A DNA stretch of 64,000 bases from Merdibacter massiliensis (GTDB taxonomy: Bacteria > Bacillota_I > Bacilli_A > Erysipelotrichales > Erysipelotrichaceae). Under the pieces are notes generated by a model. It worked only from the letters and a program-made list of their open reading frames with translations, searched no databases and was not told the origin of the DNA. Location of the stretch: positions 62,001 through 126,000 of the forward strand of contig NZ_LT699724.1 in the NCBI RefSeq assembly GCF_900155395.1. Reading direction: 5' to 3'. The position numbers and the translations under genes were made by a program. Positions within the stretch are counted from its first letter, which is position 1, and the number at the start of each line of letters is the position of its first letter. This document shows, in pieces, positions 1-64,000 of the stretch.

Positions 1-194
1 GTCATGTAGCAGGTGCTATTTCTATGGCACATCGTGGAAAAGATACAGGTTGTTGTCAATTTTTTATCGTCCACGAACCACAACCGCATTTGGATGGAGT
101 ACATACTGTTTTTGGCCAAGTAACAGGCAATATGGAAGCAGTTCGTTCCATGCACAATGGTGATGTCATGGAAAGTGTATCGGTGGATGCGTAA
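1..194 (+). CDS. Peptidyl-prolyl cis-trans isomerase, cyclophilin type (3' end only)
   Basis: The reading frame enters from the left edge (first full codon at base 3) and ends at a TAA at 192-194, so only about the last 64 residues are visible. The segment [19 protein letters not shown] followed by [12 protein letters not shown] is the conserved core of cyclophilins (S-Q-F-F-I and L-D-x-x-x-T-V-F-G-x-V). Cyclophilins catalyse cis-trans isomerisation of peptidyl-proline bonds and help protein folding. The usual SGGSQFFI is CCQFFI here. Whether the protein is cytosolic or a lipoprotein cannot be judged without its N-terminus. Confidence 0.9.
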
Positions 195-196
195 GA

Positions 197-550
197 ATGA
201 ATGATATCAAACGTTTAGGCACTCCTTTATTGGTCTTGATACTTGCGGCTTTGATCACACGCTTGATGAATGCTTACATGCAGATTCCTTATCAGAATAT
301 GATCTTGTTGATTGTGGAAGTTGCCTCGCTTTTTCTGTTTGGAATGTTCTTGAATAAAAGTCATGGTCGACGTAATGGAGGAGTTTTTAAAAAAGTATTC
401 GCAATTGTTTTTACGATACTCTTTCTTTGTCTGCAATTAGGATTCTTTTCTTTTTCATGGCTGAATCAGTTTTTGGATCTGATTGGAGGCAATAATGTTT
501 TTTATATCAAGATGATGTATATTTATTGCGGCTATCTTTTTGGTGATTAA
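197..550 (+). CDS. Small membrane protein of unknown function
   Basis: This 117-residue protein has three to four hydrophobic segments (about residues 8-28, 33-52, 66-90 and 96-115) separated by a basic loop (KSHGRRNGG). I do not recognise a family. It starts two bases after the cyclophilin stop, with only a weak GGATG as ribosome site, so it is probably translated from the cyclophilin transcript. The terminator hairpin at 530-565 overlaps its last codons, which makes it the last gene of that transcript. Confidence 0.6.
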   Translation: MNDIKRLGTPLLVLILAALITRLMNAYMQIPYQNMILLIVEVASLFLFGMFLNKSHGRRNGGVFKKVFAIVFTILFLCLQLGFFSFSWLNQFLDLIGGNNVFYIKMMYIYCGYLFGD

Positions 551-565
551 AAGATAGCCCTTTTT
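530..565 (+). terminator. Intrinsic terminator overlapping the end of the small membrane protein gene
   Basis: An 11-bp perfect stem, GGCTATCTTTT (530-540) with AAAAGATAGCC (549-559), has an eight-base loop and is followed by CTTTTT. It covers the stop codon of the gene at 197-550. Confidence 0.8.
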
Positions 566-583
566 AAAAGGAGAAGGTAGAAA

Positions 584-1369
584 ATGGAACGTAAATTGAT
601 CTTTTTTGATATTGATGGAACATTGACGAGCGCACATAAGTTTGGATTTGTGTACGATAGCACAAAAGAAGCTCTGCGTCTTTTACAAGAAAATGGACAT
701 TTTATTGCACTGGCGACTGGCCGTGCGGCATTTCGCGCTCGCGCGTTTCAAAAGCAAATTCAGATCCCGAATATGGTTTGTGAAGGTGGAAACCAGCTTG
801 TGTTCGATTATGAAACGTTATCCTATGAATTGCCTGATCAAGAAGTCTTCTATCCTATTTATGAATTAGCAATGAAGGAGAAGATGGGAATCGCTGTTTC
901 CTTGCAGGATAATCGTTTACGGATTTCCCCCAATGATTTATTTCATCGTTATGCTGGCGATTTTTCAAATTTTATGGATGTACAGATAGATCCGCAATTT
1001 CAGCTTACGACCCAAGGAATTCGCCGCTTGTTTCTAGCAGGGGATCTGGTACGAATACAATCGTTGATTTTGCCGTTATTGCCGAAAGGAATCGGCATCA
1101 TGCATTATATGGATGATCAATTTATCATCATAGAACCAGATGACAAGTATAAAGGAATCCAAAGGATGATCGATCATTTACAAGAAGATGAAAAGAATGT
1201 CGTTGTATTTGGAGATGGTCCAAATGATCGACAGATGTTTCGTGATGCACCATTTTCCATCGCTATGGGCAATGCGATACCAGAATTGAAAGAACTGGCA
1301 GATTATGTCTGTCCGGCAAGCGATGAAGATGGTATTTATCGTGCATGTAAACATTTTGGATGGATATGA
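584..1369 (+). CDS. HAD-superfamily (Cof-type) phosphatase
   Basis: This 261-residue protein is a member of the Cof/IIB branch of haloacid-dehalogenase-like hydrolases, which dephosphorylate sugar phosphates and similar small metabolites in the cytosol. Motif I is FFDIDGTLTSAH at residues 7-18 with the nucleophilic and acid/base Asp; motif II is the Thr in ALATGR near residue 46; motif IV is VFGDGPNDRQMF near residue 208. A large cap domain lies between about 85 and 180, as expected for the subfamily. The start has a good AAGGAGAAGG site just upstream. The substrate cannot be read from the sequence. It is followed by a convergent rRNA methylase gene. Confidence 0.9.
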   Translation: MERKLIFFDIDGTLTSAHKFGFVYDSTKEALRLLQENGHFIALATGRAAFRARAFQKQIQIPNMVCEGGNQLVFDYETLSYELPDQEVFYPIYELAMKEKMGIAVSLQDNRLRISPNDLFHRYAGDFSNFMDVQIDPQFQLTTQGIRRLFLAGDLVRIQSLILPLLPKGIGIMHYMDDQFIIIEPDDKYKGIQRMIDHLQEDEKNVVVFGDGPNDRQMFRDAPFSIAMGNAIPELKELADYVCPASDEDGIYRACKHFGWI

Positions 1370-1373
1370 AAAA

Positions 1374-1395
1374 AGAGGATGCTTTTTAGCGTCCT
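1374..1395. terminator. Bidirectional terminator between convergent genes
   Basis: GAGGATGCT (1374-1382) pairs with AGCGTCCTC (1387-1395), one wobble pair, flanked by A-runs on the left and T-rich sequence on the right. It serves the HAD gene on the plus strand and the methylase gene on the minus strand, overlapping the last codons of the latter. Confidence 0.6.
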
Positions 1396-2120
1396 CGCTG
1401 TTTTTGTCGCAATATTTCAAATGAAAAGACAGCAGTTGCACTGACGGCATTCAGTGCATTGCGCACCTCACGGCCGTAAGGGATATAAATGTTTTGCCTG
1501 CTTGCATTTTTCACTGTTTTGCTTAAACCACGCATTTCTCCGCCGATCGCAATACATAAGCGAGAGGGAAAAGAAAATTCATATAAACTAATGGCATCTT
1601 TTCTTTCGGCGCAGTAAAGGGGGATTTGCCGTTTAGCAAGTTCATGCAGAACAGACGTTAGGTCATCACAGCAGATTTGTGGAAGAAACTCGCTTGCACC
1701 AGCACTTCCTTTTACGATGATGCCTGCCGCATTTTGCCAATTGCGTTTGGAATAGATCACACCGTCACAACCGCTGGCATACAATGTGCGCAATACAGAG
1801 GCAAAATTAAATGGATCTTCAATCCCTTCTATCAATGCTAAAAAGCAATCGCCGGATTTGTCGCAGTCGGCTAGTGTTTGATAGCATCTTTCACCGCAAT
1901 AACATACGATCCCTCCATGTGTATGACCGTTTGCCAGGGCGTCAATTTCTTGCCTTTGACACTTGCGAATCGGTATTGATCGTTCTTGCGCCCGATATAA
2001 GATCCACGTTGTATCACGGTCTTTTTTCTTTTCGTCGACAATTACTTCATGCACTTCTCGTACATTGCCTAAGATGGCGGCTTTCACTGAAATATTTCCT
2101 TCTAGTAAATATCGTTCCAT
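1386..2120 (-). CDS. TrmH/SpoU-family RNA 2'-O-methyltransferase
   Basis: The 244-residue protein belongs to the SPOUT class, which methylates ribose 2'-OH groups of rRNA or tRNA using S-adenosylmethionine. The three SpoU motifs are visible: an LALIEGIEDPFNFASVLRT segment near residue 94 (N...R), IAIGGEMRGLS near 188, and IPYGREVRNALNAVSATAVF near 210, which form the knotted cofactor site. An N-terminal substrate-binding region of about 80 residues is present. In motif III the usual S-L-N is A-L-N. It is a single-gene unit reading toward the HAD gene. The exact nucleotide target cannot be told. Confidence 0.85.
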   Translation of the reverse strand: MERYLLEGNISVKAAILGNVREVHEVIVDEKKKDRDTTWILYRAQERSIPIRKCQRQEIDALANGHTHGGIVCYCGERCYQTLADCDKSGDCFLALIEGIEDPFNFASVLRTLYASGCDGVIYSKRNWQNAAGIIVKGSAGASEFLPQICCDDLTSVLHELAKRQIPLYCAERKDAISLYEFSFPSRLCIAIGGEMRGLSKTVKNASRQNIYIPYGREVRNALNAVSATAVFSFEILRQKQRGR

Positions 2121-2209
2121 AATTTCCTCACATTCATATACATTATAGAAAAATAAGTTTTTATTGGCAAGATATGGCTAAGCTTAACAAGCAGTCTAAC
2201 ACAGATAGC

Positions 2210-2240
2210 TTGACAATCAATTTTATTCTGTGTATATGAT
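2210..2240 (+). promoter_or_regulatory. Sigma-A-type promoter for the NadE-like gene
   Basis: TTGACA at 2210-2215 is followed after 17 bases by TATATG (2233-2238), or after 19 by TATGAT (2235-2240). It lies about 30 bases upstream of the start at 2269. Confidence 0.7.
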
Positions 2241-2268
2241 AGAAACATAAAAAAGACAGGTGATGATG

Positions 2269-3462
2269 ATGAAGATTGCAGTTGTATCGATGGCGGTGGA
2301 TCCAGGAAATTGCCATGCAAATGTCAGATTGATGAAACAATATATCATAAGTGCGGAAAAAAAACAGGCGGATCTGATTGTTTTTCCGCAGAATGCTGTT
2401 ACAGGATATCCGTTAGGAGATCGATGGCTGGATAAAGATTTTTGTTCGTATGCAGACCGCTGGAATGAAGAAATCGCTGCGATGGCAAATAAGATCGCAA
2501 TTGTATGGGGAAATGTAAGATATCGGGGAAACCGCTGTTTTAATTGTGCTTTTTTTGCATATCAGCAGCATTTGGAAATCCGGGTAAAAGGATATGAAGG
2601 AACCATCTGCAATGATGCACGCTATTTTGACAGCATGGAGAATGCGGAATTGATCGAATATCAAAATGAGTTGATTGCATTAAACTTTCATGATGAGTTG
2701 CAGTTAGCGACCATGAATATTACTCTTGATGCGACACAGCATTCGATAGATCCTAAAGGAGCGACACAAGTATATGTCAATACGGGCGGATTTTGGCAGG
2801 ATGATAGAGGTGTTCATTTATTTGACGGCCGCTGTTTTGTAACGAAGGGACATAAAGTGCTGCATTTCAGCGAGTATGTGGAAGGATTGCATATTTGTAC
2901 GGAAGAACAAAGCATGGAGGTTTCTTTAGCTGGTCAGCAGAAGCGTTTGGCTTGCCTGTTTGATGCTTTAGAACAGAAAATAGGAAAATTCACATTAATG
3001 AATGATCCCTTTTCTAAAAATGTCTCCATGATATATCATCGTCCCTGGTTATGGAAAACGGATATAGGTCTTCCTGTATTTCAAACGGTTGATTGGGGCA
3101 AAAGAAAAAGCAGTTTTACTTTATTGGCTGATTTTACACCGGCTCAATTACTGGAAGCAAAAGTGATTCGTTCGTTGGATGAACTGACTTTAGAAGCAGT
3201 GATCATTGCTTATTATGAAGAAACTAACAGCATTGACGGTATCTGTCTTCGTTTATTTCAAAATAGGAATCTGTCGCATCAAATCGATGAGCTGTTAAAA
3301 GATTTGGGCACAGCAGAAGAAACAATAGTGAAAACATGGATTCAGTTTCAAAGAATAAATTTGAGTAATGAAATTGATAAAAAGTACATACAATATTTAA
3401 GAGCAGTGATAAGAGAGAATTTACAAAAAAGAATGTTAATGATGACGAACAATTCGATGTAA
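2269..3462 (+). CDS. Degenerate NAD synthetase-like protein (nitrilase-fold pseudoenzyme)
   Basis: The N-terminal 230 residues follow the amidase (nitrilase-fold) domain of glutamine-dependent NAD synthetase: ADLIVFPQNAVTGYPLGD near residue 38 matches the ADLVVFPELxLTGYPxxD motif, ARYFDS matches the KRYF element, and YVNTGGFWQDDRG plus LFDGRCFV match the N-Q-x-G-G-x-D/FDGxSxV region. The catalytic Glu is Gln (FPQ), the active-site Lys is not in register, and the ICEDLW segment carrying the Cys is absent. The ATP-pyrophosphatase domain with SGGxDS is missing entirely; only about 110 residues follow. At 397 residues it is well short of the 540-650 usual for NadE. GTG 2260 and ATGs at 2263 and 2266 are alternative starts; ATG 2269 best fits the ACAGGTG site. 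I infer a non-catalytic paralogue; its role is unknown. Confidence 0.65.
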   Translation: MKIAVVSMAVDPGNCHANVRLMKQYIISAEKKQADLIVFPQNAVTGYPLGDRWLDKDFCSYADRWNEEIAAMANKIAIVWGNVRYRGNRCFNCAFFAYQQHLEIRVKGYEGTICNDARYFDSMENAELIEYQNELIALNFHDELQLATMNITLDATQHSIDPKGATQVYVNTGGFWQDDRGVHLFDGRCFVTKGHKVLHFSEYVEGLHICTEEQSMEVSLAGQQKRLACLFDALEQKIGKFTLMNDPFSKNVSMIYHRPWLWKTDIGLPVFQTVDWGKRKSSFTLLADFTPAQLLEAKVIRSLDELTLEAVIIAYYEETNSIDGICLRLFQNRNLSHQIDELLKDLGTAEETIVKTWIQFQRINLSNEIDKKYIQYLRAVIRENLQKRMLMMTNNSM

Positions 3463-3519
3463 AATGATATTCTTTTCCGTGTATATGTTATATAATAAAA
3501 AACAGGAGGTAGTAGGACT

Positions 3520-4059
3520 ATGAACTTAAAAGGAACAAAAACAGAAAAGAACCTAATGGAGGCTTTTGCAGGAGAAAGCCAAGCTCGCAATAAGTACACA
3601 TATTATGCATCAAAAGCAAAAAAAGATGGCTATGTACAGATTGCAAATATCTTTGAACAGACAGCAAACAATGAAAAAGAACATGCAAAATTATGGTTCA
3701 AATATTTGCACGGCGGAGCTGTCCCTTCTACTGTAGAAAACTTAAAAGATGCAGCTGCCGGTGAAAATTATGAGTGGACAGACATGTATGCTCGTATGGC
3801 AAAAGAAGCAAAAGAGGAAGGCTTCGATGAAATTGCTGAAGCAATGCAAGGCGTGTTAGAAATTGAAAAAACACATGAAGCACGTTATAATGCATTACTG
3901 AGCAATATTGAAGATGGTACTGTATTTGATAAGAGCGAAGAGACGGTTTGGGAATGCTTGAACTGCGGACATCTTCATAAAGGAAAAAGTGCTCCAGAAG
4001 TTTGTCCTGTTTGCAAACACGCACGCTCATATTTTGAGGTTCGTAAAGAAAACTATTAA
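3520..4059 (+). CDS. rbr: Rubrerythrin
   Basis: This 179-residue protein reduces hydrogen peroxide in anaerobes with a di-iron centre fed by a rubredoxin-like iron. The ferritin-like domain shows paired ligands [14 protein letters not shown] (Glu near residue 20), [10 protein letters not shown] (ExxH near 53), [17 protein letters not shown] (Glu and ExxH near 107-120). The C-terminal rubredoxin-like domain has [10 protein letters not shown] and CPVCKHAR, two CxxC pairs binding one iron. Length is normal for the family. A strong AACAGGAGGTAG site precedes it, a TATAAT-like box lies at 3491-3496, and a terminator follows, so it is likely monocistronic. Confidence 0.95.
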
Positions 4060-4066
4060 TCATAAG

Positions 4067-4095
4067 AGATACGGCAATCGTCGTATCTTTTTTTT
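4067..4095 (+). terminator. Terminator of rubrerythrin
   Basis: AGATACG (4067-4073) pairs with CGTATCT (4082-4088) and is followed by an eight-base T-run. Confidence 0.8.
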
Positions 4096-4129
4096 ATGTT
4101 CTGCATAGAATAGAAAGAGGAGGTAATCT

Positions 4130-4423
4130 ATGGATGTACACAGGGTGGTCATAGGGGAACAGTATTATTTACAACTATCAGTGGGATGGTATCCAATTCA
4201 ATGCATCATGAATGAACAAATGATTTTGGTCAATCAGTATTTATTACAGCTTATTGAAAGAGAAGATATCGTACTTTGCGTATATCAATCAGATGCGGAA
4301 AACTTATTGACATTGCCTATTGTTAAAATGAGCAAAAAAGCACAATCGAGGGGTGTTCAAATTGGCATGGAAGCGAAAGAAGCATTACTATTCCTGCAGA
4401 AAGAAATGGATCCGCAGACGTAA
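4130..4423 (+). CDS. Conserved-looking small protein of unknown function upstream of yunB
   Basis: The 97-residue product has no signal peptide, no membrane segment and no motif I recognise. It begins with alternating hydrophobic strands (VVIGEQYYLQL, ILVNQYLLQL, IVLCVYQS) and ends in a helix with basic and acidic residues. The start follows AGAGGAGGTAATCT, a very strong ribosome site. Its last 62 bases overlap the next gene in another frame, so the two are probably translationally coupled. Function is unknown; a link to sporulation is only an inference from its neighbour. Confidence 0.6.
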   Translation: MDVHRVVIGEQYYLQLSVGWYPIQCIMNEQMILVNQYLLQLIEREDIVLCVYQSDAENLLTLPIVKMSKKAQSRGVQIGMEAKEALLFLQKEMDPQT

Positions 4424-5069
4424 ATGGATCATTTGTTTTATTATATTGGGAATGATTCTCTTTTCTTTCATCCGGATGTTTAATCATTGGATCGAACCGC
4501 AGTTACAAGTCATTGCAAAACAACAAAGCAGCATTGCCATGAATAATATCGTACGCCAGATCTTGCAGACGATGGAATATGATACATCTTCATTGCTGAA
4601 CATTGAACGTGACGAGGATGGATATATTACCAATGTGGATGTGGATACGATCCAGTTGAATCAATTATTATATGAAATGCTGCACACGGTCGATCGTTCT
4701 CTAGAGGCTGCAGAAGAGGGGGAAGTAGATCCGACTTTGGATCAGACGCTATATGAAAACGGTGTGATCTATCAATTGCCGATCGGTTATTTGACCCATT
4801 TGCCATTTTTAAGCAATTTCGGTCCAAAACTAAATATTCGATTTCGCATGTTAAATGATGTAAGTGGTCATTTTCAATTACAATGTTCCCCTTATGGGGT
4901 CAATAATACACTTGTTGAACTATATTTGGTAGTTGAATTACAGGCAGAGGTGTTGACGGTCTTATCTATCAGCGAATATACACACACTTTAAAATTGCCG
5001 ATCATCGTAGAAATCATTCATGGTCAAACCCCGCAGATGTATCAAAATTGGACTTCTCCTGTATTGTGA
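4362..5069 (+). CDS. yunB: Sporulation protein of the YunB family
   Basis: The 235-residue product has a strongly basic N-terminus, one membrane span (about residues 20-40), then an extracytoplasmic domain. The segment FGPKLNIRFRMLNDVSG followed by YGVNNTLVELYLVVELQAEV is characteristic of YunB, whose Bacillus subtilis member is needed for normal spore formation and is made in the mother cell under sigma-E (family knowledge). The frame also offers GTG at 4353, but TTG at 4362 sits eight bases after GAGGGG and is preferred. The gene overlaps the preceding 97-codon gene. It indicates that the organism belongs to a spore-forming lineage. Confidence 0.8.
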   Translation: MAWKRKKHYYSCRKKWIRRRKWIICFIILGMILFSFIRMFNHWIEPQLQVIAKQQSSIAMNNIVRQILQTMEYDTSSLLNIERDEDGYITNVDVDTIQLNQLLYEMLHTVDRSLEAAEEGEVDPTLDQTLYENGVIYQLPIGYLTHLPFLSNFGPKLNIRFRMLNDVSGHFQLQCSPYGVNNTLVELYLVVELQAEVLTVLSISEYTHTLKLPIIVEIIHGQTPQMYQNWTSPVL

Positions 5070-5132
5070 AATAGGGCCAATGATGAAAAAATGTTCATGT
5101 TGAGATTAATTGATAAAATTATAAAAAAACTC

Positions 5133-5160
5133 TTGCTTTTTTTTGAAAATAAGATATAAT
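5133..5160 (+). promoter_or_regulatory. Promoter of the tRNA-Leu/tRNA-Cys unit
   Basis: TTGCTT (5133-5138) and TATAAT (5155-5160) are separated by 16 bases and lie about 20 bases before the first tRNA. Confidence 0.75.
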
Positions 5161-5181
5161 AAAACAGCAACGTGAACAGAT

Positions 5182-5268
5182 GGGGTCATGGCGGAATAGG
5201 CAGACGCAACGGACTTAAAATCCGTTGGGAGAAATCCCGTGTGGGTTCAAGTCCCACTGTCCCCACCA
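5182..5268 (+). tRNA. tRNA-Leu (anticodon TAA), CCA encoded
   Basis: The 87-base sequence folds as a class II tRNA: acceptor GGGGTCA with TGTCCCC, D arm GCGGAATAGGCAGACGC, anticodon stem ACGGA/TCCGT around loop CTTAAAA (anticodon TAA), a variable arm TGGGAGAAATCCCG, and T arm GTGGG-TTCAAGT-CCCAC. The 3' CCA is in the gene. Pair 5-68 of the acceptor stem (5186/5260) is a T-T mismatch. Confidence 0.95.
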
Positions 5269-5280
5269 TTTTTATTGCAT

Positions 5281-5354
5281 GGTTCCGTAGCCAAGTGGTA
5301 AGGCAATAGACTGCAACTCTGTGATCACCGGTTCAAATCCGGTCGGAACCTCCA
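5281..5354 (+). tRNA. tRNA-Cys (anticodon GCA), CCA encoded
   Basis: A 74-base cloverleaf: acceptor GGTTCCG/CGGAACC, anticodon stem ATAGA/TCTGT with loop CTGCAAC giving anticodon GCA, T arm CCGG-TTCAAAT-CCGG and an encoded CCA. It follows tRNA-Leu by 12 bases and shares its promoter. Confidence 0.95.
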
Positions 5355-5364
5355 ATAAAAAAAG

Positions 5365-5394
5365 AAACAGATTGGTTTTCCAATCTGTTTTTTT
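5365..5394 (+). terminator. Terminator of the tRNA unit
   Basis: AAACAGATTGG (5365-5375) pairs with CCAATCTGTTT (5380-5390) over a TTTT loop and runs into seven T residues. Confidence 0.9.
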
Positions 5395-5447
5395 AGTTGT
5401 AGAAAAAAACAGAATTTGATACCATGATAACAAGTGAGGTGAAAGAA

Positions 5448-7613
5448 ATGAAACTGGTGAACGTATATATCGAACATCCATCTTTAGCGTTAGATCAGTG
5501 TTTTTCTTATCAATATACACAAGAGCATTTGGAAGTGGGTATGCGTGTCTGGGTACCGTTTGGAAAACAGAAAATCATTGGTTTCGTTGATTCTTTTCAA
5601 GAACTTTCTGATTCACAGGTGGCTGCGTTATCCTATGAGATCCGGGAGATCATCGATGTTATCGATCGGCAGCCATTGCTTAATGATGAATTGCGCGCTT
5701 TAGGAAAATGGATGGCTTCCTATTATGTTGCTTCGACCATCAGCTGTTATCAGGCGATGCTTCCGAAAGTATTAAAGCCAAGCCAAAATAAGGCAAAAGT
5801 TATTTATGAGCAAATTGCAGTATTTGATCATTTTGAGCAGGACTTGACTAAACGTCAATTGGAAGTGCTGCAGGAATTTCAATATCAATCGCCTATGCTT
5901 GCTGCAGAATACCGCAAGAGATACAAGTCAATTGCGAAGATATTGATTCAAAAAGGCTGCGTGAGGATCGAAAAAAGGGAGAAACAAACTCTGTCTAACA
6001 AGAGCATGCCAAAGCGTCCTGTTTTCTCATTGACTGAGGAACAGAGGGCGGCTTTGAAACGATTACAGGAACATAGCGGGTATGATGCATATGTTTTGCA
6101 TGGGGTCACGGGCAGCGGGAAAAGTGAAGTTTTTTTACGTTATGCATCTGAAGTGGTCCGACAGGGAAAACAGGTATTGTTTTTAGTTCCCGAAATTTCT
6201 TTGACGCCGCAAATGCAAAGAGCGGTGGAAGAGCGTTTTGGAGACCAAGTGGCAATCTATCATTCACATTTAAATGATCAACAGAAATATGAACAATATC
6301 AATTGGTAAGCAGGGGGAAAGTACAAGTTGTGGTCGGTACACGCAGTGCCGTTTTTTTGCCGTTTCAAAAGTTAGGGGCAATTATCCTGGATGAAGAACA
6401 TGATACGAGTTATAAACAAGAGAGTATGCCGCGTTATCATTGCCGTGATATTGCCATTTGGAGAGCCAAATATCATCAATGCAAAGTGATTCTTTCAAGT
6501 GCGACCCCCTCTTTAGAAACGTATGCAAGAGCTTATAAAGGCGTTTATCAGTTAATTGAAATGAAACATCGGATCTATCAGCAATTGCCATCGGTAGAAA
6601 TCGTAGATATGGGCGCTTGTATTCGAAACGGTCAAAGTGCGATTTTGTCGGATCGGCTATACGAAGAAATCAAGGCGACCCTGGCGAGAGGAGAACAAGT
6701 GATGCTGTTGTTGAATCGCCGTGGTTATACACCGGTATTGCGTTGCATGGATTGCGGTGAGGTGCTGACTTGTCCTCATTGTGATGTAGCCTTATCCTAT
6801 CATAAGGATGATCATCGCATGAAATGTCATATTTGTGGATATTCTCGTCCTATGCCGAAGCATTGTCCATCTTGTCATGCAGAGCATTGGCGTTATGTAG
6901 GAACAGGAACACAACGCCTGCAAGAATATGTGCAAACTTGTTTTCCCGATGCGAAGATCGTTCGTATGGATAGTGATGCAACCAAACGAAAAGGAGCCCA
7001 TGCACAGTTGCTGCAACAATTTTCCATTGGTGCGGATATATTGATTGGCACGCAAATGATCGCAAAAGGTCTGGATTATGAAAATGTGACTCTGGTTGGG
7101 ATTGTGAATGGCGATGCATCTTTAAAAAGTGAAGATTATCGTAGCGGGGAATTGACATTCGATTTGCTAGAACAGGCTTGTGGCAGAAGCGGACGAGGCA
7201 AGAAAAAAGGGAAAGTGATCTTACAGGCTTATGATTGCACACATTATGCTATTCAATGTGCTGCCAGACATGATTATCAACATTTCTTTGTTGCAGAAAT
7301 GAAGTTTCGTCATCTGGCACAATATCCGCCTTATACTTATCTATCTGCTGCTTTCTTTGTGCATCATCAGGAAAAGATTGCTCAAGAAGGGGCGCAGGCA
7401 GCCTTGTCCTTTCTGAAGGGACAATCTATTTGCAAGGTCCTTGGTCCTATTGCATTAGGCAAAAAGAAAGATGAATATCGTTATCGCGTGATCTTAAAAG
7501 GCAGAGATCGGGAAGGGCAGGCACTGCTTTTGCGTAAAATGTTCGAAGCACACCGACAGGCGAAGCTGCGTGCACGCATGGAGATCGATGTTGATTTATT
7601 GTTATTGGAGTAA
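5448..7613 (+). CDS. priA: Primosomal protein N' (replication restart helicase PriA)
   Basis: PriA reloads the replicative helicase at collapsed forks. The 721-residue protein has the N-terminal 3'-DNA-end binding region, Walker A HGVTGSGKSEVF near residue 215, the DEEH box (ILDEEHDTSYKQE) near 316, and the conserved zinc domain with four CxxC-type pairs between about 431 and 475 (CMDCGEVLTCPHC, CHICGYSRP, CPSC), followed by helicase motifs IV-VI (IGTQMIAKGLDYENV; QACGRSGRG). ATG 5448 follows GAGGTGAAAG and matches the normal KLVNVYIEHP beginning; ATG 5424 would add eight residues without a clear site. First gene of the cluster running to thiN. Confidence 0.95.
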   Translation: MKLVNVYIEHPSLALDQCFSYQYTQEHLEVGMRVWVPFGKQKIIGFVDSFQELSDSQVAALSYEIREIIDVIDRQPLLNDELRALGKWMASYYVASTISCYQAMLPKVLKPSQNKAKVIYEQIAVFDHFEQDLTKRQLEVLQEFQYQSPMLAAEYRKRYKSIAKILIQKGCVRIEKREKQTLSNKSMPKRPVFSLTEEQRAALKRLQEHSGYDAYVLHGVTGSGKSEVFLRYASEVVRQGKQVLFLVPEISLTPQMQRAVEERFGDQVAIYHSHLNDQQKYEQYQLVSRGKVQVVVGTRSAVFLPFQKLGAIILDEEHDTSYKQESMPRYHCRDIAIWRAKYHQCKVILSSATPSLETYARAYKGVYQLIEMKHRIYQQLPSVEIVDMGACIRNGQSAILSDRLYEEIKATLARGEQVMLLLNRRGYTPVLRCMDCGEVLTCPHCDVALSYHKDDHRMKCHICGYSRPMPKHCPSCHAEHWRYVGTGTQRLQEYVQTCFPDAKIVRMDSDATKRKGAHAQLLQQFSIGADILIGTQMIAKGLDYENVTLVGIVNGDASLKSEDYRSGELTFDLLEQACGRSGRGKKKGKVILQAYDCTHYAIQCAARHDYQHFFVAEMKFRHLAQYPPYTYLSAAFFVHHQEKIAQEGAQAALSFLKGQSICKVLGPIALGKKKDEYRYRVILKGRDREGQALLLRKMFEAHRQAKLRARMEIDVDLLLLE

Positions 7614-7615
7614 AT

Positions 7616-8392
7616 ATGGAAAAAAGAATGATCAAAGGAGTATATGCAATCAGTATCTTGTTGTTGTTCATTGCAGCAAAATGGGATCTGGCAATCAGCT
7701 TTGCGCTTTACCAGCCATCGACTGGATGGGCTTGTTTTTTGCAGGATGGTTATCCGATCATCTTAAAATTTTGTCTCGCTTGTTGTTTTTTGCTGCTGAT
7801 GGATCGTAAGCACTGTTATTTTATTATTGTGGTATTCCTTGCTGATTTTTTTGCGTTGTATGATCTTTCAGCTTTCTTTTCTTATCCGATTTGGAGCTGG
7901 TATTCTTTGTTTTGCTGCAGTTTGTTTTTGATCCTGCAATGGTGTTTGTATCAGATAATGACACCATGGCACAGAAAAAAAGCAAAAAAATACATTGTAT
8001 TCTTTTTACAAGTTTTTTTTGCCGTCTTCTTGATCGTCACTGTGATGAAATGTTTATGGAGCAGAACCAGATATCGCGATTTGGAACAGATGACACAATT
8101 TTGCAGTTGGTATATTCCCTGCCGACAGGGAGGCACTTCTTTTCCCAGCGGACATACCAGTTCATTTGCTGCGGCTCTGTTAAGCCTGTATACGATCATT
8201 TCCGATATACGAAAACATCGTTCTATTTGGCTGATGTTCATTGTATGGTTTTTGATTGCTTTGATGATGATTTCCAGAATTATCATGGGAGCCCATTTTT
8301 TGAGTGATACAGCAGCAGGTATGATGATTGCTGTTCTATGTTGGCAATTTATTGAAAATAAGTGGAGGAATCGTTTGAATGAATGTACGTAA
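7616..8392 (+). CDS. PAP2-family membrane phosphatase
   Basis: This 258-residue integral membrane protein has about six hydrophobic spans and the PAP2 phosphatase motifs in order: KCLWSRTRYRD (K-x6-R, with the usual following Pro replaced by Tyr), PSGHTSSFAAALLS, and SRIIMGAHFLSDTAAG (S-R-x5-H-x3-D). Members hydrolyse lipid pyrophosphates or phosphates such as undecaprenyl pyrophosphate or phosphatidate at the outer membrane face. It starts two bases after priA and overlaps rsmB by 14 bases, so it belongs to the same operon. The exact lipid is not predictable. Confidence 0.85.
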   Translation: MEKRMIKGVYAISILLLFIAAKWDLAISFALYQPSTGWACFLQDGYPIILKFCLACCFLLLMDRKHCYFIIVVFLADFFALYDLSAFFSYPIWSWYSLFCCSLFLILQWCLYQIMTPWHRKKAKKYIVFFLQVFFAVFLIVTVMKCLWSRTRYRDLEQMTQFCSWYIPCRQGGTSFPSGHTSSFAAALLSLYTIISDIRKHRSIWLMFIVWFLIALMMISRIIMGAHFLSDTAAGMMIAVLCWQFIENKWRNRLNECT

Positions 8393-9626
8393 ATGGTGTG
8401 TGGAAGCACTTTATGAAATCTGTGATGAAAAAATATACAGCAACTTATATTTGCAACATCATCTTCATCAATTAAATGAACAAGATCGTGCGTTGGCTTC
8501 TATGATTGTCTATGGCACTTTGCAGAATCAGCGTTATGTGCGTTATCAATGGGAACATATGGTGAAACGACTGCCGGATAAAAGAATCATGTATTTATTG
8601 GATATGAGTATTTATCAGTTATTGTTTCTGGATGCGATTCCTGCGTATGCGATCATTCATGAAGCAGTGGAGCTGAGCAAGCAGGTGCAGCCTAAGGCAA
8701 AGGGATTGGTCAATGGTGTCTTGCGCCGTTTTCAACGAGAAGGAGAGCGAAAACTGCCTAAAGATGAATGGAAGGCCATTTCTCTGCGGGCAAGTCTTCC
8801 AGAGTGGATCGTACAAATGTGGAAGAGCCAGTACGGGGAAGAGGCTTGCAAAAAGATATGTGAAAGCATCAACCAGATTCATCCGCAATGTGTTCGAGTC
8901 AATGTAATGAAAACAAGCAGAGAGAAATTGATGGAAACAGGGAAGTATCGTTGCGGCTGTTTGAGCAAAGACGCTTTGTATTTGGAAAAAGGCAATGCGG
9001 CAGAAAGTGAAGAGTATAAAAAAGGGGATATTTCTATCCAAAGCGAAGCAAGCCAGATGGTTGCTTTATGGATGGATCCTCAGCCAAATGAGAGAATATT
9101 GGATGTGTGCAGTGCTCCAGGATCAAAAGCGGCGCATATGGCAGAACATATGCACAATCAAGGTTTGATCGTATGTGGCGATATTCATCCGCACCGTGTT
9201 GAATTGATCAAACAAGGGGCAAAGCGCCTATCCCTTTCTATCTTGGATGCACATGTGATGGATGCTACAAAGCTGGAAGAAGTTGCTGATGCGGCTTTTG
9301 ACGGGGTCTTATGCGATGTGCCATGTACCGGTTATGGTGTGATGGGACGAAAAAGTGATATCAAAACACATTTAAATCCTTCTGCGATGGATACATTGAT
9401 TCCCCTGCAATATGCAATTTTGTGTTGTGCAAGTAAAAAAGTACGTCCAAATGGACGGTTGATCTATTCGACATGCACATTGAATAAAAAAGAAAATGAA
9501 AAACAAGTCATGCGCTTTTTAAAGGAACATCCCTCTTTCCTATTGCAGAAAGAACAAACTATTTTTCCATATGAACATGGAACGGATGGTTTTTATATTG
9601 CGTTGCTTTTAAAAAAGGAAGAATAA
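8379..9626 (+). CDS. rsmB: 16S rRNA (cytosine-967 C5)-methyltransferase
   Basis: The 415-residue protein combines an N-terminal NusB-like RNA-binding domain (about residues 1-125) with a C-terminal SAM-dependent RNA m5C methylase. The SAM motif is ILDVCSAPGSKAAHMAE near residue 241, and the two catalytic cysteines lie in CDVPCTGYGVMGRKSD (near 310) and IYSTCTLNKKENE (near 365). The family methylates C967 of 16S rRNA. Its ATG at 8379 overlaps the PAP2 gene, with GTGGAGGAATC as ribosome site. Confidence 0.95.
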   Translation: MNVRKWCVEALYEICDEKIYSNLYLQHHLHQLNEQDRALASMIVYGTLQNQRYVRYQWEHMVKRLPDKRIMYLLDMSIYQLLFLDAIPAYAIIHEAVELSKQVQPKAKGLVNGVLRRFQREGERKLPKDEWKAISLRASLPEWIVQMWKSQYGEEACKKICESINQIHPQCVRVNVMKTSREKLMETGKYRCGCLSKDALYLEKGNAAESEEYKKGDISIQSEASQMVALWMDPQPNERILDVCSAPGSKAAHMAEHMHNQGLIVCGDIHPHRVELIKQGAKRLSLSILDAHVMDATKLEEVADAAFDGVLCDVPCTGYGVMGRKSDIKTHLNPSAMDTLIPLQYAILCCASKKVRPNGRLIYSTCTLNKKENEKQVMRFLKEHPSFLLQKEQTIFPYEHGTDGFYIALLLKKEE

Positions 9627-9652
9627 ATAGTGGAACGGTCCTGTTTGTTTCT

Positions 9653-9680
9653 TTGTTTAAAGGGGAAAATGTGGTAAAAT
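9653..9680 (+). promoter_or_regulatory. Probable promoter upstream of rlmN
   Basis: TTGTTT (9653-9658) and TAAAAT (9675-9680) are 16 bases apart in the 100-base gap between rsmB and rlmN, giving this part of the cluster its own start. Confidence 0.5.
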
Positions 9681-9728
9681 AGGAACGATGTTACAAGATT
9701 GTAAATAAAGAGTAATGACGGTGAGAAA

Positions 9729-10766
9729 ATGAAAAGTTTATATGATATGAATTATGACCAAATGCAGGAATTTGCATTAGAACAAGGCTGGAAAAAATTC
9801 CGCGGACATCAGATCTTTCAGTGGTTATATCGTAACCGTGTAACGGATATTGATGAAATGAGCAATTTATCCAAAGAGACCAGAGATCGGTTAAAGGCGG
9901 AATTTGTAATTTCGCCTTTGCAATTACGTGATAAGCAAGTCGCAAAAGACGGGACAACCAAATTTTTGTTTGCTTTAGAAGATGGCGCTTTGATTGAAAG
10001 TGTTTTGATGCTGTTTGATTATGGGAAAAGTGTTTGCGTTACCTCACAGGTAGGCTGCAATATGGGATGTGCCTTTTGCGCAAGCGGATTAACAAAAAAG
10101 CAGCGAAATCTGACAAGCGGAGAAATGGTTGCACAGGTACTTTATATTCAAAGAGAATTGGATCAGCAAGGGGATCGCGTGAGCCACATTGTTGTGATGG
10201 GGACTGGTGAGCCTTTTGATAATTATGAAGAGGTCATGAATTTTTTAGCAACTGTTAATCATGATCGCGGATTGGGTATTGGTGCCCGCCATATTACGAT
10301 ATCTACTTGTGGAATTGTTCCTAGAATCTTAGAATTTTCAAAGGAACATACGCAGTATAATTTGGCGGTTTCTTTACATGCCCCCAATGATGAACTTAGG
10401 AATCGATTGATGCCGATCAATCATGCCTATCCATTAGCTGAATTGATGGAGGCGCTGGATCAGTACGGCTCTGAAAATAACCGGCGATTAACTTTTGAAT
10501 ATATATTATTGAAAGGAATCAATGATCAGCCTGTACATGCAAAACAATTAGCAAAATTAATTGGCAAACGAAATGCATATATCAATTTGATTCCTTATAA
10601 TGCGGTAGATGAAAATGGTTTTCAAGGTGTAGATCATGCTTCGGCGATGGTCTTTTACGATCAGTTGATGAAATTGGGAGTTCGCTGTACCATTCGCAAA
10701 GAGCATGGCGGTGACATTGATGCGGCATGTGGACAGCTGCGTGTCAAACATCTGCAGAAGAGGTGA
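9729..10766 (+). CDS. rlmN: 23S rRNA (A2503-C2)/tRNA (A37-C2) methyltransferase
   Basis: A 345-residue radical-SAM enzyme that methylates C2 of A2503 in 23S rRNA and A37 in some tRNAs. The radical-SAM cluster motif CNMGCAFCASG (C-x3-C-x2-C) is near residue 110, and the GTGEPFDN and ISTCGIVPRI elements are present. The mechanistic C-terminal Cys is visible in DAACGQLRVKH near residue 336. Length is typical. The start follows GACGGTGAGAAA. Confidence 0.95.
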   Translation: MKSLYDMNYDQMQEFALEQGWKKFRGHQIFQWLYRNRVTDIDEMSNLSKETRDRLKAEFVISPLQLRDKQVAKDGTTKFLFALEDGALIESVLMLFDYGKSVCVTSQVGCNMGCAFCASGLTKKQRNLTSGEMVAQVLYIQRELDQQGDRVSHIVVMGTGEPFDNYEEVMNFLATVNHDRGLGIGARHITISTCGIVPRILEFSKEHTQYNLAVSLHAPNDELRNRLMPINHAYPLAELMEALDQYGSENNRRLTFEYILLKGINDQPVHAKQLAKLIGKRNAYINLIPYNAVDENGFQGVDHASAMVFYDQLMKLGVRCTIRKEHGGDIDAACGQLRVKHLQKR

Positions 10767-10770
10767 GACG

Positions 10771-11520
10771 ATGGATTATTATGGAGCAAGCGATAAAGGT
10801 CTTAAAAGAAAAATAAATGAAGATTCCTATTGCTGCATGTTAAATAAAAATGGGGATTTTTTTGCTTGTGTGTGTGACGGGATAGGCGGTGCTGCTGCTG
10901 GTGAAGTTGCCAGCAAGATGGCAGTTATTTATCTGCAGGAATGTTTTCAAAAAGCAATGCCATTCAAAAGTGAACCAGAAATCGTTGACTGGATCAAACA
11001 TGTAGTGGAAGAAGCAAATGATCAGGTGTTTACAGCTGCTATGCGAAGTGTCAAACAAAGGGGCATGGGAACGACCTGTGTTGGAATCTTGTGCAGTAAC
11101 GATCGTACATTTGTCTTTAATGTAGGGGATTCACGTGTATATGCACTTTATGAAGATTCTTTCTTAGCAATGACAGAAGATCATTCCTATATTGCAGATC
11201 TGGTAAAAAGTGGATCCATTACTTTGGAGGAAGCAAAAGTACATCCGGCACGCAATATGTTAACAAACGCATTGGGAGTATGGGATCATATAAAGATTGA
11301 TATTCATAAAATACGGGAGGATTATCAAAATTTATTGATCTGCAGTGATGGCCTGCATGGTTATGTCAGTGAAGATACCATTCAAAGTATTCTGTCTGAT
11401 CAAAATAAGTCAAGTGAAGAAAAAGTAACGATGTTGATTCAAATTGCCAATGATATGGGTGGTTATGACAATGTGACCGCTATCCTTGTACAGAAGGAAG
11501 CTGGTGAAGCCCATGGATAA
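10771..11520 (+). CDS. prpC: PP2C-family protein serine/threonine phosphatase
   Basis: The 249-residue protein is the partner phosphatase of PrkC. PP2C motifs are in order: GLKRKINEDSY (metal Asp), ACVCDGIGGAAAGE (DGxGG), NVGDSRVYAL, EDHSYIADLVKSG, LICSDGLHGYVSE and GGYDNVTAIL. It dephosphorylates Ser/Thr-phosphorylated proteins with Mn/Mg. ATG 10771 follows AGAGGTGAGACG, and 22 upstream in-frame codons overlapping rlmN are discounted. The 3' end overlaps prkC by eight bases. Confidence 0.95.
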   Translation: MDYYGASDKGLKRKINEDSYCCMLNKNGDFFACVCDGIGGAAAGEVASKMAVIYLQECFQKAMPFKSEPEIVDWIKHVVEEANDQVFTAAMRSVKQRGMGTTCVGILCSNDRTFVFNVGDSRVYALYEDSFLAMTEDHSYIADLVKSGSITLEEAKVHPARNMLTNALGVWDHIKIDIHKIREDYQNLLICSDGLHGYVSEDTIQSILSDQNKSSEEKVTMLIQIANDMGGYDNVTAILVQKEAGEAHG

Positions 11521-13174
11521 GTTAATAGCGAACCGCTACTTGCTTGTTACCAATATTGGACAGGGAGGTATGGCTGACGTTTACAAGGCAATTGATACGA
11601 TCTTAAATCGTGAGGTTGCCATCAAGATCTTACGCGGGGAATTATCCCATGATCCTATGACCTTGCTTCGTTTTCAACGGGAAGCCAGTGCGGCCAGCAA
11701 ACTGTCGCATCCAAATGTCGTTGATGTATATGATGTAGGAGAAAGTGAAGGCCGGCATTATATCGTGATGGAATATGTCCGCGGCCGTACCTTAAAACAA
11801 TTAATTACACAGCGCGGGGCATTGAATTTGGATGAAGCGATCGATATCATGATGCAGTTAGCCAGTGCCATTTCATTAGCCCATGAAAAACATATCATTC
11901 ATCGGGATATCAAACCGCAAAACGTACTGGTGAAAGATGATGGAACCGTCAAGATCACAGATTTTGGAATTGCTGTTGCCCATGATTCGGTTCAGTTAAC
12001 CCAAAATCATACGGTAATGGGAAGCGCACATTATCTAGCTCCAGAAACTACCAAAGGAGAGGCGCCTACCACTGCTGTAGATATTTACGCACTAGGTATC
12101 GTATTTTATGAGTTGTTAAGCGGGAAAGTTCCATTCAATGGAAATACACCGACGGAAATCGCAATCAAGCATTTGCGTGAACCAATGCCATATATTCGAG
12201 ATTTTAATCCTTTAATTCCCCAATCAGTAGAAAATATCATTTTGAAAGCAACGGCCAAGCGTGTAGAACAGCGTTATGCTAGTGTGGATGATATGATTGA
12301 TGATCTTGCACATTGTCAAATGCCGCAATATGCAAATGTGTCTCGCATTCAATTGGAAAATGATCCAATCCTGTCAGTAAAGGTAGAAGATGGACATTTA
12401 CAGGTAGAACAGCAGAAATCAAGAAAGAAAAAACGTAAATGGATCTTGGCAATAGGTACTGCTATCTTTTCGTTGGTAGTGGTCTCGATAGTGGCCTTGT
12501 TTGCGACTGGAGTCCTTTCATTCAATGGCTGGTTAGGAACACCGATTCCAAAAGTTGTCGGTTTATCCAGCGAAAATGCAATTGCTCTTTTGGAGGAAGC
12601 CGGCTTTGATCGCAATCAGATCACAATCGAGGAAGTATTGGATGAAACAGTCGAAAAAGGAAATGTCAGCAGTGTGGATCCAGAAGAAAATAAACGAGCA
12701 GGGAAAAATGATACGATCATTTTAAAAGTTTCCAGAGGAGGTTATTTCACAGTAGAAAACTATGTAGGGATGACCTTGCCGGAACTTAGAGAAATTTTTT
12801 CAAGCAATCATGTCAATATTCGAATTCAACAAAGTGAAGTGCCGCGTTCTGATGTAACAAAAGGAACAATTTTATCACAAAGCATACCAGTCGGAGAGAA
12901 AATTGATCCATTAGCAGATAATGAAATTTCATTAACTATTGCATCTTCTCCAAGTTTTACGATTCCATCGAATATTATCGGAATGGATCTGCAAGAAGCG
13001 AAAAATCTGTTAAGCGGCTATGGCGCAGCTGTGGTCACAAGCCGGATCAGTGAAGATACTCTAAACGAAGAAGAAAAGCTTGGGTCAGGTGTTGTCGTTC
13101 GCTGCGATCCAAGTCCAAATAAAACCTATACACAGGAGGGAACAGACAGCTATATTGTGCTGTATTATTATTAA
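11513..13174 (+). CDS. prkC: PASTA-domain serine/threonine protein kinase
   Basis: This 553-residue kinase senses cell-wall muropeptides and phosphorylates proteins that control growth, division and germination in Gram-positive bacteria. The cytosolic kinase domain (about residues 9-270) has GQGGMADVYKA (P-loop), IKIL (catalytic Lys), HRDIKPQNVLV and DFGIAVA. A single membrane span lies near 318-342. Three extracellular PASTA repeats follow, beginning at IPKVVGLSSENAI, FTVENYVGMTLPE and FTIPSNIIGMDLQE. ATG 11513 lies in the prpC stop overlap (ATGGATAA); upstream TTG 11486 would add nine residues. Confidence 0.95.
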   Translation: MDKLIANRYLLVTNIGQGGMADVYKAIDTILNREVAIKILRGELSHDPMTLLRFQREASAASKLSHPNVVDVYDVGESEGRHYIVMEYVRGRTLKQLITQRGALNLDEAIDIMMQLASAISLAHEKHIIHRDIKPQNVLVKDDGTVKITDFGIAVAHDSVQLTQNHTVMGSAHYLAPETTKGEAPTTAVDIYALGIVFYELLSGKVPFNGNTPTEIAIKHLREPMPYIRDFNPLIPQSVENIILKATAKRVEQRYASVDDMIDDLAHCQMPQYANVSRIQLENDPILSVKVEDGHLQVEQQKSRKKKRKWILAIGTAIFSLVVVSIVALFATGVLSFNGWLGTPIPKVVGLSSENAIALLEEAGFDRNQITIEEVLDETVEKGNVSSVDPEENKRAGKNDTIILKVSRGGYFTVENYVGMTLPELREIFSSNHVNIRIQQSEVPRSDVTKGTILSQSIPVGEKIDPLADNEISLTIASSPSFTIPSNIIGMDLQEAKNLLSGYGAAVVTSRISEDTLNEEEKLGSGVVVRCDPSPNKTYTQEGTDSYIVLYYY

Positions 13175-13176
13175 AT

Positions 13177-14043
13177 ATGGAACGAGGAAAAATTATCAAA
13201 ATCATATCGAACCAATATGATGTCCGCTTAGATAACGGAGAAACGTTACGTTGTATCGCGATGGGAAAGCTTCGCAAACAACGATCACCTATCGTAGGAG
13301 ATTTTGTTGAAGTAGAGCGATTCGATTCATCGAATGGCATACAAAAAATATTGCCTCGCCGCAATGAATTGCGTCGCCCGGCAATTGCGAATGTAGATCA
13401 GGCAATAATCGTGATGTCTACAAAGATTCCAGATTATTCAACGGTATTGATCGATCGCTTGATCTTTCAAATATGTTATGCTGGTATTCAGCCGATCCTT
13501 TGTGTTACAAAGATGGATCTGATCGATGATGATTCGTGGATCCATCATTCTATTCAAGAGTACAGGGATAGTGGATATACTGTTGTTGAAAGTGGCAATG
13601 GGTATGATGAGGAACAATTGACATCTCTTTTGAAAGGAAAAATTTCTGTATTGACAGGGCAATCGGGTGCCGGTAAAAGCTCCTTGTTGAATCGAATCGA
13701 ACCGAGTTTTCATCTTCGAACTCAACAAACAAGCAAGGCATTGGGAAGAGGCAAGCATACGACGAGACATTGTGAGCTGCATCCTGTTGCAGGAGGCTGG
13801 GTTGCGGATACCCCAGGTTTTTCTTCGTTAGATTTCCAATATATGTCTATTGCAGCGTTAGCAAACTGTATTTTGGATTTTCAACCTTATTTAGGCCAGT
13901 GTCGTTTTAAAGACTGCGTACATCTAAAAGAACCGGGTTGTGCAATCAAACAAGCGGTAGATGAAGGAAAAATAAATAAAGAGCGCTATCGTCATTATGC
14001 AGAAATTGCACAGCAGATTCAAGATGCACCAAGTCGTTATTGA
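13177..14043 (+). CDS. rsgA: Ribosome small-subunit-dependent GTPase A
   Basis: A 288-residue circularly permuted GTPase that checks late maturation of the 30S subunit. It has an N-terminal OB fold, then the G motifs in permuted order: TKMDLID (G4) near residue 110, GQSGAGKSSLLN (G1) near 160, and DTPGFSSLD (G3) near 209. The C-terminal zinc finger is CRFKDCVHLKEPGC. It starts two bases after prkC, as in many Firmicutes. Confidence 0.95.
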   Translation: MERGKIIKIISNQYDVRLDNGETLRCIAMGKLRKQRSPIVGDFVEVERFDSSNGIQKILPRRNELRRPAIANVDQAIIVMSTKIPDYSTVLIDRLIFQICYAGIQPILCVTKMDLIDDDSWIHHSIQEYRDSGYTVVESGNGYDEEQLTSLLKGKISVLTGQSGAGKSSLLNRIEPSFHLRTQQTSKALGRGKHTTRHCELHPVAGGWVADTPGFSSLDFQYMSIAALANCILDFQPYLGQCRFKDCVHLKEPGCAIKQAVDEGKINKERYRHYAEIAQQIQDAPSRY

Positions 14044-14058
14044 AAGGGAGGAGTTTTG

Positions 14059-14721
14059 ATGAAAAAATTGATTATCTCACCATCTATTTTATCTTTGGAT
14101 TATTCAAAGACGAGTGAACAACTGAAAGAACTTGCAAACAGCAAAGCGGAATGGGTCCATTTTGATGTGATGGATGGACATTTCGTTCCAAATTTAACAT
14201 TTGGTCCGGATATGTTAAAAGGATTCAAAAAAGTATTGCCTCAGGTCATGGATGTACATATCATGGTGGAAGATGCCAAAAAATATGCGGATGTATTCAT
14301 TGATGCAGGGGCGGATGTATTGACATTTCATAGTGAAGCACTTCAAAATGATCTTTCTGCGATCTGTGATCTATGTGCACATATTCGTAGCAGAGGCGTT
14401 TTAGCCGGTGTCAGTGTGCGACCTAAAACGAGTGTGGAACCTTTGCTGCAACATTTAGATCAAATTGACGTCTTACTGATCATGTCAGTAGAACCAGGCT
14501 TTGGAGGACAGGCTTTTATGGAAGACATGCTGGAAAAAGTTCGTAGAGCCAGAGAGGTGATCGAACAAAATGGATATTCTACGCGTATTGAAATCGATGG
14601 CGGCATCAATGATAAGACTGCAGTGCTCGCAAGAAATGCGGGTTGTGATACCCTTGTTGCGGGAAGCTATGTGTTCAAACAAGATATTCAATCAGCCGTA
14701 GAGTCTTTGTTATGTCAGTGA
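14059..14721 (+). CDS. rpe: Ribulose-phosphate 3-epimerase
   Basis: The 220-residue TIM-barrel enzyme interconverts ribulose 5-phosphate and xylulose 5-phosphate in the pentose phosphate pathway. Signature segments are SPSILSLDYS, HFDVMDGHFVPNLTFGP, VDVHIMVEDA-like MDVHIMVEDA, MSVEPGFGGQAFM and IEIDGGIND. ATG 14059 follows GGGAGGAG; the TTG at 14056 is not needed. The 3' end overlaps thiN by ten bases. Confidence 0.95.
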   Translation: MKKLIISPSILSLDYSKTSEQLKELANSKAEWVHFDVMDGHFVPNLTFGPDMLKGFKKVLPQVMDVHIMVEDAKKYADVFIDAGADVLTFHSEALQNDLSAICDLCAHIRSRGVLAGVSVRPKTSVEPLLQHLDQIDVLLIMSVEPGFGGQAFMEDMLEKVRRAREVIEQNGYSTRIEIDGGINDKTAVLARNAGCDTLVAGSYVFKQDIQSAVESLLCQ

Positions 14722-15323
14722 TCTTATTGATTTCTCCATTGGCAAAAAAAATTCCTTTGATTGAAGGTGCAGATTATGCCGGTGTTGATGCTGGAGCTCT
14801 CCGCTGCATGGAACAGGGGATTTCGATGGTATTTGCTTTGGGTGATTTTGATACGGCAAAAGGAACCTATTCTTCGATTGAGAAGGAAGTAGTATGCTAT
14901 CGTTTACCTACGCGAAAAGATGAGACGGATATGGAAAGTGCTGTTTATGAAGCAATAGAGAGAAATTATGATCAGATTATTCTTTATGGCGTTTTACAGG
15001 GACGCTTTGACCATACAATGGCAAATCTGTATCTTTTGTTGCACCGATTTCCTTTCTTGATCCTGATGGATGAGAACAACCGCGTACGTGTCTTGTCAAA
15101 GGGAACGTATATCTTTCAGAAAGAGTATACGTATTTATCATTTTTGGCTTTGGAAAAAAGTTGCATGAGTGAAGAAGGGGTTTCTTACCCTTTAGATCAT
15201 AAACAAATAGATACTTCAGACATATTCACGGTATCAAATGAAATCATAGGAACTCAGGCAGTTATCACCCTTCATGAAGGTCGTGTATTGATGATAGAAG
15301 CAAATGATAACGAATCACTTTGA
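14712..15323 (+). CDS. thiN: Thiamine diphosphokinase
   Basis: This 203-residue protein transfers pyrophosphate from ATP to thiamine, giving thiamine diphosphate. Recognised segments are GADYAGVDAGALRCMEQG, ALGDFDTAKG (the GDFDS-type motif), LPTRKDETDMESAVYEA (metal and ATP binding) and LYGVLQGRFDHTMANLYLL. It closes the rsgA-rpe-thiN block, a common Firmicute arrangement, and is followed directly by a terminator. Confidence 0.9.
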   Translation: MSVILLISPLAKKIPLIEGADYAGVDAGALRCMEQGISMVFALGDFDTAKGTYSSIEKEVVCYRLPTRKDETDMESAVYEAIERNYDQIILYGVLQGRFDHTMANLYLLLHRFPFLILMDENNRVRVLSKGTYIFQKEYTYLSFLALEKSCMSEEGVSYPLDHKQIDTSDIFTVSNEIIGTQAVITLHEGRVLMIEANDNESL

Positions 15324-15353
15324 AAAAAGTCATTGGCGAGAGATGACTTTTTT
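15323..15353 (+). terminator. Terminator after thiN
   Basis: AAAAAAGTCAT (15323-15333) pairs with ATGACTTTTTT (15342-15352) over an eight-base loop. Confidence 0.85.
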
Positions 15354-15436
15354 CAAAATGGAAGATGGCCTCCCTGTTTCTTTACAATTAATGGAAAGTA
15401 TGTTTAAATTAAGTGGGATTTGAAAGAGGTGAAAGC

Positions 15437-16762
15437 ATGACCAGTTTTAATAAGAACCTTATTTTTTATTTTTTGGTTGGTGTTGTGCTGGAAATTACTG
15501 GCGTGCTTTCTATATGGATCAAAAGCTCCTTGGTATCGCTAGTTATGGTCTTATTGGGGATTGCCCTTTTTGTCAGCGGTGGAATTCAGTTGATCCGCTT
15601 TTTTTTACCGAAAGTTCATCATCATGGAGATTTTAACTCCATTCTGCGATCAATACTTAGTATCATTGCGTCAATCATTTTGATTTGGTATCAAGGAATC
15701 CCGCAATGGCTGATGGTCGTGCTGTTTGGTTGCTATATGTTATTGTACGCTACAGCTTGTATGGTACAATGGTGGCTATATCGGGAAGATCGTGTGCGCG
15801 GGCGATTGTTGTTGTTTTTCACTGCTCTGACACTATATGTGGTGGGAGGCATCTTTTTATTGTCACCGCAATTAACGATGGATGATATGTTGATTTTATT
15901 TGGAATTTACTTTATTTTGCTGGGATTGACTTATTTTCGAGATGGATTTGATTCTCTTTCAAGCAAAACGAGAAACCGGATGACACGAAAGATCCGCATC
16001 ACATTGCCTGCCATCGTTTGCGCAGTCATTCCTGCAAAAACATTAAATGATATCAACGCGTATCTAAAAGAAAATGAAGAATTTGAAGAAGATGATTATC
16101 AAGAAGCTGGCAATCCGGATCTAGAAGTGTATGTCCATGTTACGGATAATGGATTTGGCTTGTTGGGACATGTAGATATTGGCTTTGAAGGGATGATCAT
16201 ATCTTATGGGAACTATGATACAGAAAGTTATCGATTAAATAGTATTATAGGGGACGGTGTTTTTTTTCTTTCACCAATTGCTTCGACGGTCGAAAATTAC
16301 CTGTCTGTAGAAAAGAACAATTTATTTGTATATGGTTTGCGGCTGACTGAAGAACAAAAAGCAGATATTCGTCAAGCAATCAATCGGATCATCGAAAAGG
16401 GTTATCGCTGGTTGACGAAAATTGAAAGGGAAAATGGTTTTTCTCATCCGAAAGATTATCAAGAAGACTATCCTTCCAGACTTGTTTACAAGACAGGTGC
16501 TAAATTTTATAAATTTCGGGAAGGGCGGTTTAAAACCTATTTTGCTTTAGGATCCAATTGTGTATTATTGGCGGATTCGATCATTGGGCGTCTGGGGACG
16601 GATGTGCTCAGCATGCGCGGATTGATCACACCAGGTACGTATTTAGATTATTTAGATAAAGAGTATCATAAAAAAGGAAGCATCGTTATCACGCGCCAGT
16701 TTTATCCTTGTCACGAAAGCGGTAAAGAAAACAGAGTTTTGGAAAGTATCCATCACCGATAA
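15437..16762 (+). CDS. DUF308-like membrane protein fused to a possible permuted papain-like domain
   Basis: The first ~180 residues of this 441-residue protein form six hydrophobic spans in the style of HdeD/DUF308 proteins. The soluble C-terminal ~250 residues contain GLLGHVDIGF (His near residue 245) and, about 130 residues later, ALGSNCVLLADSIIG (Cys near 375) followed by GLITPGTYLDYL. His before an Asn-Cys pair is the order of the permuted NlpC/P60 (YiiX/LRAT-like) fold, so a thiol hydrolase or acyltransferase role is possible but only inferred. ATG 15437 follows GAGGTGAAAGC. Flanked by terminators, it stands alone. Confidence 0.6.
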   Translation: MTSFNKNLIFYFLVGVVLEITGVLSIWIKSSLVSLVMVLLGIALFVSGGIQLIRFFLPKVHHHGDFNSILRSILSIIASIILIWYQGIPQWLMVVLFGCYMLLYATACMVQWWLYREDRVRGRLLLFFTALTLYVVGGIFLLSPQLTMDDMLILFGIYFILLGLTYFRDGFDSLSSKTRNRMTRKIRITLPAIVCAVIPAKTLNDINAYLKENEEFEEDDYQEAGNPDLEVYVHVTDNGFGLLGHVDIGFEGMIISYGNYDTESYRLNSIIGDGVFFLSPIASTVENYLSVEKNNLFVYGLRLTEEQKADIRQAINRIIEKGYRWLTKIERENGFSHPKDYQEDYPSRLVYKTGAKFYKFREGRFKTYFALGSNCVLLADSIIGRLGTDVLSMRGLITPGTYLDYLDKEYHKKGSIVITRQFYPCHESGKENRVLESIHHR

Positions 16763-16791
16763 AAAGCACTTTTAAAAAAGTGTTTTTTTCT
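16763..16791 (+). terminator. Terminator after the DUF308 fusion gene
   Basis: AAAAGCACTTTT pairs with AAGTGTTTTTTT in a short A-loop hairpin ending in seven T residues. Confidence 0.75.
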
Positions 16792-16802
16792 TATCAAAAA
16801 TA

Positions 16803-16826
16803 AAAAAACAGGCATTGCCTGTTCTT
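16803..16826 (-). terminator. Terminator of rpmB
   Basis: Read on the minus strand, AACAGGC-AAT-GCCTGTT is followed by a T-run, just after the rpmB stop. Confidence 0.8.
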
Positions 16827-16837
16827 AAATGTATTTA

Positions 16838-17029
16838 CTAGATCGCGTTGTTCTTTTTCAATGTTTTCAGAGCACGGGCACTGACACGCAGCGTCTGTGG
16901 CTTTCCGTCAACAATAACCTTCACTTTCTGTAAATTTACATTCCATGTGCGGCGAGATGCACGCATTGAGTGTGAACGTCTGTTTCCTGATAAAGGGCCT
17001 TTACCAGTAATTGCACATACTTTTGACAT
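16838..17029 (-). CDS. rpmB: Large ribosomal subunit protein bL28
   Basis: The 63-residue basic protein begins [21 protein letters not shown] and carries [11 protein letters not shown], the hallmarks of bL28, a constituent of the 50S subunit. The zinc-binding CxxC pairs of some L28 forms are absent, so it is the zinc-free type. It has a strong AAAGGAGGTAAG site, a good promoter and its own terminator. Confidence 0.95.
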
Positions 17030-17075
17030 ACTGCTTACCTCCTTTACGCGATATTTTTACGCAATTTGCTTATTT

Positions 17076-17104
17076 ATACTACCATTTTTGACATAAAAAA
17101 GCAA
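17076..17104 (-). promoter_or_regulatory. Promoter of rpmB
   Basis: On the minus strand TTGCTT (17104-17099) is followed after 17 bases by TAGTAT (17081-17076), about 45 bases before the rpmB start. Confidence 0.65.
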
Positions 17105-17194
17105 GCATATTCTTAAAAAAAGATTTCTAAGCAAGTGATAATAAAATTTTCATGATTCTTTTCTTTCTTTCATAAGATAAAGTGGTGAATACGA

Positions 17195-19111
17195 ATGCTA
17201 CGAGGAAAAGTGAAAAAGAGAATTCGATGTATCTATCTATGTGCCATGTTGCTTTTTTCTTGTATCTTGTCAAAGTTAGGTTATGAACAGATCTTTCATC
17301 ATGATACGATCATGGAAAGGGCTTTTGAGTTATGGCAGCGCGATTTTGCTGTTGCGGGAATTCGCGGAAGCATTATTAGTGCAGATGGAACGATCCTGGC
17401 TCAAGATATGCCTGCATCTTCTATTGTCGTTGTTCCTTCACAGATTCAAGATCCCAAACAAGCCGCTGCCCAGCTTGCGGCCATCTTGCATGCAGATGAA
17501 ACAGAATTGTATGAAAAAATAACAAAAAAAGTTTCTACACAAAAATTACAGCCGGAAGGCCGGCAAATCGATGAAGAACAAGCGGCTGCAATCGAACAGT
17601 TGCAATTAGAGGGGGTATATCTCGTTAGAGATTCGCAGCGATATTATCCGAAAGGAAACTACTTGGGGCAAGTGCTCGGATTTACTGGTATAGATAATCA
17701 AGGATTAGCCGGTTTAGAATTGCAGTATGATGCGGTTTTAAAAGCGCAAAATGGATCGTTAAAGATCCCTTTTGATGCCAAAGGACAGAATGTTACTTTA
17801 TATGAAGAAACTTACAATGCCAGCGGAAATGGTTTGAATGTCATTTTGACGATTGATTCCCATATTCAAGATATCATGGAGCGCGAAATGACAAATTTGA
17901 TGGAACGTTATCAACCAAAACAGGCATTGGCAATAGCGATGAATCCTAACACAGGAGAAATATTAGGGATGATTTCCAAACCAGATTTTGATCCAAATCA
18001 TTATGAAGAGTATGATCAAAGCATCATCAACCGCAATTTGCCAATTTGGATGAGCTACGAACCAGGGTCGACCTTCAAATCTGTAACATTTGCAGCAGCA
18101 TTGGATTATAACTTATTCGATATGTTTAAGGATACTTATTTTGACAAAGGGTATGAAATAGTAGAAGGAGCCAGAATCAAGTCATGGAGAGCAGGAGGAC
18201 ACGGACTGCAAACATTTTTGCAAGTATTAGAAAATTCATCGAACCCAGGTTTTGTTGAAATTAGCCGCAGGCTGGGGATTGATCGATTATATACTTCGAT
18301 CCAGTCCTTTGGATTTGGAGAAAAAACAGGAGTCGATCTTCCAGGAGAAAGCAGCGGCATTCTTTTTGAAAAAGAAGCAATGGGGGAATTAGAGGCTGCG
18401 ACAACGGCTTTTGGACAAGGAATTGCAGTAACGCCTATTCAGCTTGTGTGTGCTTTTAGCTCCATTGTGAATGGCGGCACATTGTATACACCGCATATTA
18501 CCAAAGCATTTACAGATCCTATCAGCAATGACGTATTGTTGGAAGTAGGAACCCAAGCCAAACGCAAAGTCATTAGCGAGGAAACTAGTGAAAAGATGCG
18601 GTATGCATTAGAAAGTGTTGTTGCTAATGGCGGAGGAAAATCGGCATATATCAATGGATATCGCATTGGCGGAAAGACAGGTACTGCACAAAAAGCGGTG
18701 GATGGCGTATATATGGAAAATGAATATATCTTATCGTTCATTTCGGCAGCACCAATGGAAGACCCGCAAATCGTTATTTATGTTGCTGTAGATGCTCCGC
18801 AGAATGATGTGCAATATGGAGGTACTGTTGTTGCACCTGTTGTAAAAGCGATGTATGAAGATATTTTACCTTATATGGGTATTGAAAAGAATGAAGAGCA
18901 ATTGCCAAAAAAAATTGTTTGGCCTGAAACAGAAGCTGTCGTCATACAAGATTTTATTGGGATGAAGAAAGAGGAAGTGAAACAAGAGGGCATCAGTTTC
19001 GAATTTATTGGAGAAGGAAATACTGTCATAGATCAGCTTCCTTCACCAGGAGTGACGCTTACAGAAGAAGGAAAGGTGTGGATCTATCTTGGAGAAGATA
19101 CATTTAAATGA
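17195..19111 (+). CDS. Penicillin-binding protein 2 / FtsI-SpoVD-type transpeptidase with one PASTA domain
   Basis: This 638-residue class B PBP cross-links peptidoglycan at the septum or in the spore cortex. It has a short cytosolic tail, one membrane span near residues 9-27, a dimerisation domain, then the transpeptidase motifs: EPGSTFKS (SxxK, Ser292), NSSNPGF (SxN) near 347 and GGKTGTAQ (KTG, Lys494). A single PASTA repeat starts at IQDFIGMKKEEV near 588. Division FtsI and sporulation SpoVD cannot be separated from sequence alone. It overlaps murE by 23 bases and starts the cell-wall operon; no mraZ, rsmH or ftsL precede it. Confidence 0.9.
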   Translation: MLRGKVKKRIRCIYLCAMLLFSCILSKLGYEQIFHHDTIMERAFELWQRDFAVAGIRGSIISADGTILAQDMPASSIVVVPSQIQDPKQAAAQLAAILHADETELYEKITKKVSTQKLQPEGRQIDEEQAAAIEQLQLEGVYLVRDSQRYYPKGNYLGQVLGFTGIDNQGLAGLELQYDAVLKAQNGSLKIPFDAKGQNVTLYEETYNASGNGLNVILTIDSHIQDIMEREMTNLMERYQPKQALAIAMNPNTGEILGMISKPDFDPNHYEEYDQSIINRNLPIWMSYEPGSTFKSVTFAAALDYNLFDMFKDTYFDKGYEIVEGARIKSWRAGGHGLQTFLQVLENSSNPGFVEISRRLGIDRLYTSIQSFGFGEKTGVDLPGESSGILFEKEAMGELEAATTAFGQGIAVTPIQLVCAFSSIVNGGTLYTPHITKAFTDPISNDVLLEVGTQAKRKVISEETSEKMRYALESVVANGGGKSAYINGYRIGGKTGTAQKAVDGVYMENEYILSFISAAPMEDPQIVIYVAVDAPQNDVQYGGTVVAPVVKAMYEDILPYMGIEKNEEQLPKKIVWPETEAVVIQDFIGMKKEEVKQEGISFEFIGEGNTVIDQLPSPGVTLTEEGKVWIYLGEDTFK

Positions 19112-20501
19112 AGTCTTGCTCACATTCGGCATTGTGAGCCGGGATGATCGGCTGATCAAAGGTGTTCATGATGACAGCCGCTGTGTAAAAAAAGACTGGA
19201 TCTTTGTCGCGTATGATCAAAAAAGGGAAGCTTATATAGAGGAGGCTTTGTCAAAAGGTGCTGTTGTTTTCTGTACACACTCCTGTCCTTTCGATAATGT
19301 TTATGTCGTAACAAATGGAAAAGAGGCTTTGTATACACTGCTCCGCTTATATTATCCAAAGCTTTTTAGCAATATGGTCTATATAGGAATCACAGGAACA
19401 AATGGAAAATCAAGTACTGCTTATTTTCTTTATCAATGTTTATCTTGTCGTGAAAATTGTTTGTGGATCGGAACCCATCATGTCCTTTGCAAAAAATTCC
19501 AACAGGAAATTGCAAATACGACACCGTCATTGTGTACTTTGGTACAATTGATTGAAAAGGGACACCAGCATGGTGTGCATTGTGTCATCATGGAAGTAAG
19601 TTCACATGCAATCATGCAGGAGCGTATCCAAATCATTCGTTTTGATTATATCGTCTATACAAATATTACACGGGATCATCTGGATTATCATCTGTGTGAA
19701 GCTCATTATCGTTATGCTAAGTATCGTTTGCGGAAATATAAAAAAGAAACAGGGAAGATATTAGTGAACCATGAAGATCCGCATCTGAAAGATTTGTATC
19801 CTTTGATTGAGGGCAACTGTGTAACGTATGGTAAGAAAATGTCGCATTTTTGGCTTCATGATATTGTTGCAAGTGCAAGCGGTCTTCGATTTTTTTTAAA
19901 TGAGGTAAGTTACGTTACTAAGATCTGCGGTGATTTTCAAGCAGTCAACCTGAGCGCAGTGATTGCAGTTTGCCATTTGTTTGGAATGAATCAGGAGCAG
20001 ATCCAAACAGCAATTCGGCGACTGCAACCGCTGGAAGGGCGTTTGCAAAAGGTTTGGGAACATCCTTTTGCATTTGTTGATTATGCTCATACAGCAAGCG
20101 CCTGTTGTGCATTGTTTGAAAGCATACGAGCTTTTCCTCATGATCGCATCATTACAATAATCGGTTGCGGAGGAGAAAGAGATCAGGAAAAAAGAAAAGA
20201 AATCGGCTATATTGCAAGCATGAACAGCGATTTATGCATCTTCACCAGCGACAATCCCAGACGTGAACCTTTATCCCAAATATTTGCCATGATGTGTGCA
20301 CAAGTAAAAAACAATGTTATGATTTTTGAAGATCGAACATGTGCTATCAAATTTGCAGTGAAAAACAGTAGGAATGATGATATAATACTCGTTGTTGGCA
20401 AAGGCGATGAACGTTGGCAGAACATCAATGGAAAAGATTATCCGTTCGATGATGCCCAGGTGCTTCGCTGCGCGCTCAGGGAAAAGGAGGAACGTGCGTG
20501 A
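19089..20501 (+). CDS. murE: UDP-MurNAc-tripeptide synthetase
   Basis: The 470-residue Mur ligase adds the third residue of the peptidoglycan stem peptide. It has the substrate domain SRCVKKDWIFVA, the ATP loop ITGTNGKSSTAYF near residue 103, NITRDHLDYHL near 195 and the C-terminal TSDNPRREPL near 382. The DNPR motif is the signature of enzymes adding meso-diaminopimelate rather than lysine (family knowledge). The start is TTG 19089, inside the end of the PBP gene, with AAGGAAAGGTG about ten bases upstream. It sits before mraY in the operon. Confidence 0.9.
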   Translation: MEKIHLNEVLLTFGIVSRDDRLIKGVHDDSRCVKKDWIFVAYDQKREAYIEEALSKGAVVFCTHSCPFDNVYVVTNGKEALYTLLRLYYPKLFSNMVYIGITGTNGKSSTAYFLYQCLSCRENCLWIGTHHVLCKKFQQEIANTTPSLCTLVQLIEKGHQHGVHCVIMEVSSHAIMQERIQIIRFDYIVYTNITRDHLDYHLCEAHYRYAKYRLRKYKKETGKILVNHEDPHLKDLYPLIEGNCVTYGKKMSHFWLHDIVASASGLRFFLNEVSYVTKICGDFQAVNLSAVIAVCHLFGMNQEQIQTAIRRLQPLEGRLQKVWEHPFAFVDYAHTASACCALFESIRAFPHDRIITIIGCGGERDQEKRKEIGYIASMNSDLCIFTSDNPRREPLSQIFAMMCAQVKNNVMIFEDRTCAIKFAVKNSRNDDIILVVGKGDERWQNINGKDYPFDDAQVLRCALREKEERA

Positions 20502-21463
20502 TACAGCTAGATTTTTTAGTAGCGTTTATTGCATCTTTGGTCATAACTTTGCTGGTTATGCCAGGTGTGATTCGCTACTTACATAAAATTAAGTTTGGTC
20601 AGACAGAAAGAGAAGAAGGACTGGCCTCACACAAAGTGAAGAATGGAACACCAACGATGGGAGGACTCGTTTTTATCATTGTTCCTGTTCTGGTCTTTGC
20701 AATCTTACAATTGGATGCATTGCGGCAAAATAATATTCAGATTGTTATTTTGGCTTATTTGGGATACGGGTTGATTGGCTTCATCGATGATTATTTGATC
20801 GTAGTAAAGAAAAACAATGATGGTTTGAAACCTGGCGTGAAGTTTGCCATGCAGTCTGTATTGGCGGTTGTCTTCTTTTTATTGTATCAAGCATCTGCTT
20901 CTACAGAGATCATGATACCGATATTGGATATTCATTTTGATTTAGGTTGGTTTTATTTCTTTCTCGTGTTTATCATGTTTACTGCAGAAAGCAATGCGGT
21001 CAATTTAACCGATGGTTTGGACGGCCTTTGTGCTGGTGTCAGCATCATTGCCCTGTTTCCGTATGTGATCTTTTCATTACTGCAAGGAAATCGATCGCTA
21101 GCTGTATTGTTGCTTTGTATAATTGGTGCTTTATTAGGATATCTTCGCTTTAATTTACATCCGGCAAAAATCTTTATGGGCGATACAGGATCGCTGGCTC
21201 TTGGGGGATTATTGGCTGCTGTAGCCATGGTAACCAAAGAAGAACTGTTATTGATCATGATTGGCGGCGTTTTCGTGATAGAAGTATTATCTGTTGTGAT
21301 ACAGGTTACTTATTTCAAAAGGACAGGGAAACGTGTCTTTAAGATGGCTCCGATTCATCATCATTTTGAGATGTGCGGCATGAAAGAAACAAAAGTAGTG
21401 AGCATGTTTTGGGGGATTGGCCTCATACTTGCATTGATCGGTTTATTTTTGGGGGTGATGTGA
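20498..21463 (+). CDS. mraY: Phospho-N-acetylmuramoyl-pentapeptide transferase
   Basis: The 321-residue polytopic enzyme moves phospho-MurNAc-pentapeptide onto undecaprenyl phosphate, forming lipid I. It has about ten membrane spans and the signatures KNGTPTMGGLVFI, GFIDDYLIV, NAVNLTDGLDGL, FMGDTGSLALGG and MAPIHHHFEMCGMKE. GTG 20498 overlaps the murE stop and follows AAAAGGAGG. Confidence 0.95.
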   Translation: MIQLDFLVAFIASLVITLLVMPGVIRYLHKIKFGQTEREEGLASHKVKNGTPTMGGLVFIIVPVLVFAILQLDALRQNNIQIVILAYLGYGLIGFIDDYLIVVKKNNDGLKPGVKFAMQSVLAVVFFLLYQASASTEIMIPILDIHFDLGWFYFFLVFIMFTAESNAVNLTDGLDGLCAGVSIIALFPYVIFSLLQGNRSLAVLLLCIIGALLGYLRFNLHPAKIFMGDTGSLALGGLLAAVAMVTKEELLLIMIGGVFVIEVLSVVIQVTYFKRTGKRVFKMAPIHHHFEMCGMKETKVVSMFWGIGLILALIGLFLGVM

Positions 21464-21464
21464 T

Positions 21465-22769
21465 ATGGCAGAAGTATTGGTGATTGGAGCAGCACGCAGC
21501 GGAATGGCAGCTGCAAAACTACTGAAAAAGCACGGCTATCAAGTCACATTGACGGATAGCCAAATACTGGATAATAAAAAAGAACTAGAAGATGATGGGA
21601 TTTTGGTTGTAGATGGCGGACATCCAGAATGGCTGAAAGAAAAAAGTTGGGATTTTATCGTAAAGAATCCAGGAATTCCTTATCGTGTGCCGATCGTGAA
21701 AGCTTTTGTGGAAAAAAAGGTACCGATCTATACAGAAATTGAGATCGGGTATCGGTTTGCAAAACATTTTCGTTATGGTGCTGTAACTGGAACGAACGGA
21801 AAGACGACCATTACTTCTTTACTTTATGCTATGTTACAAAGAAAAGGAAATGCTCTGGTGGCAGGCAATATCGGCTATCCATTATGCGAATGGGCGGACC
21901 GTTATGAAGAAACAGAGAAAGATGTGGCAATCGAATTAAGCAATTTCCAGTTGCTGGGCATGGAGCAGTTCCGTCCTTGTGTCAGTGTCGTATGTAATCT
22001 GGCACCGGATCATTTAGATTATATGGATAGTTTAGAGGCTTATTATTCAAGCAAGATGCGAATCTATCAAAGCACGCAAGCAGATGATTGGTTTTTGCGC
22101 AATGTAGATGATCCCCTTATCATGCAATATGCAGTACATATACCTTGTCAGATCATTGATTTTTCAATGAAAAGGACAGATGTCGATCTGTATCAAAAAG
22201 ATGGGAAAGTGTGGTTGCATGATCAGATGCTGTTTGCCATTGATACATTGAAAATCGTAGGAGAGTATAATGTATGCAATGCGATGATCGCAGCTTGCAT
22301 GGCATATCGCATGGGTGTTTCCCTTTCAGATATTCGAGAAGTTTGCGCAACTTTTACACCGGTAGAACACCGCTTGGAATATTTAGGAGAAAAAGACGGG
22401 GTGCGTTTCTATAATGACTCTAAAGCTACAAATACACATGCCGTAGCTGCAGCGCTGTCTTCTTTTCCAAAAAATATCATCTTATTGGCCGGGGGCCATG
22501 ATAAAGGTATTCCTTTTGATGACCTCAAACGTTTTGACGGCCGTGTAAAATTATGCGTATCTTTTGGTGAAACGAAAGATAAGTTTAAGGATGTATTCAC
22601 AAACTGTATCGTGCATGAAACGATGAAAGAAGCATTGGATGAGGCTTGCAAGCAGGCTTGCTCTGGTGATATCATCTTATTGTCGCCTGCTTGTTCTAGT
22701 TATGATCAATTTCATAATTATGAAGAGCGGGGACGTATATTTAAAGAAATGGTGCAGGCCATTCTGTAG
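21465..22769 (+). CDS. murD: UDP-N-acetylmuramoylalanine--D-glutamate ligase
   Basis: The 434-residue cytosolic ligase adds D-Glu to UDP-MurNAc-L-Ala. The Rossmann-like start VLVIGAARSGMAAAKLL, ATP loop VTGTNGKTTITSLLY near residue 108, NLAPDHLDYMD and the FYNDSKATNTHA and LLAGGHDKG segments identify MurD. It begins one base after mraY and is followed by uppP. Confidence 0.95.
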   Translation: MAEVLVIGAARSGMAAAKLLKKHGYQVTLTDSQILDNKKELEDDGILVVDGGHPEWLKEKSWDFIVKNPGIPYRVPIVKAFVEKKVPIYTEIEIGYRFAKHFRYGAVTGTNGKTTITSLLYAMLQRKGNALVAGNIGYPLCEWADRYEETEKDVAIELSNFQLLGMEQFRPCVSVVCNLAPDHLDYMDSLEAYYSSKMRIYQSTQADDWFLRNVDDPLIMQYAVHIPCQIIDFSMKRTDVDLYQKDGKVWLHDQMLFAIDTLKIVGEYNVCNAMIAACMAYRMGVSLSDIREVCATFTPVEHRLEYLGEKDGVRFYNDSKATNTHAVAAALSSFPKNIILLAGGHDKGIPFDDLKRFDGRVKLCVSFGETKDKFKDVFTNCIVHETMKEALDEACKQACSGDIILLSPACSSYDQFHNYEERGRIFKEMVQAIL

Positions 22770-22783
22770 AAGGGAGCTCTATC

Positions 22784-23614
22784 ATGGATATTATTGAATT
22801 AATCAAATCGATCCTGTATGGAATCGTAGAAGGTATCACGGAATGGCTGCCAATCAGTTCGACAGGGCACATGATCTTGTTGGAAGAGATCATGCCGATG
22901 AAGGTAAGCGAACATTTTTGGGAGATGTTCCTTGTCGTCGTTCAATTAGGTGCTATTCTGGCTGTAGTATTGCTGTATTGGAAAAAATTGTTTCCTTTCA
23001 ATTTCAAAAATAAAAATCGGCCTTTTTTGCGTTATGACATATTCGTGCTGTGGTTTAAGATCTTAGTTGCCTGTATTCCCGCAGCAGTTGTCGGTTTACT
23101 GTTCGATGATTGGCTGAATGAGCATTTATACAATTCTATCGTCGTTGCAATCATGCTGATCTTAGTAGGTATTGCTTTCATATTGTTAGAAAGCCGTAAT
23201 CGTTATCAACGTTCGCGTGTTACTGCATTATCGCAAATAACATATCGGGATGCTTTGATCATTGGTTTCTTTCAGTTAATAGCTGCTATTTTTCCAGGTA
23301 CTTCTCGTTCGGGAGCAACTATTTTAGGCGCTTTAATGATCGGTATCAGCAGAACAGTTGCAGCAGAATTTACTTTCTTTTTGGCAATTCCGGTCATGTT
23401 TGGCGCAAGTTTATTGAAGCTTGTTAAATTTGGATTTGCTTTTAGTACAATGGAATTTCTGATTTTGCTGATCGGCATGCTGACAGCATTTATCGTATCT
23501 GTCATCGTTATTCGCTTCTTGATGGCTTACATCAAAAAACATGACTTTAAGATCTTTGGCTATTATCGTATCGTGCTTGGCGTGATCGTATTGCTATATT
23601 TTCTGATATTTTAA
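22784..23614 (+). CDS. uppP: Undecaprenyl-diphosphatase
   Basis: The 276-residue BacA-type membrane phosphatase recycles undecaprenyl pyrophosphate to the monophosphate carrier used by MraY. The signatures are EGITEWLPISSTGHMIL near residue 18 and FPGTSRSGATILGALMIG near 172, with seven to eight hydrophobic spans. It follows murD by 14 bases with an AAGGGAGC site, placing lipid-carrier recycling in the same transcript as lipid I synthesis. Confidence 0.95.
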   Translation: MDIIELIKSILYGIVEGITEWLPISSTGHMILLEEIMPMKVSEHFWEMFLVVVQLGAILAVVLLYWKKLFPFNFKNKNRPFLRYDIFVLWFKILVACIPAAVVGLLFDDWLNEHLYNSIVVAIMLILVGIAFILLESRNRYQRSRVTALSQITYRDALIIGFFQLIAAIFPGTSRSGATILGALMIGISRTVAAEFTFFLAIPVMFGASLLKLVKFGFAFSTMEFLILLIGMLTAFIVSVIVIRFLMAYIKKHDFKIFGYYRIVLGVIVLLYFLIF

Positions 23615-23617
23615 AAA

Positions 23618-23671
23618 ATGACGGCTGTTTGGTATGATCCAGAATTCTGGAAACATACCGACTGCCGTCAT
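23618..23671. terminator. Long bidirectional terminator between uppP and trpS
   Basis: A near-continuous inverted repeat over 54 bases: ATGACGGC/GCCGTCAT at the ends, TTGGTATG/CATACCGA inside, and CCAGAATTCTGG at the centre. A-runs and T-rich sequence on the two sides allow it to work for both convergent genes. Confidence 0.85.
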
Positions 23672-23674
23672 CTT

Positions 23675-24664
23675 TTATTTTAAAATTTGAAATCCGATTT
23701 TCTTTTTTACTTTTTGTAATTTCTTTTCAGCTATTCGGCTTGCTTTCTCATTGCCTTTGCGTAAAATCTCATCAATTTGTCCACTGGCAATGATCGAACG
23801 GTAACGTTCTTGCAGATCACTCAGGAATTGATATACGACCTCGCCAACTTCTTTTTTCAGTACTCCATATCCTTTTCCTTGATAACGGGAAACAATGGAA
23901 TCAATGGATTCTCCGCTAAGAGAAGTCAAGATCGTCAATAAATTGGATACACCTGGCTGATTGATCGGATCATATTGAACGATGCCGATGGAATCAGTGA
24001 CTGCAGATTTAATTTTATTGCGGGCTTGTGCTGGATCATCCAGCAAATTGATCGTTCCTTTTGGGTTTGCTTCTGACTTGCTCATCTTTTTTGTCGGATT
24101 CTGCAGGGAATAGATCTTCGCCCCTACTTTTGGAGTTAACGGTTCAGGAAGTTTGAAGATATCTCCATAACGATGATTGAACCGTTCAGCTAAGTTGCGT
24201 GCTAATTCTACGTGTTGTTTTTGATCGACACCTACCGGAACAAAATCTGCATCGTACATCAAGATGTCTGCGGCCATTAAACACGGATAGGTAAACAATC
24301 CTGCTGTGATTCCTGTTTCTCCTTTTGCAGTTTTATCTTTATATTGTGTCATACGCTGTAATTCTCCCATATAGGAATGGCAGGTCATGATCCATCCTAA
24401 TTCAGCGTGTTGATGGACGTCACTTTGCAAGAATAAAGTTACTTTTTCGGGATCTAAGCCGCATGCCAGATATAAAGCAATCAGATCTTTGGTATTCTGC
24501 TTTAGTTCTTTTGGATCAACTGTAATGGTGATGGCATGTAAATTGGCAATGAAGATATACATATCATATTCATCCTGATACTGAATAAACTGACGTATGG
24601 CCCCAATATAATTTCCTAGTGTCAGACGACCAGTTGGCTTGATGCCACTTAACATCGTTTGCAT
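23675..24664 (-). CDS. trpS: Tryptophanyl-tRNA synthetase
   Basis: A 329-residue class I aminoacyl-tRNA synthetase that charges tRNA-Trp. The HIGH-like element is SGIKPTGRLTLGNYIGA near residue 6 (TLGN) and the KMSKS loop is KKMSKSEAN near 193. GVDQKQHVELARNLAERFN and LMAADILMYDADFVPVG are typical of the enzyme. The start follows TTAGGAGGTAA and lies downstream of a T-box leader that reads the tryptophan codon. Confidence 0.95.
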   Translation of the reverse strand: MQTMLSGIKPTGRLTLGNYIGAIRQFIQYQDEYDMYIFIANLHAITITVDPKELKQNTKDLIALYLACGLDPEKVTLFLQSDVHQHAELGWIMTCHSYMGELQRMTQYKDKTAKGETGITAGLFTYPCLMAADILMYDADFVPVGVDQKQHVELARNLAERFNHRYGDIFKLPEPLTPKVGAKIYSLQNPTKKMSKSEANPKGTINLLDDPAQARNKIKSAVTDSIGIVQYDPINQPGVSNLLTILTSLSGESIDSIVSRYQGKGYGVLKKEVGEVVYQFLSDLQERYRSIIASGQIDEILRKGNEKASRIAEKKLQKVKKKIGFQILK

Positions 24665-24682
24665 AATATATTACCTCCTAAA

Positions 24683-24888
24683 ATAAAAAAGCCCTTTTTA
24701 CAGGGACGTAAAATACGCGGTACCACCCAGCTTATCGCTTGATCAGCAATCACTCCAGCTGTATTGGTGCCACCAGGATCTGCTCAAAAGTTCCAATTCG
24801 TTGTTTTCTGTTCATCTGTTTTCACCTGCCACAGACTCTCTAAAGAAGGGAGAAAATAACTACTCATTCTTTCTCTTTGTAAATCCAT
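24683..24888 (-). promoter_or_regulatory. T-box riboswitch of trpS
   Basis: The minus-strand leader contains the conserved T-box core AGCTGGGTGGTACCGCG (around 24732-24716), an upstream stem region with a TGG codon in GAATTGGAAC as a plausible tryptophan specifier, and a terminator GTCCCTGTAAAAAGGGC followed by T residues (around 24708-24685). T-boxes bind uncharged tRNA and then permit read-through, so trpS is expressed when charged tRNA-Trp is scarce. Confidence 0.85.
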
Positions 24889-24892
24889 TTCA

Positions 24893-24921
24893 ATCATACA
24901 ACGAAATGAATTTGTTAGCAA
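24893..24921 (-). promoter_or_regulatory. Promoter of the trpS T-box transcript
   Basis: On the minus strand TTGCTA (24921-24916) and TATGAT (24898-24893) are 17 bases apart, just before the T-box leader. Confidence 0.7.
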
Positions 24922-24991
24922 GTGTAAAAAAATTTTATACCTTTTATGAATGGAATAGGGTATAATAAACGATAGAGGAGTGTGATGAAAA

Positions 24992-25420
24992 ATGATAATT
25001 TTATATACATCACCCGGATGTGCAAGTTGCCGCAAAGCAAAGCAGTGGTTGAAGGATAATCAGCTTCCCTTTGTTGAAAAGAATATATTTACAACAATGT
25101 TGAAGGAAGATGAAATCAAATATCTGTTATCTCGATGTGAAAATGGTACAGAGGATATCATATCCGTGCGATCGAAAGCATTTCAACAGTTAGATTGCGA
25201 CATTGATGATCTGTCTGTTTCCCGTTTGGTCGAAATCGTGAAAAAAAGCCCTTCGATCTTGAAGCGTCCTATTATGATTTCTGAAAAGAATATGGTGGTA
25301 GGATATGATGATGACGAAATTACGGCAATGGTGCCGCAGGCGTTGCGTAATGTCGTAGAATCGACATGTAATGAGTCATGCCCCAATTATCCGGTATGCG
25401 GAAAAGTCCGTGCTTGTTAG
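24992..25420 (+). CDS. Spx/ArsC-family regulator with a cysteine-rich tail
   Basis: The 142-residue protein has the thioredoxin-like Spx/ArsC fold: N-terminal LYTSPGCASCRKAKQWL with the redox CxxC near residues 10-13, and LKRPIMISEKNMVVGYDDDE with the RPI element near 92. Spx proteins bind the RNA polymerase alpha subunit and switch on thiol-stress genes. Beyond the usual end near residue 125 it carries a tail with four cysteines (C-x3-C-x5-C-x5-C). TATAAT lies at 24961-24966, divergent from the trpS promoter, and a terminator follows. Confidence 0.8.
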   Translation: MIILYTSPGCASCRKAKQWLKDNQLPFVEKNIFTTMLKEDEIKYLLSRCENGTEDIISVRSKAFQQLDCDIDDLSVSRLVEIVKKSPSILKRPIMISEKNMVVGYDDDEITAMVPQALRNVVESTCNESCPNYPVCGKVRAC

Positions 25421-25443
25421 CTGTCTTCTGACAGCTTTTTTTA
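25419..25443 (+). terminator. Terminator of the Spx-like gene
   Basis: AGCTGTC (25419-25425), loop TTCT, GACAGCT (25430-25436), then a T-run. Confidence 0.9.
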
Positions 25444-25495
25444 TCCTTTATACAATGATGTCGAAATGTGCTATGATAAAGCAAAGGTGATCAAA

Positions 25496-26815
25496 ATGCA
25501 ACAAGGTACATTATTTACATCGCAGATGAATGAACCATTAGCAAATCGCATGCGTCCTCAGACATTGGATGAATATGTCGGACAGCAGCATTTAGTTGGT
25601 AAAGGGAAGATATTACGTCAATTGATAGAAAATGATCTTGTTCCCTCCATGATATTCTGGGGCCCTCCTGGAGTAGGGAAAACTACATTAGCCAGGATCA
25701 TTGCCCATCAGACGAAAGCATCTTTCATTAATTTCAGTGCAGTGACCAGCGGGATCAAAGAAATTAAAACAGTGATGAAACAAGCTCAGGAAAGTCTTCA
25801 GCTGCATGAAAGAACAATCGTATTTGTAGATGAGATACATCGATTTAATAAAGCGCAGCAGGATGCTTTTTTACCTTATGTGGAAAACGGCAGCATCATA
25901 TTGATAGGAGCAACGACAGAAAATCCTTCCTTTGAGATCAACTCGGCTTTATTATCACGCTGCAAAGTATTTGTTTTGCAGGCATTGTCTGAAAAAGATC
26001 TTTATCAGCTTTTGCAACATGCCTTACATGCTGAAAATGGATTTGGCAATCAAAAAATCATCATAGAGGATGGATGTATTGAAATGATTGCTGCCTTTAG
26101 TGCAGGGGATGCACGCACGGCATTAAATACACTGGAAATGGCGGTGTTGAATGCAGTAGAAGTTGAAGGTAACTTGACTGTGAATAAAGAATTGATCGAA
26201 CAAGTGACCGCTTGTAAATCTTTCTTATATGACAAAAAGGGAGAAGAACATTATAATTTGATCAGCGCGCTTCATAAGTCCATGCGGAACAGTGATACAC
26301 AGGCTGCTATCTATTGGTTAGCCAGAATGTTAGAAGCTGGTGAAGATGCGCTTTATATTGCCCGCCGATTAGTTCGCTTTGCAAGTGAAGATGTAGGGAT
26401 GGCAGACAGCCGGGCTCTAGAAATCTGTATTGCTGCTTATCAGGCTTGTCATTATATTGGAATGCCGGAATGTAGCGTCCATCTGACACATGCAGTGACG
26501 TATTTATCTTTGGCTCCAAAATCAAACGCTTTATATAGGGCATATGAGAAAGCAAAGAAGGATGCATATGCAACGATGAAAGAGCCGGTACCGCTGCACA
26601 TTCGCAATGCAGTGACTTCTTTGATGAAAGATCTCCATTATGGGCAAGGTTATCGCTATGCACACGATGAAGAAAATGCTATTACAGACATGGAATGTCT
26701 GCCACCAGCTTTACAGGGTCATCTTTACTATGAACCTACAAGTTATGGCAGTGAAGAAAAGGTCAGAAGACGGATGCAGCAGCTGGAAATGCTGCGACAC
26801 GCAAAAAAGAAATAA
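25496..26815 (+). CDS. rarA: Replication-associated recombination protein A (AAA+ ATPase)
   Basis: The 439-residue AAA+ protein (RarA/MgsA/Mgs1) acts at stalled forks. It has LANRMRPQTLDEYVGQQHLV at the N-terminus, Walker A WGPPGVGKTT near residue 56, Walker B VFVDEIHRFNKAQQD near 105, sensor GATTENPSFEINSALLSR and the C-terminal tetramerisation region with RLVRFASEDVGMAD. ATG 25496 follows AAAGGTGATC; the frame is open ten codons further upstream but without a better site. Confidence 0.9.
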   Translation: MQQGTLFTSQMNEPLANRMRPQTLDEYVGQQHLVGKGKILRQLIENDLVPSMIFWGPPGVGKTTLARIIAHQTKASFINFSAVTSGIKEIKTVMKQAQESLQLHERTIVFVDEIHRFNKAQQDAFLPYVENGSIILIGATTENPSFEINSALLSRCKVFVLQALSEKDLYQLLQHALHAENGFGNQKIIIEDGCIEMIAAFSAGDARTALNTLEMAVLNAVEVEGNLTVNKELIEQVTACKSFLYDKKGEEHYNLISALHKSMRNSDTQAAIYWLARMLEAGEDALYIARRLVRFASEDVGMADSRALEICIAAYQACHYIGMPECSVHLTHAVTYLSLAPKSNALYRAYEKAKKDAYATMKEPVPLHIRNAVTSLMKDLHYGQGYRYAHDEENAITDMECLPPALQGHLYYEPTSYGSEEKVRRRMQQLEMLRHAKKK

Positions 26816-26890
26816 AGAAGCAAACGTTTTCATATTCTGTTTAAATATATAAAAATGATGTATAATGAAAATGAAAAAGGAGGGATCTCT

Positions 26891-27496
26891 ATGAAAAAAA
26901 AGATCATTACGATTTCTAGACAATTTGGCAGTGGCGGAAGAGGAATTGGAAAACTTTTAGCAGAACGCTTAAATATTCCGTTTTATGATAAAGAACTGAT
27001 TGAATTGGCAAGCAAGAAGAGTGGCATTGATGAGAGAATCTTCAAAAGTGAAGGTGAAGAAACAGGACGCATGTACCAAGTGATCGGTGCCATCGGATAT
27101 GCATTAGGATCCCCTGCGGGCGGTATTTATGAATATTCGATCAATGATCAGCTATATCTTGCACAGGCAAACATCATTGAACAGCTGGCTGATGAAGGAC
27201 CTTGTGTGATCGTAGGCCGATGTGCAGATTATGTCTTGGAAGAGCGGGAAGATGTATTGAATGTATATTTGTGTGCAGATATGGATCATCGTTTGCGCCG
27301 CGTGATGGATGAGTATCATGTTGAAGATGCTGATGAAAATATGCTGCGAAAAGTAGATAAGCGCCGCAGCAACTATTATCAATATTATACGGACCGCGTT
27401 TGGGGGAAGGCTGAGAATTACGATCTATGCATCAATACCGGAAAATTTGAAACAAATGCAATTGTGGATATGATCATAGCAGCGTTTCATCAATAG
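26891..27496 (+). CDS. Cytidylate kinase-like family protein
   Basis: This 201-residue P-loop protein starts IITISRQFGSGGRGIGKLLAERL, a nucleotide-binding loop of the cytidylate-kinase-like family (AAA_26), and continues with FYDKELIELASKKSGI and VIVGRCADYVL, then an arginine-rich lid region (RLRRVMDEY; KVDKRRSNYYQYYTDR). The family is common in gut Firmicutes; its substrate is unsettled, so CMP kinase activity is not assumed. ATG 26891 follows AAAAGGAGGGATC. Confidence 0.8.
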   Translation: MKKKIITISRQFGSGGRGIGKLLAERLNIPFYDKELIELASKKSGIDERIFKSEGEETGRMYQVIGAIGYALGSPAGGIYEYSINDQLYLAQANIIEQLADEGPCVIVGRCADYVLEEREDVLNVYLCADMDHRLRRVMDEYHVEDADENMLRKVDKRRSNYYQYYTDRVWGKAENYDLCINTGKFETNAIVDMIIAAFHQ

Positions 27497-27508
27497 AGTT
27501 AAAAAGGA

Positions 27509-27535
27509 TGTGAAAGGTTTCACATTCTTTCTTTT
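27509..27535 (+). terminator. Probable terminator upstream of ppdK
   Basis: ATGTGAAA-GG-TTTCACAT is followed by TCTTTCTTTTT; it ends the kinase-like gene. Confidence 0.6.
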
Positions 27536-27622
27536 TGAAAAAGCTATGAAAATGAATTGAATTGTATTATAATATTCTCATGGATAATGAAAACGATTAC
27601 ATATCATTAAGGAGGATTCAGT

Positions 27623-30253
27623 ATGAGTAAAAAATTCGTGTATCTTTTTGCGGAAGGAAATGAGTCGATGCGCGAACTTCTGGGAGGAAAAGGAGCGAAC
27701 CTCGCAGAGATGAGCAGATTAGGCATGCCGGTTCCCTATGGCTTTACGATCACGACAGAAGCATGTAATCAATATTATGCGGATAATGAAAGTATTAATG
27801 ATGAAATTCATGCAGAGATCGAAGAGTATTTGGCAAAATTAGAGCAGCAGGCCGAAAAGAAGTTTGGCGATGTGAACAATCCTTTGCTTGTGTCTGTGCG
27901 CAGTGGTGCGCGTGCTTCCATGCCAGGCATGATGGATACTATTTTAAATCTAGGGCTCAATGATGAAGTGGTGGAAGGTGTTGAAAAATTAACTGGGAAT
28001 GCACGTTTCGCCTATGATTCATACCGTCGCTTCATTCAAATGTATGCTGATGTCGTGATGGGACTGAATAAAGCAAGATTTGAAGATATCATTGATGAAG
28101 TAAAAAAAGAAAAAGGAATTACTGATGATTTAGATCTGGATGCAGACGATATGAAAAAATTAGTAGTTCTGTTTAAAAAATTCTATGAAGAGGAATTGAA
28201 CGAACCATTCCCAAGTGATCCGCGAACACAATTATTTGGTGCGATTGAGGCCGTATTCCGTTCTTGGAATAATCCGCGTGCCATTTATTATCGCAAGATG
28301 AATGATATTCCTAGCAGTTGGGGAACAGCAGTAAATGTGCAGATGATGGTATTTGGCAATATGGGAAATGATTGCGGTACAGGCGTTGCCTTTACTCGAA
28401 ATCCGTCTACAGGTGAAAATAAATTATATGGTGAGTTCTTGATGAATGCACAAGGTGAAGATGTCGTAGCCGGTATTCGTACACCACAGCGAATTGACCA
28501 GCTGAAAGATGTTGCGCCGCAGGCATATGATAAATTCGTTGAGATTTGCGGTATTCTGGAAAATCATTATCGTAATATGCAGGACATGGAATTTACCATT
28601 GAAAAAGGAAAATTGTTCATGTTGCAGACAAGAAATGGAAAACGTACAGCAGCAGCTGCTTTGCAGATTGCTTGTGATATGGTGGATGAAGGAAAAGTAT
28701 CCATTGACGAGGCATTGATGATGGTAGAACCAAAACAGTTGGATTCTTTGCTGCATCCAATGTTTGATGTAAATGAGCTGAAGGCTGCCAAGCCGATTGC
28801 TGCTGCATTGCCAGCTTCTCCGGGTGCAGCTTGCGGTAAGATCGTATTTACTGCAGAAGAAGCTATTACAGAAGCTGCAAAAGGAGAAAAAGTAGTATTG
28901 GTTCGCCTGGAAACTTCACCAGAAGATATTGAAGGAATGCATGCTGCACAGGGAATCTTAACTGTACGCGGCGGGATGACCAGCCACGCTGCAGTTGTTG
29001 CCCGAGGAATGGGAGCTTGCTGCGTATCCGGTTGCGGCGATATCGAGATGCATGATGATGAAGGATATTTCGCTGTTGGTGGAAAGAAATACAACCGCGG
29101 CGAGTGGATCTCATTAGATGGTTCAACAGGAAATGTGTATGGGCAGGCCATCAAAACCGTGCCGGCCGCAATCAGCGGTAATTTTGAACGTTTTATGAAA
29201 TGGGCGGATGAACGTCGTGTATTGAAGATTCGGACAAATGCAGATACACCTAGAGATGCTGCACAGGCTGTAAAATTCGGCGCTGAAGGAATTGGTTTGG
29301 TACGTACAGAACATATGTTCTTTGAAGGAGACCGTATCAAGGCTGTTCGAGAAATGATCGTATCCAAGACGACAGAACAAAGAAAACGTGCATTAGATAA
29401 ATTGCTGCCGATGCAGCGCGGTGATTTTGAAGGTATTTATGAAGCCATGGAAGGTATGCCGGTGACCATTCGATATCTGGATCCGCCTCTGCATGAATTC
29501 TTGCCGAATAATGATGCCGATATCGTTGATCTGGCAAAAGAAATGGATATGGATGCGGATGAACTAAGAAGCATTGTTGTAAGTCTGCATGAATTTAATC
29601 CAATGATGGGACATCGCGGCTGTCGTTTAGCAATCTCTTATCCAGAAATTGCAGAAATGCAGACAACTGCAGTTATTGAAGCGGCAATCAATGTACAAAA
29701 ACGCCATCCAGAATGGACGATGGTGCCGGAAATCATGATTCCATTAGTAGGTGACAAAGCAGAATTAAGCTTTGTAAAAAAGATTGTTGTAGAAACAGCA
29801 GACAAGATCATTGCTGCAAATGATATGCAGATGAGCTATCATGTGGGTACGATGATCGAAATTCCTAGAGCAGCATTGCTTGCAGATGAAATTGCAGAAG
29901 AAGCAGAATTCTTCTCATTTGGTACGAATGATTTGACACAGATGACTTTTGGATTCTCACGTGACGATGCAGCAGGTTTCTTAACAGACTATTATGAAAA
30001 GAAGATTTTTGAAAGCGATCCATTTGCACATTTAGATCAAAAAGGTGTTGGAAAACTGATCGCAATGGCTGCGAAAGCAGGACGTATGACACGACCAGAT
30101 ATGAAGATGGGTATTTGTGGTGAACATGGCGGTGATCCAGCAAGTATTGATTTCTGTCATCGAGTTGGATTAAATTATGTTTCTTGTTCTCCATTCCGTG
30201 TACCAATTGCTCGTTTAGCTGCAGCTCAAGCGGCTATTATGAATGATAAATAA
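27623..30253 (+). CDS. ppdK: Pyruvate, phosphate dikinase
   Basis: The 876-residue enzyme interconverts ATP, phosphate and pyruvate with AMP, pyrophosphate and phosphoenolpyruvate, saving energy in anaerobic glycolysis. It has the N-terminal ATP-grasp domain (ELLGGKGANLAEMSRLGMPVP; SVRSGARASMPGMMDT), the swivelling phosphohistidine domain GGMTSHAAVVARGMG with catalytic His near residue 456, and the C-terminal TIM barrel with GTNDLTQMTFGFSRDD and MGICGEHGGDP, including the catalytic Cys. Length matches the family. AAGGAGGATTC precedes the ATG, TATAAT is at 27568-27573 and a strong terminator follows. Confidence 0.97.
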   Translation: MSKKFVYLFAEGNESMRELLGGKGANLAEMSRLGMPVPYGFTITTEACNQYYADNESINDEIHAEIEEYLAKLEQQAEKKFGDVNNPLLVSVRSGARASMPGMMDTILNLGLNDEVVEGVEKLTGNARFAYDSYRRFIQMYADVVMGLNKARFEDIIDEVKKEKGITDDLDLDADDMKKLVVLFKKFYEEELNEPFPSDPRTQLFGAIEAVFRSWNNPRAIYYRKMNDIPSSWGTAVNVQMMVFGNMGNDCGTGVAFTRNPSTGENKLYGEFLMNAQGEDVVAGIRTPQRIDQLKDVAPQAYDKFVEICGILENHYRNMQDMEFTIEKGKLFMLQTRNGKRTAAAALQIACDMVDEGKVSIDEALMMVEPKQLDSLLHPMFDVNELKAAKPIAAALPASPGAACGKIVFTAEEAITEAAKGEKVVLVRLETSPEDIEGMHAAQGILTVRGGMTSHAAVVARGMGACCVSGCGDIEMHDDEGYFAVGGKKYNRGEWISLDGSTGNVYGQAIKTVPAAISGNFERFMKWADERRVLKIRTNADTPRDAAQAVKFGAEGIGLVRTEHMFFEGDRIKAVREMIVSKTTEQRKRALDKLLPMQRGDFEGIYEAMEGMPVTIRYLDPPLHEFLPNNDADIVDLAKEMDMDADELRSIVVSLHEFNPMMGHRGCRLAISYPEIAEMQTTAVIEAAINVQKRHPEWTMVPEIMIPLVGDKAELSFVKKIVVETADKIIAANDMQMSYHVGTMIEIPRAALLADEIAEEAEFFSFGTNDLTQMTFGFSRDDAAGFLTDYYEKKIFESDPFAHLDQKGVGKLIAMAAKAGRMTRPDMKMGICGEHGGDPASIDFCHRVGLNYVSCSPFRVPIARLAAAQAAIMNDK

Positions 30254-30262
30254 CTGTAACTG

Positions 30263-30294
30263 AAAAAAGATGCTTGTAGGAGCATCTTTTTTTT
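30263..30294 (+). terminator. Terminator of ppdK
   Basis: AAAAAAGATGCT (30263-30274) pairs with AGCATCTTTTTT (30281-30292). Confidence 0.9.
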
Positions 30295-30343
30295 GAAGCA
30301 GATATGAAGGAATGATATACTGTTAAAGCAAGGAGTGAGTAAT

Positions 30344-31477
30344 GTGCTAGATATTTTAGATTATATTACTTTGCGAAAAGATCTGTCTTTTACACAGTGT
30401 GCTTTTCAGGAAATCGATGCTTTGATCTTTTGTGAATTAGCTTATGTTGAATGGACTGGAATCGTGGAAAAACCGATTCTTTTATCAGAAGCCTGCTCTC
30501 GTTTCTTTCAAGAATATGCAGGAACTGATTTTACGACAAAATACGCATATTCTGTGCGTATTCCGCAATTGGTTCATGCTTTACAAAAAACCAGCCGGTA
30601 TCAACATATTGAATTGCTCAACTATCAAAGTGTTTTTGATGAGACACAAGAAATACAGTTTGCGGCTATCACGCTTCGTTTGGAAGACGGGGCTTTGTTT
30701 ATAGCTTATCGCGGTACTGACAATAGTATCCTTGGATGGAAAGAAGATATGAAAATGACATATTTAGATGAGATACCGTCTCATCTGCTTGCCTGGAATT
30801 ATGCCAGCGAAATGTATGAACGTTATCGCTCACATAAAAGAACGCTGATTTCATGGCAAAAAAAGCATACTCCGCTGTATTTGGGCGGACATTCCAAAGG
30901 CGGAAATCTGGCAATGTATGTTGCTATTCGTGAACAACAACTGCATCCGTGGCTCCGGAAAGTTTATAACTTTGATGGTCCAGGATTTCGCCCTTCTTTT
31001 TATGAACATTATGATGCAGCACCTGTATTAGATAAGATCGTTACGATCGTACCCAAAGAGACGATCATTGGCCGTTTATTGCTGCACAAAGAACGATATA
31101 CAGTGATCGATGCACAAGGAAATGGCTTGTCGCAGCATGATGGCTTTCATTGGAGCGTAGATGCATATGGATTTGTCCGCGTTGATCACTGGAGCGAGGA
31201 GAGCGACCGTATTCAGCAGATGATCGATGAAATGCTGATGAGCAAAGAAGATGCACAGCGAAAAGAATATATTGATCTTATCTTTCATATATTAGATCGT
31301 CTGGAAATTCGACAAATTTCTGATTTTTCTTCCATGAGCATACGTCAAGGAATGACAGGTATTCGAGAGTTGTCAACATTGAATAATAATGAACGAAAAT
31401 TTTTGTTTGATGTCATTAATTTTTTATGGACACAGACAAAATCAGTACTTTTTCATCCGGTAAATGAAAAACAATGA
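30344..31477 (+). CDS. Mbeg1-like (DUF2974) alpha/beta-hydrolase-fold protein
   Basis: The 377-residue protein has IAYRGTDNSILGWKEDMKM near residue 125 and the nucleophile elbow LGGHSKGGNLAMYVA (Ser near 184), the features of the Mbeg1-like/DUF2974 family, related to class-3 lipases. A downstream FDGPGFRPSF and a later His region suit a lipase-like triad. There is no signal peptide, so it appears cytosolic. GTG 30344 is eight bases after AAGGAG; GTG 30335 overlaps that site and is less likely. Substrate unknown. Confidence 0.8.
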   Translation: MLDILDYITLRKDLSFTQCAFQEIDALIFCELAYVEWTGIVEKPILLSEACSRFFQEYAGTDFTTKYAYSVRIPQLVHALQKTSRYQHIELLNYQSVFDETQEIQFAAITLRLEDGALFIAYRGTDNSILGWKEDMKMTYLDEIPSHLLAWNYASEMYERYRSHKRTLISWQKKHTPLYLGGHSKGGNLAMYVAIREQQLHPWLRKVYNFDGPGFRPSFYEHYDAAPVLDKIVTIVPKETIIGRLLLHKERYTVIDAQGNGLSQHDGFHWSVDAYGFVRVDHWSEESDRIQQMIDEMLMSKEDAQRKEYIDLIFHILDRLEIRQISDFSSMSIRQGMTGIRELSTLNNNERKFLFDVINFLWTQTKSVLFHPVNEKQ

Positions 31478-31511
31478 AAGAAATAGACAGAAAAGGGAAG
31501 AATGTCCACTT

Positions 31512-31538
31512 TTAGCACTCAACACTTTACAGTGCTAA
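31512..31538 (+). promoter_or_regulatory. CIRCE operator upstream of hsp20
   Basis: TTAGCACTC (31512-31520), nine spacer bases and CAGTGCTAA (31530-31538) match the CIRCE consensus TTAGCACTC-N9-GAGTGCTAA with one mismatch. It overlaps the hsp20 promoter, so HrcA would repress this gene. Confidence 0.85.
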
Positions 31539-31553
31539 AAGCTTGATTATAAT
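31526..31553 (+). promoter_or_regulatory. Promoter of hsp20
   Basis: TTTACA (31526-31531) and TATAAT (31548-31553) are 16 bases apart; the -35 box lies inside the CIRCE element. Confidence 0.75.
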
Positions 31554-31642
31554 GATAAGTGTAATCGGGGAAGGCCCGATGGAAAGATTTCATGCAGATG
31601 CAAAAAAAGCATTGGATGAGAAAACAACTGGAGGCGATGGAT

Positions 31643-32062
31643 ATGAAATTCTTCCCAAGAACAAATGATTTATTTGATACAGTGTTTGATGATATGTTTA
31701 CATCACCGATCTTCACATCACGAAATGATATGGCAATGAAGACAGATATCACGGAGAAGGATGGTAATTATCTATTAGATATGGAACTGCCTGGATGCAA
31801 GAAAGAAGATATACATCTGGAATTGAATGACGGATATCTGACGGTGAGCGCATCAAGGAACACGAATACGGAGGATAAGGATGAAAAAGGCAATCTGATC
31901 CGCCAAGAGAGATACAGCGGAAGTTTCTCGCGAAGCTTTTATGTAGGAGAGAAAGTAAGCGAAGAAGATATCAAGGCAAGTTATGAGAATGGAGAATTAA
32001 AGGTCACATTCCCTAAAGAAGTGAACAAGCTGCCTGAAAAGAAGACAATTTTGATTGAGTAG
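31643..32062 (+). CDS. hsp20: Hsp20/alpha-crystallin family small heat-shock protein
   Basis: This 139-residue chaperone holds unfolding proteins without ATP. The N-terminus KFFPRTNDLFDTVFDDMF is followed by the alpha-crystallin domain: MKTDITEKDGNYLLDMELPG, KKEDIHLELNDGYLTVSA, and YSGSFSRSFYVGEKVSEEDI, then the ENGELKVTFPK strand and a short tail. ATG 31643 lies after GGAGGCG; upstream in-frame ATGs at 31592 and 31598 would add a short basic extension with no clear site. A CIRCE box makes it a member of the HrcA regulon together with groESL. Confidence 0.9.
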   Translation: MKFFPRTNDLFDTVFDDMFTSPIFTSRNDMAMKTDITEKDGNYLLDMELPGCKKEDIHLELNDGYLTVSASRNTNTEDKDEKGNLIRQERYSGSFSRSFYVGEKVSEEDIKASYENGELKVTFPKEVNKLPEKKTILIE

Positions 32063-32114
32063 AAATGAGACATCGATCGATGCCTCATCATTTATAAATG
32101 AGGAGGAATAAGGT

Positions 32115-32705
32115 ATGCGATTTTTCAATGATGGTTTCGACCCGGTGGAAGAATTTGTTTTGCAATGGAACCAGCATGTTCGACATTTAAGAAGGACATG
32201 TCTTATAGTTAGTGCAGGAATGTTGGTCATTGGAATTTTATGTATCTTTTTTCCAAAGGGAATCTTTTTGACTTTGCAATGGTTCAGTGCGATTGCTTTA
32301 CTAATTTATGGTATTTATCATTTCTTAACTTATTTATATATGCCTGGTTTTTTTCGTGATCCCTTTATCCTGCTCTTGAGTCTATTTTCTGTGATTGCAG
32401 GTATTCTGTTATTTGATCTTCCCTTATTGTTGACCATGACCACCGTTGCATTTTTTCTAGGCATGCTTTTATTGCTGGTCGGGGCAGAGAAATTATCGCG
32501 GGCAAAACGCCTTCGATATTACCATTTGATGAATACGGTTCCCATTATGATAAGCGGCATGATGAATATGTTCCTTGGAGTCTTATTCCTGTTTTTACCT
32601 GTATTTTCTGTTATTACGCTTCATTATTTAATAGCTGCTTATTTGATAATCAGCAGTATCTCACTTTTCATTGAAGCGCTAAGTATGCGCATCCTTCATC
32701 GATAA
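32115..32705 (+). CDS. HdeD/DUF308-family membrane protein
   Basis: The 196-residue protein has six hydrophobic spans after a polar N-terminal 35 residues and is typical of HdeD-like DUF308 proteins (repeat units such as GMLVIGILCIFFPKG and GMMNMFLGVLFLFLP). The biochemical role is not known; Escherichia coli HdeD is linked to acid stress. It lies 52 bases after hsp20 with a hairpin between, so partial co-transcription is possible. AATGAGGAGGAATAAGG is its ribosome site. Confidence 0.8.
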   Translation: MRFFNDGFDPVEEFVLQWNQHVRHLRRTCLIVSAGMLVIGILCIFFPKGIFLTLQWFSAIALLIYGIYHFLTYLYMPGFFRDPFILLLSLFSVIAGILLFDLPLLLTMTTVAFFLGMLLLLVGAEKLSRAKRLRYYHLMNTVPIMISGMMNMFLGVLFLFLPVFSVITLHYLIAAYLIISSISLFIEALSMRILHR

Positions 32706-32711
32706 ACATGT

Positions 32712-32742
32712 AAAGACGTTTGAAAAGAAAACGTCTTTTTTT
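32712..32742 (+). terminator. Terminator after the DUF308 gene
   Basis: AAGACGTTT pairs with AAACGTCTT around GAAAAGA and is followed by eight T residues. Confidence 0.85.
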
Positions 32743-32783
32743 TATAATGAAAGTGTAACGTACAAAGATGAGGTGACTATCGG

Positions 32784-33329
32784 ATGTATATGCAGACTTA
32801 TCAATCTCCTTTTGCTGAAATTGTTCTAGCCAGTGATGGAGAATATTTAACCGGTCTTTGGTTTCAGGGAGCTAAACATTGTCCGCAATTGCGTCCAGAT
32901 CATTTTGCAGATTTAGAAATATTTCAGAAAACTAAAAAATGGCTGGACATCTATTTTCATGGACAGCAGCCGGCTTTTTATCCTGCTTATCGTTTGGATG
33001 GTGTGACGCCCTTTCGAAAACAAGTGATTGAATATATAAAGAAAGTGCCTTATGGAAAAGTAATGACGTATCAGCAGATTGCTTGGGAAATAGCAAAAAA
33101 CAACAATATTCGATATATGTCGGCACAAGCTGTTGGCGGTGCAGTCGGATGGAATCCCATTTCGATCATCATTCCCTGTCATCGCATCATTGGCAGCAAC
33201 GGCACACTGACTGGCTATAGTGGTGGAATTGAGAATAAGGCTCGACTGTTGCAGTTAGAGGGTATTGTTTTAGAAAAAAACATTGTAAAAAGGAGACCAG
33301 CTATGAATCTGTCAAGTAAAAAAAGATAA
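32784..33329 (+). CDS. ogt: Methylated-DNA--protein-cysteine methyltransferase
   Basis: The 181-residue suicide repair enzyme removes methyl groups from O6-methylguanine. It has FRKQVIEYIKKVPYGKVMTY, the AQAVGGAVGWNPISIIIPCHRI active site with acceptor Cys in PCHRI near residue 132, and GYSGGIENKARLLQLEG. The last ~20 residues extend past the usual end; they include an in-frame ATG at 33303 preceded by a perfect AAGGAG, so the tail may be a remnant of another gene. The IS110 element begins shortly after. Confidence 0.93.
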   Translation: MYMQTYQSPFAEIVLASDGEYLTGLWFQGAKHCPQLRPDHFADLEIFQKTKKWLDIYFHGQQPAFYPAYRLDGVTPFRKQVIEYIKKVPYGKVMTYQQIAWEIAKNNNIRYMSAQAVGGAVGWNPISIIIPCHRIIGSNGTLTGYSGGIENKARLLQLEGIVLEKNIVKRRPAMNLSSKKR

Positions 33330-33461
33330 GAATTGTCAAAATTCAATAAAGTATATTTAGGGTATACGAAAGCTCAGTTATATAAGTAGTCTTAAATAAC
33401 GAATAGCTATAAATGATATATTTATATAAAAAAGTTTGTTTTATGAAAATATTGTTTGAAA

Positions 33462-34631
33462 TTATTGGTATTCAAAGTTTGAATCAGGATGATTAAGTAT
33501 CCAGAAAATGTAACGACAAAGTTTTGTTGCACAGTGTCCTAAGGCGTTGTAGTGAGACTTTCCTTGAGACTTCTTTAGCGCAAAATAGTTTTTCATAGGT
33601 CCAGGTCTTCTGGTCATATTGAAAGCTGTCCATATCAAAGCATATCTTAATAGTTTGTTTCCTCTTTTGGACATTCTAGTCGTATTTGCCTTCCATGTAC
33701 CGGATTGTCTAACCTTTGGATCTAAACCTGCATAAGCTACTATCTTTTCTGGAGAGCTAAAACGAGTTATACTAATAATGGCAGACATGATATAACCGAT
33801 TTCTATATCGTTAATCCCAATTAACTGATGTAAAGGAGAATCAAGCACAGTAGGATGTTCTTTGATTTCTTTTTCGATTCTATCAATCTGCCTTTCTTTT
33901 AGTTCTAAAGTTTCAATACATTGAATGATATTCAAACCAATGCTTAAAGAGTGAATTCCGATTGAAGTCTTAGCTGCTTCTTTAACAGCTTCAACTTTTG
34001 ATAGAGAATATTTACCTTTAGAAGCCTTTTTAGCTAGATTCTTTAGTTTATCTATTCTAGCTTCAGATATAGAATTAGCGGTTGGATACTCCTTTAAAAT
34101 AGCTCGAATAGCAGCTGTGTTGATATCAACAATGGATTCAAGTTCAGGAAATGTTCTATCGAGATATGATTTTAGCTTGATTTTCATTTTTGAAGACTCG
34201 ATTATTAAGAAATGTCTTTGATTAACCAGCTCTTTCAATTCGCTGCTTAAGAATTCTTGTTCAATCAAAGATTTATATTCAAACGATAAGAACTTTGCGA
34301 TGGCTCTGGAATCGATATCGTCATTCTTGGCATCACGCAAAGAAATAGATCTAAACTTACTGGTCATATAAGGGTTGATTAAAAAACACTTATATTTCTT
34401 GGAAGTTAGAAAATTGAATAAGACCTGATGATAGTGACCGGTTGATTCAAAACCAATCAGTATTTCGCAACGTTTGTTCAATTTAGAAAGAGAAGATAAT
34501 AATGTTTTAAAACCTTTATCGTTATTATCAAAATGAAGTGAATCAAGAATCATTTCACCAGTAGAAGGATCATAGATACTTGCGACGTGTTCAAATTTAG
34601 CAACGTCGATACCACAAAACAGTTTAGACAT
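33462..34631 (-). CDS. IS110-family transposase
   Basis: The 389-residue protein has the N-terminal DEDD RuvC-like domain (CGIDVAKFEH, IGFESTGHYH, DAKNDDIDSRAIAKFL) and the C-terminal Tnp20 domain with IGINDIEIGYIMSAI and GLDPKVRQSGTWKANTTRMSKRG, where the Ser in RQSGTW is the likely catalytic residue. IS110 elements move without terminal inverted repeats and are guided by a bridge RNA encoded in a non-coding end (recent knowledge of the family). The frame is intact and probably active. The ATG is preceded by AAAGGTGG within a hairpin. Confidence 0.93.
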   Translation of the reverse strand: MSKLFCGIDVAKFEHVASIYDPSTGEMILDSLHFDNNDKGFKTLLSSLSKLNKRCEILIGFESTGHYHQVLFNFLTSKKYKCFLINPYMTSKFRSISLRDAKNDDIDSRAIAKFLSFEYKSLIEQEFLSSELKELVNQRHFLIIESSKMKIKLKSYLDRTFPELESIVDINTAAIRAILKEYPTANSISEARIDKLKNLAKKASKGKYSLSKVEAVKEAAKTSIGIHSLSIGLNIIQCIETLELKERQIDRIEKEIKEHPTVLDSPLHQLIGINDIEIGYIMSAIISITRFSSPEKIVAYAGLDPKVRQSGTWKANTTRMSKRGNKLLRYALIWTAFNMTRRPGPMKNYFALKKSQGKSHYNALGHCATKLCRYIFWILNHPDSNFEYQ

Positions 34632-34634
34632 AAA

Positions 34635-34675
34635 AAGACCACCTTTCTAGAACCTTGTCATTCTATAGTGGTCTT
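34635..34675 (-). promoter_or_regulatory. Hairpin covering the ribosome site of the IS110 transposase
   Basis: On the minus strand AAGACCAC (34675-34668) pairs with GTGGTCTT (34642-34635), followed by TTTTTATG, where ATG is the transposase start. The AAAGGTGG ribosome site (34646-34639) is partly inside the 3' arm. It resembles a terminator and would hide the start from transcripts entering from outside. Confidence 0.65.
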
Positions 34676-34886
34676 ACTAGTGTAAACTTGCGTGACATGA
34701 AGATATCAAAACCTATCCAGCTATAAACAGATGTAATAAGATCCTATAGATTCACTCTCCTTTGAGTAGATAAACCACATAAATATATAAGAGTACTAAG
34801 GTTCTATCTACATTATATAAAAGGTTGGAAAGGAAAAGTGATATGAATGCTACGACAAGGTACATTTGTATCATACAAGATAGAAT

Positions 34887-35441
34887 ATGAAACGATGTCA
34901 TTGGTGCAATGAAAGCAATCCGCTTTATGTAGCATATCATGATCAAGAATGGGGAAAAGAAAATTTTGATGAAAACTATCTTTTTGAAATGCTGTTGCTG
35001 GAATGCTTTCAAGCTGGATTGTCCTGGGAATGCATTTTGAATAAACGGGAAGCTTTCCGTAATGCCTATGATCAATTTGATTATCAAAAAATTGCTGCAT
35101 ATGACGATAAAAAGATCAACGATCTTTTAAATGAGAAAGGAATCATCCGCAATCGTCTAAAAATCAACGCTAGTATTCAAAATGCGAAAGTATTTTGTTC
35201 GATCCAAAAAGAATTCGGTAGTTTTGCGGCTTATTTGACGACTTTTACAAAAGGTGAAAAATGCTATGAAATAGGAAAGATCACGAATGATGTATCAGAT
35301 GCGCTTTCAAGTGATCTGCGTAAAAGAGGAATGAAATTTGTAGGAAGCATCACTGTGTATTCTTACCTGCAAGCAGTAGGAATAATTGATTCGCATGAAA
35401 AAGATTGTTTTTTATATCATTCGCAAAATGATGAAAAATAG
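34887..35441 (+). CDS. tag: DNA-3-methyladenine glycosylase I
   Basis: This 184-residue base-excision enzyme removes 3-methyladenine from alkylated DNA. The start KRCHWCNESNPLYVAYHDQEWG carries zinc ligands and the conserved HDxEWG, and LFEMLLLECFQAGLSWECIL matches the helix-hairpin region. The zinc-ligand pattern near the C-terminus (HEKDCFLYH) is present. Length is normal. With ogt nearby it forms an alkylation-repair neighbourhood, now split by the IS110 element. The upstream 255 bases from the IS contain no gene. Confidence 0.92.
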   Translation: MKRCHWCNESNPLYVAYHDQEWGKENFDENYLFEMLLLECFQAGLSWECILNKREAFRNAYDQFDYQKIAAYDDKKINDLLNEKGIIRNRLKINASIQNAKVFCSIQKEFGSFAAYLTTFTKGEKCYEIGKITNDVSDALSSDLRKRGMKFVGSITVYSYLQAVGIIDSHEKDCFLYHSQNDEK

Positions 35442-35471
35442 AAGTGCATGCTTGCATCTGAAATGTTCTTG

Positions 35472-35492
35472 AAGAGGTTTCACCTCTTTTTC
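35472..35492 (+). terminator. Short terminator after tag
   Basis: AGAGG and CCTCT flank TTTCA and are followed by TTTTTCT. Confidence 0.5.
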
Positions 35493-35494
35493 TA

Positions 35495-35523
35495 TTGACA
35501 GTGCTTGTCTATTGCGATAGACT
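35495..35523 (+). promoter_or_regulatory. Promoter and operator of the blaI/blaR1-like pair
   Basis: TTGACA (35495-35500) and TAGACT (35518-35523) are 17 bases apart. A perfect 16-base inverted repeat GTCTATTGCGATAGAC (35507-35522) covers the spacer and -10 box, the expected place for self-repression by the BlaI-type protein. Confidence 0.7.
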
Positions 35524-35559
35524 AGAAGTACAGATAAAGATAAGAGAGGAGGGAATAGA

Positions 35560-35937
35560 ATGGATGATAAATGGAGGCTGCATGATAAAGAATATGCGTT
35601 TGCGTGTATCGTATGGGAAAACGAACCGATTGCATCGGGTGATTTAGCAAAATTGTGTTCGCAGAAACTGAATTGGAAACGTACGACCACCTATACAGTT
35701 TTAAAAAAATTATGTGACAGAGGGATCTTGACGAACGAGAATACGATCGTAACTTCCTTAATAAAAAAGGAAATGGTGCAAAGAAAAGAGAGCCGTCGTT
35801 TCATAGAAAAGATTTTTGATGATTCTATCTCTAATTTTATGGTTTCTTTTGCTAAAGAACGCAAGTTAAGCAAACAAGAAATTGAAGAATTAAGAGAGTG
35901 GATCAACACTTATGAAGATGGTGAGAATCATGAATGA
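35560..35937 (+). CDS. BlaI/MecI/CopY-family repressor
   Basis: The 125-residue winged-helix protein has CIVWENEPIASGDLAKLC and WKRTTTYTVLKKLCDRGILT, the recognition-helix region of the BlaI/MecI family, followed by a C-terminal dimerisation helix. Such repressors are inactivated by proteolysis when the paired BlaR1-type sensor is stimulated. The gene overlaps the sensor gene by eight bases and has a palindromic operator at its promoter. No beta-lactamase gene is adjacent, so the regulated target is unknown. Confidence 0.9.
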   Translation: MDDKWRLHDKEYAFACIVWENEPIASGDLAKLCSQKLNWKRTTTYTVLKKLCDRGILTNENTIVTSLIKKEMVQRKESRRFIEKIFDDSISNFMVSFAKERKLSKQEIEELREWINTYEDGENHE

Positions 35938-37801
35938 ACTGTTTTTGATGTTTCTCGATCGTACGATCATCGGCAGCTATGTAATTGCAATTGTTCTGGT
36001 TTTTCGTTATTTTCTTAAAAAGATTCCAAAACGCTTTTCTTATCTGTTATGGATCGTGGCATTTTTGACTTTGTGTCTGCCGATACAGTTTCAAAGCGGC
36101 TATAGTTTACAGCCGGATCTTAACGGAGTCAAACCAAGTATTTTGATGGAGCGTATGAAAATACAAGAGGCGATGGAAAGCATGCCAAGCGATTTTCAGG
36201 AGAATGCGCATGCGGAAGAAAGTTCAATAATAGAAAGTGATGATCCCATCGACACTTCTGTCTTGCTCTTGAACCCGTCAATCGACTGGGTGGATGTTGC
36301 CGGCAGCATCTGGTTTTGCGTTTTGCTGGCTACAGTAGTATTTCATTTGCTTCGATTACTTTACTTAAAACGAAGTTTGGCAAATGCAGTGTTTGCAGAA
36401 GATAACATATTTTTCACAGACAGAAAAGATGCCCCTTTTGTATTTGGACTTTTTCATCCACGAATTTATATTCCACAAGGGTTGGATGAAGATACTTTGC
36501 AATGTGTCATTGCGCATGAACGTGTACACATCCGGCGTCATGATCTTTGGTTCAAGGTGTTTGCATTTTTTATTGTTTGTATCCATTGGTTTAATCCAAT
36601 TGTACATTTTGCGTATCGCTGTATGATCAAGGATATGGAAATGTCCTGTGATGAGACGGCCGTGGCGGAGAATCATATTTCCCCATACCGATATGCGCAT
36701 GCATTATTAAATATCACTGAACATGCGCATTCTATTTATTCTATGCAGACATTTGCCCAAGGAAATGTAAAACAACGGATACAACATATCATGACGTATC
36801 ACCGCTTCGGTACAGGAGTTACTTTGGTCATTCTGCTTCTGATCCTGTGTGTCAGTATCGGATTGTTTGCCATGCCAACTTCTTCCAGCCATGCTTTATC
36901 AAATACGAGCGAAGGATTGCAGCAAATTTTCGCACATTCGATTCAAGATAAAGAGGATTATGATGAGATTCTTGCTTATTTAGATTTTTCACCATATTAT
37001 GCATGGAACAATCAGGATATCACTAAAGGTGAAAGCAGTACAGAGGAAACAATTACAGAACGCTCTATCTCGGTAAAATTAAACGTAAACAAAGGTATGA
37101 ACATACAAAACATAACCGATTTCCCTAACGAGGTCTTAATGTATAATGCCGGTGTTTTATTTGCTTTAGATCCATTGCTGCATCAAATAGAATATGAGAT
37201 CACAAAAGATGGACAGGTATATACTATTGCATATTCGATGGCAGAGGATCTATTCGATCGTTCTCATTATAAAGATACGATTGCATACGCAAACACGGTT
37301 AATACGATCTATCAAAAATTCCTTGCACAGGACGATGCATATATGGATAAAAAAGCAGTATTTGAAGGTTTACAAGAAATAATGCCTGCAAAGTATAAGA
37401 ATCAATTAAACCGCATGACAACAAATCTCATTTCTGAAGATGAATCTGTATGTTCTTATTCTATAGATTTAAAACAGTTAAACGGGTCTTATGAAAATTC
37501 GCGCGTGGATCTAAGTTTCTGTGACGAGGGTCTAAATTCTTATCGATGGAAGTATTATGATATTTACGCAGATTCTGACATAGTGTTGGATGAGAAAGCA
37601 GCACAGCAGCTGGTAAATCAATTTGTTGCGATTTTTCGAAAAGATGAAAAAGATCTTTCATTTACAAAGCAAGATCTGACTGAAAATCACTTATATTTAA
37701 AAGGTCACTTTGAAACATGGACCGCGCAGGGAAACAACGGTACAAGCGTGATCGTTGTGGATCTGAAAAAAGGCGCCATTGCAGAAGCTGTTTTCCGATA
37801 A
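35930..37801 (+). CDS. BlaR1/MecR1-like M56 membrane metalloprotease
   Basis: The 623-residue sensor has membrane spans near the N-terminus (around residues 10-30, 35-55 and 118-140), the zinc motif IAHERVHIRRHD (HExxH at 196-200), another span near 300-320, and an extracytoplasmic C-terminal region of about 300 residues. That region lacks SxxK and KTG penicillin-binding motifs, so beta-lactam sensing is not supported; NAGVLFALDPLLHQIEY resembles sensor domains of DUF4825 type. On stimulation the protease would cleave the BlaI-like repressor. ATG 35930 overlaps the repressor stop. Confidence 0.85.
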   Translation: MNELFLMFLDRTIIGSYVIAIVLVFRYFLKKIPKRFSYLLWIVAFLTLCLPIQFQSGYSLQPDLNGVKPSILMERMKIQEAMESMPSDFQENAHAEESSIIESDDPIDTSVLLLNPSIDWVDVAGSIWFCVLLATVVFHLLRLLYLKRSLANAVFAEDNIFFTDRKDAPFVFGLFHPRIYIPQGLDEDTLQCVIAHERVHIRRHDLWFKVFAFFIVCIHWFNPIVHFAYRCMIKDMEMSCDETAVAENHISPYRYAHALLNITEHAHSIYSMQTFAQGNVKQRIQHIMTYHRFGTGVTLVILLLILCVSIGLFAMPTSSSHALSNTSEGLQQIFAHSIQDKEDYDEILAYLDFSPYYAWNNQDITKGESSTEETITERSISVKLNVNKGMNIQNITDFPNEVLMYNAGVLFALDPLLHQIEYEITKDGQVYTIAYSMAEDLFDRSHYKDTIAYANTVNTIYQKFLAQDDAYMDKKAVFEGLQEIMPAKYKNQLNRMTTNLISEDESVCSYSIDLKQLNGSYENSRVDLSFCDEGLNSYRWKYYDIYADSDIVLDEKAAQQLVNQFVAIFRKDEKDLSFTKQDLTENHLYLKGHFETWTAQGNNGTSVIVVDLKKGAIAEAVFR

Positions 37802-37828
37802 AAGGATGAATATGTCCCCCACATCCAT

Positions 37829-37861
37829 GATAAAGCAGACAATTGAATGTCTGCTTTATTG
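37829..37861 (+). terminator. Terminator after the M56 gene
   Basis: ATAAAGCAGACA pairs with TGTCTGCTTTAT around TTGAA, followed by TGTTAT; the T-run is weak. Confidence 0.6.
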
Positions 37862-37990
37862 TTATCCGGCAATTCAATAGGAAAGAGAAAGAAACTGTCG
37901 CAAGCAAAGAAAAGTATGTTACAATAAAGTTGTTCATGGAAGAGAGCGATGTCATCATGACAGAAAGAGGAGAATGCTAACAACAAATAT

Positions 37991-38021
37991 AGAATCAGCT
38001 AGTTTCACTGATTCTGTTTTT
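37991..38021 (+). terminator. Terminator-like hairpin in the purF-like leader
   Basis: AGAATCAG (37991-37998) pairs with CTGATTCT (38008-38015) and is followed by GTTTTTG, 45 bases before the purF-like start. It may end an unseen transcript or act as an attenuator. The rest of 37802-38065 shows no gene beyond a 14-codon frame at 37936-37980. Confidence 0.55.
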
Positions 38022-38065
38022 GTATCTCATCATTGTCATGAGACAAAACAATGGAGGAAGAGTGT

Positions 38066-39484
38066 ATGAGTGGTTTTTTTGGAGTAGCAAGCAAAAGAGA
38101 TTGTGTACTCGATTTATTTTTTGGGGTGGATTATCATTCTCATTTGGGAACGCGAAGAGCAGGGATGACGGTACATGGAGAAACCGGGTTTAATCGTGCT
38201 ATCCACAACATTCAAAATTCACCGTTTCGAACAAAGTTTGAAAGGGATATTGAAGAGTTTCATGGGAATTTAGGTATTGGCTGTATTTCTGATAATGAAG
38301 CTCAGCCATTATTGGTCAATTCACATTTAGGATCATTTGCAATTACCACTGTTGGACGAATCAATAATTTGGAGTCTTTGAAAGCTTTATGTTTTAATAA
38401 AGGAACTTCTCATTTCCTGGAGATGAGCAGTGGCGAAATCAACCCGACGGAACTAGTTGCTGCTTTGATCAATCATAAGCAAAGCATCGTAGAAGGAATC
38501 AGTTATGTGCAGGATATGGTAGAAGGTTCAATGAGCATCTTAGTGATGACTAAAGAAGGAATTTACGCTGCACGAGATAAGGTTGGGCGTACTCCTGTGA
38601 TCATTGGTGAAAAAGAGGATGGATATTGTGTCACATTTGAAAGCAGTGCTTTTTTGAATTTGGGTTATCAACACTATAAAGATCTAGGTCCTGCTGAAAT
38701 TGATTTTATTACTCCAGAATGGGTTGAAGTTGTAAAGGAACCGGAAGAGGAAATGAAAATTTGTTCTTTCTTATGGGTATATTACGGTTATCCTACTTCT
38801 ACATATGAAGGGGTCAATGTAGAATGTATGCGAAACCGCTGTGGAGATTTGTTAGCACAGCATGATGAACGCAGCGATGTTCATATTGATAGTGTAGCAG
38901 GCGTACCTGATTCCGGTACCGCACATGCTGTTGGTTATTCTAATCGTTCAAAGATTCCGTTTGCACGTCCGTTTATCAAATATACGCCGACGTGGCCGCG
39001 TTCTTTTATGCCGACGAGTCAAAAACAACGGAATATGATTGCCAAGATGAAATTAATTCCAGTTCAGGAATTAATTGAAGATAAAAGCTTGTTATTGATT
39101 GATGACTCTATCGTGCGAGGAACGCAATTAGGCGAAACGACACAATTTTTGTATGATTCAGGAGCAAAAGAGGTGCATGTGCGTCCTGCGTGTCCGCCTA
39201 TCATGTTTGGCTGCAAGTATCTAAATTTTTCTCGTTCTAGTTCCGAGATGGATCTGATTACTCGAAGGGTGATTGCCGATTTAGAAAAGGGAAATACGAT
39301 TACAGAAGATGTATTGAAAGAATATGCTGATCCAAACAGCGAGCGTTATCAAAAAATGTGCGAAGAAATTCGAAAACGCTCGAAGTTTACCACACTTCGT
39401 TATCATCGGCTCGATGATATGGTTGCATCGATCGGTCTACCGAAATCTAAATTGTGTACCTATTGTTTTGATGGAGAAGAATGA
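38066..39484 (+). CDS. Amidophosphoribosyltransferase-like protein with Ser at the nucleophile position
   Basis: The 472-residue protein matches PurF, which makes phosphoribosylamine from PRPP and glutamine. The glutaminase part has YHSHLGTRRAGM and the PRPP loop LLIDDSIVRGTQL is near residue 345. Four cysteines line up with the Fe-S ligands of Bacillus-type PurF: ICSFLW, PPIMFGCKY and the terminal LCTYC. However the N-terminus is MSGFFG where PurF has MCGI/VxG, so the Ntn nucleophile is Ser instead of Cys. ATG 38066 follows GGAGGAAGAG; ATG 38051 would only overlap that site. purA, purC and purB lie 11 kb away. Confidence 0.8.
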   Translation: MSGFFGVASKRDCVLDLFFGVDYHSHLGTRRAGMTVHGETGFNRAIHNIQNSPFRTKFERDIEEFHGNLGIGCISDNEAQPLLVNSHLGSFAITTVGRINNLESLKALCFNKGTSHFLEMSSGEINPTELVAALINHKQSIVEGISYVQDMVEGSMSILVMTKEGIYAARDKVGRTPVIIGEKEDGYCVTFESSAFLNLGYQHYKDLGPAEIDFITPEWVEVVKEPEEEMKICSFLWVYYGYPTSTYEGVNVECMRNRCGDLLAQHDERSDVHIDSVAGVPDSGTAHAVGYSNRSKIPFARPFIKYTPTWPRSFMPTSQKQRNMIAKMKLIPVQELIEDKSLLLIDDSIVRGTQLGETTQFLYDSGAKEVHVRPACPPIMFGCKYLNFSRSSSEMDLITRRVIADLEKGNTITEDVLKEYADPNSERYQKMCEEIRKRSKFTTLRYHRLDDMVASIGLPKSKLCTYCFDGEE

Positions 39485-39490
39485 TGAAAA

Positions 39491-39520
39491 CGGGAATGGA
39501 CATTTTTTGTTCATTCTTTT
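39491..39520 (+). terminator. Terminator after the purF-like gene
   Basis: GAATGGACA and TGTTCATTC pair around TTTTT with one internal mismatch and are followed by seven T residues. Confidence 0.75.
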
Positions 39521-39614
39521 TTTGTCGGATCCTTACTTCAGTGTAAGGGAAATCGATGGTTTGGTAAGACATGAAAAGCTATACTGATGATGACAGATAA
39601 AGGAGGTAGCAGAT

Positions 39615-40382
39615 ATGTCATTATTAGAAGTAAAACATGTAAAAAAAGTGTATACGACACGTTTTATGGGGGCAAAAGTCGTTGCATTGAAAGATATGAA
39701 TTTTCATGTGGAAACAGGACAATTTGTGGCGATCATGGGAGAAAGCGGGTCTGGTAAGACGACTTTGCTTAATATCTTAGCTGCGCTAGATAAACCAACA
39801 GAGGGAGAAGTATTGTTAAATGGTAAAAATATCGTACAAATTCCAGATCGTTCCATGGCTGCTTTTCGCCGGCAAAGTTTAGGATTTGTATTTCAGGATT
39901 TTAATTTACTCGACACTTTTTCATTAAAAGATAATATTTACTTGCCATTGGTCTTATCAAATATGAAATATGATGAAATGCGAAAACGTTTAATGCCAAT
40001 TGCAGAGGTGCTGGGTATTGATTCGATCTTAGATAAATTTCCTTATGAAGTATCCGGAGGGCAAAAGCAGAGAGTTGCTATTGCCAGGGCGTTGATTACT
40101 TCACCGCAATTGATCTTGGCTGATGAACCGACGGGAGCTTTAGATTCGAAATCCAGCGATGATCTGTTACAAGTTTTTGAAAAGATCCATCAAGAAGGTC
40201 AGACCATCATCATGGTCACACATTCTGTTGCTGCTGCTAGCCGAGCACAGCGTGTATTGTTCATCAAGGATGGCAAAGTATATCATGAGTTAGAACGGCA
40301 AGGCTTCAGCAGTGGTGAAATGTATGAGCAAATTACACAGGCCCAGACAAAATTGTTGATGGGTGGTGGTATATATGAATAG
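39615..40382 (+). CDS. ABC transporter ATP-binding protein, BceA type
   Basis: The 255-residue ATPase has Walker A MGESGSGKTTLLN near residue 40, the Q-loop FVFQDFNLL, signature VSGGQKQRVAIARAL near 147, Walker B LILADEPTGALDS and the H-loop VTHS. Its closest pattern is the BceA/SalX/LolD group, partner of one large FtsX-like permease that detoxifies bacitracin and lantibiotics or exports peptides. It overlaps the permease gene by eight bases. No BceRS-type two-component system is in the window. Confidence 0.93.
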   Translation: MSLLEVKHVKKVYTTRFMGAKVVALKDMNFHVETGQFVAIMGESGSGKTTLLNILAALDKPTEGEVLLNGKNIVQIPDRSMAAFRRQSLGFVFQDFNLLDTFSLKDNIYLPLVLSNMKYDEMRKRLMPIAEVLGIDSILDKFPYEVSGGQKQRVAIARALITSPQLILADEPTGALDSKSSDDLLQVFEKIHQEGQTIIMVTHSVAAASRAQRVLFIKDGKVYHELERQGFSSGEMYEQITQAQTKLLMGGGIYE

Positions 40383-42357
40383 CATTTTTTTTGCCAAGCT
40401 TGCAGTACATAACTTGCAAAAGAACGCAAAATGGTATGTTCCTTATTTTCTGACATGCTTATTTAGTGTCGCGATGTATTATGTGATTTCATCCTTAGCC
40501 GACAGTTCTACGATCAAAGCATCATTTGGCGGAGCGCAGATGCAAGCCTTGCTGGGATTTGGCACGTATGTTGTTGCTTTGTTTGTCATTGTGTTCTTGT
40601 TCTATACTAATCGTTTCTTGATGAAAAGAAGAACAAAAGAATTTGGAGTTTTTCATATTCTAGGGATGGAAAAAAGGCATATCGTATTTGTGATTGCTTT
40701 TGAAACGCTCTACATTGCATTAGCTTCGCTTCTTTTTGGAATCTTATTCGGTATCAGTCTAGAAAGAGCATTATCATACGTGGTTTCTTTATTGGCAGGG
40801 GGAACTATACAAATGGATGCGATCGAGCTATCCTCTGTTCGGATGACGATCCTCTTGTTTTTCGTAATATATGTATCCATTTTTTTGAATAGCACAAGGC
40901 AGATACATGTGGCAGATCCGATTGATTTACTGCATGGTGCAAGCTTCGGAGAGAAAGAACCAAAGATCAAATGGGTCATGACCATTGCAGGGATAGCAAG
41001 CTTAGCAGGAGGTTATGGAATTGCAGTTACGGTAAAGGATCCTTTATCCGCATTCCTATATTTTTTCTTGGCGGTCGTTCTGGTAATCCTTGGTACGTAT
41101 CTTTTATTTACAGCAGGTTCTATTGCAATATTAAAACTGTTAAAGAAAAATAAACGCTACTATTATCGAACATCTCATTTTATCAATGTATCGACCATGA
41201 TGTATCGCATGAAGCAGAATGCTGTGGGATTGGCAAATATCTGCATTCTATCAACAATGGTTCTGGTTATGTTATCAACGACGATCTCGCTCTATGTGGG
41301 AATGGATGACATTGTATCATCCCGTTATCCTAGAGAAATCGATATCACAATGGAAAATGTGACTCCTTTGCAAAAAAAGCAGATTCAGGATACTGTACAG
41401 GAAGAAACACAAAAATTAAATGTGCAGACAAATCATGTTTTAGATTATGAATACTTATATTTTAGTGCTTTAAGAAAAGACAATCAGTTTTTAACAGACA
41501 CATCTTTAGGAAATATGACAAATTTAGAGGATGTTGTAAATTTATTTTTTGTTTCGTTAGCGGATTATAATCAAAATAGCAATGAACAAAAACAACTGGA
41601 ATCAGACGAGATTTTGCTCTATGTGAGTCAAGGAGATTATGAAAATGATGCAATTTCTGTTATGGGACATACCTTTTCTATTAGAGAAAGATTACATGAA
41701 TTTGTAGGCAATAACAGTATGTCGTCTCTAGCCAATACTTCTTATTTTATTGTGGTAAAGGATGATGCGATGATCAAGAAACTCTATGAGCAGCAAAAAA
41801 ATGTATATGGGGAGCATGCCAGTGAGATGCAAAGTTTCTTGGCATTTGATACGAATGGAAATGCAAATGAGAATACACAGTTATATGAAAGTTTAAATGA
41901 TCAGATCAGACGATTGAATCTACCTGCTTATTTGGAATCAAAAACAAGTTCGTATGCCAGTTTCTTTTCTTTGTATGCAGGTTTCTTGTTTGTTGGAATC
42001 TTTCTAAGTATCCTTTTTATCATGGCGACCGTATTGATCTTGTATTATAAACAGATCAGTGAAGGATACGAAGACCAAAACAGATTTGCCATTATGCAAA
42101 AGGTCGGATTAAATCGTCAAGAAGTGCATCGAGTCATTCGATCTCAAGTATGGATGGTATTCTTTTTGCCTTTAGTGGTTGCCGGCATTCATATTACTTT
42201 TGCATTCCCTATCATCCATCAATTATTGCGCTTGTTGTATTTAACAAATACTGGTTTATATATCATCACCTGCATCATCTGTTATCTTGTGTTTTCCTTT
42301 ATTTATTGCTTGTTGTATTTAGTAACTTCAAAAGTATATTATGGCATAGTGAAATAA
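40375..42357 (+). CDS. ABC transporter permease, BceB/FtsX type
   Basis: The 660-residue membrane protein has FtsX-like segments near both ends (RRTKEFGVFHILGMEKRHI after residue 85; NRFAIMQKVGLNRQEVHRVI near 570), about ten spans in all, and a large extracytoplasmic loop of roughly 200 residues around 320-540, as in BceB permeases. ATG 40375 overlaps the ATPase stop. The pair is expected to handle a cell-wall-active peptide antibiotic or a lipid-linked target, but the substrate is not readable. Confidence 0.88.
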   Translation: MNSIFFAKLAVHNLQKNAKWYVPYFLTCLFSVAMYYVISSLADSSTIKASFGGAQMQALLGFGTYVVALFVIVFLFYTNRFLMKRRTKEFGVFHILGMEKRHIVFVIAFETLYIALASLLFGILFGISLERALSYVVSLLAGGTIQMDAIELSSVRMTILLFFVIYVSIFLNSTRQIHVADPIDLLHGASFGEKEPKIKWVMTIAGIASLAGGYGIAVTVKDPLSAFLYFFLAVVLVILGTYLLFTAGSIAILKLLKKNKRYYYRTSHFINVSTMMYRMKQNAVGLANICILSTMVLVMLSTTISLYVGMDDIVSSRYPREIDITMENVTPLQKKQIQDTVQEETQKLNVQTNHVLDYEYLYFSALRKDNQFLTDTSLGNMTNLEDVVNLFFVSLADYNQNSNEQKQLESDEILLYVSQGDYENDAISVMGHTFSIRERLHEFVGNNSMSSLANTSYFIVVKDDAMIKKLYEQQKNVYGEHASEMQSFLAFDTNGNANENTQLYESLNDQIRRLNLPAYLESKTSSYASFFSLYAGFLFVGIFLSILFIMATVLILYYKQISEGYEDQNRFAIMQKVGLNRQEVHRVIRSQVWMVFFLPLVVAGIHITFAFPIIHQLLRLLYLTNTGLYIITCIICYLVFSFIYCLLYLVTSKVYYGIVK

Positions 42358-42365
42358 ATCATGTG

Positions 42366-42395
42366 AAAAAGACTGGTTAAGATCAGTCTTTTTTT
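42366..42395 (+). terminator. Terminator after the BceAB-type transporter
   Basis: AAAAAGACTG (42366-42375) pairs with CAGTCTTTTT (42384-42393). Confidence 0.85.
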
Positions 42396-42453
42396 CTCGC
42401 TTTCTTTATTTAAAACGTGTATCATGGTTTACAGAGAAAGGAGTACGGTCTGG

Positions 42454-42876
42454 ATGAAAGTAATCATATGTTTGGATGATAGAGGGGGCGTTAGCTATCA
42501 TGGACGCCGCTTGAGTCAGGATCGATTGCAACGAATAGATGTCATACAGCGATTCGCTTCGCAAGGATTCTGTATGAAGAAAGAGACAGCAGATCTATAT
42601 CATCAAGTTGACCAAAGATGTTATCAAGTGATAACTGATTGGAAACAAGTTCTTTCATCAGAGGGATGGTGGGTCAGTGAAGATCTGGATTTTTTACAAT
42701 GGCTGGATCAATTGGAGGAACTGGTGATCTATCGATGGAATCGTCTCTATCCAAGTGATAAAAAATTACTGCTTTCTTTATCTGTGGCTGATTGGCGCTG
42801 TATTTTGCATGATTCCTTTGCAGGATCTTCGCATGCAAAGATTGATGTGGAACATTATGTGAAAGGAAATGGATGA
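42454..42876 (+). CDS. Small cytosolic protein upstream of a secreted nuclease
   Basis: The 140-residue product begins KVIICLDDRGGVSYHGRRLSQD and ends with IYRWNRLYPSDK and FAGSSHAKIDVEHYV. I have seen this pattern in gut Firmicute proteins loosely labelled ribonuclease Z, but it has no metallo-beta-lactamase motif (no HxHxDH), so that name is not supported. No signal or membrane segment. ATG 42454 follows GAAAGGAGTACGG. Its stop is one base before the nuclease ATG, so the two are co-translated; a protective role is only an idea. Confidence 0.65.
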   Translation: MKVIICLDDRGGVSYHGRRLSQDRLQRIDVIQRFASQGFCMKKETADLYHQVDQRCYQVITDWKQVLSSEGWWVSEDLDFLQWLDQLEELVIYRWNRLYPSDKKLLLSLSVADWRCILHDSFAGSSHAKIDVEHYVKGNG

Positions 42877-42877
42877 A

Positions 42878-43744
42878 ATGAAACGACGGAATTTTTGTAT
42901 TGTACTTCTTCTTGTTATTTTTCTCTCATTATTTGGATGTGAAAACAACCAGGAGCAGGTGGCTCCTTCGTTATCTGCCACGGTCACAATTGAGGATATT
43001 CCGGAATATGCGGGAAAGCCTTATGTTGAAATAAATGAGAACATGCCTTCTTTTACAGAAGAAGAACTTTCAAGTACAACATTTGAGAGTTATGGCGAAT
43101 TGGATTCCTTAGGTAGATGCACACGCGCGATGGCAAATCTTTCGATTGAGCTCATGCCGCAAGAAGATCGAGGAAGTATTGGAATGATCAAGCCTAGCGG
43201 CTGGCATACAGTAAAATATGATAATGTGGATGGAAAATATTTGTATAATCGTTGTCACTTGATTGGTTTTCAGTTAAGTGGCGAAAATGCAAACGAGCAA
43301 AATTTGATTACAGGGACACGTTATATGAATGTGGAAGGAATGCTGCCTTTTGAAAATATGGTGGCAGATTATATCAAGGAAACGAAGAACCATGTCTTGT
43401 ATCGCGTAACACCAATTTTTGTCGATGACGAATTAGTAGCAAGAGGCGTGCAGATGGAAGGGTATTCTCAAGAGGATGCCGGGAAATCGATTTGTTTCAA
43501 TGTGTTTTGTTATAATGTACAGCCAGGCATCATAATAGATTATACAAACGGCGATAGTCGTTTAATGGAAAGTGAAGAAAATGAATCACAGGAAGAAGGA
43601 AAGATCCGTGGAAATAGCCGTTCTAAAATATATCATTGTCCCGGACAGGCTGCGTATGAAGACATGGCTGACTCAAAATATCTGGTCTTATTTGATAGTG
43701 AAGAAGAAGCAATAGCTGCAGGTTATCGAAAAGCAAAACGATGA
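42878..43744 (+). CDS. DNA/RNA non-specific endonuclease lipoprotein
   Basis: The 288-residue protein starts with a basic-hydrophobic signal ending in the lipobox LSLFGC (Cys near residue 21). The nuclease core has GRCTRAMANLS, the catalytic-type NRCHLIGFQLSG (the N-R-C-H form of the DRGH motif used by DNA-entry nucleases), NEQNLITGTRYMN and LYRVTPIF. A C-terminal segment, IYHCPGQAAYEDM and EEEAIAAGYRKAKR, resembles Ada-type metal-binding tails on secreted nucleases. It is likely anchored on the outer membrane face and degrades extracellular or incoming DNA. Confidence 0.85.
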   Translation: MKRRNFCIVLLLVIFLSLFGCENNQEQVAPSLSATVTIEDIPEYAGKPYVEINENMPSFTEEELSSTTFESYGELDSLGRCTRAMANLSIELMPQEDRGSIGMIKPSGWHTVKYDNVDGKYLYNRCHLIGFQLSGENANEQNLITGTRYMNVEGMLPFENMVADYIKETKNHVLYRVTPIFVDDELVARGVQMEGYSQEDAGKSICFNVFCYNVQPGIIIDYTNGDSRLMESEENESQEEGKIRGNSRSKIYHCPGQAAYEDMADSKYLVLFDSEEEAIAAGYRKAKR

Positions 43745-43843
43745 GGAAACAGAAAAGATTGTAAATAACATTGATTTTTTTGCTTTTTTCACATAGGATA
43801 ATAGCAGGCGATGATGCAAAAATAATATTGAGGTGTATCAATA

Positions 43844-44677
43844 ATGGAACATATCTTATATTTTTTCATATATAGTTTTTTTGGCTGGCTATGTGAATGT
43901 TTGTATTGCGGCATTCCTGCACGTCGTTTTATCAATCGCGGCTTTTTAGAAGGTCCTTATTGTCCCATCTATGGATTCGGGGCTTTGATCGTATTGTACA
44001 TATTGCAACCATTTGCCGATCGAATTGTTTTGTTGTTTCTTGCCGGTTTGGTTTTAACCAGTGTGCTGGAGTATATAACCAGTTATTTGATGGAGAAATT
44101 ATTTCATAGCAAATGGTGGGATTATTCTTCGCGTCGTTTGAATATCAATGGACGAGTTTGTTTACGGAACTCGCTCATGTTTGGCGTATTAGGCGTAATT
44201 GTTGTCCGTGTGATCCATCCTATGGTTCAAATGTTCTTACAACAGATTCCTTTTGCCGCTCAGACAATTACAGCGATTGTCCTGACTGGTTTGTTTTTAT
44301 GGGATAATATCCATACATTTCATGCTATCTTACGTGAAAATGAAGACTATCGCTTGTTGGAAGATAGTTTGCGTGAACTGACTTCACAATTCAGAGAGAA
44401 TTCTATTTTTCCATTAGAAGAGCCTCTTAGCCAAAAGATCACACAGATCTTAGAACAAACGGATGCCGATGAAAAGCTCATGATAGCAATCGAAAACTTG
44501 CAGCAACAGTATCAACAGCGCATGTCCACCTTCCGGCATACCAAGCAACGTTTATCGCAGGCTTTCCCTAAACGATTGAAGCAGGTAAGTCATGAAAATG
44601 TGTCGGCACTTTTCAAGGCGTTTGACGAGCATAAACAAATGATACGAAATCTAAAACAAAAAAGTGAGGATGAATGA
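43844..44677 (+). CDS. CmpB/DUF1113-family membrane protein (putative ABC transporter permease)
   Basis: The 277-residue protein begins YFFIYSFFGWLCECLY and has RRFINRGFLEGPYCPIYGFGAL, the signature of the ABC_trans_CmpB (PF06541) family. About five spans fill residues 1-165; the remaining 110 residues are helical, charged and probably coiled coil. The family is labelled an ABC permease in databases but no ATPase is adjacent and no transport function is proven. It ends at a terminator shared with the convergent transglutaminase operon. Confidence 0.8.
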   Translation: MEHILYFFIYSFFGWLCECLYCGIPARRFINRGFLEGPYCPIYGFGALIVLYILQPFADRIVLLFLAGLVLTSVLEYITSYLMEKLFHSKWWDYSSRRLNINGRVCLRNSLMFGVLGVIVVRVIHPMVQMFLQQIPFAAQTITAIVLTGLFLWDNIHTFHAILRENEDYRLLEDSLRELTSQFRENSIFPLEEPLSQKITQILEQTDADEKLMIAIENLQQQYQQRMSTFRHTKQRLSQAFPKRLKQVSHENVSALFKAFDEHKQMIRNLKQKSEDE

Positions 44678-44678
44678 T

Positions 44679-44713
44679 AAAAAAACAAGATCGTGAGGAG
44701 ATCTTGTTTTTTT
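44679..44713. terminator. Bidirectional terminator
   Basis: AAAAAAACAAGATC (44679-44692) pairs with GATCTTGTTTTTTT (44700-44713) between the convergent CmpB-like and transglutaminase genes. Confidence 0.9.
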
Positions 44714-46796
44714 ACCAAATTGCATAAATGCCATATAGAAGCAAACGTTTCAATAACGGCAGTTGTTTTATTTGCTTTTTCATCTGATAAAGCAGATCTA
44801 GCATTACTGCTTTTTCATCATTACTCATTTGATCATTTGAAAAACGTGCTTTTTGAGCAATGCTCAGTGCAGCTGCGGGAAGTGTCAGACCATATTGCTG
44901 TAATTTCTGCATCACATGATAACTAATGAGTATGGACGCATTTATATCATGCTGTCTGCATCTGGATTCTTGAATAAAATGACGGATCAGTAATTGTAAA
45001 AAATATAGAAATGGAATGATCAGCCAGATCAAGTGATTTGCAGTATGTGTTTGTGTTGGAGAAGAAGGAGTTGGAATGTCTTCTGTTGGTGTTTGGGTAA
45101 CGGAAGGAGTCGTTTGTTCTATTTCTTGTGTCGGCTGTTCTGGCTCATTGATATCATTCTCTGCTTGTGTGCTGTGCATAGGTGCAGATTCCGTAAATTC
45201 AAGAGGAATCCAGCCTAGATTTGTATCATAGATCTCTACCCAGGCATGTGCGTGAAAGTCCCGTACATTTGCATAATTACCATTAAAATCTTCAGCGGTG
45301 ATGCGGTAACCCTCGACATAGCGGGCAGGATAGCCATAATAACGCATCATCAATGTTGCAGCAGTTGCGTAATGAACACAATAGCCGCGATGATTTTTTG
45401 TCAGAAAATAAGTGAGAAAATCTTCGCCCTCAGGCAAGGATCCTGGGGTCAGGGTGTATTCGACATGTTCATTCAAGTAATCTTTAACATAACTGGCTAC
45501 TTCTTGCATGGAGGAATTGCGTAAAGTGAAATACCGTGGATTTTTCAATTGCAGATTCGAGAATAAATTTTTTTCATTTTCATTTAGCTGTGTGTAGAAA
45601 TTTAAAGCAAAACGATCATATGTGCTATCAAGATCTGCTGGTGCATAATTCGTCTGCAAATAAGAATTGAGCGTTTCGCTGCGCCAAATGTGGTATTGAT
45701 AGGTAGCCTCATTTGCATTGCGAACCAGGAAACTGTCATTTACACTTTGTGGATCACCACCATCAATGGATGCCAGAAAATAAGGTACGACTCGTCTTGT
45801 GCTTCCACGGTAATCGTCGATGATAACAGTAGATGTGATAAAGGAAGGATCCTTATTCCAGATTGCTGCATTAGGATCTAACTGTAATAAAATAGAAGGA
45901 TAGTCAATGGCAGCAGAGTCATATATATCTTGCAGTAATTGGTCCCAATGATTGTCATTGTAATTGGCACCGCTATACGTACGTAAATAATATGTCTGCG
46001 GGGTGCCTTGCACTTGGAAATGAATGGCACCTACATAGAAACGATCATTGGCTTCTTGCAGATCGATCGTATCTTGATTTTCATTTATAAAAAGCTGCTG
46101 AAACCGGGTCATGACTTTTGCAATTGTTTGATCTCTTAACTGTTGATTATATTGCCAAATGGTTTCTTTTGGAAATATAAAAAGCGATAGGATCAGTAGA
46201 AAGGACATCGACAGCAGGAAAAAAACGTATGTTGAAAACGATCTTGCTGATGGAGATCGAAGCAATAACAGTAAGAAGATCCATATCGTTAAAACATAAA
46301 TCGTGAATGGTTGGGGAACATGGTGGAGCAAGCATGGAATTAACAAGACAATCAATAAAAAAGCAGCGAGATGTGGCCAACGGCAGATTCTGATCAATGA
46401 ATCAAAAAGAGCAAGCATGAATAGAAAAAGCAGTAAGAACAAGATCCATAAAAGAAAGCGGGATTGTTGGATCGCAGTGTTGATTGAAAATGGGTAAAAG
46501 ACCAAAGTAGAGTAGAGACGATAGATACTTAAAGTTTGATTATACAAGGATTTCCAGATACTTGGCAGAAAGAGAAATGTTGCAATCAAAATAAGCAGCA
46601 AGATAACGGTAAGGATAATCGGGGATTGTTTGGAAAAAACACGCAGATATAGGGTATAGAACAGTGAACCGAGAACGAAAAGGAATAGTATTGATAGAGG
46701 TGATAACATAGAAAAAATCAGCTGAAAGTGAATAAAATAAGAAAATGCGATCAAGAAAGGAAAGCAATGAAGAAATCTAGAGTGCCATTGTGTCAT
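44712..46796 (-). CDS. Membrane transglutaminase-like protein (TgpA type)
   Basis: The 694-residue protein has about six membrane spans in its first 210 residues, then an extracytoplasmic transglutaminase core: RGYCVHYATAATLMMRYYG with catalytic Cys473, YPARYVEGY, and FHAHAWVEIYD with His517. The usual third-residue DPT segment reads LEFTES, so Glu replaces Asp. A Thr/Pro-rich linker and a single span near 610-630 precede a cytosolic tail. In this family, last in MoxR-DUF58-transglutaminase operons, a role in envelope protein processing is suspected but unproven. Confidence 0.88.
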   Translation of the reverse strand: MTQWHSRFLHCFPFLIAFSYFIHFQLIFSMLSPLSILFLFVLGSLFYTLYLRVFSKQSPIILTVILLLILIATFLFLPSIWKSLYNQTLSIYRLYSTLVFYPFSINTAIQQSRFLLWILFLLLFLFMLALFDSLIRICRWPHLAAFLLIVLLIPCLLHHVPQPFTIYVLTIWIFLLLLLRSPSARSFSTYVFFLLSMSFLLILSLFIFPKETIWQYNQQLRDQTIAKVMTRFQQLFINENQDTIDLQEANDRFYVGAIHFQVQGTPQTYYLRTYSGANYNDNHWDQLLQDIYDSAAIDYPSILLQLDPNAAIWNKDPSFITSTVIIDDYRGSTRRVVPYFLASIDGGDPQSVNDSFLVRNANEATYQYHIWRSETLNSYLQTNYAPADLDSTYDRFALNFYTQLNENEKNLFSNLQLKNPRYFTLRNSSMQEVASYVKDYLNEHVEYTLTPGSLPEGEDFLTYFLTKNHRGYCVHYATAATLMMRYYGYPARYVEGYRITAEDFNGNYANVRDFHAHAWVEIYDTNLGWIPLEFTESAPMHSTQAENDINEPEQPTQEIEQTTPSVTQTPTEDIPTPSSPTQTHTANHLIWLIIPFLYFLQLLIRHFIQESRCRQHDINASILISYHVMQKLQQYGLTLPAAALSIAQKARFSNDQMSNDEKAVMLDLLYQMKKQIKQLPLLKRLLLYGIYAIW

Positions 46797-47733
46797 TATG
46801 ATCAGCTCCTTCCTGTTTGATCGCGTAGAGCCCCTGTTGTATTTTTTTTACTGGAAATGGGAATATTTGTACGCTGCTTTTGGGTTGGGATATAATTTGA
46901 TATAAAGATGAGGTCACATCTTCTATCTGTTGCAATTCGATCATTTGCTGTCTTTGTTCACTGTAATAGATGATTTGCAAATGTATGTTTTCTGTTAAAA
47001 GTGCTTTTGCAATCCCTTGGTAGAGTGCTAATGTTTCTTTACATTGCATAATGGATCCACTGAGATCCAGCAATAAATGAATCGTAGAATGGGAAACATT
47101 TTCAAATTCCCGTATCATGAGTTTTCCGCTTTTGTAACTTAATTTATGATGGATCCACCTGAATGCGTCACCTGGCCGATATTCCCGTACTTCATGTTTA
47201 TCTTGCCATGCATCTTCTCTTCTTTTAGAAGCGATGTATGTCTGCAAGGCGTTATGACTACTGGAATGTGCTTCTTGCGGTAACTGTAAAAACGCAATTT
47301 CTATCTTCTTTTTTCTTTCCTGAAGCGAAAACAAATGCAAAATATCAAAGCAGCGGATTTTTTGTACCGTTAAATTGATCATTCCTGGTGCAAAGTGTTC
47401 ACTGGGGTACACTTGATCATTGAATAATGAAATCGTTTGAATGTTTTCTTCTTTTGTAAATGCATTATATTCTTTTATCTGCAGCTCGATGAGAGGATGT
47501 CCAAATATGAAGTGATCCTCTATCTGTACCCATATGTGATCATCTCTTTTCGCAAGTCGTATTTGCACAGTGCATTTTTGTAAAATAAGCAAACAGAAAG
47601 AAAACAAAGGCAAGAGTATAAGCAGAGGAATCAACATGAACAACCAATAGGCATCCGTAATGACAAATAATATGCAGATAGTGAAGATAAAAGAGAAATA
47701 GCAGATCCAAGCAAAGATACGTTTGTACATCAT
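46777..47733 (-). CDS. DUF58 domain protein
   Basis: The 318-residue protein has two N-terminal membrane spans (about residues 8-50), a beta-rich middle and the DUF58 signature REDAWQDKHEVREYRPGDAFRWIHHKLSYKSGKLMIREF near residues 190-230 (given by its key elements: R-x-Y-x-x-G-D, I-x-W-K/H). LLLDLSGSIMQ is a MIDAS-like DxSxS motif of the vWA fold. It overlaps the transglutaminase start by 20 bases and follows the MoxR gene by overlap, forming one operon. Confidence 0.88.
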   Translation of the reverse strand: MMYKRIFAWICYFSFIFTICILFVITDAYWLFMLIPLLILLPLFSFCLLILQKCTVQIRLAKRDDHIWVQIEDHFIFGHPLIELQIKEYNAFTKEENIQTISLFNDQVYPSEHFAPGMINLTVQKIRCFDILHLFSLQERKKKIEIAFLQLPQEAHSSSHNALQTYIASKRREDAWQDKHEVREYRPGDAFRWIHHKLSYKSGKLMIREFENVSHSTIHLLLDLSGSIMQCKETLALYQGIAKALLTENIHLQIIYYSEQRQQMIELQQIEDVTSSLYQIISQPKSSVQIFPFPVKKIQQGLYAIKQEGADHNDTMAL

Positions 47734-48647
47734 AAGGATGGTTCATTTGTTTCTTTGATAATGGAATGCAAGATGGCAGCGTTATCTTCTTTGTTTGCTT
47801 GAGGATCTGCTAAATGTATGCGATGTGATAAGACATCGATAAATACAGCCTGAATATCTTCTGGTAATACATAATTTCGTTCATGGAGATAAGCACGAGC
47901 CCTTGCAGCCGCCGCTAAAGCGATGGATCCCCGCGGACTTGCTCCTTGTTGAATCGCTGGATGGTTGCGTGTTTTTTGTATCAGAGTGACAATATAAGCG
48001 TATAGATCATCATGGATAAATACTTGCTCACAATCCGATTGCATCTTTTTAATGGTTTCTTCATTCATGATTTGCTGCGGTATCTCGTGCATAACTTCTT
48101 TGCTTTTTAAAATGCGTATCTCTGTTTTTGCATCAGGATAGCTGCAGGACAAACGCATGAGAAAACGCTCTAATTGACTGTCGGGAAGCGGTTGGGTTCC
48201 TGCGGATCCGTAGGGATTTTGCGTGGCGATCACGATAAATGGATCCCATGCGGGGTAAGTTATCCCATCGACAGTAATGTTGTTTTCTTCCATGACTTCT
48301 AAAAGGGCAGCCTGAGTACGGCTGGAAGTACGGTTAATTTCATCGGCTAAAAATATATTGCAAAAAACTGCACCAGGATATAATTTTGCCTGTTTTGTTT
48401 CCGGATCGATCATTGTAAAACCTACGACATCACTTGGCAAAATATCAACAGTAAATTGCATACGCTTGCTTTTTAAGCCCAATACTTGTGCAAAGGTTTT
48501 TGCAATCGTTGTCTTGCCTACACCAGGAATGTCTTCTAGCAAGATATGTCCTTTTGCTAAGATTGCAATCAAAATTTTTTCTAATAGTTCATCTTTGCCA
48601 AAAACAGCTTTTTTTACTTCATTCAGTATTCTTTCATCTAGTCGCAT
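47730..48647 (-). CDS. MoxR-family AAA+ ATPase
   Basis: The 305-residue AAA+ protein has Walker A EDIPGVGKTTIAKTF near residue 38, Walker B IFLADEINRTSSRTQAALLE near 100, and sensor region FIVIATQNPYGSAGTQPLPDSQLERF, all standard for MoxR/RavA-like chaperone ATPases. These typically mature or activate complexes of vWA (DUF58) proteins, encoded next door. It is the first gene of the operon, with ATGAGGTAAATC as ribosome site. Confidence 0.93.
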   Translation of the reverse strand: MRLDERILNEVKKAVFGKDELLEKILIAILAKGHILLEDIPGVGKTTIAKTFAQVLGLKSKRMQFTVDILPSDVVGFTMIDPETKQAKLYPGAVFCNIFLADEINRTSSRTQAALLEVMEENNITVDGITYPAWDPFIVIATQNPYGSAGTQPLPDSQLERFLMRLSCSYPDAKTEIRILKSKEVMHEIPQQIMNEETIKKMQSDCEQVFIHDDLYAYIVTLIQKTRNHPAIQQGASPRGSIALAAAARARAYLHERNYVLPEDIQAVFIDVLSHRIHLADPQANKEDNAAILHSIIKETNEPSL

Positions 48648-48791
48648 ATGATTTACCTCATTTTCAGATTTTTATGGTATTTATATAATATAGTTTGCCT
48701 TAAAACATCTGTTTGGTCAATGAAAATACGAGAAATACGGGGCAAAAAGGCAGTTCTATATTTTCTATCAATAGGAATAGAGAGAAAATAC

Positions 48792-48820
48792 TTGCAAGAA
48801 ATGGAGGTTTTCGTTAGAAT
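48792..48820 (+). promoter_or_regulatory. Promoter of the GNAT gene
   Basis: TTGCAA (48792-48797) and TAGAAT (48815-48820), 17 bases apart, lie 35 bases before the start. Confidence 0.65.
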
Positions 48821-48854
48821 AAGAATGTTAGTAGCACAAAAGGAGTGAGAATAC

Positions 48855-49283
48855 ATGATCCGACATGCAAAAAAGGAAGATGCAGACTCGTGCATACGCT
48901 TGCTCGATGCAATGAAAGAAGACTATGCTGCTTATAGAAAAAAATCATTTAAGGAAGATTTGATGAACAGTATCGAACAGCGTGAAGTCTTTGTCAGTTT
49001 GGACGATGATACGTTAGAAGGCTTTGTGATGTTTGACCGTAAGAATAAGGAATTGACAATGCTAGCGGTTCATCCAGATTATCGTAATCAAAGTGTCGCA
49101 ACAAAATTGATCTATACGGTTGCCGGCTGTTTCGAACCAGAAGACGAGATAAAGGTGACTGCATATGGCAATGAAGAACAGATTGAAGAATTAAAGGGCT
49201 TTTATTATTCTTGTGGCTTTGAAGATGATGAAGATTGTACGGATTGTAATGCTGCACTTCATCGTTTTGTCTATAGAGTTTAA
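48855..49283 (+). CDS. GNAT-family N-acetyltransferase
   Basis: The 142-residue protein shows the GNAT pattern: IRHAKKEDADSCIRLLDAM at the start, a central strand ELTMLAVHPDYRNQSVATKLIY containing the acetyl-CoA site R-x-x-x-x-A near residue 77, and a C-terminal YYSCGFEDDEDC. It moves an acetyl group from acetyl-CoA to an unknown amine. AAAAGGAGTGAG is its ribosome site and it stands alone between promoter and terminator. Confidence 0.85.
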   Translation: MIRHAKKEDADSCIRLLDAMKEDYAAYRKKSFKEDLMNSIEQREVFVSLDDDTLEGFVMFDRKNKELTMLAVHPDYRNQSVATKLIYTVAGCFEPEDEIKVTAYGNEEQIEELKGFYYSCGFEDDEDCTDCNAALHRFVYRV

Positions 49284-49286
49284 TCA

Positions 49287-49307
49287 GGAAACGTTTGTTT
49301 CCTTTTT
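49287..49307 (+). terminator. Terminator of the GNAT gene
   Basis: GGAAAC-GTTT-GTTTCC followed by TTTTT. A second small hairpin AGGAAATTGTTTTTCCT lies at 49334-49350. Confidence 0.7.
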
Positions 49308-49392
49308 ATTTGTTAGAAAATACAAAAATATAGAGGAAATTGTTTTTCCTATATAAAAAGAGGTATTTTTTTATGGAAACCTTGGAAAAACA

Positions 49393-49420
49393 TTGACAAA
49401 TTTTATGTAGGTTTTATAAT
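49393..49420 (+). promoter_or_regulatory. Promoter of the purA-purC-purB operon
   Basis: TTGACA (49393-49398) and TATAAT (49415-49420), both perfect, are 16 bases apart. Confidence 0.85.
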
Positions 49421-49451
49421 TTTGACGTAATTACATAGGTTAGAAAGCTGA

Positions 49452-50759
<1,308 letters not shown>

Positions 50760-50790
50760 AAAAGAAAGGGTCAAAAAGACGGAGGTAAAC

Positions 50791-51501
50791 ATGAAAGAGT
50801 TAGAAATGATGTACGAAGGAAAAGCAAAAAAGGTGTTCAAAACGGAGGATGCAGACCGCTTGATCGTTGCCTATAAAGATGATGCGACCGCATTCAATGG
50901 ACTGAAAAAAGGAACGATCGTAGGAAAAGGAATCGTCAACAATCGCATGAGCAATTATCTTTGCAAATTGTTGGAAGAAAAAGGAATTCCTACGCATTAT
51001 GTAGAGGAGCTGGATGATCGCCGTACAGTTGTAAAAAAAGTGGAAATTGTTCCATTAGAAGTGATCATTCGTAATAAAGCAGCAGGAAGTTTCTCTAAAC
51101 GATTGGGTGTTCCGGAGGGAACAGAGTTAAAGTGTTCTACATTGGAATTTAGTTATAAAAATGACGATTTAGGAGATCCGCTAATCAACTCTTACATGGC
51201 TTTAGCACTCGGCTTGGCTACAAAAGAAGAAATTGATACAATTTCCAAAATGGCGTTTGAGATCAATTCAATCTTACAAGAGGTATTTAAGAACATTGGA
51301 ATTGAATTGATTGACTTTAAATTAGAATTTGGACGTTATCATGGACAAATCATTTTAGCTGATGAAATTTCTCCTGATACTTGCCGTTACTGGGATATGA
51401 AGACGCATGATCATTTGGACAAAGATCGTTTCCGTCGTGATTTAGGTGATGCAGAAGGTGCATACCAAGAAGTTTATCACCGTCTTGGTTTAGATAAATA
51501 A
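50791..51501 (+). CDS. purC: SAICAR synthetase
   Basis: The 236-residue ATP-dependent ligase makes SAICAR from CAIR and aspartate in de novo purine synthesis. It has YEGKAKKVFKT, EIVPLEVIIRNKAAGSFSKR, LIDFKLEFGR and LADEISPDTCRYWD motifs. ATG 50791 follows GACGGAGGTAAAC; an open stretch of 14 upstream codons reaching into purA is not needed. Confidence 0.97.
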   Translation: MKELEMMYEGKAKKVFKTEDADRLIVAYKDDATAFNGLKKGTIVGKGIVNNRMSNYLCKLLEEKGIPTHYVEELDDRRTVVKKVEIVPLEVIIRNKAAGSFSKRLGVPEGTELKCSTLEFSYKNDDLGDPLINSYMALALGLATKEEIDTISKMAFEINSILQEVFKNIGIELIDFKLEFGRYHGQIILADEISPDTCRYWDMKTHDHLDKDRFRRDLGDAEGAYQEVYHRLGLDK

Positions 51502-51513
51502 GGTGGGTGTTCA

Positions 51514-52944
51514 ATGAACGAAGTTTATCAAAGTCCGCTGGCGCAACGCTATGCCAGCAAAGAAATGCAGAAACTATTTTCAAATGATAAAAAATTCCGC
51601 ACTTGGCGTCGCTTATGGATTGCTTTAGCGGAAAGTGAAAAAGAATTGGGTTTAGACATTACGCAGGAACAGATCGATGAATTGATTGCACATAAAGATG
51701 ATATCAATTATGAAGTCGCTAAACAGCGCGAAAAAGAAGTTCGCCATGACGTGATGAGTCATGTTTATGCCTATGGCTGTCAATGTCCAAAAGCAAAAGG
51801 AATCATTCATTTAGGCGCTACCAGCTGTTATGTAGGGGATAATACTGATTTGATCATCATGCATGAAGCAATGGAGCTTGTAAAGAATAAATTGGTCAAT
51901 GTATTGGCTCAATTGGAAAAATTTGCTTTGACATACAAGGATTTGCCGGTTTTGGCATTTACACATTTTCAGCCTGCACAACCAACGACATTAGGAAAGA
52001 GAGCAAGTATCTGGGCACAGGATCTGTTGATGGATTATGAAGAAATCAGTTACTTGCTGGAACATAAAAAACTGCTTGGATGCAAAGGGACTACCGGAAC
52101 GCAGGCAAGCTTTATGGAGTTATTTGATAAAGACAGTGAAAAAGTAAAAAAATTAGATACACTGATTGCGAAAAAGATGGGTTATGATGCTTGCTTTGCT
52201 GTTTCTACGCAGACGTATTCACGTAAATACGACACACGTATTTTGCATGCATTAAGTTCTATTGCACAAAGCGCACATAAATTTTCAAATGATATCCGTC
52301 TTTTGCAGCATTTAAAAGAAGTGGAAGAACCATTTGAAAAGAGTCAGATTGGTTCTAGTGCAATGGCATACAAGCGTAATCCAATGCGCAGTGAACGTAT
52401 GGCATCGCTTGCCAATTATGTGATCACGGATGCAATGAATCCAGCTATTACGGCAGCTACACAGTGGTTTGAACGTACACTGGATGATTCAGCAAATAAG
52501 CGTATTGCTATTCCGGAAGCATTCTTAGCCATTGATGGCATTTTGGACCTGTACCTAAATATCACAGAAGGCTTGGTCGTTTATCCAAAAGTAATCGAAG
52601 CACATCTGATGAACGAATTACCGTTTATGGCTACAGAAAACATCATGATGGATTGCGTGAAGCTGGGTGGCGATCGTCAAGAACTTCACGAAGCGATTCG
52701 CGTGCATTCTATGGCAGCAGGCCGTGTCGTCAAAGAAGAGGGAAAACCAAACGATTTACTACAGCGTATTGCTGACGATCCGCGCTTCCCGATGACATTG
52801 GAAGATTTGCAGAAAATCATGAAACCGGAAAATTTCGTGGGACGCAGCGTGCAGCAAACAGAGGAATTCTTTACAGAATTCATTGATCCAATCCTGGAAA
52901 AAGAAAAATCGGTTTTAGGTATCCATGCACAGATTAATGTATAA
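51514..52944 (+). CDS. purB: Adenylosuccinate lyase
   Basis: The 476-residue fumarase-family enzyme splits SAICAR and adenylosuccinate, so it serves both purC and purA products encoded beside it. It shows VRHDVMSHVYAYG, HLGATSCYVGDNTDL, THFQPAQPTTLGKRA and the signature loop GSSAMAYKRNPMRSERM with the catalytic Ser. A GGTGGGTG ribosome site lies 12 bases after purC, and a terminator follows. Confidence 0.97.
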   Translation: MNEVYQSPLAQRYASKEMQKLFSNDKKFRTWRRLWIALAESEKELGLDITQEQIDELIAHKDDINYEVAKQREKEVRHDVMSHVYAYGCQCPKAKGIIHLGATSCYVGDNTDLIIMHEAMELVKNKLVNVLAQLEKFALTYKDLPVLAFTHFQPAQPTTLGKRASIWAQDLLMDYEEISYLLEHKKLLGCKGTTGTQASFMELFDKDSEKVKKLDTLIAKKMGYDACFAVSTQTYSRKYDTRILHALSSIAQSAHKFSNDIRLLQHLKEVEEPFEKSQIGSSAMAYKRNPMRSERMASLANYVITDAMNPAITAATQWFERTLDDSANKRIAIPEAFLAIDGILDLYLNITEGLVVYPKVIEAHLMNELPFMATENIMMDCVKLGGDRQELHEAIRVHSMAAGRVVKEEGKPNDLLQRIADDPRFPMTLEDLQKIMKPENFVGRSVQQTEEFFTEFIDPILEKEKSVLGIHAQINV

Positions 52945-52948
52945 TTGA

Positions 52949-52978
52949 AAACAGTCCGTCTTCTGGACTGTTTTTTTC
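52949..52978 (+). terminator. Terminator of the purACB operon
   Basis: AAACAGTCC (52949-52957) pairs with GGACTGTTT (52965-52973), then a T-run. Confidence 0.9.
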
Positions 52979-53119
52979 TTGTTCGCATTGTCATATGAGT
53001 TGCTATTTCTTTTGATCGATGTTATATTTTATAAAATTTCTGTATGCTTTTGTAATGATGATAGCTGAATTGCAGCAATCATGTAATACATAGTATGAAG
53101 AAAGAAGGAGAGTGACAAA

Positions 53120-53899
53120 GTGAATTTGTTTTTGGGTTTGATCATACCGTTCATAGGGACCGCTGCGGGATCTGCTTGCGTGTTTGTCATGCGGCAACAG
53201 TTACGTGATCATGTACAGAAAGCATTGCTGGGATTTGCCAGCGGAGTGATGATTGCAGCATCGGTATGGTCTTTATTGATACCGGCAATGGATCTCTCAA
53301 AGGATCTTGGCAGGCTGGCTTTTTTACCGGCAGTGATTGGCTTTTTTGTTGGTATTCTGTTTTTGTTGTTTTTGGATTGGCTAATACCTCATTTGCATTT
53401 AGGCAGTGAGGAAGCAGAGGGGCATAAGAGCTCATTCAAAAGAACGACGATGCTGATGTTGGCAGTGACGATTCATAATATTCCTGAAGGAATGGCTGTA
53501 GGCGCTGTTTTTGTCGGCTTGTTGTTAAGCGGTAATGAAATCAGTCTGGCTTCGGCCTTTGCCTTGTCGATTGGAATTGCCATTCAAAATTTCCCAGAAG
53601 GGGCTATTATTTCTCTTCCTTTGCGTAGCGAAAAGGGCATGAACCGCAGAAAGGCGTTCCTGTATGGTGCGGCAAGCGGCATCGTGGAACCGATTGCAGG
53701 AGTGTTGGTATTACTGCTGTCACATTATTTGGTGCCTGCTTTACCTGTCCTGTTATCTTTTGCTGCAGGAGCGATGTTGTATGTCGTGGTAGAAGAATTG
53801 ATTCCAGAAACTTCGCAAGGTTCGCACAGCAATTTAGGCACGATCGGTTTTGCTTTTGGTTTTGCATTAATGATGATGTTGGATGTCGCATTAGGTTAG
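53120..53899 (+). CDS. ZIP-family metal transporter
   Basis: The 259-residue membrane protein has about eight spans and the paired metal-binding motifs of ZIP transporters: TIHNIPEGMAVGAVFVG near residue 116 and AIQNFPEGAIISLPL near 155, as in the GufA subfamily. A histidine/glutamate-rich loop (HLHLGSEEAEGHKSS) lies near residue 95. It probably imports zinc or another divalent cation. The start is GTG 53120 after AAGGAGAGTGAC. Confidence 0.9.
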   Translation: MNLFLGLIIPFIGTAAGSACVFVMRQQLRDHVQKALLGFASGVMIAASVWSLLIPAMDLSKDLGRLAFLPAVIGFFVGILFLLFLDWLIPHLHLGSEEAEGHKSSFKRTTMLMLAVTIHNIPEGMAVGAVFVGLLLSGNEISLASAFALSIGIAIQNFPEGAIISLPLRSEKGMNRRKAFLYGAASGIVEPIAGVLVLLLSHYLVPALPVLLSFAAGAMLYVVVEELIPETSQGSHSNLGTIGFAFGFALMMMLDVALG

Positions 53900-53922
53900 A
53901 AGACAGCTTGGCTGTCTTTTTT
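53899..53922 (+). terminator. Terminator of the ZIP gene
   Basis: AAGACAGC-TTG-GCTGTCTT followed by T residues. Confidence 0.85.
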
Positions 53923-53983
53923 TGCGGTAAATGATAAGGAAATTTAAAATTATGCTATACTAACAAAAAACGGAGGAATTTGC

Positions 53984-55219
53984 ATGGAAACATTATTAGA
54001 AAAATATGCGCGATTAGCATTGCTTTGCGGAGTAAATTTGCAAAAAGGACAAACATTGCTCATACAAGCGGATATTGCTGCTGCTGAGTTTGCTGAAGTG
54101 GTGACGAGAGAAGCATATGCTTTTGGCGCAAAAGAAGTGGTTGTACATTACAGCGATGAAAGAATAACGAGATTGCATTATCTATATCAAAGCAGTGATA
54201 CGCTTTGCACGATTCATGATTGGAAATTGGAATGTAAATCGGATTATTTGAAGAAAGGGGCTTGTATCTTACATATCATCAGCGATACACCGGGTATTTT
54301 CGCTGATTGCGATACAAAGAAAATAACAGAAGCTCGTTTGGCATACGCTAAAGCGAGCAAAGATCTACAGCGATATACGATGAATAATGAGTGTGCCTGG
54401 AGCATTGTGGCAATACCTAGTCCTGCTTGGGCAATGCAAGTTTTCCCTGATCTGACAAAAGAGGATGCCATGAAAAAATTATGGCAAGCAATTTATGATA
54501 GTGTCTATATCAAAGAGGGAGCAGATCCTGTTCGTGAATGGAAGTCAAGAAATGCACATTTTCATCAACGCGTAGCGGCTTTAAATAAGCAGCAGTTTAG
54601 AATGTTGCATTTTTCGAATGGATTAGGAACGGATCTGAAGGTACGGTTGGTCGAGCATCACCGCTGGGAAGGAGGCAGTGAGAAAACAACAAATGGAATC
54701 GATTTTAACGCGAATCTTCCAACTGAAGAAGTCTATACGATGCCGCATCGTGAAGGTGTAGATGGAATTGTATATGCAAGCAAACCATTGGATCATAATG
54801 GTGTGTTGATCAAGGATTTCTATATTGTGTTCAAAAATGGAAAAGTAGTTGATTTTGATGCAAAGCAAGGAAAGGAGGCACTCGCTTCTTTGATCCATTT
54901 TGATGAAGGAAGCAATCGCTTAGGTGAAGTGGCTTTAGTTCCATATGATTCTCCGATTTCTTTATCAGGACTTCTATTTTATAATACTTTATTTGATGAA
55001 AACGCTTCTTGTCATTTGGCCCTGGGAGATGCTTATCCATCTTGTCTAGAACACGGTGTGCAAATGACAGAAGAAGAATTGCGTGCAGCCGGGGCCAACC
55101 AGTCAATGGCACATGTTGATTTTATGTTTGGCACAGCTGATCTTTCTGTAAAAGGGATTGGCAGATATGGTGAAATAGAGATCATGAAAAATGGCAACTT
55201 TACGTCCTCTTTTCGATAA
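53984..55219 (+). CDS. M29-family (thermophilic) aminopeptidase
   Basis: The 411-residue cytosolic metallopeptidase removes N-terminal residues from peptides. The N-terminal domain has KYARLALLCGVNLQKGQTLLI; the metal-binding part includes NLPTEEVYTMPHREGVDG (Glu near residue 250), HFDEGSNRLGEVALVP with Glu near 318 and the HLALGDAYP His, then HVDFMFGT with conserved His/Asp. Length and motif order are normal. A TATACT-like box and AACGGAGGAATTTGC lie upstream. Confidence 0.92.
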   Translation: METLLEKYARLALLCGVNLQKGQTLLIQADIAAAEFAEVVTREAYAFGAKEVVVHYSDERITRLHYLYQSSDTLCTIHDWKLECKSDYLKKGACILHIISDTPGIFADCDTKKITEARLAYAKASKDLQRYTMNNECAWSIVAIPSPAWAMQVFPDLTKEDAMKKLWQAIYDSVYIKEGADPVREWKSRNAHFHQRVAALNKQQFRMLHFSNGLGTDLKVRLVEHHRWEGGSEKTTNGIDFNANLPTEEVYTMPHREGVDGIVYASKPLDHNGVLIKDFYIVFKNGKVVDFDAKQGKEALASLIHFDEGSNRLGEVALVPYDSPISLSGLLFYNTLFDENASCHLALGDAYPSCLEHGVQMTEEELRAAGANQSMAHVDFMFGTADLSVKGIGRYGEIEIMKNGNFTSSFR

Positions 55220-55220
55220 A

Positions 55221-55285
55221 TATCATTTTATTTTCGAAAATAGGAAGCCGATTTTTACGGTTGTTCCTCTATTTAATAAATGATA
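55221..55285 (+). promoter_or_regulatory. Large imperfect hairpin upstream of the DUF2207 gene
   Basis: TATCATTTTATT (55221-55232) pairs with AATAAATGATA (55275-55285), and inside it AAATAGGAA (55238-55246) pairs with TTCCTCTATTT (55264-55274, two-base bulge) and CCG (55248-55250) with CGG (55258-55260). There is no T-run after it; it begins just after the aminopeptidase stop. Confidence 0.55.
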
Positions 55286-55319
55286 TACTGAGATGTGTGA
55301 AGATAGAAAGGATGATGAT

Positions 55320-57179
55320 ATGCGAAAAAAAATATGGATAGGGGTCTGTCTGATTGCTGTATTCTTTGTGATGTTTCCCAAGGCTGGCAAAGCGGTAGAT
55401 GCCTATACAGTAGATAATTTAAATATCACCATTCATGTCCAAGAAGATGGAAAACTGCTCGTTCATGAAGAGTATGACCTGAATTTTAATTACTATCGCA
55501 GTAGTTTTGTGCGCAATATCACTTCAACATATCATATACCTACGACAACGTCACAGGGAATCATCTATCAAGATTATTATTTCCCAGTAAGAGACATCGA
55601 GGGAGACCGCCTTTTGTCTGTGGATCGCAACGAAGATGGATCTGTTGTTACGATGGGAGAAAAAAATAAGCAGTTGACAGGACAGCAAAAGTTTTCCATT
55701 TCTTATACGGTTCAAACAAGCGATCTGCATATGCCGGATAATTCGCAAATGTTATATTGGACATTGATCACGAATTTGGATACGAAAGTAGAGCATATGC
55801 ATTATGAGATCTATATGCCGAAAGCATTTGATCCGCAGGAGGTCTATGCGAATACCGGAAAATATGGAGATTCCAAAAATACCTTAAGTACACAGATAAA
55901 TGGAAATGTGATCAGCGGAGACCTTTTACAGCCCTTAGAAAAAAATGAGATGGCGACGATTAAGGTCAATCTGCCAAATTCTTATTTTACTTTTCCTCAG
56001 CCGGTGGATGGAAATATCACCGCATCTTTATTCTCTATTCTGCTGTTATTGGTTGTTTCATTGGTATTTTGGCGTTTTGGACGTGAACAGGAAATATTCA
56101 TTGATGTACAAACGGAAGTACCAAAAGAGATCAACAGCAGTGAGATCGGCTATATCATGAATCGCTTTTCAAGCAATGATGATCTGTTATCAATGTTTAT
56201 CGATTGGGGGAATCGCGGTTTTTTAAGAATTCATGATCACGGTGAAAATTTTGAATTAGAAAAATTGCGTGAGATGAATGATTTGAATGCGAAGCCGTAT
56301 GAAAAAGAATTGTTTGATACGATCTTTCAAAATAATACGACCGTAGACCAAGACGAATTAAGAGAAGCGCGTGTGGCGTTCGCATTGGATAAATCAAGGC
56401 ATTTATTGGATCGATCTTTTACTAAAAAGAATGGACGACAGGTCTATACAGACAGTTCATTGATCCTACAGGCTGCTATGGTCATCATAACATTGTTACC
56501 GTCTTTATTCTTTGTATGGGTGATGACATATACTCGTTTTGAGCTTTGGGAACTTTCTTTGCGCAATATGATTCCGTCCTTTTTGCTCGGGTTGGATCTG
56601 ATAGGATGGGTCTATCTGATGCGTCATCGTTTTACCTTTAATATCAAACAATTTTCCATCCGAATGACAATTTTGATTGTTGTTGCATTTATCTTGTTAT
56701 CATTTAATTCTGTCACTTTGTATTTATATGGAATTCAAAAATGGTCGTTGGTCGTTTATTTATTTGTGAGCGTGGCATTATTTTTCTGTATGTTATTCAT
56801 GGATAAACGGACACGCAAAGGAAACGAATGGAAAGCAGAAATATTAGGAATACGTGAGTTCGTAGAGAGTGTAGAGCCTGAACAACTAAATAAGTTATTT
56901 CAACAAAATCCAAAGCTTTTTCAAGAATTTCTTCCGTATGCTTATGTTTTGGAGCTGGCAGATATTTGGGCCAAAAAATTTGAACATATTCCTGTTCAAC
57001 AACTGGATTGGTATGATGGTATGCATGAATATGATCACTTTGATACGTTTTTGTTTTGGCATACATTTTACTATTGTTTCTACTATATGAAACAAAATAC
57101 GATGTATCGACCGCCGATTAAAGAAGCAGGCTTTTTCCATTTTTCTTTGAGAAGCTTGCTGCCAAAAAGAAAAAAATAG
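55320..57179 (+). CDS. DUF2207-domain membrane protein
   Basis: The 619-residue protein has an N-terminal signal or span (residues 4-22), an extracytoplasmic beta-rich DUF2207 region with YTVDNLNITIHVQEDGKLLVHE and RNITSTYHIP, one span near 235-255, a cytosolic segment, three or four spans around 385-500, and a C-terminal WYDGMHEYDHFDTFLFW. The family (YciQ-like) has no firm function. ATG 55320 lies after GAAAGGATGATG. It ends at a terminator before thrS. Confidence 0.85.
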   Translation: MRKKIWIGVCLIAVFFVMFPKAGKAVDAYTVDNLNITIHVQEDGKLLVHEEYDLNFNYYRSSFVRNITSTYHIPTTTSQGIIYQDYYFPVRDIEGDRLLSVDRNEDGSVVTMGEKNKQLTGQQKFSISYTVQTSDLHMPDNSQMLYWTLITNLDTKVEHMHYEIYMPKAFDPQEVYANTGKYGDSKNTLSTQINGNVISGDLLQPLEKNEMATIKVNLPNSYFTFPQPVDGNITASLFSILLLLVVSLVFWRFGREQEIFIDVQTEVPKEINSSEIGYIMNRFSSNDDLLSMFIDWGNRGFLRIHDHGENFELEKLREMNDLNAKPYEKELFDTIFQNNTTVDQDELREARVAFALDKSRHLLDRSFTKKNGRQVYTDSSLILQAAMVIITLLPSLFFVWVMTYTRFELWELSLRNMIPSFLLGLDLIGWVYLMRHRFTFNIKQFSIRMTILIVVAFILLSFNSVTLYLYGIQKWSLVVYLFVSVALFFCMLFMDKRTRKGNEWKAEILGIREFVESVEPEQLNKLFQQNPKLFQEFLPYAYVLELADIWAKKFEHIPVQQLDWYDGMHEYDHFDTFLFWHTFYYCFYYMKQNTMYRPPIKEAGFFHFSLRSLLPKRKK

Positions 57180-57187
57180 CATTGACG

Positions 57188-57227
57188 AGATCCTCTTTAT
57201 TTGTACCGTTCCTAAAGAGGATCTTTT
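57188..57227 (+). terminator. Terminator after the DUF2207 gene
   Basis: AGATCCTCTTTA pairs with TAAAGAGGATCT across a 13-base loop and is followed by TTTAATT. Confidence 0.8.
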
Positions 57228-57297
57228 AATTAAAGACATATGACGGAGATACTTGTTTCATATCTTGCGTTTTCCATAAGAACTTATTGCAAATGGA

Positions 57298-57326
57298 TTG
57301 ACAATGAATTTGTGAATGATTATGAT
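57298..57326 (+). promoter_or_regulatory. Promoter of the thrS T-box transcript
   Basis: TTGACA (57298-57303) and TATGAT (57321-57326) with 17 bases between. Confidence 0.8.
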
Positions 57327-57332
57327 AATACT

Positions 57333-57549
57333 ATCAACAAAGAAAAGGATATGGGAATGGATGGTCACATTCAGAGAGAAGGCGGTTGGTGCAAGCCTGA
57401 TGGAGGATATTCATTCTTACTACCTTGGAGTTGCCCCTGAAAAGAGGGCCGTAACCGGCGTTAACGGATAAGAGAGCATGTGATGAAAATTACATGAACA
57501 AAGGTGGTACCGCGCTTGACAGAACGTCCTTTGAGTTCTGTCTTTTTTT
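57333..57549 (+). promoter_or_regulatory. T-box riboswitch of thrS
   Basis: The leader holds the T-box core AAAGGTGGTACCGCG (57500-57514) and a terminator GACAGAAC/GTTCTGTC (57518-57542) with a T-run. A threonine codon, ACT (57419-57421) or ACC (57422-57424), sits in the expected specifier position ahead of TTGGAG. Uncharged tRNA-Thr would favour the antiterminator. The 388 bases between the DUF2207 gene and thrS are filled by this and the preceding terminator and promoter. Confidence 0.88.
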
Positions 57550-57567
57550 ATGGAGAGGATGATGAAA

Positions 57568-59298
57568 ATGATCGATATCAAAGAAAATGAACAGTTAAGC
57601 ACTTTGAATCATTCCTGTGCACATATGATGGCGCAGGCAGTCAAACGTCTGTATCCCCAAGCAAAATTTTGGGTTGGTCCGGTTGTATCTGAGGGATTCT
57701 ATTATGACATGGATCTAGGCGATAAAAAAATTACGGATGATGATCTTGTCCAGATCGAGAAAGAAATGAAAAAGATCGCAAAGGATGGAAAACGAATCGT
57801 ACGTGAAGAGATTTCGAAGGCAGATGCTTTGGAATTATTTAAGGACGATGAGTATAAGCTGGATCTGATTCAAGGATTAGAAGATGGAAAAATCACGATT
57901 TATCGCCAGGGAGAATTTGTTGATTTATGCCGCGGACCGCATGTAGACAGTGTAAAGCGTTGTAAAAATTTTAAACTGTTGAAACATTCTGGTGCTTATT
58001 GGAAGGGTGACGCCAACAATAAAATGTTACAACGTGTGTATGGTATCTGCTTTGAAACGAAAGAAGATCTGGAAGAACATTTAGCGTTGTTAGAAGAAGC
58101 AAAAAAACGTGATCATAAAAAGCTGGGCCGTGAACTTGGTTTGTTTATGATGAGCGAGTATGCTGCCGGTATGCCGATCTTTTTGCCGAATGGCATGATC
58201 ATGCGCAACGTATTAGAACAATTCTGGTATGAAGAGCATACGAAAGAAGGCTATCAATTTATCAAAACGCCGATCATGATGAGCAAAGAACTTTGGGAAA
58301 CGAGCGGACATTGGGATCATTACAAAGAAAACATGTATACGACAATGGTGGATGATCGTGAATTTGCCATTAAACCAATGAACTGTCCGGGGGCGATGCT
58401 CGTTTACAATAACGGTCTGCATTCTTATAAGGACCTGCCTCTTCGCATTGGTGAATTAGGCCAAGTACATCGTCATGAAGCGAGCGGAGCGTTAAACGGT
58501 TTGTTCCGAGTACGTACGTTTACTCAAGATGATGCACATTTGTTCATGCGTCCAGATCAAGTAGAAGAAGAAGTTAAACGTCTGATTCGTTTTATCGACC
58601 GTATGTATTCGATTTTCGGATTAACTTATGAAATTGAGCTCTCTACGCGTCCGGAAGATTTCATGGGAGAAATTGCTGTATGGAATCAGTGTGAAAAAGC
58701 GTTGGGCGATGCTTGTCATGCAGCAGGCAAGGATTATCGGATCAATGAAGGTGACGGCGCTTTCTATGGTCCAAAACTGGACTTCCATATCAAAGACAGT
58801 TTGGGACGTGTATGGCAATGCGGAACGATCCAGATGGATATGAACTTGCCAGAGCGCTTTGATTGTACCTATGTCGACAGCGAAGGTAAAAAAGTACGTC
58901 CGGTAATGCTGCATCGTGTAATCTATGGTTCAATTGAACGTTTTATTGGTATCCTGATCGAACATTATGGAGGTCATTTCCCAATGTGGCTGGCGCCAAA
59001 ACAAGTAGAAATCATTCCGGTTCTCGGCGATAAACATGGTGATTATGCTCATCAGGTAAGCAAAGAACTTGCACAGGCCGGTATTCGTTGTCATGTAGAT
59101 GATCGTAACGAAAAATTAGGTTATCGTGTGCGGGAAGCACAATTGGCTAAGGTTCCTGTTCAGATTGTCGTAGGTGAAGGAGAATGTAACGATCATACAG
59201 TTACGATTCGCCGATCACAACATAAAGAGAGCATGACGCTTCCATTAGAAGAAGCCGTTCAATTATTTGTTAAAGAGATTGAGGAGAAGAAAGCATGA
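57568..59298 (+). CDS. thrS: Threonyl-tRNA synthetase lacking the TGS domain
   Basis: The 576-residue class II synthetase charges tRNA-Thr. It starts directly in the editing (N2/TSAD) domain, with HSCAHMMAQAVKRLYP (HxxxH) near residue 14 and GEFVDLCRGPHVDS near 113, then the catalytic core with motif 2 HRHEASGALNGLFRVRTFTQDDAH, INEGDGAFYGPKLDFH, motif 3 VIYGSIERFIGILIEHYGG-type segment, and a C-terminal anticodon-binding domain. The usual N-terminal TGS domain (about 60 residues) is missing. ATG 57568 follows GAGAGGATG; ATG 57550 adds only six residues. Confidence 0.92.
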   Translation: MIDIKENEQLSTLNHSCAHMMAQAVKRLYPQAKFWVGPVVSEGFYYDMDLGDKKITDDDLVQIEKEMKKIAKDGKRIVREEISKADALELFKDDEYKLDLIQGLEDGKITIYRQGEFVDLCRGPHVDSVKRCKNFKLLKHSGAYWKGDANNKMLQRVYGICFETKEDLEEHLALLEEAKKRDHKKLGRELGLFMMSEYAAGMPIFLPNGMIMRNVLEQFWYEEHTKEGYQFIKTPIMMSKELWETSGHWDHYKENMYTTMVDDREFAIKPMNCPGAMLVYNNGLHSYKDLPLRIGELGQVHRHEASGALNGLFRVRTFTQDDAHLFMRPDQVEEEVKRLIRFIDRMYSIFGLTYEIELSTRPEDFMGEIAVWNQCEKALGDACHAAGKDYRINEGDGAFYGPKLDFHIKDSLGRVWQCGTIQMDMNLPERFDCTYVDSEGKKVRPVMLHRVIYGSIERFIGILIEHYGGHFPMWLAPKQVEIIPVLGDKHGDYAHQVSKELAQAGIRCHVDDRNEKLGYRVREAQLAKVPVQIVVGEGECNDHTVTIRRSQHKESMTLPLEEAVQLFVKEIEEKKA

Positions 59299-60218
59299 AA
59301 AAGTTAACATCTATCGTTCTAGCTGCCGTGATGTCTTTATCTTTGTTTGGTTGCGGAGCATCGCAAAATAAAGAAGTGAAAGTATTGGCACCTACTGGTG
59401 CACCCGCTCTGGGTGTTTTAGGTGCTGCTACAGCTGAAAATGTGGCATCTTTCGAGACAGTCAGCGGCAGTGATGTATTACAGGCAGAATTGGCAAAAGA
59501 AGACAGTGAATATGATATCATCGTAGCACCTAGCAATTTAGGCATGATGTTGTCTTCAAAAGGTGCAGATAATTATGAATTGGCCGCTGTTATTACATGG
59601 GGTAATTTATATTTGGTTTCTGCTGATGAAGATGCTCTAGAAAAAGATGGTGAATTTGCCGCTTTTGGTGAAGGTGCCGTTCCACAATTAGTGTTAGAAA
59701 ATGCGATTGATTTAAATTCTGTTAAACCAAACGTTACTTATTACAATGCAGTTAGTGATGCGCAGGCGCAATTGATGAGCGGAAAAGCAGATGTTGCATT
59801 ATTGGCAGAACCTGTCGTAACGGCAACGATTGCAAAAGCAAAAGAAAACGGAAAAGAATTGAAGATCATTGGCGACCTGCAGCAGATGTATGCAGAAAAA
59901 AATGATACATCTGCAGATAAAGGATACCCTCAAGCAGCAATTTTTGTGAAAAAGGGTGAAAGTGCATCTGTCAGCGATGTCTTAAAAGCAATCGAAACAT
60001 TTGCCAATGAAACTAGCAGTGACAGTGAACAATTAACGGATGCGATTAATTCAGTCGGAGTTGATAAACTGGGAATTCCAAATGTAAATGTTGCAGTCAA
60101 ATCTTGGTCACGTCAAAATATTCGCTATGTCAGTGCACAGGATGCAAAAGAAGATTTGGCACAATTTGCTAAGATCTTTAATATCGATGTAGATCTGGAT
60201 ACGTTATTAGTAAAATAA
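59295..60218 (+). CDS. ABC-type solute-binding lipoprotein
   Basis: The 307-residue protein has a signal peptide ending in the lipobox SLFGC (Cys20) and a two-lobe periplasmic-binding fold of the NMT1/SsuA type: VKVLAPTGAPALGVLGA near residue 28, YDIIVAPSNLGMML and GKADVALLAEPVVTA. It should be tethered on the outer membrane face and capture a small ligand, unknown. No permease or ATPase is adjacent. Its ATG overlaps the thrS stop by four bases (ATGA), so it is coupled to the T-box-regulated thrS transcript. Confidence 0.83.
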   Translation: MKKLTSIVLAAVMSLSLFGCGASQNKEVKVLAPTGAPALGVLGAATAENVASFETVSGSDVLQAELAKEDSEYDIIVAPSNLGMMLSSKGADNYELAAVITWGNLYLVSADEDALEKDGEFAAFGEGAVPQLVLENAIDLNSVKPNVTYYNAVSDAQAQLMSGKADVALLAEPVVTATIAKAKENGKELKIIGDLQQMYAEKNDTSADKGYPQAAIFVKKGESASVSDVLKAIETFANETSSDSEQLTDAINSVGVDKLGIPNVNVAVKSWSRQNIRYVSAQDAKEDLAQFAKIFNIDVDLDTLLVK

Positions 60219-60232
60219 AGGGGGGGTAGCTT

Positions 60233-60610
60233 ATGAAAGTAGCAGTTACTTTTGAAAATGGGAAAGTGTTTCCGCATTTTGGCAAGACGTCTCAATTTTT
60301 AGTGGCAGATGTAGAGAATAACAATGTTGCAAATGAGCAGATTCTTTCTACAAATGGCAGTGGCCATGGCGCTTTGGCAGCCCTATTGAAAGAATGGGGC
60401 ATAGATACTGTGATTTGTGGTGGTATTGGACAAGGTGCCATCAATGCTCTGGAGGCACAAGGTATTTCAATTATTCGTGGTGTAGAAATGGATGCGCGTA
60501 TGGCATTACAGGCATTTGCAAATCAAGCATTAGTAGATGATCCTAGCCGTAAATGCACACATCATGAACATGAAGAAGGACATGATTGCGGTTCACATAC
60601 ATGTCAATAA
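60233..60610 (+). CDS. NifX/NifB-type dinitrogenase iron-molybdenum cofactor-binding domain protein
   Basis: The 125-residue protein is a single Nitro_FeMo-Co (PF02579) domain: MKVAVTFENGKVFPHFGKTSQF, then GHGALAALLKEWGIDTVICGGIGQGA. The family binds metal clusters and occurs widely outside nitrogen fixation. The C-terminal tail after residue 105 is rich in His and Cys (CTHHEHEEGHDCGSHTC), a likely metal site. It is 14 bases after the lipoprotein gene with a GGGGGG-type site, and is followed by a terminator. Confidence 0.88.
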   Translation: MKVAVTFENGKVFPHFGKTSQFLVADVENNNVANEQILSTNGSGHGALAALLKEWGIDTVICGGIGQGAINALEAQGISIIRGVEMDARMALQAFANQALVDDPSRKCTHHEHEEGHDCGSHTCQ

Positions 60611-60616
60611 ACCAGC

Positions 60617-60652
60617 AAAAAACTTCTCAATTTGATTGAGGAGTTTTTTTTG
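60617..60652 (+). terminator. Terminator of the thrS-lipoprotein-NifX unit
   Basis: AAAAAACTTCTCAA pairs with TTGAGGAGTTTTTT around TTTGA. Confidence 0.85.
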
Positions 60653-60741
60653 ATTTGTGCCTGAATCCTATACAGAAAAGCAATTTTTTGTCCATATGTT
60701 TTTTTTGCTGTTGATCCGATTTGAAAAAAGATTAAAAAAAA

Positions 60742-60768
60742 TTAGCACAGGGGTTGCCAAAGTGCTAA
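60742..60768 (+). promoter_or_regulatory. Upstream CIRCE-like operator of groESL
   Basis: TTAGCACAG-N9-AAGTGCTAA (60742-60750 and 60760-60768) matches CIRCE with two mismatches on the left arm and one on the right; it covers the -35 box. Confidence 0.7.
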
Positions 60769-60781
60769 AAGTGAGTATAAT
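60754..60781 (+). promoter_or_regulatory. Promoter of groES-groEL
   Basis: TTGCCA (60754-60759) and TATAAT (60776-60781), 16 bases apart, lie between the two CIRCE-like repeats and overlap the first. Confidence 0.8.
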
Positions 60782-60789
60782 AGACTGTG

Positions 60790-60816
60790 TTAGCAGTAAA
60801 GCACAAAGAGTGCTAA
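60790..60816 (+). promoter_or_regulatory. Downstream CIRCE operator of groESL
   Basis: TTAGCAGTA-N9-GAGTGCTAA (60790-60798 and 60808-60816) has a perfect right arm and two mismatches on the left, just after the transcription start region. Confidence 0.8.
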
Positions 60817-60836
60817 TTTCTAAAGGAGGAATTGAA

Positions 60837-61100
60837 ATGCTGAAACCGTTACATGACAATGTAGTATTAAAGAAAGAAGAAGTAGAAAATAAGACCGCAA
60901 GTGGTATCATCTTAACAAGTGAAAACAAAAATAAGCCTAGTATCGGTGTTGTTGAAGCAATCGGTGAGGGTTGTAAAGATGCCGGTTATAAAGTAGGCGA
61001 TAAAGTCGTTTACAAAGAGTATTCTGGAACTCGTGTAAAGATGGATGAAGAAGAATATATTGTAATTGCCGATGAAGATATCTTGGCAGTTGTAGCATAA
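60837..61100 (+). CDS. groES: Co-chaperonin GroES
   Basis: The 87-residue lid protein caps the GroEL cage. It begins LKPLHDNVVLKKEEVENKTASGI, with the mobile-loop region KTASGIILTSENKNKP and GVVEAIGEG following, and VGDKVVYKEYSGTRVK and YIVIADEDILAVVA at the end. ATG 60837 follows AAAGGAGGAATTG; an open extension upstream crosses the CIRCE boxes and is not coding. It is 15 bases ahead of groEL. Confidence 0.97.
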   Translation: MLKPLHDNVVLKKEEVENKTASGIILTSENKNKPSIGVVEAIGEGCKDAGYKVGDKVVYKEYSGTRVKMDEEEYIVIADEDILAVVA

Positions 61101-61112
61101 GGAGGTATATGA

Positions 61113-62732
<1,620 letters not shown>

Positions 62733-62782
62733 TAACACTCTATAGAAAAAGAGGCTGTAACGAATAAGGAATGGCCAAAAAT

Positions 62783-62824
62783 AAAAAATGCATCTGATCT
62801 CAAAAGAGAAAGGATGCATTTTTT
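62783..62824 (+). terminator. Terminator in the IS left end, downstream of groEL
   Basis: AAAAAATGCATC (62783-62794) pairs with GATGCATTTTTT (62813-62824). It would stop groEL transcription before the transposase. Confidence 0.85.
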
Positions 62825-62836
62825 GGTATAATTTAG

Positions 62837-64000
62837 CAAGGAGTCAACTGGAACAAATATCTTGATCACCCTGCTCACAGAGGGCGTGAAGAATATAATT
62901 CCTTCAAGATAATCAAAGTCATCCTGTTTGCGTTCATGAATCATATTTATAGTCTAAGAGATATTGAAAAAAGCTGTAGAACGGACATCCGTTTCATGTT
63001 CTTGATGCAGGAGGAAATGCCAAGTCACATGGCATTTCATCGTTTCATCCAAAAGTATTTAAAATATGACATCCAATTCATTTTTAGAGATATATTTGAA
63101 TCAATTGATCATGATACGGTTTATATTGATGGAACCAAGCTTGAGGCCAATGCCAACAAGTTTACTTTCATCTGGAAAAAGACCGCAATCAAAACAAGAG
63201 ATAAAATATTCACTCGATTAAACGAATGGGTCAGGAAACTGGGTGATCGTATTGAAGCATCTCAAAAAGAGGAGTGGACAATAAAAGACATAGAAAATAT
63301 GGCTAACCAAATTTTTCATATCGTTGAACAAGAGGGAATCACTTTCATTTATGGAAAAGGTAAGCGAAAAAGCCAGATCCAGCGTTATTATGATGAATTG
63401 ATGAAATACAAAGAAACACTGCAAAACTGTTTGGAAAGAATTGAACTATGCGGACCTGACAGAAACAGCTGTTCGAAAACAGACCACGATGCAACGATGA
63501 TGCACATGAAAGAGGACCATTATATGAAGACAGGAATCTTCAAGGCAGGATACAATGCACAGATAGCAGTAAGCAGCGAATATATCCAATTGGCTTGTAT
63601 CTATCAGGATAGAACCGATCAAAAGACATTTATCAAATTTCTTGAAACATTCAGAGCACTTTATAACAGGATGCCTAAAACAGTAGCAGCGGATGCAGGA
63701 TATGGATCCTATGATAATTATTTCTTCTGTTTAGAAAATGATATGGAAGCCTATATCAAATATATGATGTATTCAAAAGAAAAAGAAACGAGCTACAAGA
63801 AAAAAACATTCATCAAATCAAACTGGAACAGAAATGGAAATGGAAGATATATCTGCCCGGCAGGACATGAATTTGGCTGTATCAATGAAACGGTTGATAA
63901 GAGAAGCAAATATTATCGAATCAATCAAACGCACAGTTGTGGCAAATGCACGGATTGCCCACTCAAATCTCAATGTACGAAAGCCAAGGGAGATCGAACG
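62837..64000 (+). pseudogene. IS1182-type transposase, N-terminus missing, 3' end beyond the window
   Basis: An uninterrupted frame runs from 62837 (after a TAG at 62834) to the window end, over 380 codons. It matches IS1182-type transposases: KIIKVILFAFMNHIYSLRDIE, FRDIFESIDHDTVYIDGTKLEANANK (first DDE Asp), KTGIFKAGYNAQIAVS, KTVAADAGYGSYDNY (second Asp), and a Cys-rich CGKCTDCPLKSQC segment. Homologues have about 50 more residues before the first visible ones, but no ATG, GTG or TTG occurs in frame until ATG 62936, already inside the conserved part. I infer a deletion of the start and first residues. Confidence 0.75.

Follow-up and report, generated by a model that had tools for sequence, protein, structure and literature searches.

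A NadE-derived protein of Merdibacter without the catalytic motifs of either NAD synthetase half, probably maintained as a pseudoenzyme

Introduction

Previously characterised fused NAD synthetases all use glutamine, according to PMC3376133, in which a single-domain synthetase is also proposed as the partner of the stand-alone G- subunits of type C/R enzymes. A different kind of association is described for NadE2, of which PII is a dissociable subunit elsewhere (PMC7196632). Pseudoenzymes derived from metabolic enzymes are of a known kind. Among the matches listed in a literature search over titles and beginnings of abstracts, in which subscription journals are thinly covered, neither a NAD synthetase whose glutaminase half is dead nor a nitrilase-fold pseudoenzyme of this kind is reported.

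The gene under study lies in a 64,000-nucleotide stretch of the Merdibacter massiliensis genome (the window; positions below are those of the window), and had been described in a first-pass annotation, made from the sequence alone, as a NAD synthetase-like pseudoenzyme that seems to be under selection, perhaps for a regulatory or binding role. This reading is borne out by the predicted structure, by homologues of the same length and by a complete nadE elsewhere in the genome.

Results

Frame and upstream signals

2269..3462, forward strand: coding sequence, 397 aa plus stop, NadE-derived pseudoenzyme (open reading frame list, relatives)
2258..2263, forward strand: ribosome-binding site AGGTGA (by eye)
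2210..2238, forward strand: possible promoter TTGACA-17-TATATG (by eye)

The frame, which had been called intact, is open from 2269 to 3462 on the forward strand, in a genome of 2.47 Mb that is 99.85% complete. Other in-frame GTG/ATG codons are found at 2260, 2263 and 2266, and it is the ATG at 2269 that is aligned with the start codons of both Merdibacter relatives (L061 and L062). The ribosome site previously noted is also present, GGTGAT being found in all three Merdibacter species. The claim of a good promoter is unconfirmed: the site at 2210-2238 was recognised by eye only, is near-identical upstream of L062 and less so upstream of L061 (again by eye), is absent from the list of a promoter consensus scan, and the promoter-like sites around the gene are at chance level (6 versus 5.6 +/- 2.4 by chance). 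The scan placed a near-consensus promoter-like site, TTGCCA-17-TATAAT (11/12), at 2142-2170 on the reverse strand, upstream of a divergent methyltransferase gene.

The N-terminal domain

2269..2883, forward strand: nitrilase-fold (former glutaminase) domain, residues 1-205 (Pfam, NCBIfam, structural superposition, profile-profile comparison)

In single-sequence searches the homology to nitrilases and NadE is limited to the first 80-140 residues. The protein exceeds the cut-off of Pfam CN_hydrolase (23.5 bits versus 23.2), matches PDB 5kha at E 1.8e-4, and matches the NCBIfam NAD+ synthase PRK13981 at E 6.4e-12, yet with 44.6 bits where the cut-off is 479. In profile-profile comparison, the N-domain profile of the lineage defined below (17 rows) aligned with the glutaminase domains of nine complete short NadE at E 1.9e-51, and with five NadE of the other type, that of the own genome among them, at E 2.9e-15. 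Likewise, residues 1-213 of a full-length model (pLDDT 82, pTM 0.76) superpose on both NadE and nitrilases, the comparison that had been suggested as a check: the NitN amidase 4izu aligns over residues 1-213 (Z 24.7, rmsd 2.2, 207 aligned) and NadE 5kha_B over residues 1-306 (Z 25.3, rmsd 3.4, 301 aligned). The nitrilase-fold half is thus as recognisable as had been stated; by fold and profile the protein is a member of the nitrilase superfamily, its residues 1-205 having the nitrilase fold of what was once a NadE glutaminase domain.

Lineage and locus

1386..2120, reverse strand: divergent gene resembling an rRNA methyltransferase (name by eye), conserved as a neighbour and marking the ancestral nadE locus

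With the N-domain profile as query, 80 places in 79 of the 272 family genomes were matched at E <= 1e-20, and 17 of these places form one lineage in the tree (support 100/99). Thirteen of these 17 members carry an SGGLDS synthetase half, the remainder being the three Merdibacter proteins and L067 (the same as L040), and the glutaminase site is already dead in 14/14 members outside Merdibacter. The divergent methyltransferase gene adjoins the gene in 12 of the 14 loci of the lineage that belong to other genera (11 of 13 loci compared, plus L038; unseen at L066 and L070), and the Merdibacter gene is therefore the in-place descendant of an ancestral nadE. Common descent with nadE, at an orthologous locus, is what the sequences indicate. 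On the other side, an AI-2E-type permease gene (name by eye) lies downstream of the fused nadE in 10/10 loci with neighbours examined (L063-L066, L069-L072, L074 and L038, with L068, L073 and L075 left out); its place is taken by rubrerythrin in Merdibacter and by another transporter in L067.

L067 (2820-4184) is a 455-aa open frame of another genus (G066) with an eroded synthetase half, which keeps 20 of the 96 synthetase columns that are invariant in the 13 fused relatives. A single loss of the synthetase half common to Merdibacter and L067 is rejected by the methyltransferase tree (p-AU 0.0017), provided that the methyltransferase was inherited with the locus; the nitrilase tree leaves it unrejected (p-AU 0.41). 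In the methyltransferase tree L067 groups with L038 (86/87, not a starred branch), and from these trees the synthetase half was probably lost twice, independently.

Over all 80 places, Glu and Cys are both retained in 47 and Cys is missing in 32, while one place is cut by a contig end before the Cys point. The 32 comprise the 17 of the Merdibacter gene's lineage and 15 others, and 28 of them keep SGGxDS; judged from these alignments, the places matched by the N-domain profile in this family commonly encode fused NAD synthetases in which the glutaminase half is dead. The 15 others (L048-L056, L011, L113, L120, L135, L141 and L147) keep SGGxDS and are varied at the Glu position, where FPE, FPA, FPQ, FPR, FQS and FGE are seen; those placed on the tree (L048, L049, L053, L054 and L011) fall outside the Merdibacter gene's lineage.

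The active site

2389..2391, forward strand: codon of Gln41, at the catalytic Glu position (alignments)
2587..2589, forward strand: codon of Lys107, most likely the retained catalytic Lys position (profile and 18-row alignments)
2689..2691, forward strand: codon of His141, at the position of the nucleophile Cys (alignments)

Glu, Lys and Cys are taken here as the catalytic residues of the glutaminase half of NadE. As had been annotated, Glu is replaced by Gln, FPQ being found in 17/17 lineage members (the three Merdibacter proteins and the 14 members outside the genus), and Cys is gone in 17/17; about 15 residues after His141 are also missing relative to complete short NadE. The loss of Lys, which had been claimed as well, is probably wrong. 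Lys107, invariant in 17/17 lineage members, falls on the catalytic Lys when profiles are aligned with either type of NadE, as it does in an 18-row alignment, and is placed in a gap by two other multiple alignments; it most likely represents the retained catalytic position. On this alignment evidence the complete Glu-Lys-Cys triad required in type F NadE and in nitrilase enzymes is absent from the 397-aa protein. Thirty residues, Gln41 and Lys107 included, do not vary between the three Merdibacter proteins and the 13 fused relatives, and invariants common to fused and orphan forms suggest that the pocket or the core matters without catalysis.

A new enzyme, with the pocket rebuilt around Cys114, His141 and Asp142 together with Lys107 and acting on another substrate, might also be imagined on the retained nitrilase fold, since Cys114 is present in all three Merdibacter proteins but in 0/13 fused relatives, and His141 and Asp142 are likewise invariant in the former. 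Many invariants are expected of three sequences, however, 24 positions in residues 1-215 being invariant in them and absent from all 13 fused rows; a His at the Cys position is also found in the fused relative L039, and the stretch of about 15 residues following His141 is missing. We consider this the least probable of the readings discussed here.

The C-terminal part

2884..3459, forward strand: C-terminal part, residues 206-397, without ATP-binding synthetase motif, mostly helical in models

The SGGxDS motif, which had been reported as absent, is found in none of the three Merdibacter proteins. In addition, the gene is not among the four matches of its own genome to the synthetase family PF02540, and this family does not appear in a Pfam scan of the 397-aa protein at E up to 10. 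The protein is not simply a glutaminase half, since about 190 residues follow the nitrilase fold. With residues 203-397 as query, here as in the profile comparison, the shuffles, the Pfam search and the stand-alone model below, a sequence search of 145 relatives recovered this C-part from the three Merdibacter genomes alone; a fourth, marginal match in G187 lies inside a transposition-ATPase-like frame (by eye) and was taken as chance.

By eye, the C-part might be taken for a synthetase that shrank through deletion of its ATP-binding core, an idea supported neither by profile comparison with the synthetase half (probability 0.4%, 11 columns) nor by shuffles: against the synthetase tail, core and whole the best z was 1.68, and 21 of 300 shuffles were equally good. 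The C-part may still be a synthetase half diverged beyond recognition. Several NadE structures align past residue 216 of the full-length model, the alignment of which held fused NadE rows, with a possible bias in its C-part. Modelled alone from three rows, the C-part is mostly helical (mean pLDDT 76, pTM 0.66), with block means of 78-95 across most of the final 100 residues. Foldseek returned no PDB match to this model at E <= 0.001, an absence that does not establish a new fold, and the best row of a second structural comparison (Z 5.5, rmsd 3.2, 75 aligned) lies in the chance range for helical models. Pfam gave a CFAP58 coiled coil and PAS_10 under the cut-off, both missing from the two Merdibacter relatives, and no relative came out of a pattern scan over viral contigs.

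Other NAD synthetases in the 17 genomes

A separate, two-domain nadE, the presence of which the first-pass annotation had proposed to check, is found in the genome, with Glu, Lys, Cys and SGGLDS all present and 827 bits against the PRK02628 cut-off of 473. All three Merdibacter genomes and G066 harbor a NadE encoded elsewhere than at this locus, by a frame 647-653 aa long (853 bits in G066, same cut-off). In 12 of the 13 genomes carrying a fused gene, the enzyme with the dead glutaminase is the sole strong NAD synthetase match (E <= 1.4e-32), although three of these 12 genomes are only 66-86% complete and a second gene could be missing from them. NAD synthesis in these 12 genomes seems to depend on a fused enzyme that has a glutaminase half unworkable by known chemistry, and which should therefore be ammonia-dependent. 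The thirteenth, Dielma G026, has another NadE beside a fused gene that keeps its synthetase half, and the loss is therefore no inevitable outcome of having a second NadE. Overall, the synthetase half is missing in 4/5 genomes with another NadE versus 0/12 without one, a contrast that represents few independent events.

Weaker synthetase-family matches (E 7e-9 and up, mostly over Pfam's cut-off) occur in 16/17 genomes, and the nine identified are all GMP synthase, asparagine synthase (B) or MnmA; among these nine are the other three PF02540 matches of the own genome (E 8e-8 to 4e-6, over the cut-off), one each of GMP synthase, asparagine synthase B and MnmA. The sole PII domain found in the genome is located at G000:C21:139131-139445 (L154), within a 589-aa frame, and may be fused to another domain.

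By analogy, the protein could be a dedicated regulatory or structural partner of its own complete NadE, through hetero-oligomer contacts of the nitrilase folds, with a logic comparable to that of PII on NadE2 (PMC7196632) in a genome that holds a PII domain. Nitrilase-family matches at E <= 0.001 occur at just two places in the genome, the complete NadE and the gene at 2269-3462, each exceeding the cut-off, and a NadE of 647-653 aa is present in each of the four genomes whose protein lacks the synthetase motif. The same co-occurrence is equally expected, however, if the other NadE did no more than allow the loss to happen; moreover, the two genes are on different contigs and the N-domain is only about 19% identical to the own NadE. 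Such a partnership is unlikely, but it is the strongest of the alternatives to the reading favoured below.

Conservation in Merdibacter

The 389-397 aa form is present at the same locus in 3/3 Merdibacter genomes examined, with a methyltransferase-like gene on one side and a rubrerythrin-like gene on the other (names by eye); homologues truncated to a similar length thus exist and the gene is not strain-specific, these three being the only sequences of the Merdibacter form found. Their N-domains are 61-68% identical and gap-free in residues 1-205, while synonymous differences are saturated or nearly so (pS 0.73-0.89; dS 2.9 for one whole-gene pair, the other two pairs being beyond the range of the formula). 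The C-parts show 23-42% identity and pN 0.39-0.54. For comparison, identity among the same species is 80-85% for the complete NadE, 68-75% for the methyltransferase and 96-97% for rubrerythrin. In a neutral simulation with 0.25 changes per base, 0/1000 whole frames were still open, with 4/1000 open for N-parts alone and 2/1000 for C-parts alone. The gene is constrained, the N-domain far more than the C-part, in agreement with the earlier impression of a selected gene, and purifying selection acts on a frame without catalytic residues, as is characteristic of a pseudoenzyme with a retained function. As a counterpoint, the low identity of the C-part means that part of the protein is weakly constrained, and the tree has a long stem branch, of 1.07 changes per column, compatible with a period of relaxed selection.

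These last two observations would also be in line with a slowly decaying relic, drifting without function after its replacement by another NadE and left open by chance, as would the loss of the catalytic equipment of both halves and the resemblance of L067, with its remaining synthetase columns, to a half-eroded state. Against this, the frame is open in three species at or near synonymous saturation with conserved N-domains, no neutral frame stayed open as a whole, and the N-domain identity is close to that of the methyltransferase, though under that of the complete NadE. A relic is hardly any likelier than a new enzyme, and we give it very little credence.

Discussion

We are confident that the gene at 2269-3462 is orthologous to nadE, is under selection and no longer encodes a NAD synthetase. 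Taken as a whole, the statement that an ancestral nadE orthologue, dead in both halves, survives as a protein that binds or regulates without catalysis is the one we favour, with reservation, and the ligand or partner through which it would act is put forward tentatively. The genes around it suggest no pathway. We hypothesize that the starting point was the fused synthetase of the lineage, with its already dead glutaminase site. The presence of another NadE would have relieved the synthetase half, which would then have been lost, either replaced by a helical domain or eroded beyond recognition, while the dead nitrilase fold would have retained a use of its own after replacement by the canonical NadE. 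That use would most likely be binding. The protein would be a nitrilase-fold oligomer, in which the pocket (Gln41, Lys107 and no nucleophile) would hold a glutamine- or amide-like ligand uncut or, alternatively, the surface of the nitrilase fold would dock on a partner; the C-terminal helices would be the output, and the protein a sensor or a regulatory subunit rather than an enzyme.

It is conceivable, if doubtful, that the dead glutaminase domain of the lineage had already taken on a non-catalytic role of its own by the time the synthetase half disappeared. If true, this would explain both the persistence of the dead domain in fused, seemingly ammonia-dependent enzymes and the fact that in Merdibacter it outlived NAD synthesis, with a new helical domain carrying the output. 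The genomes form an ordered series, from the normal two-domain enzyme through a half-dead and seemingly sole NAD synthetase to a protein dead in both halves beside another NadE, and the role of a pseudoenzyme after the loss of its partner domain becomes testable in gut commensals. What sets the case apart is that neither half has a catalytic motif, that the intermediate stage is alive in relatives and that the loss seemingly occurred twice. In addition, the 12 genomes that appear to depend on a fused enzyme with a dead glutaminase bear on the statement that all fused synthetases characterised before use glutamine (PMC3376133).

Comparison with known systems

The protein resembles type F NadE, for which PRK13981 (NF010588) is the nearest model, in its homologous N-domain, in the predicted fold of residues 1-213 and in the orthologous locus of its relatives. 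Unlike type F NadE, it has lost the catalytic Glu and Cys, its ATP-binding half is unrecognisable, and it is shorter (397 aa against 546 in the model) and far below the cut-off, as mentioned above; complete fused relatives likewise score under that cut-off (205.7 bits in L064 and 186.6 in L070). With the stand-alone G- subunits of type C/R NAD synthetases it shares a G-domain homologue encoded apart from the synthetase, but its site is dead and the NadE of its genome already has a complete G-domain; in place of a single-domain synthetase to pair with, the only NAD synthetase found in the genome is that complete two-domain enzyme. The fused synthetases of Erysipelotrichaceae, such as those of Longicatena caecimuris (L064) and Dielma fastidiosa (L070), belong to the same lineage and have the same signature of Gln41, Lys107 and no Cys, the methyltransferase neighbour being common to L064 and the 397-aa protein and not to L070, but in contrast to the latter protein they retain the SGGLDS synthetase half. 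L067 is alike in having both halves without a catalytic motif, the same neighbour gene and a separate NadE, and differs in that it keeps traces of the synthetase half, which was probably lost independently in the two cases.
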